Assembly (NCBI GenBank): GCA_020428105.1
Contig: JAGQNK010000005.1
Coordinates: 1 to 43,655 of the forward strand
From: Candidatus Saccharimonadota bacterium
Lineage (GTDB): Bacteria > Patescibacteriota > Saccharimonadia > Saccharimonadales > JAGQNK01
Reading direction: 5' to 3'
DNA length: 43,655 nucleotides
Below, one piece after another: positions 1 to 43,655 of the stretch. The translations under genes and the position numbers were made by a program. How positions within the stretch are numbered: position 1 is the stretch's first letter; every line of letters starts with the position of its first letter. The notes under the pieces were generated by a model that saw nothing but the letters and a program-made list of their open reading frames with translations, was not told the DNA's origin and did no database searches.

Positions 1-15
1 AGGTTTTAACTGGTC

Positions 16-501
16 TTGTACCATACAATAATTGGGACGAAGGATTCGGAAATCGGTATTAATATTGATGAATCCGATGATGTTAGCGTCCGAGGAACAG
101 ATATGCGGAGCTTGGCAACTGCCATATCTATAACTGGCACATGTGAGCGATTGAATATCGAAGATTGCAAAATCTCGGACGTCTCTGATGTATGGGGGCC
201 TATTCGTATTTATGGCACAACCACTGATTCCCGTATCAATATCCGTAATATTGATACAGCTGGCGTAAATGGTATTGTCAGTTTCAATGAAGGCTCAGGC
301 GCTACCGCACAAACCAGACTCCTCATCAACAACATCGGGGACAACGGAACTGATAATCCTGCCACTACAGGCGAATGGTATCTTGACCCATCTAACCTAT
401 TACACCAAAAATGGGATGGGGTGATGTCAGTATGGGACGACGCAGGCACTAAACGAGTCTGTATATATAAGCAAGCAATCGGCTGGATTTCTCTGAATTA
501 G
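16..501 (+). CDS. beta-helix / phage-tail-like protein, probably a 3' fragment
   Basis: About 161 residues rich in Ile, Asn, Asp and Gly with regularly spaced hydrophobic residues (I-x-I-x-I/D patterns), as in right-handed parallel beta-helix rungs of tail spikes and surface pectate-lyase-like proteins. The last 50 residues (from about GEWYLDPSNL to the end GWISLN) look like a compact C-terminal cap. There is no signal peptide and no membrane segment. The reading frame has an in-frame TAA at positions 7-9, so a start must be the TTG at 16 or the CTG at 10; neither has a convincing ribosome binding site, and the protein begins in mid-repeat. It may therefore be the end of a longer gene broken by a frameshift just upstream. 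The fold assignment is by sequence style only; no specific family is recognised. Confidence 0.5.
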   Translation: MYHTIIGTKDSEIGINIDESDDVSVRGTDMRSLATAISITGTCERLNIEDCKISDVSDVWGPIRIYGTTTDSRINIRNIDTAGVNGIVSFNEGSGATAQTRLLINNIGDNGTDNPATTGEWYLDPSNLLHQKWDGVMSVWDDAGTKRVCIYKQAIGWISLN

Positions 502-543
502 AACAGCTTGGTTTAGTCCGAGTATCAGAACTTAGCTGATTGA

Positions 544-578
544 TTAAATAACCACAGTGGTTGATTATTTGGCTCTTT
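544..578 (+). terminator. possible terminator hairpin after the beta-helix gene
   Basis: An inverted repeat (AACCA, loop CAG, TGGTT, flanked by AAAT/ATTT-type arms) is followed by CTCTTTTT on the plus strand. It lies between two converging genes and its T-run overlaps the 3' end of the methyltransferase gene. The stem is short and AT-rich, so this is a weak call. Confidence 0.3.
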
Positions 579-1386
579 TTACCAAGAAGAAGATACTTGG
601 CCCAAAATACGTCCAGGCTAACGTTGGTTGCAAAATCCGCTCGGCAACTAACATCAGTCCCTTCGGTGCGATTTTTTTCAATCCTGGGCTTCGTAGATTA
701 CTGACAGAAAGAACTTTTTCAACCTTTAGACCAGCGTGTGCCAACTGTTTTTCTACGGTCTTAGGATTGTGATTTACGAAAGCAATCTCATCTTTACCAC
801 GATTTTTTGCAGAACGAATGTCAACTGGCTCTATTGGAAGTTTCTTGCCTTTGATCAAGTGCTTAATCCGATTGCGACCATGTGCGTAGTTGGCAATTTC
901 CAGGATGATCATCCCATCGTCTGCAAGCACACGCGCCAGCTCCTTAAATTCTTTGGCTGGATCCGGCAAATGATGCATAACACGAATTACCGTAATTAGA
1001 TCTAACGATTTGTCCTTGAATTTCAGATCATCTGCTTGAGTTAGTAGACGTTTCACATCTGGATAATCTTTCAGATAGGTCTTAGCAATGTCCAGCTGCT
1101 GTTTCGATGGCTCCGCCAAAGTAACTTTGTCTGCATATTTACGAAGCATAATGCACAAACGTCCATAACCACCGCCAATATCAGCAGCATTCTTAAAGGT
1201 CTTTGCACCCAGAAATCGTTTGATGGCAATTTCTTCGGAGGCATGTTCGTAATCTCGTCCATCCCAGTATTCTAGATAGTTGTGGTTGGGGTCGTTATAT
1301 TGATCGGCCCTCTTTTTTACGAGAGTTGCTGTCTGGGCTTTTGAAGAAACAGTCTTTGATTTGCGCTTGATAGTTGATTTTGACAT
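565..1386 (-). CDS. class I SAM-dependent methyltransferase
   Basis: 273 residues. A basic N-terminus (about 25 residues, many Lys/Ser) precedes a Rossmann methyltransferase core. Motif I is ADIGGGYGR at about 68-76, the acidic residue that would bind the SAM ribose is E92 (TLAEPS), and HHLPDP at about 138-143 resembles the motif IV/post-IV region of methyltransferase 11/UbiE-like enzymes. The substrate cannot be told from the sequence. It lies 17 nt downstream of tyrS on the same strand, yet has its own TACAAT box ending 7 nt before the ATG and no Shine-Dalgarno sequence, so it may be made from a leaderless transcript. The 3' end faces the beta-helix fragment. Confidence 0.85.
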   Translation of the reverse strand: MSKSTIKRKSKTVSSKAQTATLVKKRADQYNDPNHNYLEYWDGRDYEHASEEIAIKRFLGAKTFKNAADIGGGYGRLCIMLRKYADKVTLAEPSKQQLDIAKTYLKDYPDVKRLLTQADDLKFKDKSLDLITVIRVMHHLPDPAKEFKELARVLADDGMIILEIANYAHGRNRIKHLIKGKKLPIEPVDIRSAKNRGKDEIAFVNHNPKTVEKQLAHAGLKVEKVLSVSNLRSPGLKKIAPKGLMLVAERILQPTLAWTYFGPSIFFLVKRAK

Positions 1387-1393
1387 ATATACA

Positions 1394-1399
1394 ATTGTA
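1394..1399 (-). promoter_or_regulatory. -10 box 7 nt upstream of the methyltransferase ATG
   Basis: Minus-strand TACAAT followed by TGTATAT and ATG. There is no Shine-Dalgarno sequence and no good -35. The arrangement is almost identical to that in front of galU (TACAAT TGTTTAT ATG). Confidence 0.5.
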
Positions 1400-1403
1400 T
1401 CTC

Positions 1404-2657
1404 TTAATTACGTTTTAATAAAGCCGTGGTGTTTTTGCCACGTCGAATAATAGCGTACTCATCCGAAAGGTCAAACATTTCACCGTCTTCAAGGTGTAGT
1501 TGTTGGTTATTTATGTAAACTGCACCTGTCTGCACAAATCTCCTAGCCTCGGATTTCGAAGACGCTAAACCAACATCTACCAATGCCGCCACGACATCTG
1601 TTTCAGCTATACTGCCTGAAACATTTGCTACAGCAAACTCACTAGCTAAAGCTTCAAACTCAGAACGAGTCAGAGAGATTTTCGTTCCTCCGAACAAAAC
1701 CTCGGCCAGCCTAACCTGTTCGTCGGCAGCTTCTTGACCATGAACCAATTTCGTTACTTCGTAAGCAAGTATCCTTTGAGCCAATCTACTGCCCTTGTCC
1801 TCATCAAAACGGCGAGCAATGTCTTCTATCTCATCTCTTGGCAATAAGGTGAATACTTTTAGATAATCAATGACGCCTTTATCATCAAGGTTTAACCAAA
1901 ACTGATAAAATTTGAAAATGCTCGTTTTATTCCTATCAAGCCAGATAGCGCCACCTTCAGTTTTGCCAAACTTTATACCGGTGGATTTATTAATAACCAA
2001 TGGTGTGGTCCAAACATGCACTTCACCACCATCAATGCGCCGTATTAAATCTACTCCGGCTATACTGTTACCCCATTGGTCGGCACCGCTAACCTGTAGT
2101 GTAACCCCCTTGGTGCGGTAAAGATGCAAAAAGTCATAGCCTTGAATTAATGAATAGCTAAACTCAGCATAAGATATGCCGGCGCCATCTTCACTCAACC
2201 TTGATTGAACGAAATCCCTTCCGAGCATCTGACGCATTGGTACGTGCTTGCCAACATCACGTAAAAACTCAAGATAATTGATGCTCTTGAACCAATCGTA
2301 GTTATCCACAATCTCTACATCTTGGCCAGCAAAAATTGTTCTATACTGTTCGGCAATAGCTTTCTTGTTCCTAGCAATTTCTTCTAGTGTGTTAAGGTCG
2401 CGTTCTTGTTTCTTGCCGTCCGGGTCACCAATCATGCCCGTTGCACCACCAACCAATAGTATAGCTTTGTGGCCCCTATCAATAAAATGCCGCACCATCA
2501 GAGCGGCCGCCAAGTTACCTATCTGCATAGAATCAGCACTCGGGTCTACACCAAAGTAGAATGTAATACGGTTTTTATCTATCTCTGTCAAATCTTTGTA
2601 GGTAGTCTGGTTTACAAACCCACGCCAAGTGAGTTCCTCAGATAATGTCATAGTCAT
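1404..2657 (-). CDS. tyrS: tyrosyl-tRNA synthetase
   Basis: 417 residues, normal for bacterial TyrRS. It charges tRNA-Tyr with tyrosine in the cytosol. The class I catalytic core includes YFGVDPSADS (about 34-43), GADQWGN (191-197) and the KMSKS-equivalent KFGKT (229-233). A C-terminal S4-like RNA-binding domain lies at about 353-417. The HIGH-type signature reads MQIGN at 44-48, so both histidines of the usual LHIGH are replaced (Q45, N48). The start at 2657 is chosen because a TATACT box ends 7 nt upstream of it; a second ATG two codons in is the alternative. It is transcribed divergently from the penicillin-binding protein gene. Confidence 0.96.
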   Translation of the reverse strand: MTMTLSEELTWRGFVNQTTYKDLTEIDKNRITFYFGVDPSADSMQIGNLAAALMVRHFIDRGHKAILLVGGATGMIGDPDGKKQERDLNTLEEIARNKKAIAEQYRTIFAGQDVEIVDNYDWFKSINYLEFLRDVGKHVPMRQMLGRDFVQSRLSEDGAGISYAEFSYSLIQGYDFLHLYRTKGVTLQVSGADQWGNSIAGVDLIRRIDGGEVHVWTTPLVINKSTGIKFGKTEGGAIWLDRNKTSIFKFYQFWLNLDDKGVIDYLKVFTLLPRDEIEDIARRFDEDKGSRLAQRILAYEVTKLVHGQEAADEQVRLAEVLFGGTKISLTRSEFEALASEFAVANVSGSIAETDVVAALVDVGLASSKSEARRFVQTGAVYINNQQLHLEDGEMFDLSDEYAIIRRGKNTTALLKRN

Positions 2658-2664
2658 AACTTAT

Positions 2665-2670
2665 AGTATA
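2665..2670 (-). promoter_or_regulatory. -10 box 7 nt upstream of tyrS
   Basis: TATACT on the minus strand, separated by 7 nt from the tyrS ATG, with no Shine-Dalgarno sequence between. It suggests a leaderless tyrS transcript. No clear -35 hexamer is visible. Confidence 0.45.
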
Positions 2671-2718
2671 GCCTATCTGTTATCAGTATAAAAATCTTGA
2701 TTGTTTATGTTTATAGTT

Positions 2719-2727
2719 TGTTATAAT
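2719..2727 (+). promoter_or_regulatory. extended -10 promoter of the penicillin-binding protein gene
   Basis: TGTTATAAT, a consensus extended -10 (TGnTATAAT), lies about 50 nt upstream of the start codon. A TTGATT at 2697-2702 is a poor -35 with 19-nt spacing. Transcription would begin near 2734, giving a 5' leader of roughly 40 nt that carries GGAG at 2760-2763, somewhat far (13 nt) from the ATG. Confidence 0.5.
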
Positions 2728-2776
2728 AAGATAAGTGCAATCAACACTACAACTACAATGGAGTTATACATAATTC

Positions 2777-5773
2777 ATGAGCAACAATAGTTCAACTGGC
2801 CGCAACATGGGCGGGCGGAATCGTAAAGGACGCAATACTTACACAACTCGCTCCGGTCAAACCATCAAGGTGAATCGTAGTCTAACCGACAAGATCCGTG
2901 CCCGAAAAGATGCATACGCACGTTCAAGGGCGGAACGATTAGCTGGCATGCCCAAATCTCGCTTTAAGCGCTTTTTCTACCGCCTGCACCCAAAGCGACT
3001 GTACAAATATTGGTTTAGCCGCGAAGGCTTTATTATGGGTCTCAAGATTACTGGAATAGGGCTCATTGTTGGCTTTTTGATGCTTGTAGGACTCTTTGCA
3101 TACTTCCGAAAAGACCTTCCAAACCTACGTGATATCTCGGGCAAGAATATTGGCGGAAGCATCAGATATTATGATCGTACTGGCAAAACATTGCTTTGGG
3201 AAGACTTCGATGCCGTAAAGCGCATTCCCGTAAAAGACGACCAAATATCTGACTACATCAAAAAAGCGACAATTGCTATTGAAGACAAAGACTTCTTTCA
3301 TCACGGTGGGTTTGATACACGTGGAATCATGCGTGCAGCCGTCAATAACGTCACCGGCGGAACCACTCAAGGTGCATCGACTATTACCCAACAATTAGTC
3401 CGCCTAACACAGAAAGAAGTCGGCAACGAACAAACATACAAACGAAAGGTCAAGGAGCTCATTCTCTCTGTAGAGCTGGAGCGGAACTATTCCAAAGATG
3501 AAATTCTCACTGGGTATCTGAACACTGCTCCTTATGGAAATGTCCAGTACGGCGTTGAGTCAGCTACCAGAGACTATTTCCAAAAATCAGCCAAAGATTT
3601 GACTCTTGATGAAGCGGCATTTTTGGCTGCTATCCCTCAATCACCTTCCTACTACTCGCCATATGGTCCAAGCTACAATCCTGAAGCTTTAGTAGGTCGC
3701 CAACATTATGTCCTTGATCTTATGGAACAACAAGGCATGATTAGCTCAGCCGACCGCGATAAAGCCAAGAAAGTCAACACTCTAAAGAAAGTCAAGAAAC
3801 CAAAACCCAAGTTTGCTGGTATTAAAGCTCCTTGGTTTGTAATGACGGCCAAAGAGTATCTAGAAAAAGAGTTTACTGCGGACACCGTTCAGCGTGGTGG
3901 ATGGAAAGTCACAACTACAGTAGACCTTAAGCTGCAGGAAATTGCAGAACGTAAAGTCAGCGAAGGTATTGGTCAGGTTGTTGCGCAAGGCGGAGATACT
4001 GCAGCCTTTGTAGCAGAAGATGTCGAAACCGGGCAAGTCGTTGCACTGGTCGGAGGTTCTGACTTTACGAATACTGAATATGGGCAAAACAACTACGCGC
4101 GTTATCGCCTACCTCCTGGGTCTAGCTTCAAACCATATGATTATTTAGCCTTGATTGAGAAGACCGATAACTTCGGTGCAGGTTCAGTATTGTATGATAC
4201 TCAAGCTCCATTACCTGGCTATCCCTGTACAAACAAGACCATGCCTCCGCCTCGCGGTCAAGGGAATTGTCTGTGGGACTACGACTTCCGATTCCCAGGG
4301 CCAGTAACCTTGCGTTATGCACTTGGTGGATCGCGAAACGTTCCGGCTGTAAAAGCAATGCTCACGGTAGGAGTTGATGAAACCATCAAAGTCGCCAATA
4401 GCCTTGGGCTTGCTAGTGGATACAAGTGCTATCAAGATGATCAGCTTACAAAAGAAGGTCAATGTTATGCATCCTCTGCAATAGGTGATGGTGCATACCT
4501 CAAGCTTGACGAGCATGTTCATGGGTACAGTACAATCTCGAGGAATGGAAACAAGATTCCGCAAACATATTTACTCAAAATAGAGGCGTCTGATGGTGAT
4601 GTACTAAAGGAGTGGAAACCACAAAAAGGCGAGCAAGTTGTTCGTGAAGACTCGGCATACATTGTTCATGACATGATGAGCGACCCGAACGCTAGTTATT
4701 TTCCTGCGGGACGTAAGCCACATAGATTTACTGGAAATAAAGGCACCTGGAAATTTGCTATGAAAACCGGAACTACAAATGATGCAAAAGACGGTTGGAT
4801 GATGGGCTTTTCTTCAAAGTATGCTGCGGGTGTTTGGGTGGGCTACCATAATCGACAGGTTGAAATGTCAGGAACGATGGAAAACATGACCCAGCCTATT
4901 TGGCAAGGTTGGATGCAGGAAGCTCACCAAGATCTTGAAGCCAAAGACTGGAAAAGACCAGCTAGTCTACAAACATTACCGGCCTTCGTCATCCGTAGTC
5001 ATGTAGGCATAGGTTCAGTTGAACCAAGTCCAGCCAATGACCTATTTCCATCATGGTTCAAGAAAAGGGTTGTTAGCAACAAGAAGCAAACCATAGATAT
5101 CATATCGAATAAGCTGGCAACCGACTGTACACCTTCTCGTGCACGAAAAGACACATTCGGCGGCGATGCTAGCAGCTTTTCGTCAGATCAATTCGTGAAT
5201 GGCGGAAGTAATGCCTCGAACAATGGGCAAAAAGACGATGTTCACAAATGTGATGATATCAAGCCAACTGTTAGGCTTAGCGTAAATCCTGCTGGCGGTA
5301 ACAAGTATCAGCTTGTAGCCGATGTTACTCAAGGCACACACCCACTCTCTAGTCCTTCTCATCCAGGAACCGTCGTGTTCAATGTCAACGGAAAAGAGGT
5401 GCACTCAGCCACAATCAACAATTCTGGTACTGTAACCTTCGTCTTTACTGCACAGAAAAGCGGCTCACAGTCTGTTTCGGCTACGGTAATCGACAGCGTA
5501 CTCTACGACTCGACGGACAGCGGATCGTTCAACACCAACAGCGGCAACAACTCAGATGACCAAAGTTTATCGGCTACAAGTTCTGGTGGCACTACACAGA
5601 TTACATGGTCCGGGGGAGATGGCAATGTCTCTATCTATAACCAAGATGGTAACTCAATCTGTAACGGTGGCGAGAGCGGTAACTGCTCCGTCAACAGTAG
5701 CAATGCACCAGTAGGTTCGTTCATCTATGCTGTCGACAACAGCGGCACATGGCCAAATGTTCAGGTCGACTAG
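2777..5773 (+). CDS. class A penicillin-binding protein (PBP1A-like)
   Basis: 998 residues. It is a bifunctional cell-wall synthase that polymerises lipid II glycan chains and cross-links the peptides outside the membrane. Order: basic cytoplasmic tail (1-85), one membrane segment (about 86-110), a GT51 transglycosylase domain with the catalytic EDKDFF (E169) and GASTITQQL, then a transpeptidase domain with SSFK (nucleophile S449), SRN (519-521) and KTGT (663-666). All key catalytic residues are present. After about residue 790 comes a Ser/Asn/Gly-rich linker, an Ig-like beta domain (about 835-915) and a second small beta-rich segment ending in PNVQVD, an unusual C-terminal extension that may bind the wall or another surface. 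It stands alone on the plus strand, divergent from tyrS and convergent with radA. Confidence 0.95.
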   Translation: MSNNSSTGRNMGGRNRKGRNTYTTRSGQTIKVNRSLTDKIRARKDAYARSRAERLAGMPKSRFKRFFYRLHPKRLYKYWFSREGFIMGLKITGIGLIVGFLMLVGLFAYFRKDLPNLRDISGKNIGGSIRYYDRTGKTLLWEDFDAVKRIPVKDDQISDYIKKATIAIEDKDFFHHGGFDTRGIMRAAVNNVTGGTTQGASTITQQLVRLTQKEVGNEQTYKRKVKELILSVELERNYSKDEILTGYLNTAPYGNVQYGVESATRDYFQKSAKDLTLDEAAFLAAIPQSPSYYSPYGPSYNPEALVGRQHYVLDLMEQQGMISSADRDKAKKVNTLKKVKKPKPKFAGIKAPWFVMTAKEYLEKEFTADTVQRGGWKVTTTVDLKLQEIAERKVSEGIGQVVAQGGDTAAFVAEDVETGQVVALVGGSDFTNTEYGQNNYARYRLPPGSSFKPYDYLALIEKTDNFGAGSVLYDTQAPLPGYPCTNKTMPPPRGQGNCLWDYDFRFPGPVTLRYALGGSRNVPAVKAMLTVGVDETIKVANSLGLASGYKCYQDDQLTKEGQCYASSAIGDGAYLKLDEHVHGYSTISRNGNKIPQTYLLKIEASDGDVLKEWKPQKGEQVVREDSAYIVHDMMSDPNASYFPAGRKPHRFTGNKGTWKFAMKTGTTNDAKDGWMMGFSSKYAAGVWVGYHNRQVEMSGTMENMTQPIWQGWMQEAHQDLEAKDWKRPASLQTLPAFVIRSHVGIGSVEPSPANDLFPSWFKKRVVSNKKQTIDIISNKLATDCTPSRARKDTFGGDASSFSSDQFVNGGSNASNNGQKDDVHKCDDIKPTVRLSVNPAGGNKYQLVADVTQGTHPLSSPSHPGTVVFNVNGKEVHSATINNSGTVTFVFTAQKSGSQSVSATVIDSVLYDSTDSGSFNTNSGNNSDDQSLSATSSGGTTQITWSGGDGNVSIYNQDGNSICNGGESGNCSVNSSNAPVGSFIYAVDNSGTWPNVQVD

Positions 5774-5845
5774 CAACCCACAGATAGTCAGCAATGCCAG
5801 TAATATTTACTCTGGACCGCAGTTCGATCTTAGGTAATAAGTATG

Positions 5846-7195
5846 CTATGTATTCTTACCAAGAAATGTATTCAGGGCAGTTCTAACATCACTGACAGGA
5901 GTATAACCTGATAATTTACTGCTTCCTCTAATCGTTGGTCCGATAGCCCCGTCGAAGCCAAGCTTCTTGGCCTCAGCTAGACGTTTTTCGGCAAACGGAA
6001 CATGCCTGACTTCACCAGAAAGTCCCAATTCTCCAAATACAACTACATTAGCTGATAGCTGGAGACCTTTTGAAGCCGATGCAATTGCCATGACCAGTGC
6101 AAGATCTGACGCAGGTTCGGTCAATCGTATTCCACCAACTACATTAATGTAGATATCTTGGTCAGCAAGATTAAGTTTAGTTCGTTTTTCTAACATGGCT
6201 ACTAACAAATTTACCCGGTTGAGATCAACACCACTTGCTGCTCGCTTCGGGTAACCGTAACTCGTTCTATTTACCAAAGCCTGGACTTCTACCAGAAGCG
6301 GTCTAGTGCCTTCTAGGGTTGCTAAAACGACTGAACCATCTGTAACCTGCCTTTCGGCCAATAGTGCTGCCGAGGGGTTATCTACAGGTCGCAATCCATT
6401 ATCTACCATCTCAAAGATCCCAGCCTCATTCGTGGAACCATAACGATTCTTGACAGCTCGAAGTACTTTAAATCCACCGTACCGATCACCCTCAAGCTGT
6501 AAAACAACATCTACTACATGCTCCAGTACCTTTGGTCCTGCAATCGAACCTTCTTTGGTAACATGGCCAACAATTATCAATGCTGTGTCTGTTTGCTTGG
6601 CTGCAGCAGTAAGTAAAGCTGTACTGTTAGTAATTTGGCTGACGTTGCCTGCAGCCGAAGAAATATCAGCACAAGAGATTGTTTGTATTGAATCAACAAT
6701 TACCAGGTTGTAAGTCCCTCGAGTAATTGTGGCTGCAATATCATCTGCACTGGTACTAGTCACGAGCTGCAACTTCTCACTGTCTGCTCCAAGTCGTTCC
6801 GCACGTAAACCAATCTGGTGAGATGATTCTTCTGCACTTACGTATAATACTGAGTAATCTTTACTTAGTGCATGAGCAATTTGAAGCAATAGGGTGCTCT
6901 TGCCAATGCCTGGCTGTCCGGCAATTAGGTTTACGCTTCCAGCAACAATACCACCGCCAAATACAGTATCAACCTCTGCGATACCAGAACTAATACGTTG
7001 ATGGTCTTTCTGGAGTGCCTTGGTAACTGACTCCGATTTTAATACGTGTCCACTTACTCCTATGTTGCCGGGGCTAATCTGAAGATGCTCTTCGATTGTA
7101 TTCCACTCCCCGCAGTTATAACACTTCCCGCTCCATACAGCACTCACCGCTCCACAATTTGAACAAATATAACTCTTGTTATCCTTCTTGGCCAT
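5846..7195 (-). CDS. radA: DNA repair protein RadA (Sms)
   Basis: 449 residues, normal length. RadA is a RecA-related branch-migration ATPase that helps process recombination intermediates. A C4 zinc finger is at the N-terminus (C11, C14, C25, C28). Walker A GQPGIGKST lies at 93-101, the family-defining KNRYG motif at 249-253, and a Lon-protease-like C-terminal domain from about 275 on. It follows the HExxH protein gene by 20 nt on the same strand, so co-transcription with the clpC block is likely. Converges with the penicillin-binding protein gene; no clear terminator is seen between them. Confidence 0.96.
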   Translation of the reverse strand: MAKKDNKSYICSNCGAVSAVWSGKCYNCGEWNTIEEHLQISPGNIGVSGHVLKSESVTKALQKDHQRISSGIAEVDTVFGGGIVAGSVNLIAGQPGIGKSTLLLQIAHALSKDYSVLYVSAEESSHQIGLRAERLGADSEKLQLVTSTSADDIAATITRGTYNLVIVDSIQTISCADISSAAGNVSQITNSTALLTAAAKQTDTALIIVGHVTKEGSIAGPKVLEHVVDVVLQLEGDRYGGFKVLRAVKNRYGSTNEAGIFEMVDNGLRPVDNPSAALLAERQVTDGSVVLATLEGTRPLLVEVQALVNRTSYGYPKRAASGVDLNRVNLLVAMLEKRTKLNLADQDIYINVVGGIRLTEPASDLALVMAIASASKGLQLSANVVVFGELGLSGEVRHVPFAEKRLAEAKKLGFDGAIGPTIRGSSKLSGYTPVSDVRTALNTFLGKNT

Positions 7196-7215
7196 ATTAG
7201 TTTAAGTTTAACAGA

Positions 7216-8166
7216 TTATAGCTTTGGACGACTATCTAGAGCTTGGTAAAGTTCTTGAGTTTCAAGAGCGACTTTTTTGTAATCATCAAGAAGCGAATTA
7301 TGGCGCTCTATCTGACTGTTCAATAAGTCGACTCTATGATTGAATGCATAAAATTTTGCATTGAACGTATCTGCTTTCTCCTTTGAGTCCACTTGTGCTC
7401 GCTCTTTAATCAAATTTTCTTGTTCGATTGTCAACTCCGCTTCTAGCTTGTCTATCTCATGTCGGAGTCCTGATATCTGTAACTCCAGAGCTGTCGCCTG
7501 ATTTCTTTGCTTTGTTAGAGCAGATTCGTACTTCTCCGAAAAAGCGACAACAGCTTGTCGGTTTGAAAAGTATTTTTCGTAATACTGTTCTAGCTCAGGC
7601 GAAAGATTCCGTACTTCTGTGGCAAGAATAGAATGAAGTTCGTTAGGCACCACGCCAGCATCTCGCTTTCGGTAACTAGCAATCGTTTCCTTGATCCTGT
7701 CATCTGTTATGTTCTTAAACATGGCATTGGTCATGCTGTCAATCTTAGACCTTTCTGCGTTATTCAAACGATCATAAGCAGCATGTAGCATCTCATGAGC
7801 CGCCGTTACTTGCTCTACGCCGTCCAAGCGTTGATCATCGATGTCAAACAAAAAGATACCTTTTGCCGATGAATAACACCCCAGAACGATTGTGTGCTCA
7901 TCGAAATCGCTACAATTCTGATTAAACGATGTTCTGTCATTTAGCTCTGGATGATAGACGTAGAACAATTTTCGGGCAAAATTGTTCATTGTAGTATCAA
8001 AAGCAAGCTGTTGTATCTGGATTGGCGGGTTGTAGTTGCGTAATTTGCTCCAATCGTAAATTTCTTGACGCTTATACCAAGCAAATGCAGACAACCCTAT
8101 AAGGATGATCAGCAATACATACACCGAAGCATGTCCGGATATTTTCCTATGTTCTGCTTTTAACAT
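7216..8166 (-). CDS. membrane-anchored HExxH protein with coiled-coil tail
   Basis: 316 residues, family not recognised. One N-terminal membrane segment (about 14-30) is followed by an extracytoplasmic domain with two cysteines (C85, C97) that could pair. AAHEMLHAAYDRL at 122-134 contains HEMLH (124-128), the zinc-metalloprotease signature HExxH. The last third (about 200-310) is a long charged helix with heptad-like spacing, probably a coiled coil. A membrane-attached metalloprotease is a reasonable reading, but the third zinc ligand cannot be assigned and protease activity is inference. It sits between clpC and radA, 17 nt after clpC and 20 nt before radA, and so probably shares the stress-responsive clpC transcript. 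TAGAAT and TATAGT boxes close to its ATG may give it a promoter of its own. Confidence 0.7.
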   Translation of the reverse strand: MLKAEHRKISGHASVYVLLIILIGLSAFAWYKRQEIYDWSKLRNYNPPIQIQQLAFDTTMNNFARKLFYVYHPELNDRTSFNQNCSDFDEHTIVLGCYSSAKGIFLFDIDDQRLDGVEQVTAAHEMLHAAYDRLNNAERSKIDSMTNAMFKNITDDRIKETIASYRKRDAGVVPNELHSILATEVRNLSPELEQYYEKYFSNRQAVVAFSEKYESALTKQRNQATALELQISGLRHEIDKLEAELTIEQENLIKERAQVDSKEKADTFNAKFYAFNHRVDLLNSQIERHNSLLDDYKKVALETQELYQALDSRPKL

Positions 8167-8183
8167 AACAACTATATTCTACA

Positions 8184-10688
8184 TCAATTACGCTGTTGAA
8201 ACTTGTGTGTTTCAGCCTCAGCAACATAAACAAGTTCATTGCGTTTGGCACTTATTCTAATGATGTCACCACGATGGTACTTATCATCCAGAAGCTCGTG
8301 TGCGATGTGATCTTCTATAGTATCAGCAATAAGCCTTCGCATTGGCCGAACACCGTTAGCAGCATCGTAACCTTGCTCTAGGAGAAAATTCTTTGCTGAA
8401 GCCGTAAGCTGTAAATCGATACCGTGCTTGACCAAGCGTTGTCGCAACTCATGTATCTGCAAATCAAGAATTTTGAGTACATTCTTTTTGGTCAAAGCAC
8501 GAAAGACTATTGTCTTGTCTATGCGGTTCAGAAACTCTGGCCGCATCATCTTCTTCAACTCATCAAACACCTTGCTCTTGTTTTGGGCATGTAATTCGTC
8601 TAGATCATCAAAGTCACCTTTATTGTCTGCATGAAAACCAAGGCTGGCCTCTTTCTGAAGCTTTTGAGCACCAATGTTACTTGTCATAATAATGATCGTA
8701 TTGGTAAAGTCAATTTTGCGACCTTTAGCATCTGTCAAATGCCCGTCCTCAAGTACTTGTAATAACATATTGAAAACATCAGGGTGAGCCTTTTCTATCT
8801 CATCAAAAAGTACCAGGCTGTATGGTTGTCGACGAATCTTGTCAGTTAGTTGACCCCCCTCATCATAGCCAACATACCCAGCTGGCGCCCCAACAAGGCG
8901 CGAAACGTTATGATGTTCACCAAACTCACTCATGTCAATCTTTACAAGAGCGTCTTCGCTACCAAAAAACTCTCTAGCCAATACCCGGGCCAGCTCGGTC
9001 TTCCCTACACCTGTTGGGCCCAAAAACACAAATGAACCAATCGGACGCTTACCACTGCCAATACCCACGCGATTTCGTCGAACAGCCTTAGCAACAGCCT
9101 CAACTGCTTCGTCCTGACCGATAACAAAATTTCTGAGAGTTTTTTCTAAATTCAACAAATACTTGGCCTCTGACCGAATGACCTTCGTAACAGGCACACC
9201 AGTCATTCTTGCAACAACGTCTGCAATGTCATCACTAGTAACTGTCAATCTATTCGCCGATTTTCCTTCGGACTCCAGCTTTTTTAACAATTCTTTGATT
9301 TGCGAAGCTCTTTGTTTGTGCTTGGCCGCACGTTCGTAATCTTCGCTATCAACAGCATCTTCTATACGTACGTTTACTAGCTTTAGCTCTTTTTGAAGCT
9401 TTCTGACTTCAGGAGGTGTCTTGCCCTTGTCTACCCTGAGATGCGCAGCGGTTTCATCTAGCAAATCAATTGCTTTGTCGGGCATGAAACGATCATTAAT
9501 GTAACGCTTTGCCAACGTCACGGTGTCTTCAAGGACTTCATCGCTAACCTGAACTCCGTGAAAGTCTTCATAATGTTTACGCAAGCCCTTCAATATTGCC
9601 AAGGTTTCTGCTGGAGTTGTTTCCGGTACTTGAATAGGCTGAAAGCGACGCTCGAGTGCAGCATCTTTTTCGACGTGTTTGGTATATTCTGAAGTTGTTG
9701 TAGCACCGATAACTTGAATTTTGCCACGTGCCAAAGCTGGCTTCAATATATTGCCTGCATCCATTGCGCCTTCGGCTGCACCGGCACCAACAATCAAATG
9801 CATTTCATCAATAAATACTATTGTTTTGTTATCATTCTCCAGCTCAGTCATGACTTTTTTGAGACGTTCCTCAAACTCACCGCGATACTTCGTGCCGGCA
9901 ATCATGCCAGCCAAATCAAGCATCACTATTCTTTTGTCTAACAAACTATCGGGAACGTCCTCAGCGACAATGCGCTGCGCCAAACCTTCGGCGATTGCAG
10001 TTTTACCTACGCCAGGTTCACCAATCAATACTGGATTATTCTTAGTGCGTCTATTCAAAATAGTGATTACGCGTCTGATTTGAGTCTCACGTCCAACCAC
10101 CGGATCAAGTTTTCCTGCAGCGGCTTGTGCGGTTAGATCAGTGCCAAAGAAATCCAAGGCAGTCTTTTTTGTTTTCTTGGCTTTTCGTTTTGAGGTTGAT
10201 GACCCGTTACTATCTTCGTCATATTGCTGTCGATTCAAAAATTGTTCCAGTTCAGAAACCAAACTATCAACGTCCACGTTCATATCTCTTAGCAAAACTG
10301 TAGCTCTGGCATTTTTTTGCGTCAGTACACTGTATAAAATATGCTCAGTACCGCAGAATTCTTGGGAGAAGTCCTGTGCTACATCATAGGCCATCTTGAG
10401 GGTCAACTTAGCGGTTTCACTCAAACCCTTTGCTCCCATATTGATAACCAACGTCTTAGGGGTAAGGTTTAAGGCCAATCGTGCTCGGTCCAAAGTAACG
10501 CCAGCACCTTCAAGAATCTTGGATCCCATGCTCGTATCCTGTGCCAATACCCCTAGCAATAAATGCTCAGTACCCACATAAGCACTGCCAAAACTCCTAG
10601 CAATTGCATCAGCATGCTTCAAGCTTTGCAAAGCATTATCAGTTAGGTGGTTCAAAAATTCTTGAAAGTCTGCATTCTGTGGTGTCAT
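8184..10688 (-). CDS. clpC: ATP-dependent Clp protease ATP-binding subunit ClpC
   Basis: 834 residues. This AAA+ unfoldase feeds substrates to the ClpP protease and acts in protein quality control. It has an N-terminal Clp repeat domain (about 1-145), AAA1 with Walker A GEPGVGKT (223-230), a middle coiled region with a UVR-like segment (about 415-450), and AAA2 with Walker A GPTGVGKT (557-564). An LGF sequence in AAA2 (SLGFHAD) matches the ClpP-docking loop, so a ClpP partner is expected, although clpP is not in the window. The start is set at 10688, not at the ATG 21 nt further upstream, because GGAGG lies 5 nt before it. A perfect CIRCE operator upstream implies HrcA control. Downstream neighbours are the HExxH protein and radA. 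Confidence 0.96.
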   Translation of the reverse strand: MTPQNADFQEFLNHLTDNALQSLKHADAIARSFGSAYVGTEHLLLGVLAQDTSMGSKILEGAGVTLDRARLALNLTPKTLVINMGAKGLSETAKLTLKMAYDVAQDFSQEFCGTEHILYSVLTQKNARATVLLRDMNVDVDSLVSELEQFLNRQQYDEDSNGSSTSKRKAKKTKKTALDFFGTDLTAQAAAGKLDPVVGRETQIRRVITILNRRTKNNPVLIGEPGVGKTAIAEGLAQRIVAEDVPDSLLDKRIVMLDLAGMIAGTKYRGEFEERLKKVMTELENDNKTIVFIDEMHLIVGAGAAEGAMDAGNILKPALARGKIQVIGATTTSEYTKHVEKDAALERRFQPIQVPETTPAETLAILKGLRKHYEDFHGVQVSDEVLEDTVTLAKRYINDRFMPDKAIDLLDETAAHLRVDKGKTPPEVRKLQKELKLVNVRIEDAVDSEDYERAAKHKQRASQIKELLKKLESEGKSANRLTVTSDDIADVVARMTGVPVTKVIRSEAKYLLNLEKTLRNFVIGQDEAVEAVAKAVRRNRVGIGSGKRPIGSFVFLGPTGVGKTELARVLAREFFGSEDALVKIDMSEFGEHHNVSRLVGAPAGYVGYDEGGQLTDKIRRQPYSLVLFDEIEKAHPDVFNMLLQVLEDGHLTDAKGRKIDFTNTIIIMTSNIGAQKLQKEASLGFHADNKGDFDDLDELHAQNKSKVFDELKKMMRPEFLNRIDKTIVFRALTKKNVLKILDLQIHELRQRLVKHGIDLQLTASAKNFLLEQGYDAANGVRPMRRLIADTIEDHIAHELLDDKYHRGDIIRISAKRNELVYVAEAETHKFQQRN

Positions 10689-10693
10689 ATTGA

Positions 10694-10698
10694 CCTCC
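10694..10698 (-). promoter_or_regulatory. strong ribosome binding site of clpC
   Basis: GGAGG followed by TCAAT and ATG on the minus strand. It decides the clpC start (10688) over the in-frame ATG at 10709. Confidence 0.85.
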
Positions 10699-10794
10699 AA
10701 TCGACACAAATTCGTGATTGCTTACTGGTGCAAATCTGTTCTTTGCCCCATGTCAACACTGTGTTGTTAAAGGCGAATGAAATCCGCTACATAC

Positions 10795-10824
10795 ATCATA
10801 ACAAAATTAGCACTCTCGTTGCAA
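10795..10824 (-). promoter_or_regulatory. clpC promoter overlapped by CIRCE
   Basis: Minus strand: TTGCAA (10819-10824), 18 nt, then TATGAT (10795-10800), preceded by TGT so that it is also an extended -10 (TGTTATGAT). The -35 lies in the spacer of the CIRCE element and the downstream CIRCE arm occupies the promoter spacer, so a bound HrcA dimer would block RNA polymerase. The transcript would carry a leader of about 100 nt. Confidence 0.65.
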
Positions 10825-10833
10825 GAGTGCTAA
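10807..10833. promoter_or_regulatory. CIRCE operator (HrcA binding site)
   Basis: TTAGCACTC (10807-10815), a 9-nt spacer, then GAGTGCTAA (10825-10833). This matches the CIRCE consensus at all 18 arm positions with the standard spacing. CIRCE is the operator of the heat-shock repressor HrcA. It lies 119 nt upstream of the clpC start and just past the end of nusA, so the target is clpC. Confidence 0.93.
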
Positions 10834-10851
10834 TTGAAAATACTAACGGCT

Positions 10852-12021
10852 TTATTGTTCGTCGGTACCGTGTTGCTCGATTGCCTCAAGTAGACTGCTC
10901 TCAAGCTGCTCTTTCTTCTTCAACTTTGGTGCTTGCCTAGGCTTCATCTCTTCCTGGACGGAAGGCTGTACTGCAGGTTTTTCTCGTTCGGCGCTGATGT
11001 CAATCTCATATCCACACAGCTTGCTGGCTAACCGTACGTTTTGGCCCGCTTTACCTATAGCAATACTCAATTGATCCTCGGGCACAAAAACTTTGGCCTT
11101 CTTAGTAGCGTCATCAAGTTCGACGCGCAATACTTTCGTTGGTGACAGAGCATTAACAATATATTCCTTAGAATTATCAGACCAGACGACAATGTCAATT
11201 TTTTCTTGCTCCCCAATTTCACTCATAACGGCATTCACACGTGTCCCGTGACCACCCACGAATGTGCCTACCGGATCAATTCCCTGATTTGCGCTTGCTA
11301 CGGCAATTTTGCTACGCACACCAGCCTCACGCGCAATACCTTTGATTTCAACAGATCCATTCTCCATTTCTGGAACTTCAGCCCTAAATAGCCACTCGAC
11401 AAACTGAGCACTACCGCGCGACACAACAAGCTGCGGGCCACGTGGACCGCGCTCAACATCCTTCAAAAATACCTTGATACGTTGACCTGGGTAATACCGT
11501 TCACCTTGGATCTGCTCGCTCATTGGCATAATGCCCTGAGCTTTACCCAGATCCACACGTACTATACGCCCCTCTACGCGACCAACAATACCGTTGATAA
11601 CAGTTCCAATCTTGTCATCATATTCTTCCATAATGATTTCGCGTTCGGCTTCACGGAGGCGCTGCAGAATCACTTGCTTTGCGGTTTGAGCTGCCACCCT
11701 TCCAAAGTTACTGATATTTTCATGCAACTCAATCATATCGCCAATTTGTGCATTCTTTTTCATAACCTGGGCATCGGTCAAGCTTATCTCAAAATGCTCA
11801 TCTCCTACTTTCTCGACAACCTCTTTGGTGACAAAGGCATCAACATCACCGGTATTCAGATTCATGCTTACACGAACTTCTTGCTCACGATCACCAAAAT
11901 CACGCCTATATGCGGCCGCCAATGCCTGTTCTACGACTTCTTGTACCGTTTCCTCCGGTAGATTTTTCTCCTCAGCAATAGTTTTGAGCGCCAAGGCAAG
12001 TTGCTTGATATCTAAATCCAT
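10852..12021 (-). CDS. nusA: transcription termination/antitermination factor NusA
   Basis: 389 residues, within the range of NusA proteins lacking the extra C-terminal acidic repeats. NusA binds RNA polymerase and nascent RNA and modulates pausing and termination. It has the N-terminal polymerase-binding domain (1-130), an S1 domain (about 135-205, with GRVEGRIVRVDLGKAQGIMP), then two KH domains (about 225-350, including VRSKIAVAS and the GxxG-type IAIGKAGQNVRLASKL). The C-terminal 40 residues are charged and low complexity. A ribosome binding site (GGAGA, 5 nt from the ATG) fixes the start. The gene precedes clpC, but the 140-nt gap with promoter and CIRCE suggests separate control. A hairpin with a T-run lies in its leader. 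Confidence 0.95.
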   Translation of the reverse strand: MDLDIKQLALALKTIAEEKNLPEETVQEVVEQALAAAYRRDFGDREQEVRVSMNLNTGDVDAFVTKEVVEKVGDEHFEISLTDAQVMKKNAQIGDMIELHENISNFGRVAAQTAKQVILQRLREAEREIIMEEYDDKIGTVINGIVGRVEGRIVRVDLGKAQGIMPMSEQIQGERYYPGQRIKVFLKDVERGPRGPQLVVSRGSAQFVEWLFRAEVPEMENGSVEIKGIAREAGVRSKIAVASANQGIDPVGTFVGGHGTRVNAVMSEIGEQEKIDIVVWSDNSKEYIVNALSPTKVLRVELDDATKKAKVFVPEDQLSIAIGKAGQNVRLASKLCGYEIDISAEREKPAVQPSVQEEMKPRQAPKLKKKEQLESSLLEAIEQHGTDEQ

Positions 12022-12063
12022 ACTTTCTCCTTCGTTTTAGTTATCTAGTGGATATAGCTCATG

Positions 12064-12088
12064 AAAAAAGTCGACCTGCCGGCCGACT
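12064..12088 (-). terminator. GC-rich hairpin plus T6 in the nusA leader
   Basis: On the minus strand AGTCGGCC, loop GGCA, GGTCGACT form an 8-bp stem with one G-U pair, followed directly by six T. It has the form of an intrinsic terminator or attenuator and lies only about 45 nt before nusA and about 5 nt after the predicted transcription start. It may be a NusA-sensitive attenuator or a 5' stabilising stem-loop. It could also stop antisense read-through from the rnhB-yraN operon. Confidence 0.6.
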
Positions 12089-12099
12089 CATACAATTCT

Positions 12100-12128
12100 A
12101 TATTACACTGAAGCTAATCTAGTGTCAA
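12100..12128 (-). promoter_or_regulatory. nusA promoter
   Basis: TTGACA (12123-12128), 17 nt, TAATAT (12100-12105) on the minus strand: a consensus -35 with a good -10 and ideal spacing. The start of transcription would fall near 12093, immediately before the hairpin. Confidence 0.65.
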
Positions 12129-12159
12129 TCAACCCACGTCTATTGTAGAATATCAGCAT

Positions 12160-14715
12160 ATGGGAAAAGAAGTAAGACGGCTGTTTGCTGAGTTCCAGCC
12201 TACGAACTACAAAATTGAACTCTCCCCAAATCATGAAAAGAAAACTTTTACAGGTAAAGTACAGATTCTTGGCCAGAAAGTCGGACGCCCCAGCCAACGG
12301 ATTACTTTTCACCAGAATGACCTAAACATAACCAATGCAAGCATTACAAGACACGATAAAGCTGGTAACTTTGAACAATCCGTAGGGAGGATAAACTGCC
12401 ATAAAAAGTTTGACGAAGTTCGGCTACACACCGAAGCCATGCTATATCCGGGCAACTACACAGTTACACTTGAATTTTCTGGCAAAATCACCAACAACAT
12501 GAACGGCATATACCCCTGCGTCTTTGAAATCGACGGCAACAAGCAAGAATTGTTAGCCACACAGTTTGAAAGTCATCATGCAAGAGAAGTCTTTCCATGT
12601 ATAGACGAGCCAGAGGCCAAGGCTACGTTCGATCTCAGCCTTACAACCCCAAAAGAATCAACGGTACTCGCAAACACACCGATAGAATCACAGAAAACCA
12701 ACGGAGAACTTCAAACCACCACATTCGAAACAACGCCAAAGATGTCTACGTATTTGCTTGCGTTTGTTTATGGAAATTTGCGCTACCTAGAGGCCAAAAC
12801 TAAAGATGGAGTAATTGTACGAACATACTCGACTCCTGACAATGTCGAATTCACTCGATTTGCGCTGGATACTGCCGTAAAAACACTTGAGTTCTACAAC
12901 CAGTACTTTGATATACCCTATCCACTTGAAAAATGCGACATGGTCGCCTTGCCAGACTTTGCCTCAGGTGCAATGGAAAACTGGGGTCTTATAACTTACC
13001 GCGAGCAAGTCATGTTGGTTGACCCCAAAAATACCTCGCTTGGTACAAAGCAATACGTAGCAATGGTGGTCGCACATGAGCTAGCTCATCAATGGTTTGG
13101 CAACCTAGTAACAATGCGATGGTGGACTGATCTATGGCTCAACGAAGGCTTCGCCAGCTGGATTGAGTATCTTGCAGTTGACCACCTATTCCCAGAGTGG
13201 CAGATGTGGACGCAGTTTGCAGTTGACGAACAGCAACGTGCCTTTAGGCTCGACGCACTGGAGCATACTCACCCCATAGAAGTTCCAGTGCGTCATCCGG
13301 ACGAAATACGCACGATTTTTGACACTATTAGCTACAGCAAAGGTGCTAGCATCATCCATATGCTAAACCAATACCTAACCCCTGTCGTATTTCGTGACGG
13401 GTTGCGACACTATCTAAAACGCCATCAGTACAGCAATACCGATACTATAGACCTATGGACCGCACTACAAGAAACCTCAGGCAAACCAGTCAAAGACTTT
13501 ATGCATTCCTGGACATCACAACCGGGCTTTCCTCTCCTTAACGCTTCAATGCAGAAGAATTCAATAACTCTTGAACAAGAACGATTTTATCTCAATCCAG
13601 AACAAAAACGAGATACAACAATCTGGCCAATTGCTTTGCTTGCGGATAACAATGGCTTGCCAGAATTATTTCAATCACACAAGACCTCTATAACTATCAA
13701 TGATCCTTCAAGCCTAAAGTTAAACAAGGGACAGAGTGGCTTTTATCGTACAGCATACAGTACCGACTTGTTGAATAATCTTGGTAGCCAAATTGCCGAA
13801 AACAAACTCTCCCCGCTAGACAGGCTTGGAATTTTGAATGACCTATTTGAAACTGCCAAAGCAGGCAGAACCAAGATGTCTGATGCCCTAAAGTTTCTGC
13901 AGTATTTCAAAGACGAGTCTGACAATGCCGTTTGGGATGTGATCACATCAGGTTTGCTCTCAACACGTTCAGTAATGAACGACGAAGACTTGCGAGAAAG
14001 CATGAAACCATATATCCGCCGTTTGGTCGCAAAGCAGCTGAATCGCCTTGGTTGGGACAAAATTGATGGTGAATCACACTTCGACCAATTGCTCCGTCCC
14101 ACCGTTCTCGGGCTAGCCGCGGGTGCAGATGAAGAAGCTGTCGTAGCTGAATGTCTGAAGCGCTTCGACGGCATGAAAAAAGCAGAGAATATCGACCCGA
14201 ACTTGCGTAGTGTCATCTATGCAACCGCCGTTCGCCTAGGTGATGAGAAAACTTTCGACAAACTCTTTGCTATGCACGAAACCAGCATTAACAGTGAGGA
14301 GAGAACCACCATCGCTTCTGCATTAACTGGTTTTAGACAGCCAAACCTATACATGCGGGCACTTAATCTTATCAACACAGAATCGGTACGTCATCAAGAC
14401 GTTTCGTACTGGATTGCCTACAGCTTCGCTAACCGCTTTGCCAAGAAAGCAACCTGGGAGTGGATGAAAGATCACTGGGACTGGTTAGCCAAAAACCTCG
14501 GTTCCGATCTCAGCTTTTACCGGTTCCCGATGTTTGCGGCCAACGCGTTTTCTGATCGAGATTTCTTGGATGAATTCAAAGAATTCTTTCTGCCAAAAAT
14601 CGAACCAGCCTTTGAGCGATCCGTCAACCAAGGCATAGAAGTCATTACATGGCAGTCAGCCTGGAGAGAACGAGACCTGGATTCTGTGAAGAAATTCTTT
14701 ACAGATCATCAATAA
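12160..14715 (+). CDS. M1 family aminopeptidase (PepN-like)
   Basis: 851 residues, typical of M1 zinc aminopeptidases, which remove N-terminal residues from peptides in the cytosol. The N-terminal beta-domain is followed by the substrate-binding GAMENW (270-275) and the zinc site HELAH (306-310) with the third ligand in WLNEGFASW (E329). The C-terminal half is the helical ERAP1-like domain. No signal peptide is present. For an organism with few biosynthetic genes it would supply amino acids from peptides (inference). A TAGAAT box ends 8 nt before the ATG with no Shine-Dalgarno sequence, suggesting a leaderless mRNA. The 3' end overlaps yraN by 17 nt, tail to tail. Confidence 0.95.
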   Translation: MGKEVRRLFAEFQPTNYKIELSPNHEKKTFTGKVQILGQKVGRPSQRITFHQNDLNITNASITRHDKAGNFEQSVGRINCHKKFDEVRLHTEAMLYPGNYTVTLEFSGKITNNMNGIYPCVFEIDGNKQELLATQFESHHAREVFPCIDEPEAKATFDLSLTTPKESTVLANTPIESQKTNGELQTTTFETTPKMSTYLLAFVYGNLRYLEAKTKDGVIVRTYSTPDNVEFTRFALDTAVKTLEFYNQYFDIPYPLEKCDMVALPDFASGAMENWGLITYREQVMLVDPKNTSLGTKQYVAMVVAHELAHQWFGNLVTMRWWTDLWLNEGFASWIEYLAVDHLFPEWQMWTQFAVDEQQRAFRLDALEHTHPIEVPVRHPDEIRTIFDTISYSKGASIIHMLNQYLTPVVFRDGLRHYLKRHQYSNTDTIDLWTALQETSGKPVKDFMHSWTSQPGFPLLNASMQKNSITLEQERFYLNPEQKRDTTIWPIALLADNNGLPELFQSHKTSITINDPSSLKLNKGQSGFYRTAYSTDLLNNLGSQIAENKLSPLDRLGILNDLFETAKAGRTKMSDALKFLQYFKDESDNAVWDVITSGLLSTRSVMNDEDLRESMKPYIRRLVAKQLNRLGWDKIDGESHFDQLLRPTVLGLAAGADEEAVVAECLKRFDGMKKAENIDPNLRSVIYATAVRLGDEKTFDKLFAMHETSINSEERTTIASALTGFRQPNLYMRALNLINTESVRHQDVSYWIAYSFANRFAKKATWEWMKDHWDWLAKNLGSDLSFYRFPMFAANAFSDRDFLDEFKEFFLPKIEPAFERSVNQGIEVITWQSAWRERDLDSVKKFFTDHQ

Positions 14716-15034
14716 ATTGTATCTCTCGATCATCCACACTCGCCACAGATAGTTGATATTCACCGTCCCATGCGTTATCCCAGACCCATGTTTCAGCAGC
14801 AAAAGCCATTTGCTTTAACTTACGTGGCGTAATGTAGTCTACACCCCTTCCGTAAGTAGACTGCTGTCTATACTTTACTTCAACGAAATATATCCGCTTG
14901 CCCTTTTGGGCAACTATGTCAATTTCACACCTTGGAGTCATCCAATTCATAGCAAGTATCTCAAAACCATTCAGCCGCAGGTAAGCCGCCGCTCGCTTTT
15001 CAGCATCGTGACCTGCTTGATAATTTGTACTCAT
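14699..15034 (-). CDS. yraN: YraN family (UPF0102) endonuclease-like protein
   Basis: 111 residues. It has the restriction-endonuclease-like core of UPF0102: GHDAEKRAAAYL near the N-terminus, then EIDIVAQKGKRIYFVEVKYR, giving the metal-site residues D39, E52 and K54. The biological role of the family is not established; Holliday-junction or nuclease activity has been suggested from the fold. It overlaps the end of rnhB by four nucleotides (ATGA), so translation is coupled. The rplS-rnhB-yraN order is a common bacterial arrangement and supports the call. Confidence 0.88.
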   Translation of the reverse strand: MSTNYQAGHDAEKRAAAYLRLNGFEILAMNWMTPRCEIDIVAQKGKRIYFVEVKYRQQSTYGRGVDYITPRKLKQMAFAAETWVWDNAWDGEYQLSVASVDDREIQFIDDL

Positions 15035-15585
15035 ACTAATTCTTGAATTGGCTTAAAGCTTTTGCGATGTATAGAGCTTGGTCCATGCACCTTTAACGCA
15101 CTCTTGTGTAACTGTGTTCCGTATCCAACGTGCTTTTCAAAACCATAATACGGATAAAATCGTGCCAGCCGTTGCATGTGTCTATCTCTTAGCACTTTGG
15201 CATAGATACTTGCAGCACTAACAATCGGATGCAAGCTATCTGCCCTAATGATCGTCTGCACATTGGTATAATCTGTTGGGCAATAGTTTATATTACCATC
15301 CATTATTATTTCATCACCGAACTTGGCGCCAAGCTGTACCAGAGCGCGACTTACTGCAATTTTCATGCTGGCTGTCAAACCGTGTGTGTCAATTTCCTCA
15401 GGCTGGACCCAGCCTTCGCCGATACAACAGGAACTCCTAATCCCATCAAACAAACTCTCACGGCTAGACTTGCTGAGCACCTTTGAGTCTGCTAACCCCT
15501 CAGGTAGACTACTGTGAGCTACGGCCGCTACTACCAGCAGTGGGCCCGCCCAACAGCCACGACCAACTTCATCAATGCCAATCAT
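15031..15585 (-). CDS. rnhB: ribonuclease HII
   Basis: 184 residues. It cleaves the RNA strand of RNA/DNA hybrids, including single ribonucleotides in DNA. It begins almost at the active site: GIDEVGRGCWAGP with D5 and E6, further acidic residues D96 (IIMDG) and D116 (IRADS), and the SAASIYAKVLRDRHM helix. The N-terminus is minimal. A TATCAT box preceded by TGC ends 6 nt before the ATG and no Shine-Dalgarno is present, so this gene may have a leaderless transcript besides read-through from rplS. It is followed by yraN with a 4-nt overlap. Confidence 0.95.
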   Translation of the reverse strand: MIGIDEVGRGCWAGPLLVVAAVAHSSLPEGLADSKVLSKSSRESLFDGIRSSCCIGEGWVQPEEIDTHGLTASMKIAVSRALVQLGAKFGDEIIMDGNINYCPTDYTNVQTIIRADSLHPIVSAASIYAKVLRDRHMQRLARFYPYYGFEKHVGYGTQLHKSALKVHGPSSIHRKSFKPIQELV

Positions 15586-15600
15586 GTGTATATGATAGCA

Positions 15601-15626
15601 AATACCGTCCTGGATAGGACGGCATT
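15601..15626 (-). terminator. hairpin between rplS and rnhB
   Basis: On the minus strand an 11-bp stem (AATGCCGTCCT / AGGACGGTATT, one G-U pair) closes a 4-nt loop ATCC. The downstream tract is TGCTATC, not a clean T-run, so it may be a weak terminator, a processing site or an mRNA 3' stabiliser for rplS. The G-U pair makes the stem perfect only on this strand, which supports the orientation. Confidence 0.5.
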
Positions 15627-15654
15627 GGCATTGAGCAATTTAAGTCCAGAAAGC

Positions 15655-16089
15655 TTATTCTTTTGGAGCTTCTGTCGTTTCGGACTTAGCCTCGACTACT
15701 GGAGCTGGAGCTTCCTTTAGAGTGTTCACTTCGTTGCGGTCAAAGTCAATACTGGACAAACGAGCCGACTTACCTGTTCGATTTCGCATATAGGTGAGGT
15801 AATTTCGTCGAACTTTGCTTCGTTTAGTGACCTCGATCTTCTCCACAAGCGGGCTATGAAGCAAAAAGCTCTTTTCCACGCCAATGCCACTGGCAATTTT
15901 GCGAACAACTATTCGAGATGTATGGCTACCTTTACGGTCAACACGAATAACTAGGCCCTGAAAAACCTGGATACGTTCTTTATTGCCTTCTTTAATCTTT
16001 TGGTGAACCTTTACAGTATCACCAGATCGCACGTCAACTACGTCGTGCTTTTTATACTTTTCTTCTATCTTTTGAATTACTGATTGCAT
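15655..16089 (-). CDS. rplS: 50S ribosomal protein L19
   Basis: 144 residues. It is a structural protein at the 30S/50S interface. The L19 core is clear: SGDTVKVHQKIKEGNKERIQVFQGLVI, then SFLLHSPLVEKIEV and VRRNYLTYMRN. After about residue 118 it carries an Ala/Pro/Glu-rich acidic tail (EAPAPVVEAKSETTEAPKE) longer than usual. The start is placed at the ATG at 16089 (MQSVIQKIEEKY); a TTG two codons upstream is unlikely. It leads the rplS-rnhB-yraN cluster and is divergent from the malic enzyme gene. Confidence 0.95.
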   Translation of the reverse strand: MQSVIQKIEEKYKKHDVVDVRSGDTVKVHQKIKEGNKERIQVFQGLVIRVDRKGSHTSRIVVRKIASGIGVEKSFLLHSPLVEKIEVTKRSKVRRNYLTYMRNRTGKSARLSSIDFDRNEVNTLKEAPAPVVEAKSETTEAPKE

Positions 16090-16126
16090 AACCAAATTAC
16101 CTTACACTAGTTTTCTCGTTAGGTCA

Positions 16127-16135
16127 ATTATATCA
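16127..16135 (-). promoter_or_regulatory. extended -10 promoter of rplS
   Basis: Minus-strand TGATATAAT (TGn plus consensus TATAAT), about 38 nt before the rplS ATG. The leader would be about 30 nt and carries AAGG 10 nt from the start. Confidence 0.55.
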
Positions 16136-16192
16136 CATCTGTTGTAACAAAAAAATACCCGTTTGTGCGTCGAAAGCCTTACAATATATGTC

Positions 16193-17326
16193 ATGGACTA
16201 TTCACAACAAGCACTGCAACGACACAAGGAACTAAAAGGCAAAATCAGTGTGACACTCAAAGACAAGCTAGACACTCGTGACAAACTCAGCATCTACTAC
16301 ACCCCCGGGGTTGGTGCAGTATCAAGCTATGTGGCTGAACATCCGGACGAAACCCGTGATTACACCTGGACTAACAATTCAGTTGCAGTCGTTTCCGATG
16401 GATCAGCCGTACTCGGGCTCGGCAATATAGGTCCAGAGGGTGCATTGCCTGTGATGGAAGGAAAGGCAATGCTTTTCAAGCATTTTGCTGATATCGATGC
16501 CGTACCTGTCGTATTGAATGTACACAGTGCAGATGAAATTGTTGCGACTGTCAAAGCAATCTCTCCCAGTTACGGCGGTATCAATCTGGAGGACATTGCC
16601 GCACCTTTGTGCTTCGAGGTCGAGGACCGATTAAAGGCGGAATTGGACATTCCAGTGTTTCATGATGATCAACACGGAACAGCAATTGTGGTTCTTGCTG
16701 GTCTAATCAATGCCATGAAAGTCATTGGTAAACAGTTAAAAGATACGAAGATTGTGGTAGTAGGAGCCGGAGCAGCAGGCACAGCTATTATTAGACTAAT
16801 TCACCTGTACGCATCACCAAACATTCTGGCCCTGGATAGTCGTGGCATCATCAGCTCAGGCCGACAGGATCTCAACGCAGAGAAAAAGAAACTCCTAGAG
16901 TTTACCAATCCGTCAGACGAAGATGGAACATTAAATGATGCCATGAATGGTGCCGATATTTTCATTGGTGTATCAAAAGCTGGTTTAGTTACACCCGAAA
17001 TGATTAAAAACATGGCGTCTAATCCGATTATTTTTGCTATGGCAAACCCAACGCCAGAAATTATGCCAGACCTCGCCAAATCAGCAGGTGCAGCCATCGT
17101 AGCCACAGGCCGTAGCGATTTCCCGAATCAAGTCAACAACTCTCTGGCTTTCCCTGGAATATTTCGCGGTGCGCTAGACAACAGAGTAACTAGGATAACC
17201 GATCAGCATAAACTAAAAGTCGCAGAGGTAATTGCATCCCTAGTAGATAACCCATCACCGGATGTAATCATCCCAAGCAACCTAGACGACCGCCTGGTAC
17301 CGGCAATCGCAAAAGTAATTGTTTAG
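16193..17326 (+). CDS. NAD(P)-dependent malic enzyme
   Basis: 377 residues, the short bacterial form. It converts malate to pyruvate and CO2 with reduction of NAD(P). YTPGV (36-40), VSDGSAVLGLGNIG (67-80), the catalytic Lys in EGKAM (K91), NLEDI (131-135) and FHDDQHGTA (156-164) are all present, followed by a Rossmann domain with VVVGAGAAGTA and the AMANPTPE motif. The start is the ATG at 16193, where similarity begins; an upstream TTG would add ten residues with no family similarity. A TACAAT box ends 7 nt before it without a Shine-Dalgarno sequence. It overlaps pilB by four nucleotides at the 3' ends. Confidence 0.94.
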   Translation: MDYSQQALQRHKELKGKISVTLKDKLDTRDKLSIYYTPGVGAVSSYVAEHPDETRDYTWTNNSVAVVSDGSAVLGLGNIGPEGALPVMEGKAMLFKHFADIDAVPVVLNVHSADEIVATVKAISPSYGGINLEDIAAPLCFEVEDRLKAELDIPVFHDDQHGTAIVVLAGLINAMKVIGKQLKDTKIVVVGAGAAGTAIIRLIHLYASPNILALDSRGIISSGRQDLNAEKKKLLEFTNPSDEDGTLNDAMNGADIFIGVSKAGLVTPEMIKNMASNPIIFAMANPTPEIMPDLAKSAGAAIVATGRSDFPNQVNNSLAFPGIFRGALDNRVTRITDQHKLKVAEVIASLVDNPSPDVIIPSNLDDRLVPAIAKVIV

Positions 17327-18924
17327 CCGATTACACGATAAACTTCCTGGAGTGTCGTTTCACCTGCAATAACTTTTAGAATACCATCCTGGAGCATTGT
17401 ACGCATACCACTCTCGATGGCAGCCTTTTCAATCTCTTGTACACTAGGATTATGATCACCTCGTAACACCTTGACGACATCGCCTTCCATAAGGAACTGC
17501 TCTCTTAGTACAATCTGACCCTTAAAACCATATGGGTTATCTTCCGACGAGCCGGGTTCATATAACTGCAAGTTAGATAAATCAGGTTTTTCGATCCCTT
17601 CCGGGAGACCATCGACAATCTCTTGAATACTCTGTAGAGTTGTTTCATCTGGGGTATATGGCGTCTTGCAGTCGTCGTCCAGTCGCCTGACTAGACGCTG
17701 GGCCATTACTAAACGGATAGCAGATACAAACAGTGGGTTCTGGCCAATAATATCTGCTAGCCTTGTGAGAGCGGCAGCAGCAGAACCGGCATGAAAGGTC
17801 GACAGCACCAAATGTCCTGTAAGCGCCGCCTGTAATGCCGTTTTGGCCGTATCCATATCGCGAATCTCACCCACCATAACGATATCTGGATCGAGTCGCA
17901 AAACGGCACGCAGTTTTTCGGCAAAGCTAATTTCTTGGGAGCTTTTGGTAGAAACAGTTATCTGGGTTATCCCTTCAAACTGATACTCGACAGGGTCTTC
18001 TATAGTAATGACCTTGTGTTCCTCGGTATTTAGAGTGTTAAGCATAGAATAAAGAGTTGTCGTCTTTCCAGAACCTGTCGGCCCCACTACCAGCACCAAA
18101 CCGTTAGGCTTAGAAACGATTCCATCCACGACAGCGCGCTCTTGCTCCGACAGGCCTAGCTTATCGAGCTGATACATTTCTTGATCCATATTGAAAAGAC
18201 GCATCACAACATCCATACCCGTAATGGTCGGTACAGTCTCCAGACGAAGGTTAATGTCTACTTCCGACCCATCTGCCATACGAACACGCTGAGCAATATG
18301 TCCTTGCTGAGCTTCGTCAGAGGCAGTAGATACATTACCTGCGCTCGCAATAGCCGAGATAAGTATTCGATACTTTTCATTACTGATCTTTGCTATTGGG
18401 TGTAATACGCCATCAATTCGGAAACGCACGCGTACATACTCCTTCTGAGTCTCCATGTGGATATCGGACGAATTCAATTTGTGAGCTTGTTGTACCAAGT
18501 ATGCCAGCATATCGTCTGCCCGAACTTGTTCAAGGGTCGATGATACTGCAGCAACAATATCTTCTTTACCTGCTTCGTTGATAGAAATATCTTTATACTC
18601 CACAGTCTTTGGAGGATCATACAACCGCATGTATTCACGAAAGCCAACATCAGAAATTAGCCCAAAAGCTACTCGTTGGTCCAAGAAACGGTGTCGCAAA
18701 TTCTCCATAGTAGTCTGAGAAGTGGTATTTGTTACACCAAACGTAACATTGTGACTATCAGCCCTAAGTGGAATAACTCGTAGATTGTATAGCTCTTGCG
18801 TGTCTAGAAGCTCTTTATACAGAATCTTATCTGTGATTTGCGAAGTATCGATATAATTTAGCCCCAAAATTTGGGCTCTTCGTTGAGTGTTCAGCTCTTC
18901 GTCTCGGCGGGCGTCCTGGCTCAT
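17323..18924 (-). CDS. pilB: type IV pilus assembly ATPase PilB (GspE family)
   Basis: 533 residues. It is a cytoplasmic hexameric ATPase that powers pilus extension. An N-terminal GspE-N-like domain (about 10-130) is followed by the catalytic domain with Walker A GPTGSGKT (281-288), the Asp box ITIEDPVEYQ, Walker B LRLDPDIVMVGEIRD and the His box TGHLVLSTFHAG. Of the four-cysteine zinc site usual in PilB/GspE, only one Cys remains (RRLDDDCKTPY). The start MSQDARRDE at 18924 is chosen because a longer frame would run antisense through the neighbouring RNA methyltransferase gene and has no family similarity. TATAAT lies 4 nt upstream. The other pilus genes are not here. In episymbiotic Saccharibacteria type IV pili serve motility and host contact. 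Confidence 0.93.
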   Translation of the reverse strand: MSQDARRDEELNTQRRAQILGLNYIDTSQITDKILYKELLDTQELYNLRVIPLRADSHNVTFGVTNTTSQTTMENLRHRFLDQRVAFGLISDVGFREYMRLYDPPKTVEYKDISINEAGKEDIVAAVSSTLEQVRADDMLAYLVQQAHKLNSSDIHMETQKEYVRVRFRIDGVLHPIAKISNEKYRILISAIASAGNVSTASDEAQQGHIAQRVRMADGSEVDINLRLETVPTITGMDVVMRLFNMDQEMYQLDKLGLSEQERAVVDGIVSKPNGLVLVVGPTGSGKTTTLYSMLNTLNTEEHKVITIEDPVEYQFEGITQITVSTKSSQEISFAEKLRAVLRLDPDIVMVGEIRDMDTAKTALQAALTGHLVLSTFHAGSAAAALTRLADIIGQNPLFVSAIRLVMAQRLVRRLDDDCKTPYTPDETTLQSIQEIVDGLPEGIEKPDLSNLQLYEPGSSEDNPYGFKGQIVLREQFLMEGDVVKVLRGDHNPSVQEIEKAAIESGMRTMLQDGILKVIAGETTLQEVYRVIG

Positions 18925-18956
18925 ATGTATTATATTTAAGCATAAGGAGTGACATT

Positions 18957-18965
18957 TGATAAGAT
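18957..18965 (+). promoter_or_regulatory. extended -10 box next to the TrmH-family gene start
   Basis: TGATAAGAT (TGn plus TAAGAT) ends 6 nt before the ATG at 18972. No Shine-Dalgarno sequence lies between. It shares a 47-nt divergent region with pilB. Confidence 0.5.
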
Positions 18966-18971
18966 ATATTG

Positions 18972-19469
18972 ATGAAAAGACTTGTTCTAATTGCCCATAA
19001 CCTCCGGAGTTGTCATAACGTTGGCTCCATTCTGCGCACCGCAGATGGCTTGGGGGTAGAACGAGTATTTTTAACTGGATATACTCCCTATCCGTTGCAG
19101 GACAATGACAATCGACTGCCCCATATGGCACGCAAGACGCACAAACAAATATCCAAAACCGCACTGGGGGCAGAGGATGCCGTAAATTGGTCTTTTACAC
19201 CAGATATATTCAGTGTTATTGACAGCTTGCGGGCAGATAATTTTCAGATCATTGCAATCGAGCAAAGCAAAGAGTCCATAGAGTTACCTGACCTAAAATC
19301 ATCGGAAGATATAGCGCTAATCGTTGGTCGAGAAATCGAAGGAATAGAGCAAGAAGTACTTTACGCTTGTGACAAGGTAGTGGAAATTCCAATGTTCGGC
19401 AGTAAGGAGTCATACAACGTTGCCCAAGCTGCAGCCATGGCTTTGTATCACTGCAAGTTCTACGCATAA
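18972..19469 (+). CDS. TrmH/SpoU family RNA ribose methyltransferase
   Basis: 165 residues, consistent with a small SPOUT-fold 2'-O-methyltransferase without the extra RNA-binding domain. Motif 1 is HNLRSCHNVGSILRTADG near the N-terminus, motif 2 is ALIVGREIEGIEQEVL, and motif 3 is IPMFGSKESYNVAQAAAMALY, which form the trefoil-knot SAM site. The arginine in motif 1 used for catalysis is retained. The RNA target (tRNA or rRNA) cannot be told. The ATG at 18972 is preferred over the adjacent TTG. It is divergent from pilB and ends 129 nt from the phage-tail-like cassette that comes towards it. Confidence 0.9.
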   Translation: MKRLVLIAHNLRSCHNVGSILRTADGLGVERVFLTGYTPYPLQDNDNRLPHMARKTHKQISKTALGAEDAVNWSFTPDIFSVIDSLRADNFQIIAIEQSKESIELPDLKSSEDIALIVGREIEGIEQEVLYACDKVVEIPMFGSKESYNVAQAAAMALYHCKFYA

Positions 19470-19570
19470 ATAGTCAGCAGAAATTTGAAGAAGTACCGAT
19501 GTTCAACGGATAACACAACCACACAAAAAGTATTATGAAAAATTTTGTGAAGTGATCGTAGTAGATTGAA

Positions 19571-19594
19571 TCAAGATTGATCAATATTTCTTGA
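19571..19594. other. AT-rich inverted repeat downstream of the tail-like cassette
   Basis: TCAAGA and TCTTGA flank an inner palindrome ATTGATCAAT, just past the stop of the last cassette gene (19599). It may mark the transcript end but lacks a T-run. The surrounding 129 nt (19470-19598) hold nothing else I can support. Confidence 0.25.
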
Positions 19595-19598
19595 AGTT

Positions 19599-20153
19599 CT
19601 AAACATCCATCCACATTAATGCGTTCAGGTCGTCTAGGTTAGGCTCTGGGACGGGCTGCCAAGTTGCCTCATTACCATCCGTTGTCAGAATATGGGCTAC
19701 ATGACCAGTTTGAACCGGTAGTAAAGCATTCAACGCTGCTGTAGCACTTGTTTGTCCTGTCCCACCATGCTCAATTGTGACCACACCAGTGACATTGGAA
19801 GCAGTTCCAGTGATATTCGCACCGACTGTACTTGTGAATGTCTTCTCGCCGGTAATGGTTTGGTCACTTTCGAGATCAACAAAGTTTTTAACCGTTGAGC
19901 CGGTACCACCTTGATCTATTGGTAACGCGTTAATAAGTGACGTCGACGTGACAGTAGGATTATCTGCCACGCCTCCAAGATCCCCAGAAAGCATCACCTT
20001 TCCCTTGACGGTATTCGTCGCGTCTGGCGTATCAGAAAACTCTACGTCTTCAATCTTTAATGTGCCGTCTGGATTGTGTCCTACGGAGAGGAAATCGTTA
20101 AGTACAATACCCCAAGTATTAAAGTCCTGTCCAGGAATTGGTAAACGTGCCAT
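19599..20153 (-). CDS. phage tail-fibre-like protein
   Basis: 184 residues without signal peptide or membrane segment. The N-terminus LPIPGQDFNTWGIVLNDFL followed by HNPDGTLK (27-33) is a motif I associate with tail-fibre-type proteins in phages and CPR genomes (from memory; not searched). Two copies of the tail-fibre signature GGTG are present (82-85 in DQGGTGST and 130-133 in HGGTGQTSATAALNALLP); GGTG-x-T-A repeats are widespread in phage tail fibres. The end DDLNALMWMDV is short and hydrophobic. It is the last gene of the cassette, 64 nt after its upstream neighbour. The likely role is a trimeric fibre or adhesin; the binding target is unknown. Confidence 0.65.
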   Translation of the reverse strand: MARLPIPGQDFNTWGIVLNDFLSVGHNPDGTLKIEDVEFSDTPDATNTVKGKVMLSGDLGGVADNPTVTSTSLINALPIDQGGTGSTVKNFVDLESDQTITGEKTFTSTVGANITGTASNVTGVVTIEHGGTGQTSATAALNALLPVQTGHVAHILTTDGNEATWQPVPEPNLDDLNALMWMDV

Positions 20154-20217
20154 GATATTTTTGTTTTTTATGTTTTGGTTTATTCGTTAACAACATAAAT
20201 ATAGCACAGAATTATAT

Positions 20218-21483
20218 TTAGGAATAGTTTATTTGATATATAAGACGCAGAGTTTGTGTATTACTTTTGGCAACAGGACTCGGAAGCAATGCTCTGGTGC
20301 CCATTCCATCCAATCTACATCTGTACACATAGTTTGTTGCTTGCGGCAAAGCAACTTCATGCGCTGATATCATGTCTAGGTCATATCCAGAATTAAGGTT
20401 TGTAGAATAATTTGCCACACTAGGCGTAAATACGCTAGTCGATATCTCTACCGATTTCTTATTACCATTGGTGTCCCAAGCCTGTATACCAGTAGCACCT
20501 GAGTATCTCATCCATAATAGATTCTTCGTTGGCTCCCAAGCCAACCCACTTACGACCGCCGTGGGGTTGGTAACGAAAGTAAAATTACTAACATCACTGC
20601 CATCGGTCGTATTTATCTTCCATGCAGTATGGCTGGAACCGCTATCTTGGGTAATCGTCCATAGGTCATTACCATCATATGCTAGTGCAATATAGTTTCG
20701 TGTTGTAACGGCAAATGGTCCTGTTTGAAGAACTCCAGCTGAATTGTAGGCGGCGATGCGTCGTGCCGAGCTGTTGTCGCCAATCACCCACAAGAAATCA
20801 TTTGTATTATCCCAAGCCAGTCCTCGTATTGCCGTAAACTGCGCATTAGTATTAAAGGTTGTAGTTTGAGCATATATCCCATTTAATACAGACACGACGG
20901 TGTTGCCCGAACTTCCAAAAGCTAACGCGCTATCTGCTCGTGCAAAACGCGCCCAATTACCATTGCTGGCGTAATCTTGCATACGAGTCATAGAAACACG
21001 GAATATTGGCGAGGTGTCTGACAAGGTCTGCTGAACAGAATCCACCCAACCAACAGACCCAATCGTCCCAACCGCAGCATGACTTGGCCAGTCAAACACC
21101 CACTTAACTGATCCGGAGTTTGCCTCTAGTTGCAGAGTCGCTACCGTCGCACGCCATATATCTGTACCCGCATAAGTTGATTTAAGCCCGTATCCAATAG
21201 TATTACCGGGCATATACCATTCATTAGTCGCATCTTCGGCGAGCGTAGAATTGGTCAAGACGATAGCATTCGCTGCACTATGTGGAGCATAGTCTGTATC
21301 AGAAACTCCCAGTGCACTGAGTCCTGATTTTAACGCATTGCGCTGTAACCAGCTTCCATATTCGTTAGTCTGATTAGATGAAAAATTGTGCGCTTGTGTC
21401 ACAAAGTCCAACTTGCCAGACACGGCATCACGCAACTCTATCTTGACTATTCCTTCTCGGTAAATTGGCGTGTTATTTCTCAT
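20218..21483 (-). CDS. virion-like beta-propeller protein, paralogue B
   Basis: 421 residues, family not named. Residues 1-170 form a domain shared with the next gene (REGIVKIELRDA at the start, then NEWYMPGNTIGYGLKSTYAG and KWVFDWPSHAAVGTIGSVGW). From about 210 on, repeats with GLAWDNTNDFLWVIG, IALAYDGNDLWTIT and GLAWEPTKNLLWMRY look like blades of a beta-propeller. The final block DGMGTRALLPSP..TQTLRLIYQINYS is nearly the same in the paralogue. There is no signal peptide. It begins 6 nt after the stop of the upstream paralogue, so translation is probably coupled. A structural or receptor-binding part of a tail-like particle is the best guess. Confidence 0.6.
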   Translation of the reverse strand: MRNNTPIYREGIVKIELRDAVSGKLDFVTQAHNFSSNQTNEYGSWLQRNALKSGLSALGVSDTDYAPHSAANAIVLTNSTLAEDATNEWYMPGNTIGYGLKSTYAGTDIWRATVATLQLEANSGSVKWVFDWPSHAAVGTIGSVGWVDSVQQTLSDTSPIFRVSMTRMQDYASNGNWARFARADSALAFGSSGNTVVSVLNGIYAQTTTFNTNAQFTAIRGLAWDNTNDFLWVIGDNSSARRIAAYNSAGVLQTGPFAVTTRNYIALAYDGNDLWTITQDSGSSHTAWKINTTDGSDVSNFTFVTNPTAVVSGLAWEPTKNLLWMRYSGATGIQAWDTNGNKKSVEISTSVFTPSVANYSTNLNSGYDLDMISAHEVALPQATNYVYRCRLDGMGTRALLPSPVAKSNTQTLRLIYQINYS

Positions 21484-21489
21484 GCTTTC

Positions 21490-22794
21490 TCAACTATAGT
21501 TAAACTCATAAGTTACCCGCAACGTCTGAGAATTTGTTTTTGTAATAGGCGATGGCAACAATGCGCGTGTGCCCATGTCATCCAAACGAACACTGAATAT
21601 GTAATTATTATCATAAGTATGTCTTGGCAACAGTAGTGTGTTGTCATTCAGGAGATCAAAATATGTCGTCGCATAATATGTATCATAATAGTAATAATTG
21701 TAATTATACCCCCCGACATACGAGGAACCATCCCACGCATTCAATGATGTCAAATAACCAGTGCTGCTCCCAGAAACCGTATACCTACGCATTCTTTGCC
21801 AATTGCTACTTGCTGGATAATATCCCCCTGTTACTAATAGTGTATTTGTTGCGCTATCCCAGCAGATGTCTCTACCTACATCAAGCCCCCAGTAGGTTAC
21901 AGTGTTTGAATCCCCTAAATTTGCGCTGAAATTACTGATATCCACTCCAGAAAATGAAATCTTATAGACGTTCGTATCATTCCTGGCTGTGGTCCACAGA
22001 CCAGAACCGTCAGAGGTCAGTCCTCTGTAACTACGTGCGGTCACAGAAATCGGTCCGTCAACCAATGTACCAGTATCGCTGTACGACGCTATTTGATTAC
22101 CGCTAATAACCCACAGTTTATTTGTACCACTATCCCAGCAAAGCCCACTGACGCTAATTGTCGTAAAGCTGCTAATCGTAGCCAAATTAGAATCATATAC
22201 CGTTACTGTTGTACCACTTCCTCTAAACAAATATCCGTCAGAACGCCTTATGGCTATTGGATACACTCCAGGAAATGATCTAGACTCTATCAATGAGCTT
22301 GAGGCCATAAAGCTTGTGGTGTCCATATTGTTTGCCCAGCAAACTGAGCCAATCGTGCCGTTCGCGGCATGGACTGGCCAGTCAAACACCCACTTCGTTT
22401 TGGATGAACTAGTGCTACTCAAAGTTGCATTTGGCGTACCTCTTAAAATGTCTGGACCTGAATAAGTAGATTTGTTCGCCCAGCCAACCATATCACCAGG
22501 TATAAACCATTCGTCTGTAGGGTTCGCAGGACTTACACTGTTTGAGAGCACAATTGAATCAAAACATTCTATAACAGAAGTATCTGTATCAGCAGTAGAG
22601 TTTAAACCACTAATTCCGCTCTTGAAACTTACTCTTTGTAGATATTGTAGATATTGCCTGCCAAGATTTGCAATGAAGTTGTGCTTCTGCTCCCGCCTCA
22701 GCAATTTGTTCGACCTGGCGTCAAAAAGTTCTACCGTAACATCTCCACGAATCTGATCTATGATTTGACTAGTATTGATTAACTCATTGAGCAT
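21490..22794 (-). CDS. virion-like beta-propeller protein, paralogue A
   Basis: 434 residues, homologous along most of its length to the downstream gene: same N-domain (IRGDVTVELFDARSNKLL, TDEWFIPGDMVGWANKSTYSG, KWVFDWPVHAANGTIGSVCW), similar propeller-like repeats (GLCWDSGTNKLWVIS, DICWDSATNTLLVTG) and the same C-terminal block (DDMGTRALLPSPITKTNSQTLRVTYEFNYS). It differs by a tyrosine-rich insertion (GGYNYNYYYYDTYYATTYF) near residues 360-380. There is no signal peptide. A TATATT box ends 8 nt before the ATG, so an internal promoter is possible. It is 31 nt downstream of the LamG gene. Tandem duplication with diverged propellers suggests two ligand specificities (inference). Confidence 0.6.
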   Translation of the reverse strand: MLNELINTSQIIDQIRGDVTVELFDARSNKLLRREQKHNFIANLGRQYLQYLQRVSFKSGISGLNSTADTDTSVIECFDSIVLSNSVSPANPTDEWFIPGDMVGWANKSTYSGPDILRGTPNATLSSTSSSKTKWVFDWPVHAANGTIGSVCWANNMDTTSFMASSSLIESRSFPGVYPIAIRRSDGYLFRGSGTTVTVYDSNLATISSFTTISVSGLCWDSGTNKLWVISGNQIASYSDTGTLVDGPISVTARSYRGLTSDGSGLWTTARNDTNVYKISFSGVDISNFSANLGDSNTVTYWGLDVGRDICWDSATNTLLVTGGYYPASSNWQRMRRYTVSGSSTGYLTSLNAWDGSSYVGGYNYNYYYYDTYYATTYFDLLNDNTLLLPRHTYDNNYIFSVRLDDMGTRALLPSPITKTNSQTLRVTYEFNYS

Positions 22795-22825
22795 AGCTGT
22801 TTAATATATTCTACATGCTTATTGC

Positions 22826-24064
22826 TTACGTTTCTACATCTTCCACAGGTAAATTTCTGTACAGTGTATTGTCGACGACTAAAATTTCATCCTGTAATTG
22901 AACTTCGGTGTTCAGGGTCTCTGTAGGAAGTCCATAGTACACATATCCATCCAAGACATTGATTTCCTGAATGGCAGACACTCCTGTTTCTGGTCCGACA
23001 ACCTCATCAACAGGCATACTTCTATAAATATAATCATCTGTTATTGATATATTTATTAATGAAAAAGGCGCATCAGCATCGTACGAGTCCGTAGGTAGCA
23101 TTTGATAAATATATGAGTCATTAATGGTGATTATATCTAGTAAAGAAGTAGTACTTATTGTTGACTCTGCTGGGTCTGTTGCATACTGATGTGTATCTTC
23201 TACCAAAATATACAGTGCATTGTTGTCAGTAATAATTGGAGCAGCTCCTGAAGATCGCCCCAGCCCTTGAAGACTTGCACCCTGGGAGCTAGTCAACGAG
23301 GATGGGACCAATAACTGCTCTGAGTTGCGGCGAAATGGGGCGTATGGATCCTGCCATAGTTGCCAAACTTCAGTATCTGACAAAGGCCTATCCCATAAGT
23401 ACATCGGCCCTAGATATCCGTTGAACTTATTGGTCCCATCAACTACACTGCCGATGGCGATACTTTCTATTGTAGAGCCCGGATATCCCGCAGCCTCGTT
23501 GTAAACAACGTAATGCACAGGTTGGCGAGGTTGCCACGATAAGCTCTTCTCACTTCTGAGCTGTGCTGGGGGTAGCAAGAGATTATCATAAACCGCAACC
23601 ACAAGTACCATGTCATTCACGACAAAGTCTTCCACTGGCAAAATGGAATAGCTATCGGCAATAGAGTGTTTTTGCCATGCCCAAATACCTTGTGAATCTT
23701 GCCAAGCACCAAAATGACGTTCACTAGGACCTTGTAGAGTGAAAATTGCTTGTTCACTGCCACCTATCGCACTGAACTTAACCCAATATGCAAAAGTCCA
23801 CCTTTCTGGCATAATCCAGGAAATTGAGCTACTTAAGGCCAGTGAGTCCGTACCGTTGAAGGAAGTCGTTACAATGCCACCTTGTCGTACCATACTAGTA
23901 TTACTAAGCCCTATATCGGCAACGCTACCGACATATCCATAGTTCTTAAGTAAATTATTGCCATCAACCGCCACATAAGCCAGCGCCAAACCAGAAGCGA
24001 TATACTTGGAATTATTATCAATCGGCCTAAATGGCAAGGTAGGGATAGTAAGATTGATTGGCAT
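22826..24064 (-). CDS. LamG/concanavalin-like phage structural protein with C-terminal repeats
   Basis: 412 residues. The region from about 60 to 255 is a LamG-type lectin-like sandwich (FNGTDSLAL, WTFAYWVKFSA, IESIAIGS, NGYLGPMYLWDRPLSDTEVWQLWQDPYAPFRR). The last string, with a ...LSDTEV..L..DPYAPF ending, is typical of LamG domains in phage tail proteins. After a low-complexity linker (256-280) come five short repeats (283-412) carrying Y-[IVL]-Y-x-x-[LM]-P or a variant, spaced 26-35 residues. No signal peptide. Its ATG follows the upstream stop by one nucleotide, indicating coupled translation. Carbohydrate or host-surface binding is likely but unproven. Confidence 0.68.
   Translation of the reverse strand: MPINLTIPTLPFRPIDNNSKYIASGLALAYVAVDGNNLLKNYGYVGSVADIGLSNTSMVRQGGIVTTSFNGTDSLALSSSISWIMPERWTFAYWVKFSAIGGSEQAIFTLQGPSERHFGAWQDSQGIWAWQKHSIADSYSILPVEDFVVNDMVLVVAVYDNLLLPPAQLRSEKSLSWQPRQPVHYVVYNEAAGYPGSTIESIAIGSVVDGTNKFNGYLGPMYLWDRPLSDTEVWQLWQDPYAPFRRNSEQLLVPSSLTSSQGASLQGLGRSSGAAPIITDNNALYILVEDTHQYATDPAESTISTTSLLDIITINDSYIYQMLPTDSYDADAPFSLINISITDDYIYRSMPVDEVVGPETGVSAIQEINVLDGYVYYGLPTETLNTEVQLQDEILVVDNTLYRNLPVEDVET
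22829..23218 (-). repeat. tandem protein repeat, Y-I-Y-x-x-L-P type
   Basis: Within the LamG protein, ALYILVE (283), YIYQMLP (318), YIYRSMP (345), YVYYGLP (374) and TLYRNLP (400) recur at intervals of 35, 27, 29 and 26 residues. The last four are preceded by I/V-x-D/N and followed by an acidic stretch. The repeats are diverged at DNA level. Confidence 0.75.
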
Positions 24065-24065
24065 A

Positions 24066-24560
24066 TTAGTATTGGTACGTAGTTAAGCTCACCTTAACGT
24101 CTGAAGAAGTATTGAATGTCGCATGACCACTGAGCGTCGACATTACTCCATAAAGGCTAGTACCGTCACATTGATACGTTAAACCAATCGCTGGTAAACT
24201 GACGGCTCTGTTATTCATGAATGGTGTTGGAGCTGGGAACGAAATAGTGCCTATATAGTACTGACCCATGTCCGTATCCGAGAAATTCAGGGTCATTTTA
24301 TCGCCAGCACTACCTACAGATCCGGAAAAAATATGTAGGTCTGTCGCGCCAAGCACATTAGAAAGATCTACAATTGATGCAGTTGTAATTGTTCCGTACC
24401 CACCCGATAGTCTTGATGCGTTTGAGATTGTTATTATAGTCCCCAACTGTTGGTTCGCAACATAATTGCCACCTGTCGTAGATAATCCATTCAGACTAAA
24501 CGACAATCTCCGAACTGTAGGCCTTGGGTCAACTTGGTTAATATTTGACGAAAGAGCCAT
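24066..24560 (-). CDS. small beta-rich virion-like protein
   Basis: 164 residues, family not recognised. It is rich in Thr, Ser, Gly and alternating hydrophobics, with segments such as GTIITISNASRLSGGYGTI and DKMTLNFSDTDMGQYYIGTISFPAPTPF, as in beta-sandwich capsid-decoration or tail proteins. It has one Cys and no signal peptide or membrane segment. It lies between the 110-residue gene (3-nt gap) and the LamG gene (1-nt gap), so all three must be co-translated. A structural component is inferred from position and composition only. Confidence 0.55.
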   Translation of the reverse strand: MALSSNINQVDPRPTVRRLSFSLNGLSTTGGNYVANQQLGTIITISNASRLSGGYGTITTASIVDLSNVLGATDLHIFSGSVGSAGDKMTLNFSDTDMGQYYIGTISFPAPTPFMNNRAVSLPAIGLTYQCDGTSLYGVMSTLSGHATFNTSSDVKVSLTTYQY

Positions 24561-24563
24561 AAC

Positions 24564-24896
24564 CTAAACTATCTCCACACCAGATATAGTCAACACAATC
24601 GCACCAGTTGTATTATTTATGCCATATAAGAATGATGTAGGTAGCATCACAATACTACAGTCAAGCGCAGAAACACCGTGAGCAGGGATATTAAAATCAG
24701 ATAAAATTCTATTAGAAAGCAATGGACTTCCTCCCGGGCCAACCAAGTGGATGGTCACAGAAGCATCATTACTTGTAGTGTTTGTCATTACGATGTTCTT
24801 CATTATTACAGAAGCTCCTGCGGGCACGGCATATAGCGTCTCACCCGTACTAGATGGAGTATTAGAAGAGTAAATTGATTTTGGTATGTATGCCAT
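24564..24896 (-). CDS. small virion-like protein, first gene of the cassette
   Basis: 110 residues of beta-sandwich character: LYAVPAGASVIMKNIVMTNTTSNDASVTIHLVGPGG and NIPAHGVSALDCSIVMLPTSFLYGINNTTGAIVLTISGVEI. This pattern (activation of a baseline strand 'VPAG....K.I.v.Nt...a.vti.l...g') is one I associate with small phage head-tail or tail-associated proteins (from memory, no search). No signal peptide. TATAAT lies 11 nt upstream of the ATG, giving a leader of only a few nucleotides. It opens the six-gene minus-strand run and is divergent from the CAP protein gene. Confidence 0.6.
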   Translation of the reverse strand: MAYIPKSIYSSNTPSSTGETLYAVPAGASVIMKNIVMTNTTSNDASVTIHLVGPGGSPLLSNRILSDFNIPAHGVSALDCSIVMLPTSFLYGINNTTGAIVLTISGVEIV

Positions 24897-25160
24897 AGTT
24901 TGTATAGATTATATTCCTACAGGAGAATAAGTGCATGTTGCTTAATGCAAAACTCGTCGTGATACTGTTGTCCAAATATCAATAGTTAAAGCATAACCAA
25001 AAAATTCTTTTTTGCCAATGTTTGGACGGTATAATATGAACAAAACTATATGTATAATACTTCTCTGTTTTTACTTACCCGCGAATACAATGTAAAAGGA
25101 AAATTTGTACATGCAAGCTTTTTGTTATATCATAAGAACTAAACACTAAAAGAATAAAAA
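24897..25160. other. 264-nt divergent intergenic region
   Basis: The longest gap in the window, AT-rich, between the cassette and the CAP gene. It holds a minus-strand TATAAT (24908-24913) for the cassette and plus-strand TATAAT boxes at 25030-25035 and 25053-25058. I see no RNA gene, no repeat and no attachment-site-like duplication. Confidence 0.6.
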
Positions 25161-26222
25161 ATGCCTAAAACAAATCGCTCGACTCATACGCCCAGAACTC
25201 ATACCCGCAATCACACCAAGCGGCATGGTCAACACCACAAAAAAAGCACACGATACGCAAAAGTATATGCCCCATACCTGCCTTTAGTAATAGCAATTAT
25301 TGCCAGTCTGTTGCTGAGTTTTTGGAGACCGTCAGGCAATACACTAGCGTATGCCACCGAAATGAGTGCTAGCGGCTTGCTAACATCGACAAACTCTCAA
25401 CGGACCAGCAATGGAAGAGCCACACTATCACTAAACTCCCAATTGTCAAACGCAGCTCAGGCTAAAGCAAATGACATGATTGCCAGGAACTATTGGTCGC
25501 ACACAACTCCGGATGGCCAAGAGCCTTGGGTATTTATCCAAAACGCCGGCTATAACTACAACAAAGCAGGTGAAAACCTTGCCTATGGATTTGCTACAAG
25601 CTCTGACGCAGTCATAGGCTGGATGAATAGCCCTACTCACAAAGCAAATCTGCTTGATAGCGCCTTTACGGAGGTTGGCTTTGGTTTTGCCAATGGAACC
25701 AACTTCAACGGCGACGGCCAGCAAACTGTAGTCGTTGCCATGTATGGCCAACCACAAGTCCTGGCTGCTTCCGCGGCTCCGACAGCACCAGCTCCACAGC
25801 CCGCAACTACACCAGCAGTCCCAGCTCCACAGCCCGCAACTACACCAACCAAGGTAATACCACCAACACCACCACAACAAAAAATCACCAAGCAACCAAC
25901 AGCCAAACCGGAAACAAAACCAACCCCAGTAACTACCGAACGACCGATAGCTACTGCCGCTCCGGTCTCCAAAGATATCGCCAAAGCCCAAACCCTCACG
26001 AACGGTAAAGCACCTTGGGCATTGGGCGCAGCGGTTATTGTTACCGGAGCCGCATTAGTTGGTTTACTGATACATCACAGCCTAAAAGCTCGTCATTTAC
26101 TACATGACATCATCCACAACACAGAAAGATTTGTTTTGCATCATCCGTTATTCGAAAGCACACTATTGGGTCTTGCAATACTCGGTACCGTGCTGTCAAG
26201 AACCGTCGGCACCATTCTATAA
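25161..26222 (+). CDS. membrane-anchored CAP/SCP domain protein
   Basis: 353 residues. A very basic His/Arg/Lys/Thr-rich N-terminus (1-35) precedes a membrane segment (about 39-55). A CAP domain follows (about 72-197) with the usual cavity residues: H114 (YWSHTTPDG), E138 (AGENLAYG) and H160 (WMNSPTHKANLL). Then comes a Pro/Ala/Thr linker (207-275) with an 11-residue tandem repeat, a second membrane segment (about 285-306) and a probable third (330-347). CAP proteins are secreted or surface proteins of varied function; those of bacteria with this layout are seen in sporulation and wall-associated contexts, and the role here is unknown. No Shine-Dalgarno sequence is evident. Confidence 0.85.
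   Translation: MPKTNRSTHTPRTHTRNHTKRHGQHHKKSTRYAKVYAPYLPLVIAIIASLLLSFWRPSGNTLAYATEMSASGLLTSTNSQRTSNGRATLSLNSQLSNAAQAKANDMIARNYWSHTTPDGQEPWVFIQNAGYNYNKAGENLAYGFATSSDAVIGWMNSPTHKANLLDSAFTEVGFGFANGTNFNGDGQQTVVVAMYGQPQVLAASAAPTAPAPQPATTPAVPAPQPATTPTKVIPPTPPQQKITKQPTAKPETKPTPVTTERPIATAAPVSKDIAKAQTLTNGKAPWALGAAVIVTGAALVGLLIHHSLKARHLLHDIIHNTERFVLHHPLFESTLLGLAILGTVLSRTVGTIL
25788..25847 (+). repeat. 27-bp direct repeat in the Pro/Thr linker of the CAP gene
   Basis: Two identical 27-bp copies (25788-25814 and 25821-25847), period 33 bp, each encoding the core APQPATTP. The DNA identity shows a recent duplication in the linker. Confidence 0.9.
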
Positions 26223-26272
26223 CAGAAACTTGCTAGTATCCTGACTACAAAGACCGGGGGAACATTTGACAG

Positions 26273-29200
26273 CTAGTTTAGGCGTACGCTTTCGCTTCCA
26301 ACCAAAGTCTCGAGTTGAACAAGGCTGGTTGGGTCGGAATTCATGCGCATCGGTAATCGAATGATCTGTTTGGTTGACTCGGGACCAACAACCAAAACTA
26401 CTTCGGTGTTACCAGGGTTAGCATCAATAATGTCTTTAAGATCCATGAGCATTTGATGATCATCGCTTTTCTCTACTCTCACAAAGACTTTTGGTTCCGA
26501 AACTTTGGCAGATTTGGCTATGATAGCAGGAGCCACTTTCTTGCTCTTTTTGGGGACTTTTGGCTTTTTACCTGTAGCCTGATATGCATTAGCTTGCTCT
26601 GGCGTAATTTCGCGAGCATCATCTACCAAAATTTTGATGTCTTGGGTAGCATTACCTTCGCGATCCCGTGCATTGACTTTACCCTTGATCAGAACCACTC
26701 GGTCGCGCTCCCAGATACCAATTGTTTGCTGATACATACTTGGGAACAAGATAAGTTCTGTTTCATAAAAACGATCTTCAATCTTAACGAATGCCATTTT
26801 CTGACCATTCTTGGTAGTAATCTCACGCAAATCTTGCACCGCACCACCTACAGTCACCGCTCTGCCATCATGCTCTGGCTTCAATGTATTTAATGGCACC
26901 GTGTATTCAATCAGAAATGTCTCGAATGTTTCCAATGGATGCTTGCTAAGATACAGTCCCAGTAGCTCTCTTTCCCAAACAAGCTGTTCATGAGGCGTGA
27001 ACACCTCGGACGGACTATCTAACACTAGCTCAGCCCGTACCACGCCTGCGTCACCACCGATTTGATTTCCAAACAGGTCAGTCTGACCACTGGCCAGCTC
27101 TTTTTGAATTCTTGACCCAAATGCCAACAATACGTCTAAATTATGTAGTAGGTAGCTTCTCTCGCCGAAACGATCAAATGCACCTGATTTCATAAGACTT
27201 TCCAAGGCCTTACGATTAACCACTCGCGTGTTCGTTGTCCTAAAAAACGACTCTAAACTATCAAATTTTCCGTCATTATCACGTACACGAAGAATTTCTT
27301 CTACCGCACCGGTGCCGACATTTTTGATGGCCGACATGCCGAAACGAATTTGACCAGTCTCCGGAACTACGGCAAATTCCAAATATGACTCATTAACGTC
27401 AGGGGGCAGAACTTCTATGCCCATATGTTTGCATTCTGTAATCTCGATAGCTAGTCGATCAATGTCATCATAATCGCTCGACATTAATGCGGCCATAAAA
27501 GCTGATGGGAAATGCGCTTTTAGGTAAGCAGTTTGGTAGGCAATCAGTCCATAACACGCCGCATGAGATTTGTTAAAACAGTAATTCGCAAATTCTTCCA
27601 GCTGATCCCAGAACTTTTCTGCGAGAGATTCTGTAGCTCCACCATGTTTGATTGCACCTTCTACGAATTCGATTTTCATTTTGCGCATCAAATCAATCTT
27701 CTTCTTGCCAACAGCCTTGCGCAGCGTGTCCGCCTGACCGCCCGTGAAACCACACCATTCTTTAGAGATTTGCATAAACTGTTCTTGATAAACCAAAATA
27801 CCGTAAGTACTTTTTAGTGAATTCTCTAGACCTGGGTGCAGGTACGCAATTTTCTCTTGACCATGCTTACGCTTGATGAAACTATCGATAAACTGCATTG
27901 GGCCTGGACGATATAGCGCTACCATTGCCACTATATCCTCAAAGGCAGTGGGACGAAGATCCTTAAGATAACGTTTCATCCCGGCGGATTCAAGTTGAAA
28001 AACGCCAGTCGTGTCACCCTTTTGAAACAACTCAAATGTCTTTTGATCATCCAAAGGAATGGTATTGATATCTATGTCCTTGCCATAAACCTTTTTGATA
28101 ATCCTAAGCGCGTTTTTAATAATTGTCAGGTTAGAAAGACCAAGAAAGTCCATCTTTAATAGTCCAAGCTCTTCTACAGGACCCATAGGATACTGGGTTG
28201 ATACAACACCCTTTTGTGCCATTTCCAGTGGCACAAACTTGACAATATCATCTGGCGCAATCACCACTCCCGCAGCGTGAACTCCATGACTGCGCACCGT
28301 ACCCTCCAGCTTTACAGCCTGGTCTAGTACCTCTTTTGAGGTTTCGTTGGTTTCATACTCACGCTTCAGATCAGCATCATCTTTCAGTGATGTAGCCAAC
28401 GGAATATGCCGTCCCTGAACCGGCTGCGGAATCATCTTCGCTAATCTATCAGCCTCGGCGTACGGAACCTGCAACACTCTAGCGACATCTCTTACGGCAT
28501 TTCTGGCAAACATTCTTCCAAAGGTGACGATATTAGCAACACGTTCTGTACCGTACTTGTCTACACAATATTGGATAACTTCATTTCTACGTGTGTCCTG
28601 AATATCAATATCAACATCGGGCATACTAATTCTGTCTGGGTTCAGAAAACGTTCAAATAGTAGGTCATAGGCTATTGGATCAAGCTCGGTGATCTTAAGG
28701 GCATACGAAATGATTGATCCTGCTGCCGAACCTCGACCAGGCCCAAACACAATCCCCTTGTCCTTACCCCAATTGATAAAGTCTTGAATAATTAAAAAGT
28801 ACCCGTTGAAACCCATTTTGTCGATTACACTTAGTTCGTAAGCTGTCCTTTCGGTGATGTTTTCTGGAAGGGTTTTCTTAGCTTGGGCAATCGTAAGACT
28901 TGCTGCCTCGGCCTCGGACATTCCCCCGTATCGCCAAGCAAGCCCTCTGTACGTCAGCTTATCCAGGTATGATTTTTCTGTTTCCCCCTTTGGAACAGGG
29001 AATTTTGGAATTAAAATCTTGCCAAGCTCAAGCTCCAGATTACACCGATCAGCAATCACTTTCGTGTTGGTAATTACTTCAGGATATGTACTTTGCCAAC
29101 GAGAAATAATCTGATCTGGCGATTCAACGTGTAGCGGAAAATCCTTTAATGTCATCCTTTTTTCATCACTCAAAAACGACCCAGTTCCAACACATAGCAA

Positions 29201-29902
29201 AATTTCGTGAGCATCTTGATCTTCGTGCTTCAGATAATGTGCGTCACAAGTTACGACTACTGGTATATCAAGTTCTTTGCCAAGTTTTAGCGCCTGCTCA
29301 TTGACAGTTCGCTGCTCTTCGCTATGCAGAGGGTTTTCCGGATGTCCATGATCCTGGATTTCTAAATAATATCGATCGCCGAAGACTGACTGATACCAAC
29401 TGGCGACTTCGTTGGCCTTGTCATACTGACCTTGCTTGAGGGCATCACCGACTTCACCACCCATACAAGCACTCAATACAATAACACCTTCGTTGTATTG
29501 TTCTAACAAATCATGATCGATACGCGGGAAATAGTAAAACCCATCTAAATTTGCTTTGGTACTTAGTTGCATCAGGTTCTGGTAACCCGTGTCGTTCATG
29601 GCTAACAAAATCAGATGGTAGCGGTTCTTATCCTTTTGAGGATCTTTGTCGGTGTGTTTGCGAGCCGCAATGTAGGTTTCTATACCAATAATTGGCTTAA
29701 TACCCCGCACTTTTGCTTCTTTGTAAAATTCGATAGCGCCAGACAGTGTACCATGATCCGTCATAGCAACGGCTTCCATACCCTGCTCTTTGACAAAATC
29801 CATCAGAGGACCAACCTGAGTCAATCCATCCAAAAGGCTATATTGAGTATGATTGTGCAGATGCACATAGTCTGAGTTGTTTAAGCTCTTTATTTTCGCC
29901 AA
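26273..29902 (-). CDS. dnaE: DNA polymerase III alpha subunit
   Basis: 1209 residues, the replicative polymerase. The N-terminal PHP domain begins HLHNHTQYSLLDG and continues with MTDHGTLSGA. It keeps several metal-ligand histidines and acidic residues, so it may be an active proofreading nuclease. The polymerase core has GPGRGSAAGSI, the catalytic pair in PDVDIDIQD (D431, D433) and the third Asp in KMDFLGLS (D585). Helix-hairpin-helix and OB-fold regions follow (IRFGMSAIKNVG; AVTVGGAVQDLR). A basic low-complexity insert (KKPKVPKKSKKVAP) lies near residue 1125. The start is a TTG with GAGGG 7 nt upstream; no better start exists before the PHP domain. It ends the long minus-strand run. Confidence 0.96.
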   Translation of the reverse strand: MAKIKSLNNSDYVHLHNHTQYSLLDGLTQVGPLMDFVKEQGMEAVAMTDHGTLSGAIEFYKEAKVRGIKPIIGIETYIAARKHTDKDPQKDKNRYHLILLAMNDTGYQNLMQLSTKANLDGFYYFPRIDHDLLEQYNEGVIVLSACMGGEVGDALKQGQYDKANEVASWYQSVFGDRYYLEIQDHGHPENPLHSEEQRTVNEQALKLGKELDIPVVVTCDAHYLKHEDQDAHEILLCVGTGSFLSDEKRMTLKDFPLHVESPDQIISRWQSTYPEVITNTKVIADRCNLELELGKILIPKFPVPKGETEKSYLDKLTYRGLAWRYGGMSEAEAASLTIAQAKKTLPENITERTAYELSVIDKMGFNGYFLIIQDFINWGKDKGIVFGPGRGSAAGSIISYALKITELDPIAYDLLFERFLNPDRISMPDVDIDIQDTRRNEVIQYCVDKYGTERVANIVTFGRMFARNAVRDVARVLQVPYAEADRLAKMIPQPVQGRHIPLATSLKDDADLKREYETNETSKEVLDQAVKLEGTVRSHGVHAAGVVIAPDDIVKFVPLEMAQKGVVSTQYPMGPVEELGLLKMDFLGLSNLTIIKNALRIIKKVYGKDIDINTIPLDDQKTFELFQKGDTTGVFQLESAGMKRYLKDLRPTAFEDIVAMVALYRPGPMQFIDSFIKRKHGQEKIAYLHPGLENSLKSTYGILVYQEQFMQISKEWCGFTGGQADTLRKAVGKKKIDLMRKMKIEFVEGAIKHGGATESLAEKFWDQLEEFANYCFNKSHAACYGLIAYQTAYLKAHFPSAFMAALMSSDYDDIDRLAIEITECKHMGIEVLPPDVNESYLEFAVVPETGQIRFGMSAIKNVGTGAVEEILRVRDNDGKFDSLESFFRTTNTRVVNRKALESLMKSGAFDRFGERSYLLHNLDVLLAFGSRIQKELASGQTDLFGNQIGGDAGVVRAELVLDSPSEVFTPHEQLVWERELLGLYLSKHPLETFETFLIEYTVPLNTLKPEHDGRAVTVGGAVQDLREITTKNGQKMAFVKIEDRFYETELILFPSMYQQTIGIWERDRVVLIKGKVNARDREGNATQDIKILVDDAREITPEQANAYQATGKKPKVPKKSKKVAPAIIAKSAKVSEPKVFVRVEKSDDHQMLMDLKDIIDANPGNTEVVLVVGPESTKQIIRLPMRMNSDPTSLVQLETLVGSESVRLN

Positions 29903-29972
29903 ATCAATACCCTCTTATCAATCTATTTTATTAGATTTTTGACAAAATGACGACGCTATAAATTACAACAAA

Positions 29973-30245
29973 TTACTTATCGGTTTGCGATTGAATGGTG
30001 TTTTTGACATTGTTTGCGATTGGGCCAATAAACCAAACTGTGTCAAACAATGATAACGCCCACAATAATAATGTAACGACGATAGTTGCACCTATAACTC
30101 CACCCAAACCAGTGGCCATACCCCGAAGAAAACTCATCTTGAGCATTTCCTTACGGTCTATGTATCCTGTCAGATAGATATTATCTAGACGTCGACCCAG
30201 TTCCTCGTATTCTTTATTGGTGCGCTTATTTTTTGGTTTGGTCAT
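29973..30245 (-). CDS. small membrane protein, DUF5665-like
   Basis: 90 residues. A charged N-terminal helix (KNKRTNKEYEELGRRLDNIYLTGYIDRKEMLKMSFLRGMATGLG) is followed by one membrane segment (VIGATIVVTLLLWALSLF) and a short tail. The FLRG-x-x-x-G-x-G-x-x-IG pattern ahead of the membrane helix resembles DUF5665 proteins, whose function is unknown. The start at 30245 (MTKPKN) is chosen because GTGGGGA lies just before it; a longer frame from 30284 is unlikely. It overlaps the end of the YtxH gene by 20 nt, so the two are coupled. Confidence 0.7.
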   Translation of the reverse strand: MTKPKNKRTNKEYEELGRRLDNIYLTGYIDRKEMLKMSFLRGMATGLGGVIGATIVVTLLLWALSLFDTVWFIGPIANNVKNTIQSQTDK

Positions 30246-30645
30246 TTTTCCCCACATACTTTTTGAGGTGCAACATTGCATCATTCACTTCTTTAATCGC
30301 TTTTTGTAAATCTTCATCTTCCGCATCGCCCTCGTGCACAGCACTAAGGATTTCTCGTGCCTTGTCCTTTGCTCTCTGGGCCTTGTCCAGTGCTTTGCCA
30401 AGTTCTGCTTTTGTAGTTGATTTGGCTTTGCCAGCCTTTGACTTGCCCTTTGTTATCATAGCACTCAACTCGCTATGAAGGTTTTTGAGGGTCTTTTCCG
30501 CTTCCAGCTTAGCTTTTTGGGCCTGTCTTTGAACATCTCGACGCATTTCTTTGCCACTTTTTGGAGCGGTAAGCAGACCAGCAATATAACCCGCCAATGC
30601 GAATAGCAAGGTACCGAGTGCTACATTTCGGCTACGCTTGCTCAT
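30226..30645 (-). CDS. YtxH domain protein
   Basis: 139 residues. An N-terminal membrane segment holds the YtxH signature (GTLLFALAGYIAGLLTAPKSGKEMRRDV), followed by a long Lys/Ala/Glu-rich helix typical of the family, probably a coiled coil. Family members are general-stress or envelope-associated proteins of unknown mechanism. AAAGGA 6 nt before the ATG is a good ribosome binding site. It is between two other small membrane protein genes, overlapping both regions tightly. Confidence 0.82.
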   Translation of the reverse strand: MSKRSRNVALGTLLFALAGYIAGLLTAPKSGKEMRRDVQRQAQKAKLEAEKTLKNLHSELSAMITKGKSKAGKAKSTTKAELGKALDKAQRAKDKAREILSAVHEGDAEDEDLQKAIKEVNDAMLHLKKYVGKNDQTKK

Positions 30646-30647
30646 AT

Positions 30648-30917
30648 CTAATCCTTTCGCTTTCTCTTGCTTGTTTTGCTACCAAACATTTCAGTCATTG
30701 ATGTAATAATTTTACCTATAACAAGGGGCGTTGTAGCACCGCTCATAAAGTCTGCGATATTCTCAGCTTTGTCAGCAATATGTTCAGCTTTCTGCGAGAT
30801 ACGCCTAACATGTCTAGCAATTTTGATACAAATAATCATCAAGGTGATGGCCAGCAACAAGAATACAGCCAAAGCAGATGCCAAAATTATTATTAGAATT
30901 TCCTGTGCACTCTCCAT
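30648..30917 (-). CDS. small single-pass membrane protein
   Basis: 89 residues, no named family. One N-terminal membrane segment (about 7-30, IIIILASALAVFLLLAITLMIICI) is followed by an amphipathic basic/acidic helix (ARHVRRISQKAEHIADKAENIADFM) and a Lys/Arg tail, a layout like DUF948-type proteins. TATAAT ends 9 nt before the ATG and no Shine-Dalgarno sequence is seen. It precedes the YtxH and DUF5665-like genes; the three probably form an envelope module. Confidence 0.7.
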   Translation of the reverse strand: MESAQEILIIILASALAVFLLLAITLMIICIKIARHVRRISQKAEHIADKAENIADFMSGATTPLVIGKIITSMTEMFGSKTSKRKRKD

Positions 30918-30927
30918 GGTAAATCAA

Positions 30928-31827
30928 TTATACAACAGAAACTGATTTGATGTAGTCTTTGAATTCATCTCCAATTTCTGGATGATTTATACCGAACTCT
31001 ACAACTGTCTTTAGATACTCAAGTTTGTTACCAGTATCATAATACCGTCCATTCTTTATTTCGCAGGCGAGAATTTCTTTACCGCTATCAATCATGGTCT
31101 GCATGGCCGTCTGCTGGTAAAACTCCTTACCTGGCTCCAGGGTCTCCAAAGCAGTATGCAGATGATTGAATATATCCGGTGTAAAAAGATAACCACTTAC
31201 GCTAGCCAAATTACTTGGCGCCTTGTCACGGCCAGGCTTTTCAATGATAGTCCGTACGTTAAAAAGCCCTTCTCCTACTTCGTTGCCGGCAATTATACCG
31301 TATCGATCATAATCGTCATCATTCTTTATCCTAATACAAGTCAAGACACTTGATCCTGTTCGAGAATATGTATCAATCATCTGCTTGAATCGCAGTGGAC
31401 TAGCAACAACAAAGTCGTCAGCAAACGTATAGATAAATGGTTCGTCACCGATTAAGTGTTCAGCATTTAATATCGGCGTACCATTACCGTATGGTCCTTT
31501 TTGCCGCACATAAGCGAAATTTGCTAGTTGTGAAATCTTGCGTGTTTGTTCCAATAACTCAAATTTACCACTCCTTTTGAGGTTCGACCTAAGCTCAGCA
31601 CTCGTATGATCGAAATGATCCTCAATTGAACGTTTATGGTAGCCGGTTACGATCACAATGTCTTCTATGCCGGACTGGACTAGCTCCTCGACGATATACT
31701 GGATGATTGGCTTGTCCACCAAGGGTAACATTTCCTTAGGCATCGCTTTTGTCTGAGGCAAAAATCTAGTACCAAAGCCAGCCGCCGCAATGACAGCCTT
31801 ACGAACAGGTTTAATTGCATTGCTCAT
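30928..31827 (-). CDS. galU: UTP-glucose-1-phosphate uridylyltransferase
   Basis: 299 residues, normal for bacterial GalU. It makes UDP-glucose from UTP and glucose-1-phosphate for surface glycans. The nucleotide-binding signature AAGFGTRFLPQTKAMPKEMLPLVDKP is at about 15-40, and YTFADDFVV and the IIEKPG segment are typical. The start at 31827 is chosen since similarity begins there and a TGCTACAAT box ends 7 nt upstream; the longer frame to 31884 would overlap gatB. Downstream gap to the small membrane gene is 10 nt. Confidence 0.94.
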   Translation of the reverse strand: MSNAIKPVRKAVIAAAGFGTRFLPQTKAMPKEMLPLVDKPIIQYIVEELVQSGIEDIVIVTGYHKRSIEDHFDHTSAELRSNLKRSGKFELLEQTRKISQLANFAYVRQKGPYGNGTPILNAEHLIGDEPFIYTFADDFVVASPLRFKQMIDTYSRTGSSVLTCIRIKNDDDYDRYGIIAGNEVGEGLFNVRTIIEKPGRDKAPSNLASVSGYLFTPDIFNHLHTALETLEPGKEFYQQTAMQTMIDSGKEILACEIKNGRYYDTGNKLEYLKTVVEFGINHPEIGDEFKDYIKSVSVV

Positions 31828-31834
31828 ATAAACA

Positions 31835-31843
31835 ATTGTAGCA
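31835..31843 (-). promoter_or_regulatory. extended -10 box 7 nt upstream of galU
   Basis: Minus-strand TGCTACAAT, then TGTTTAT and ATG. There is no Shine-Dalgarno sequence. It resembles the methyltransferase start at 1386 almost base for base and lies in the gatB-galU gap. Confidence 0.5.
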
Positions 31844-31846
31844 CGT

Positions 31847-33292
31847 CTAAAGGCCCAACTGTGCCTTGATGACAGCCTGTGCAAGCGTTGGATTAGCCTT
31901 GCCCTTGGATTGTTTCATGACCTGACCAACCAAGAAACCAATGGCTTTCATCTCACCATTTTTGATGTCCTCAGCTGCTTTGGGATTCTCGGCGAGCACA
32001 GCTTGAACAATGCTTGCTATTTCACCCTGGTCAGATACCTGCAAGAGATTCTTCGATTGGGCTAAGGCCTCAGGGTCACCACCTTGTACCAATATTTCTT
32101 GCCAAATTTCTTTAGCTGAAGTTGAGCTAAGCTTGTTGTCACTCACCATCTTTGACAGTTTGATAGCAGCTTCTGCACTTACACGATTGTCCGACTGCTG
32201 ACTATCGTCATCGTCTTCGGTACTTACATTGACTAACCAGTTGGCTACACGTTTCGCGTGTTGTGCATCAGACTCATCTAAGACATTTTTGACCAATTTA
32301 GTATTCGCAGGACTATCAATCAAAGTTTCTATAGTGGCCAGATCCAAGCCCAAGTGTTTTAAAACATCACGATAAATATTTGGCAATAACGGCATTGACT
32401 TTTGAAACTCTGCTATCATATCGTCAGACAATACTATTGGCGGCAAGTCTGGATCCGGCATGTAACGGTAGTCATGGGCTTCTTCTTTGCCTCGTTGGCT
32501 AAATGTTTCCTGTTTGCTATCATCCCAGCCACGAGTTTCCTGAACCACGGCTTCACCTGATTCCAATAGAGCAATTTGACGATCAATCTCGTATTCAGCT
32601 GCCTTCTCAACACTACGAAAACTGTTCAAGTTCTTCGTCTCAGTACGGGTACCTAACTCATCGGTCTTGCTAACACTTACATTTACATCAAAGCGCATAT
32701 TGCCATAATACAAACTAGCATCCGATACATCAGCATAGCGAACAAGCAGATAAAGCTCCCTAGCGTAAGCCCTTGCATCCTCTGATGAATGTATGTCTGG
32801 CTCAGAGACAATTTCCAGCAGTGGTGTTCCAGCACGATTCAAATCAACCAAACTATAATCCCTGCCAACAGGGTGGGTACTTTTACCAGCATCTGCCTCA
32901 AGGTGAGCCTCGTGTATACGAACTTGTCTCTGCTCTCCGGCTACATCAAATGTCACCACGCCACCTTTGATGATTGGGTCATAGAATTGAGTAATCTGAT
33001 ATCCATTTGGCAAATCTGGATAAAAATAGTGCTTTCTGTCAAATTTACTAAACGGTTGTGGTTTGGTACCCAATGCAAAAGCCGCCCTAGATGCAAGAAC
33101 AACAGCCGCCTCGTTAAGTACCGGCAAGGCACCAGGCATACCAAGGTCAATATGACTAATAAGTGTGTTAGCCGGCGCCTCCCTAGCGTCATTACCGACA
33201 GCTGAAAATAACTTTGTCTTGGTTTTGAGTTGAACATGACACTCAATACCAATAGTTACGCGGTAACCACTACGAATCTCTGGTCTTACCAT
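31847..33292 (-). CDS. gatB: Asp-tRNA(Asn)/Glu-tRNA(Gln) amidotransferase subunit B
   Basis: 481 residues, normal length. GatB phosphorylates and amidates misacylated Glu-tRNA(Gln) or Asp-tRNA(Asn), working with GatA and GatC. The N-terminal GIECHVQLKTKTKLFS, the DLNRAGTPLLEIVSEPD and MRFDVNVSV motifs and the C-terminal YqeY-like tRNA-binding domain (GFLVGQVMKQSKGKANPTLAQAVI) are all present. AGGAG 9 nt before the ATG supports the start even though it overlaps the upstream small gene by 23 nt. Confidence 0.96.
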   Translation of the reverse strand: MVRPEIRSGYRVTIGIECHVQLKTKTKLFSAVGNDAREAPANTLISHIDLGMPGALPVLNEAAVVLASRAAFALGTKPQPFSKFDRKHYFYPDLPNGYQITQFYDPIIKGGVVTFDVAGEQRQVRIHEAHLEADAGKSTHPVGRDYSLVDLNRAGTPLLEIVSEPDIHSSEDARAYARELYLLVRYADVSDASLYYGNMRFDVNVSVSKTDELGTRTETKNLNSFRSVEKAAEYEIDRQIALLESGEAVVQETRGWDDSKQETFSQRGKEEAHDYRYMPDPDLPPIVLSDDMIAEFQKSMPLLPNIYRDVLKHLGLDLATIETLIDSPANTKLVKNVLDESDAQHAKRVANWLVNVSTEDDDDSQQSDNRVSAEAAIKLSKMVSDNKLSSTSAKEIWQEILVQGGDPEALAQSKNLLQVSDQGEIASIVQAVLAENPKAAEDIKNGEMKAIGFLVGQVMKQSKGKANPTLAQAVIKAQLGL

Positions 33293-33710
33293 CTGGCAAA
33301 GCTCCTAAATCACGCAAGGCTTGACGAAAGCCAACAAGTGCGTCTTTGACATCCGACTCCCTGAGCTTGAAGTTTGGGTCTGCAAGTAACTTCTTCTTGA
33401 TATTATGAGCAAACCACGCAGCATCATTATCCGTAAACGTCTTCTGAGCTGAAACCATACGCTCACCCATCGTCTTGCCCTTGAACTTGCGCTTTTTTAG
33501 CGCCTTGTCCAAAAGCTTATCAGCCTCTTGAAGTGCTTGTGGCCATGTCTTTTTGTCCTTGCAGTGTAGCTGTAAATCTTTCCAACATGAAACAAAATAA
33601 TCACTCTTGAGTCTCTTAGGAATACGAATAGCAATTATAAGCAAGCACAAAAGGGCAAGACAGACACCACCGATAATTAATGCAAGCATCTCTAAACTTA
33701 ATGAATTCAT
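33270..33710 (-). CDS. unrecognised small membrane protein inside the gat operon
   Basis: 146 residues. One membrane segment (about 7-28) is followed by a basic cytoplasmic helical domain with several aromatic residues (SDYFVSCWKDLQLHC, KTWPQALQEADKLLDKALKKRKFKGKTMGERM, WFAHNIKKKLL). No family is recognised. It overlaps gatA by four nucleotides upstream and gatB by 23 nt downstream, so it is translated with the amidotransferase subunits. The tight coupling suggests a conserved gene, but whether its function is linked to tRNA amidation is unknown. Confidence 0.75.
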   Translation of the reverse strand: MNSLSLEMLALIIGGVCLALLCLLIIAIRIPKRLKSDYFVSCWKDLQLHCKDKKTWPQALQEADKLLDKALKKRKFKGKTMGERMVSAQKTFTDNDAAWFAHNIKKKLLADPNFKLRESDVKDALVGFRQALRDLGALPDGKTRDS

Positions 33711-35134
33711 ACTAATATTTTCTCCGTTTCTGAAGCCAATCCTAATAATTCTCTATCTTTACGTTGCGGGGCAAGTAGTTGTAGCCCAACTGGCATGCCA
33801 CCAGCTTGACCTGCAGGAATTGATATCCCCGGAATTCCAACCAAGTTTGCAGCCACGGTCATGATATCGGTCAAATACATCTGTAAAGGATCTTCTATGT
33901 TAGCTCCGATGTCAAATGCAGTTGTTGGCGCTGTTGGGCCTAGCAAAAAATCCACCCTAGAAAATGCACTGTTGAACTCATCTATCAACCTAGTACGTAG
34001 CTTTTGTGCCTTGTTGTAATAAGCATCGTAGTAACCACTGCTCAGCACATAAGTACCGATCATTATCCGTCGCTTTGCTTCATTACCAAATCCTTCACTA
34101 CGACTCCAGTTATAACTTTGGTCTAAGGTTGCAGCCTCCGGATGTGAGAAGCCATAACGTTGTCCATCGTATCGACTAAGATTACTGCTGACTTCTGCGG
34201 GCATAATGATGTAATAGCAAGCAAGCGCTAATTCAATGGATGGTAAACTCACCTCTACTAATTCTGCACCTGCAGTTCTCAGCTTTTCGACAGACTCGTT
34301 AATCCTATCGCGTACTGCCTGCTCTAGACCGTCAGTCATATATTCTTTGATGATGCCAATTTTTTGACCAGCAAGATTGTTAGGCAAGGATGTATACGAA
34401 ACCTCATCACGATCAATTGTCGTACTATCCAGCGGGTCGCGACCAGCAATTACATCCATGACAATCGCCGCATCCTCTACCGTTCGAGTCAAGGGACCGA
34501 TAACGTCAGTACTACTAGCCATAGCTACTACACCACTCCTAGAAACTAATCCATAAGTTGGCTTGTAGCCAACAGCCCCGCAAAATGATGCCGGCAATCG
34601 AATTGACCCACCAGTATCTGTACCAAGCGCAAACGGTGCCATATCGAGGATCACTGATGCAGCCGAACCACCGGATGAACCGCCCGGAACCTTATTCTTA
34701 TCATGCGGATTACTCGTGGTCATAAAATCACTATTTTCGGTGCTTGAACCATGCGCGAAGGCGTCTAGATTGGCCTTGGCAACACATATCGCCCCCTCTG
34801 CCTCGAGACGCTCAATTGCCGTTGCTTGATATGGAGCATCGAAACCCTTTAAAATATTGCTAGCTGCGGTTGTCTCTGCGCCAAATGCTAAGAAATTATC
34901 CTTCGCAACAAACGGTACACCCGCTAATCGTCCGACCTCTTCGCCTGCTGCCACTCTTGTGTCTATTTCTTTCGCACGTTCATTAGCACGCTCAGCAATA
35001 GTAGCGATTACAGCGTTGTATTCTTGTTTGTCCGCTATAGTACTCAAAGACCGTTGCACAAGTTCGGTGGCACTAACCTGACCTGTTAAAACTTGATCTG
35101 CGGTGTCGGCGATGGAGTCCCACTGACTTATCAT
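33707..35134 (-). CDS. gatA: Asp-tRNA(Asn)/Glu-tRNA(Gln) amidotransferase subunit A
   Basis: 475 residues, normal for GatA. It is the glutaminase subunit, releasing ammonia that is channelled to GatB. The amidase-signature triad is intact: K78 (FVAKDNF), S153 in GGSSGGSAA and S177 in GTDTGGSIRLP. It overlaps gatC by four nucleotides at its start (ATGA) and the small membrane gene by four at its end. Confidence 0.97.
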   Translation of the reverse strand: MISQWDSIADTADQVLTGQVSATELVQRSLSTIADKQEYNAVIATIAERANERAKEIDTRVAAGEEVGRLAGVPFVAKDNFLAFGAETTAASNILKGFDAPYQATAIERLEAEGAICVAKANLDAFAHGSSTENSDFMTTSNPHDKNKVPGGSSGGSAASVILDMAPFALGTDTGGSIRLPASFCGAVGYKPTYGLVSRSGVVAMASSTDVIGPLTRTVEDAAIVMDVIAGRDPLDSTTIDRDEVSYTSLPNNLAGQKIGIIKEYMTDGLEQAVRDRINESVEKLRTAGAELVEVSLPSIELALACYYIIMPAEVSSNLSRYDGQRYGFSHPEAATLDQSYNWSRSEGFGNEAKRRIMIGTYVLSSGYYDAYYNKAQKLRTRLIDEFNSAFSRVDFLLGPTAPTTAFDIGANIEDPLQMYLTDIMTVAANLVGIPGISIPAGQAGGMPVGLQLLAPQRKDRELLGLASETEKILV

Positions 35135-35427
35135 CTGTCCAACATCCTCTTTACTTTGATTTGATTATTTTCTAACGCAGGAGCATTCTTCAATAGTTCT
35201 TTGGTAGATGCACCATAATCAATCTCTGTGTCGGGTCTTGTAACATTAGTCAGTCCAGTGACTTGGTAAGTAGGCACAACATCCTTCAGATCAACTTTGT
35301 CTAATTGTTCAACATAACCCAATATTGAACTGATTTCCTTCTTGAATACACCACATTCATCGTCATTCAGCCTTAATCTAGCAAGCCGAGCCAACTTTAA
35401 TACATCTTCATTCGTAAGTTCTACCAT
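35131..35427 (-). CDS. gatC: Asp-tRNA(Asn)/Glu-tRNA(Gln) amidotransferase subunit C
   Basis: 98 residues, normal for GatC, the small subunit that stabilises GatA. LTNEDVLKLARLARLRLNDDE at the N-terminus and the ILGYVEQLDKVDLKDVVPTYQVTGLTNVTRPD core are diagnostic. It is first in the gatC-gatA-gatB series. TGATATACT ends 7 nt before the ATG without a Shine-Dalgarno sequence, pointing to a leaderless mRNA for the operon. Confidence 0.95.
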   Translation of the reverse strand: MVELTNEDVLKLARLARLRLNDDECGVFKKEISSILGYVEQLDKVDLKDVVPTYQVTGLTNVTRPDTEIDYGASTKELLKNAPALENNQIKVKRMLDR

Positions 35428-35434
35428 TTCTACC

Positions 35435-35443
35435 AGTATATCA
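35435..35443 (-). promoter_or_regulatory. extended -10 box of the gat operon
   Basis: Minus-strand TGATATACT ends 7 nt upstream of the gatC ATG. It is back to back with the hydrolase promoter on the other strand. Confidence 0.5.
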
Positions 35444-35461
35444 AAGCCGACAAAAATATGC

Positions 35462-35490
35462 TTTACAAATCCAAACTATGCTCGTACGAT
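35462..35490 (+). promoter_or_regulatory. promoter of the alpha/beta hydrolase gene
   Basis: TTTACA (35462-35467), 17 nt, TACGAT (35485-35490). The leader would be about 22 nt, with GGA near the start codon. Confidence 0.5.
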
Positions 35491-35518
35491 ATTTACAAGC
35501 ATAAGAACTGGAACAAAA

Positions 35519-36523
35519 ATGGCATTAGTCGATCACTGCACAACTCCAGAAACAAGCTGCTGCAACCGCAGCTTACAAGAACCGCCCATCGTGCGCCCTC
35601 ATCATACAGAAGAGGGCGCTTTTGTTTTTGAAAGGGGCGACAATACTAGTCTAGTGCGACAAGGATTAGTGAATATTGGAGGCGCAGCTATCCGCTACAC
35701 CTATGAGCGACCAGAGGACATCACTGATCCCGACCCAATCGTCATCACACCAGGTTATGGTGGCATCAAGCCAGCTTACCGTGAACTCCGGAACTCACTA
35801 AGTGTACACGGCAGACCTGCAGTCACTTTTCGCCCACCGAGAACACAAACAATCTCTGCCTCGTTTGACCCAACACACCTACTACACCCCGACAGACTTC
35901 TCGCCCAGGCAACCTATGCGGTGTCTAAGGACATAATCCAACGATATGGTTTAATCGACGATTTTGAAAAAGTCGATGCCGTAGGACATTCAATGGGAGG
36001 TCCCGCTGTTGTTAGTGCGGCTCTACATAAGCCGGAGTACTTCCATACCGTTACTGCAATGGCCGCAGCCGGTCTTGACGGACACACACTCCTAGACATG
36101 GCCAAAAGAGCGCCAAGTGTCGTTAGAGCAGAAATAATCCCGGCAATCAGTGACATACGACAACGAAGTGATGTTCGTTCACTCAAAGACATTATTCATT
36201 ACATGGCACGCAATCCTTGGCGCACGCTTGCAGAAGGCCTGACGGTCGGAAGTGGCGATATTAGAGAGAAAGTTGCCATCCTTGGAAGTCTTGGCGTAAA
36301 GTCAGCTGCGCTCCAATTTGCTGACGATCGATTCTTTCCAGTCGAAGGAGTCCGAGAAAAGTCTGCACACTTATTTGACGCATTTTACGAGTTCCCAAAC
36401 CCGCTTGCAAATCATGTCTGGCCACAGCTTGAACCTGAAACTGTAGCTCATGAGTTAGTCAATATTACTGCAGATTTAAAACACAACAATCAAGCAAGAT
36501 TACAGCTCGTTCGCCAAAATTAA
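35519..36523 (+). CDS. alpha/beta hydrolase
   Basis: 334 residues. The nucleophile elbow is GHSMGG (S158), preceded by VITPGYGG (about 78-85), which fits the oxyanion-hole region of the fold. The likely catalytic acid is in the [15 protein letters not shown] segment and the His in NPLANHVWP. Substrate is unknown; an esterase or lipase is the general expectation. The first 40 residues carry several cysteines and are poorly conserved in style. The start at 35519 is chosen because a longer frame from 35342 would be antisense to gatC. It overlaps uvrB by four nucleotides at the 3' ends. Confidence 0.85.
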
Positions 36524-38484
36524 ATCTTAGCCTTTATATCAGAAATTATATCTCGTAACTCAGCGGCTTTCTCAAACTCCAGATTCGCAGCCGCCATGTC
36601 CATTTGGGCTGACAGGTCTTTGATAAGATGCTTATACTCGTCCTTAGGTATTTTCTTGAGATCGAGCTTTGCCTTTTTAGCCTCTTCTGGAAGATCAGGA
36701 CGCAAGCCCTTCTCGATTTCTTTAGCTATACCTGTGGGCGTGATACTGTGCTGAGTATTGTATTCTTCCTGTATCTGCCGGCGCCTATTGGTTTCATCGA
36801 TAGTACGTTGCATGCTACCGGTTACGTGATCGGCATACATAATAACCCGACCATCAACGTGCCTCGCCGCTCGACCAACGGTCTGGATCAATGCTTGTTC
36901 GCTACGCAAAAAGCCCTCTTTGTCAGCGTCGAGAATCGCCACCAGCGATACCTCCGGCAAATCCAGCCCTTCACGCAGTAGATTAATGCCTACCACTACA
37001 TCATATGTTCCGAGCCGTAAATCTCGCAGAATATCTGTCCTGTCCAACGTGTCTACATCACTGTGAAGGTACGTGACCTTTATTTTGATGTCCTGCAGGT
37101 ATTCGGTCAAATCTTCAGCCATTCTTTTGGTGAGCGTAGTCACTAACACACGTTGATGTTTGTCTATGGTTGCTCTAATTTCATAAATCAAATCGTCAAT
37201 TTGTCCCTCAATTGGCCGTACTTCAATAGGCGGGTCTAGTAGTCCTGTTGGGCGGATCACCTGCTGCGCAGGTTCGGGACTGCGGCTTAATTCATACTGA
37301 GCTGGCGTTGCACTGACGTAAATAACTTTATTGACATGCTTTTCGAATTCCGTAAAGGTCAATGGACGATTATCGAGTGCACTCGGCAACCGAAATCCAT
37401 GTTCTACTAGGACTTCCTTTCGGGCGCGATCACCGTTGTACATACCTCGCACCTGTGGGATAGTCATGTGCGATTCGTCAATCATCATCAAATAATCATC
37501 TGGAAAATAGTCTAACAAAGTTGCTGGTTGCTCCCCAGGCTCTCTATTTGTCAAATACCGACTATAGTTTTCTATACCTTTTACGAAACCTGTCTGCTGA
37601 AGCATCTCTATGTCAAACTGCGTCCGCTGATTTAGCCTCTGAGCTTCAACTAACATATTATTTGACTTAAAGTACCGCAACCTCTGCTCAAGTTCCTCTT
37701 CTATGTGCCCGATTGCCAGCTTTAACTTATCTTGAGGTGTGACATAGTGCGAACCAGGAAAGATTGTTACATCCTCGAGGTTAGCGAGTATTTCTCCAGT
37801 CAGAGGATCTATTTTGGTGATTCTGTCCACTTCGTCACCAAACATTTCCACCCTATAAGCTATCTCCTCACCGGCAGGAAAAATATCTACTACATCACCG
37901 CGAACACGAAATGTGCCTCTATGGAAGTCAATATCATTACGCTGATACTGAATATCCGTTAGTTGGCGCAATAATTTATCTCGAACACGGCGCTCTCCAC
38001 GGACAACCTTTACGGCCATATCGCCGTAATCCTCTACCGAGCCAATTCCATAAATACAGCTTACGCTAGCTACAATCAACACATCACGACGTGAGAGTAA
38101 CGCACTTGTCGCCGCATGTCGCAGACGATCAATCTCCTCATTTATTGCCGAATCTTTTTCTATGTAAGTGTCGCTACGAGCGATGTAAGCCTCTGGCTGA
38201 TAATAGTCAAAATAACTTACAAAATAATGCACTGCGTTGTTTGGAAAAAAACGCTTAAATTCGCTGTATAGCTGTGCAGCAAGAGTTTTATTATGACTTA
38301 GCACAAGGGTTGGTTTTTGAACATTATGCACGATGTTTGCCATTGTGAAAGTTTTACCTGACCCAGTTACGCCGAGTAAGGTTTGCTCTTTGACGCCTTT
38401 ATGCAGTGAGTCCGTCAATTGAGCAATTGCTGTCGGCTGATCTCCCGTTGGTTTGTAGTCTGACCGTAACTCAAACTCATTCAT
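36520..38484 (-). CDS. uvrB: excinuclease ABC subunit B
   Basis: 654 residues, normal for UvrB, the damage-verifying helicase of nucleotide excision repair. Walker A GVTGSGKT is at 38-45, the beta-hairpin [11 protein letters not shown] follows (written [14 protein letters not shown] here), the DESH box is in [23 protein letters not shown], and helicase motifs [16 protein letters not shown] and QTVGRAARH follow. The UVR domain is at the C-terminus ([17 protein letters not shown]). The ATG at 38484 is preferred because an extended -10 (TGCTATAAT) ends 6 nt upstream; ATGs at 38487 and 38514 are in frame but too close to or before that box. Confidence 0.96.
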
Positions 38485-38490
38485 CATTAC

Positions 38491-38499
38491 ATTATAGCA
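38491..38499 (-). promoter_or_regulatory. extended -10 promoter of uvrB
   Basis: Minus-strand TGCTATAAT, the full extended -10 consensus, ends 6 nt before the ATG at 38484. No Shine-Dalgarno sequence is present. Confidence 0.55.
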
Positions 38500-38574
38500 A
38501 CGTCTTTCAAACATAGTTGGCAGAAATTTTCATATGACTGCACACATTTAGCGTCCTGATGCATTATCAGACTC

Positions 38575-39831
38575 TTACAAGAACATTTGTTCAAGTGAGT
38601 TATCTATTCCGGCTACTTGTCCAGCGCTATCAGCTAGTTGATGTAGGATTTGCTGTTCAATTGCTGGTTGACCGATATATCTAACAAACAGTTCACTCCA
38701 CAGACTTGCCCTAAACTGATGAGCAACTCTGTTTTCAAAAGACAGACGATTGACGTAGCACACTGCAATGTCCGTCAAACAAAAACTCACAACCCCATCT
38801 TTGGTCTTTAGCGCCACATAGTCCATCTCGTTCCAAAAATGCAATGCTGGTTCGATCCTATACATGACCTCCTCTGCCTTACGCCAAAATAAATCTTCCG
38901 ACTGGATATGCGGCTCGAACATATCAGCCAAACCGCCGCCTTTTCGTCCAAAATGTCGTTGTACATCACGCCAGTGGACATCGTGACCGGCTACTTTAGC
39001 GTGATCTCTAGGGTCATGGATTAGTGTCTTGACAATAATTTCGCCAAAATCTGACTGTACTTGCTGAGATTTGAAAAAAGTACTGTACATTCGTATTTCG
39101 TTCAGATAATGCAGTAGCAGTGGTAAGACGACCAATGTAATACCGGGCATTCGTGAAACAGGCAATGGCATAAGAGCGATGACCCCGATTTCTTTCATAT
39201 GGGTAACATTGTGACGTTGTTTCCTGGCATATGCCTCTGCTGTAACTCCCCATTTTTTGGCATCCAGGTTTATGAACTCAATTGCCCTGGATTCGAAATC
39301 CTGCGGTGAAAGATACTTATATTTACGCGTAAACATCTGTAGCCATTCCGCCGTCTCCACAAACCTCATAGCCGCAAATATCTCGGTTATTGACTCCCTC
39401 TTCAACATTGAGTCGATGGAACGATAACCCAATTGCTTCATAATCTTCTTGGGCGGCGTCAGCTTCAAGAGGCGCTTTGCGGCCGGCACTTTCAAAACCC
39501 ACGCTGACTTGGAGGTATGTAGAGTATTCACAAACCGAACAATCCTAGGAAGGATATCTTGCACATCCGTTGGGTCTGTGGCACCAAGACGTCGAGCCAG
39601 AAATTCATCATGTTTACCAGCAAGCTCAACTAACGCATAATAAAGCTCCCTTGCAGTAGTGTCTTTGGGGTCAAGGCCAAGTTCTTTGGTTTTTTGATGG
39701 ACTTTTCGAATAATCTCGGAATATAGACGCACATCAGTACCCGAATGTCCACTAGCCGCTTCAAGCTGATGTATGCCAATAGAAAACAATGGATCATCCA
39801 CGCCCAATAGTTCAGCTAATACTTTGCACAT
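38575..39831 (-). CDS. unrecognised 418-residue protein
   Basis: 418 residues, soluble-looking except for a hydrophobic stretch at about 225-245 (VIALMPLPVSRMPGITLVVLPLLLHYL), which may be a buried helix or a single membrane helix. It is helical, with many Lys/Arg/Phe/Trp residues and a His-rich stretch (LIHDPRDHAKVAGHDVHWRDVQRHFG, about 280-305) that could bind a metal or nucleic acid, but I can name no family. The 5' end lies 87 nt from the divergent CDP-alcohol phosphatidyltransferase-like gene. It is downstream of nothing on its strand, so it is probably a single-gene unit, with TATTCT ending 10 nt before its ATG. Confidence 0.75.
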   Translation of the reverse strand: MCKVLAELLGVDDPLFSIGIHQLEAASGHSGTDVRLYSEIIRKVHQKTKELGLDPKDTTARELYYALVELAGKHDEFLARRLGATDPTDVQDILPRIVRFVNTLHTSKSAWVLKVPAAKRLLKLTPPKKIMKQLGYRSIDSMLKRESITEIFAAMRFVETAEWLQMFTRKYKYLSPQDFESRAIEFINLDAKKWGVTAEAYARKQRHNVTHMKEIGVIALMPLPVSRMPGITLVVLPLLLHYLNEIRMYSTFFKSQQVQSDFGEIIVKTLIHDPRDHAKVAGHDVHWRDVQRHFGRKGGGLADMFEPHIQSEDLFWRKAEEVMYRIEPALHFWNEMDYVALKTKDGVVSFCLTDIAVCYVNRLSFENRVAHQFRASLWSELFVRYIGQPAIEQQILHQLADSAGQVAGIDNSLEQMFL

Positions 39832-39881
39832 AGTTATCTTTAGAATACTCCAGTATGATGGCGCCGTAAAGCCATAAGCGC

Positions 39882-39910
39882 TTGCATATTATCAGTATGA
39901 CAGATAGGAT
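39882..39910 (+). promoter_or_regulatory. promoter of the CDP-alcohol phosphatidyltransferase-like gene
   Basis: TTGCAT (39882-39887), 17 nt, TAGGAT (39905-39910), ending 8 nt before the ATG. Both hexamers and spacing fit, and transcription would start at or within two bases of the start codon. Confidence 0.55.
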
Positions 39911-39918
39911 AGTGGACG

Positions 39919-40602
39919 ATGAACATAGAACTGGAATACCCAAAAATCGAAATTGGACTCCAAGACACTCCACCTATTACGCACACCACATATCCATCTA
40001 TTGGTATTGCTGCCGAACAGGTTGCCAATTGCCTAACAGCTATACGTGGAGTAGGTGCAGTTGCTATCAATCGACACATTGTCGCTACTGAAAACTATCA
40101 GTCCTGGCAGACTGTTGGTGCTTTTGCTCTACTTGCTCTCACAGACATGGAAGGCAGGCTTGCTCGTTGGGGGCGCAAATTACAACACAAGGATGAAGAT
40201 GTGTCCAGACCAGTTCAATCATACATAGATCATCTCACAGATAAAGGCTTAGTTGACGGCACGATGGCAGCCATAGCCAGTCGAGAGCGCAATAACGGCA
40301 ACACTGCGTATGCTAATGCTATTGCTGTAGCTACGGGTATAACCATAGCACGCGACGTAGCAACTACCGCCGATCGTGTAGCAGCCGACATACAAGGCAT
40401 CGACACAAGGGCACAAGAATCTGGCAAGCAAAAAGCTATCAAGCAATACTTAGCAGTTGGTTTTGCGCTTTCTCCTTTAGCAAAGCCAGCAATCGGCAAA
40501 ACAGCTGCGGCGATCGGACTAGGTCACTCCACCCATGAGTCAATCAAAAGCGGTTGGTCACTACACCAATATTTTTCAAACCAACGTAAAAACCGGCAGT
40601 AA
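39919..40602 (+). CDS. divergent CDP-alcohol phosphatidyltransferase-like protein
   Basis: 227 residues. The family makes phospholipids by joining a CDP-linked lipid to an alcohol in the membrane. NCLTAIRGVGAVAI (37-50) matches the N-x-L-T-x-x-R start of the first helix, and ALTDMEGRLARWG (73-85) with SYIDHLTDK (101-109) correspond to the active-site D-x-x-D-G-x-x-A-R...G-x-x-x-D-x-x-x-D. Several positions are altered: one residue is missing between D76 and E78, Asp is replaced by Glu before the Gly, the later Gly is Gln, and about eight residues are inserted. D104 and D108 are kept. It may have an unusual substrate or be inactive. Its 3' end faces the PfkB gene, 9 nt apart. Confidence 0.6.
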   Translation: MNIELEYPKIEIGLQDTPPITHTTYPSIGIAAEQVANCLTAIRGVGAVAINRHIVATENYQSWQTVGAFALLALTDMEGRLARWGRKLQHKDEDVSRPVQSYIDHLTDKGLVDGTMAAIASRERNNGNTAYANAIAVATGITIARDVATTADRVAADIQGIDTRAQESGKQKAIKQYLAVGFALSPLAKPAIGKTAAAIGLGHSTHESIKSGWSLHQYFSNQRKNRQ

Positions 40603-40611
40603 CTCAAACTG

Positions 40612-41610
40612 CTAAAATCGTTCTGGCTTATACCATTCTGGAGCGTTCTTTAGATACTCTTCTAGTTGGGCCTCCGTCAGTAGGCCCTTTTGCGCACCAA
40701 CATTTTGTACGACACTCATAGAATTAATTGGAGCCCACTGCAATGCGCCTTCAATAGTATTTCCCTTGATGATAGCGGCCACGAAGGTTGACGTGAAGGC
40801 ATCACCCGCTCCAGTTCGTTCATAGGGAGCTTTCGGATCGGGGTATGGCGGCATCTTGAAACGATCCTTCCCATCCGAGGCATAAGCACCAGCCGGACCG
40901 TCTGTAATTGCTACGATCTTTGGACCAAGGGCATGTAGTCTGTCCATCAAATCATGCAAGTCTTCATAATTTCCACCAGAAACCATAACCGCTTCTTCTC
41001 GGTTAACGGCCAGTACTTCCGTTCTAGCATAAACCTTTGCCAGTTTTTTTGCACCAGCCTCTAGCTGAAATGTACCCGGTTGGAAGGCCAATTTGACTTC
41101 TGGATTATCGTCTAGCCAGTCAACTACCATGTCGTGGTATTTGTCCAATGCATTTTTACTAATAGAGCTGAAGTAAATCCATTGCGGTATGTCAGCTTTG
41201 GTAAAACGTGGCCATTGATAGTTATACTCCTCGTGGTTGATTAGAATTGTCCGCTCATCTTTGTACCACAAAACATAATGATAATTGGTGATCTTTTTGT
41301 TATTGATGCGCACAAAGCGGGTATCAACTCGTTCGTCTTCCAGAGCGTCAATAATATCGCGGCCATACTGATCCTTGCCTACGTTACTCACCAAACCGCT
41401 ATGAATACCTAATCGCGCAAAACTAACCGACGCATTCGCCGCGTTGCCGACTCCGTTAACTACTTCGGCTTTCTCGAACGGAATTTTTGTAGCAAATGGC
41501 ATAGCAAGCCATTTGCCATGCTCATTCTCGTAAGCTTGCGCTCGATTATCACAAAGCTTAATGAACGCATCGATTACAACATCACCTACTGATAAAACTT
41601 CTAGTGCCAT
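40612..41610 (-). CDS. PfkB family carbohydrate kinase
   Basis: 332 residues. A ribokinase-type fold with an N-terminal glycine signature (VVNGVGNAANASVSFARLG) and the C-terminal ATP/catalytic motif GAGDAF (267-272; D270 is the catalytic base). The substrate is uncertain: with a class II aldolase and a transketolase just upstream in the same run, a sugar-phosphate kinase (for example fructose-6-phosphate or a related sugar) would fit, but this is inferred from neighbours. GGTGG 5 nt before the ATG is a good ribosome binding site. It is last in the operon, 77 nt after the aldolase. Confidence 0.88.
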   Translation of the reverse strand: MALEVLSVGDVVIDAFIKLCDNRAQAYENEHGKWLAMPFATKIPFEKAEVVNGVGNAANASVSFARLGIHSGLVSNVGKDQYGRDIIDALEDERVDTRFVRINNKKITNYHYVLWYKDERTILINHEEYNYQWPRFTKADIPQWIYFSSISKNALDKYHDMVVDWLDDNPEVKLAFQPGTFQLEAGAKKLAKVYARTEVLAVNREEAVMVSGGNYEDLHDLMDRLHALGPKIVAITDGPAGAYASDGKDRFKMPPYPDPKAPYERTGAGDAFTSTFVAAIIKGNTIEGALQWAPINSMSVVQNVGAQKGLLTEAQLEEYLKNAPEWYKPERF

Positions 41611-41687
41611 CTATCCCACCTTTATTGCTTCTTAGTGCTTATGTTTGTTCTTATATTACCCATTGCTTGTCAATTTTACTAGCTCAA

Positions 41688-42599
41688 TTACGGTCGAGCT
41701 TTGTCCGTAGCATTAAACATATCTATCTTGCTCTCTACTACACCTTGAACCGCTTCGATTACTTCATCCATGAGCTTGACCACTGCATATTCGGACTTGT
41801 TCTGTTCAAGTACCTGCTCTAGCGTCTTGCGGTAAGCCACGCGCATGTCAGAGTTGATGTTTACCTTGGTTACCCCGACCTTCACTGCCTCTACAAAATA
41901 GTGCCCTGGAGTACCACTGCCACCGTGTAACGAGATATTACAATTAATGGCACTACGAATTTCACGTAGTAGATCAATGTCTAGCTTTTTGGGCACAGGA
42001 TATTTACCGTGTAAGTTACCAATTGCTGCCGCAAAGGTATCAACACCGGTCGCTTCCACAAATGACCGAGTACCTTCCACCGTACTAAATGTCTTTTTGA
42101 TCTCGTTATAATCAATTTTCTCTGTATGTAGGTTTGACGAACCGCCAAAGTAATGTGGTTCACTTTCCACCATCGCTCCGGTTAACCGCGCATAGTCCAC
42201 AATTTGGCGAGTTTCTGCGATGATTTCATCTAATGTCGCGTCCTTACGCGCCTGACTTATGTCAATGTGGATAAATTCATACCCGGCTTCTATACCAGCA
42301 ATTGCCGCAGCAACCGTTGGGCTATGATCAAGGTTGATATACATTTCTACGCCGTACTCTTGTTTGTAGTTGTCCACCATGTCGCGAACATTATCAAGGC
42401 CAAGCGCATCGACCTCACCCTGACTTACTTCTACCATAAGCGGTGCATTTTTTGCCTTCGCAGCTCTTGCTATTGCTATCAACGTTTCTTGATTGTCGAT
42501 ATTAAAGGCGCCTAACGCAAAACTCTGTTCTCTGGCACGCTGCATTGCTTCGCGAGCCTGCTGGCAGTTCTCTCTCATTTGTCTTAATGTCAATGACAT
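41688..42599 (-). CDS. class II fructose-bisphosphate aldolase family
   Basis: 303 residues, normal for the zinc-dependent class II aldolases that split fructose- or tagatose-1,6-bisphosphate. Catalytic D91 and zinc ligand H92 are in NLDHSPT, with zinc ligands H197 in GNLHGKYP and H225 in SLHGGSGTP. The choice between fructose-bisphosphate and tagatose-bisphosphate aldolase cannot be made by eye. Its ATG lies two nucleotides after the transketolase stop, with an AGGTGGGG site inside the end of that gene, so it is co-translated. Confidence 0.92.
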   Translation of the reverse strand: MSLTLRQMRENCQQAREAMQRAREQSFALGAFNIDNQETLIAIARAAKAKNAPLMVEVSQGEVDALGLDNVRDMVDNYKQEYGVEMYINLDHSPTVAAAIAGIEAGYEFIHIDISQARKDATLDEIIAETRQIVDYARLTGAMVESEPHYFGGSSNLHTEKIDYNEIKKTFSTVEGTRSFVEATGVDTFAAAIGNLHGKYPVPKKLDIDLLREIRSAINCNISLHGGSGTPGHYFVEAVKVGVTKVNINSDMRVAYRKTLEQVLEQNKSEYAVVKLMDEVIEAVQGVVESKIDMFNATDKARP

Positions 42600-42601
42600 A
42601 T

Positions 42602-43594
42602 CTACACCCCACCTTTGACTTTACGTTCTATTACTGAATGTACTGCAAGTGCAATGTGTTTGGCAGTTAATCCAAGGCTCTCTGCAAGCTCATCGGGCTT
42701 TCCAGATTCACCAAATCTATCCTTTACGCCTATACGGAACAATGGCGCTGGCAAATGCTCTGACAATAGCTCTGCAACAACACTACCTAAACCACCATTC
42801 ATCTGTGCTTCTTCAGCTGTCACGACAGCTCCGGTTTTACGAACGCTTCCTAATATAGTCTTGTCATCGAGTGGCTTAATCGTGGGGCAATGTACAAGCT
42901 CTGCACTAATACCGTCCTTGCGCAATTTTTCTACAGCAATCAAAGCCTGATAGGTCATCGTACCCGTAGCAACAATGGTCACATCTGATCCCTCGCTATA
43001 AACATAAGCTTTACCAATTTCAAAAGGAGCATCTAGTGTAGTGATGACCGCCGAAGCCTCCCTGGCTAACCGCATATAGGTTGGTCGATTGTCTTTTGCC
43101 ATTGCAAGCGTAGCCTTCTCAGCTTCGACACTATCGCATGGGGCAATCACTACCATATTTGGCAAAACTCGCATGATTGCGATATCCTCTAGCATCTGGT
43201 GAGTTGCGCCATCTGGTCCAACCGATACCCCGGCGTGTGAACCAATTATCTTGACCGGCCTGTCATTTAGGCAAATCGTTGTCCTAATCTGCTCCCAGTT
43301 ACGCCCTGGACTAAAGGTTGCGTAACTACTAACAAAGGGGATTTTTCCTTGCGATGCTAGGCCAGACCCAACTGTCACAAGATTTTGTTCGGCCACGCCT
43401 ATTTCGATGAATCGATCGGGAAATGCATCACGAAACAAATGCATCTGAGTTGATTCAGTCAAATCAGCACATGCAGCGACTACATTATCGTCCAGTTGGC
43501 CAGCTTTTAGCAGTCCGCGTCCAAAGCCTTTGCGATTGGGCTCCTTAGTAATTTCTATAGACAGGATATTGTCAACAAGATATTGATTATTCAT
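42602..43594 (-). CDS. transketolase C-terminal subunit
   Basis: 330 residues, corresponding to the pyrimidine-binding and C-terminal domains of transketolase, as found in split enzymes. The catalytic Glu is E69 in IEIGVAEQNLV, followed by VSSYATFSPGRNWEQIRTTI, and the C-terminal domain starts near SVRKTGAVVTAEEAQMNGGLGSVVAE. The start is the ATG at 43594, where AGGAG lies 5 nt upstream; the GTG two codons earlier is too close to that site. The missing thiamine-diphosphate-binding half is expected in the gene just upstream, which continues beyond the window. Confidence 0.92.
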   Translation of the reverse strand: MNNQYLVDNILSIEITKEPNRKGFGRGLLKAGQLDDNVVAACADLTESTQMHLFRDAFPDRFIEIGVAEQNLVTVGSGLASQGKIPFVSSYATFSPGRNWEQIRTTICLNDRPVKIIGSHAGVSVGPDGATHQMLEDIAIMRVLPNMVVIAPCDSVEAEKATLAMAKDNRPTYMRLAREASAVITTLDAPFEIGKAYVYSEGSDVTIVATGTMTYQALIAVEKLRKDGISAELVHCPTIKPLDDKTILGSVRKTGAVVTAEEAQMNGGLGSVVAELLSEHLPAPLFRIGVKDRFGESGKPDELAESLGLTAKHIALAVHSVIERKVKGGV

Positions 43595-43655
43595 GCTCAC
43601 TCCTGATCTTGCCCTTGAGGGTACGTAGTTCAGCCAACGCTACTTTTGCCTGCAT
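43587..43655 (-). CDS. C-terminal fragment, probably of the transketolase N-terminal subunit
   Basis: Only the last 22 codons are visible, ending in TLKGKIRSEHE and a TAA at 43587-43589. The frame is open to the edge, overlaps the next gene by 8 nt, and contains that gene's ribosome binding site. The residues AKVALAEL fit the end of a split-transketolase N-terminal subunit, and gene order (N-part before C-part) supports it. The assignment rests on context. Confidence 0.55.
   Translation of the reverse strand: MQAKVALAELRTLKGKIRSEHE

Follow-up and report, generated by a model that had tools for sequence, protein, structure and literature searches.

The window (the whole stretch of DNA that was analysed, 43,655 nucleotides long) contains, on its minus strand, a palindromic CIRCE operator with the nusA stop codon (10852) on one side and the clpC start on the other. 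The features of the locus are the following, all of them read on the minus strand.

10852..12021, minus strand: nusA, upstream of the operator
10807..10833, minus strand: CIRCE operator (palindrome), found by pattern match and recurring before clpC in relatives
10819..10824, minus strand: -35-like hexamer TTGCAA, formed by the CIRCE spacer and the first base of the distal arm, a placement common to most relatives (TTGAC/TTGCA)
10795..10800, minus strand: -10-like hexamer TATGAT, extended (TG before it), found by the promoter scan
10694..10698, minus strand: Shine-Dalgarno sequence GGAGG, 5 nt before the ATG at 10688
8184..10688, minus strand: clpC, encoding an 834-aa Clp ATPase of the Hsp100 type (ClpA/ClpB/ClpC superfamily), with two Clp_N repeats, two AAA modules and D2-small
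7216..8166, minus strand: HExxH membrane protein with a coiled coil and one N-terminal hydrophobic segment; HExxH at 7783-7797
5846..7195, minus strand: radA/sms, final gene of the putative clpC operon

The clpC locus, its operator and its promoter

Read on the clpC strand, the operator is TTAGCACTC-N9-GAGTGCTAA (full site TTAGCACTCTCGTTGCAAGAGTGCTAA), with no mismatch over 18 of 18 arm positions, so the perfect CIRCE claimed at clpC in the original prediction is confirmed. The span given there, 10795-10833, is wider than the element: the operator occupies 10807-10833 only, and a start at 10795 includes the -10 hexamer. The window holds no second match with up to three mismatches, and 100 dinucleotide shuffles of it gave none, which sets the number expected by chance at zero. 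An Rfam search of positions 5700-12300 matched no family.

The operator lies 118 nt from the clpC ATG. This start is best set at 10688 because GGAGG precedes it; the alternative start of a longer open reading frame, TTG at 10709, has no comparable ribosome-binding site. No ClpB-length middle domain was found by name in the 834-aa Clp ATPase, which neighbourhood and similarity together indicate to be ClpC. The genes clpC, HExxH and radA follow one another on the same strand, separated by 17 and 20 nt, in an order retained in most genera of the order, and the last two are predicted to be co-transcribed with clpC; the HExxH protein, as a product of this putative operon, would then be heat-inducible. 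This protein matched no family in Pfam or NCBIfam. The HExxH is present in 50 of its 52 homologues, with an invariant Glu 52 residues past the first His, and D38, C85, C97, E176, Y196 and R203 are also invariant. The motif together with the invariant Glu would suit a zinc peptidase, which makes the protein a candidate for an undescribed family of Saccharibacteria membrane metallopeptidases.

The promoter scan places a sigma-70-like promoter, TTGCAA-N18-TATGAT, on the minus strand at 10824-10795, with its -35 hexamer within the operator, and the predicted overlap between CIRCE and the clpC promoter thus holds. The -35 of the window is weak compared with the TTGAC of relatives. When the best promoter was taken at each of 62 operators, the -35 started at CIRCE offset 9-13 in 52 of them, and promoter totals were mostly at least 10 of 12, as compared with mostly 7-8 in shuffles. 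TTGAC occurs in three spacer registers, at 9, 11 or 13, which indicates that the -35 stays inside the operator although its precise position there shifts. At the hrcA, clpP and dnaK sites of the genome, the spacer likewise starts with TTGAC and is followed by TATGAT- or TAGAAT-like words. This placement of the -35 fits repression by promoter occlusion.

HrcA and the CIRCE sites of the genome

The absence of hrcA had been named as one of two findings that would refute the original prediction, but the gene was found, over the Pfam cut-off, in this genome of 910 kb (63 contigs, 99.6% complete). There is a single copy on contig C57 (G000:C57; L119:4276-4983). Its product of about 235 aa begins MTDRQKQIL, matches T. 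maritima HrcA (1STZ) over residues 1-84, and exceeds the cut-offs of both HrcA and HrcA_DNA-bdg in Pfam, with winged-helix and C-terminal domains. Its NCBIfam TIGR00331 score falls below the cut-off (180.8 against 197.2 bits) because the protein is shorter. In an alignment to a five-member profile, 1STZ residues 16-131 correspond to profile positions 2-114 and residues 244-286, weakly, to 143-186, which implies that about 85 internal residues of T. maritima HrcA are missing here; the allostery of such a protein may differ. The compact HrcA is found in 129 of the 152 genomes of the phylum sample (open frames mostly of about 230-265 aa).

A scan of the 910-kb genome for further CIRCE sites matched the groESL (C49:11123, no mismatch), clpP (C33:4735, one mismatch), hrcA-grpE (C57:8228, one mismatch), dnaK (two sites, C57:9881 and C57:9928, two mismatches each) and dnaJ (C57:14427, three mismatches) genes. 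The original prediction had suggested looking at groES-groEL, dnaK and grpE, and did not foresee clpP in the regulon. With up to two mismatches, six sites (the one at clpC included) were found versus none with the reversed pattern, and with up to three, seven versus two; the dnaJ site therefore rests on its position, since the reversed control also matches at three mismatches. Through these shared sites, HrcA appears to govern both the folding genes of class I and the Clp proteolysis genes of class III, and very probably it also controls clpC and clpP in this Saccharibacterium.

Conservation of the operator in the class and beyond

The class was used for comparison, the family of the organism being too small with two genomes only. 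One clpC locus was taken per genus, giving 71 usable loci, and the 300 nt before clpC were scanned. CIRCE with up to three mismatches was found in 57 of the 71 genera, which upholds the predicted recurrence before clpC; the second refuting finding named in advance, failure to recur in relatives, was therefore not obtained either. The best match had no mismatch at 30 loci, one at 8, two at 17, three at 2, four at 1 and at least seven at 13; at the same 71 loci, 1420 first-order shuffles never gave fewer than four mismatches and 71 reversed scans never fewer than six. Considering whole genomes, 142 of 147 in the class have ClpC orthologues and 142 of 147 have CIRCE with up to one mismatch, while the reversed control gave zero in every row. 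Within the order, CIRCE stands before clpC in 48 of 49 fetched genomes and in the window. A scan of public contigs yielded 15 loci, mainly from Saccharibacteria, and the Candidatus Saccharibacteria loci L123, L125-L129 and L131 have CIRCE before clpC. The arms stay fixed among relatives while the spacer letters vary, as between the window and its genus mate. That genus mate also has, at locus L010 (G001:C6:2502-2528), a CIRCE-like palindrome with a symmetric change, TTAGCACCC...GGGTGCTAA.

In five genera of family f17 (L094, L106, L107, L109, L113), CIRCE lies before nusA, 1.4-1.6 kb upstream of clpC; nusA, clpC and radA would then form a single heat-shock operon, and the elongation factor NusA would come under heat-shock control. 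Ten of the 71 show no CIRCE with up to three mismatches in front of either clpC or nusA, and one of these ten has a match with four. Four near-complete genomes of the same order (G031, G106, G124, G120) have no detectable ClpC, and G106 also has no CIRCE at up to one mismatch.

The clpP gene follows the same pattern. CIRCE lies close upstream of clpP at 22 of 30 loci. In six of the eight cases where clpP lacks its own site (G019, G028, G047, G052, G065, G066), clpP follows clpC, either immediately or past the HExxH gene, and CIRCE before clpC is not accompanied by a second one. Where clpP is further from clpC and has its own promoter (G058, G060, G061, G090, G143), it keeps its own CIRCE. The remaining two of the eight (G048, G050) belong to genus g16 and lack CIRCE at clpC too. 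In this genus (L058, L233, L234), clpC and clpP are both without CIRCE and five to six other CIRCE sites are kept, as if the Clp genes had left the HrcA regulon together.

The comparison was extended within the phylum Patescibacteria. Among 40 Clp ATPase loci from other Patescibacteria, about 10 have CIRCE upstream, some of them perfect, and it is missing from several sister families in which nusA and clpC are adjacent. The association of CIRCE with Clp ATPases is thus near-constant in the class and scattered outside it. At six loci from other Patescibacteria (L152, L153, L154, L157, L164, L165), the Clp ATPase has an additional CxxC motif at its N-terminus (CxxC...RPA) resembling the ClpE/McsA zinc finger, and several such loci have CIRCE directly upstream.

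Proposed mechanism, rival readings and relation to known systems

We consider it highly likely that the palindrome is an HrcA operator at which HrcA covers the clpC promoter, and that stress release would induce clpC with the rest of the regulon. In unstressed cells, an HrcA dimer on CIRCE would mask the -35 of the only convincing clpC promoter and block RNA polymerase. When heat or unfolded proteins stress the cell, HrcA would be released, and clpC, the HExxH gene and radA would be switched on, with clpP, groESL, hrcA-grpE, dnaK and dnaJ induced together with clpC. We infer HrcA binding, repression, stress release, downstream co-transcription and GroEL feedback from the sequences compared here, and the HrcA/CIRCE interpretation in the original prediction is, on this comparative basis, supported overall.

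An inverted repeat just past a stop codon could also be merely the nusA terminator, or a terminator resembling CIRCE. Fully folded, the repeat has a 14-bp stem and a 3-nt loop, and TTTTGTT comes next on the strand of nusA, a structure that the scan rates as terminator-like, and the downstream flanks of relatives are T-rich; the upstream flanks, however, are A-rich to the same degree, as expected for a palindromic operator in AT-rich DNA. Conservation of the arms letter by letter goes beyond what stem pairing demands, the same word precedes unrelated heat-shock genes, and in the f17 genera the element stands before nusA and not after it, all of which makes this reading very unlikely. An intrinsic nusA terminator would have a GC-rich stem, variable in sequence, ahead of a T run; here the stem and a T-rich tail are present, but the arm letters are fixed and the element is relocated in f17. 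The site may have a second role as a terminator, and this reading is judged secondary. That the palindrome should be a functionless product of chance is hardly conceivable when zero sites are expected, the spacers change around fixed arms and the element recurs class-wide. It is improbable, though less so than either of these, that CIRCE at clpC works only with a second repressor, as HrcA does with CtsR on some streptococcal and staphylococcal genes. In some Firmicutes, clp genes are known to be under dual control of this kind, according to work cited in PMC3842655 and PMC6305308; against it, the CtsR models PF05848 and PF17727 gave no match in this genome, a weak argument because the search, of low sensitivity, matched only one control genome and missed B. 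subtilis.

Returning to repression by HrcA at clpC, the operator itself is, by its sequence, an ordinary HrcA/CIRCE site, and it is the predicted regulon that is unusual and lineage-wide. In the better-studied Gram-positives, clpC and clpP usually answer to CtsR, and the clpC operon of Firmicutes has the order ctsR-mcsA-mcsB-clpC-radA, under CtsR. In B. subtilis the repressor gene ctsR is the first gene of this operon (a reference in PMC5506225), and in bifidobacteria ClgR acts at clpC (PMC9004370). The locus described here shares with the Firmicutes operon the position of radA after clpC, but has nusA in front, lacks ctsR-mcsAB, carries the intervening HExxH gene and has CIRCE in place of the CtsR boxes.

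CIRCE typically controls groE and dnaK (PMC3842655). The class I dnaK/groE regulon of B. subtilis resembles the present one in its 9-9-9 operator, its hrcA-grpE-dnaK-dnaJ cluster and groESL with CIRCE, whereas here clpC and clpP are included, dnaK and dnaJ have CIRCE sites of their own, and HrcA has about 235 aa against about 340. The HrcA regulon of Mollicutes, which comprises dnaK, clpB and lon (PMC5138195), is alike in belonging to a reduced genome and in placing CIRCE on a Hsp100 ATPase and a protease, although these are clpB and lon there and clpC and clpP here. In streptococci the HrcA and CtsR regulons overlap partly (PMC6305308), and in S. salivarius clpP is likewise preceded by CIRCE and under HrcA (Chastanet and Msadek 2003, as cited in PMC3842655); its control is dual with CtsR, in contrast to the genome studied here, where the low-sensitivity search found no CtsR match. 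HrcA alone appears to cover targets that HrcA and CtsR share in Firmicutes. More tentatively, and with somewhat less than even confidence, we propose that the compact HrcA, without much of the stretch that joins its DNA-binding and C-terminal domains, is the only repressor of the heat-shock response and has taken over the whole Clp protease regulon (clpC, clpP), together with an undescribed, heat-inducible family of membrane metalloproteases (the HExxH protein), in a lineage-specific, merged class I/III response.

In the literature, where coverage of subscription journals was thin, we found no paper joining CIRCE, HrcA and Saccharibacteria, and none with CIRCE 'upstream of clpC'. Transcriptomics of TM7x has reported that chaperones shift together on host contact, the regulators not being analysed (PMC10768705). 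TM7x is a cultured and genetically tractable Saccharibacterium in which the prediction can be tested directly. The results provide a predicted stress regulon for a group of ultrasmall episymbionts in which few regulators are known, and the position of an uncharacterised HExxH membrane protein beside ClpC in a putative stress operon suggests a function for it. They also indicate that Clp proteolysis can be placed under HrcA/CIRCE across a whole class, with CtsR apparently absent.
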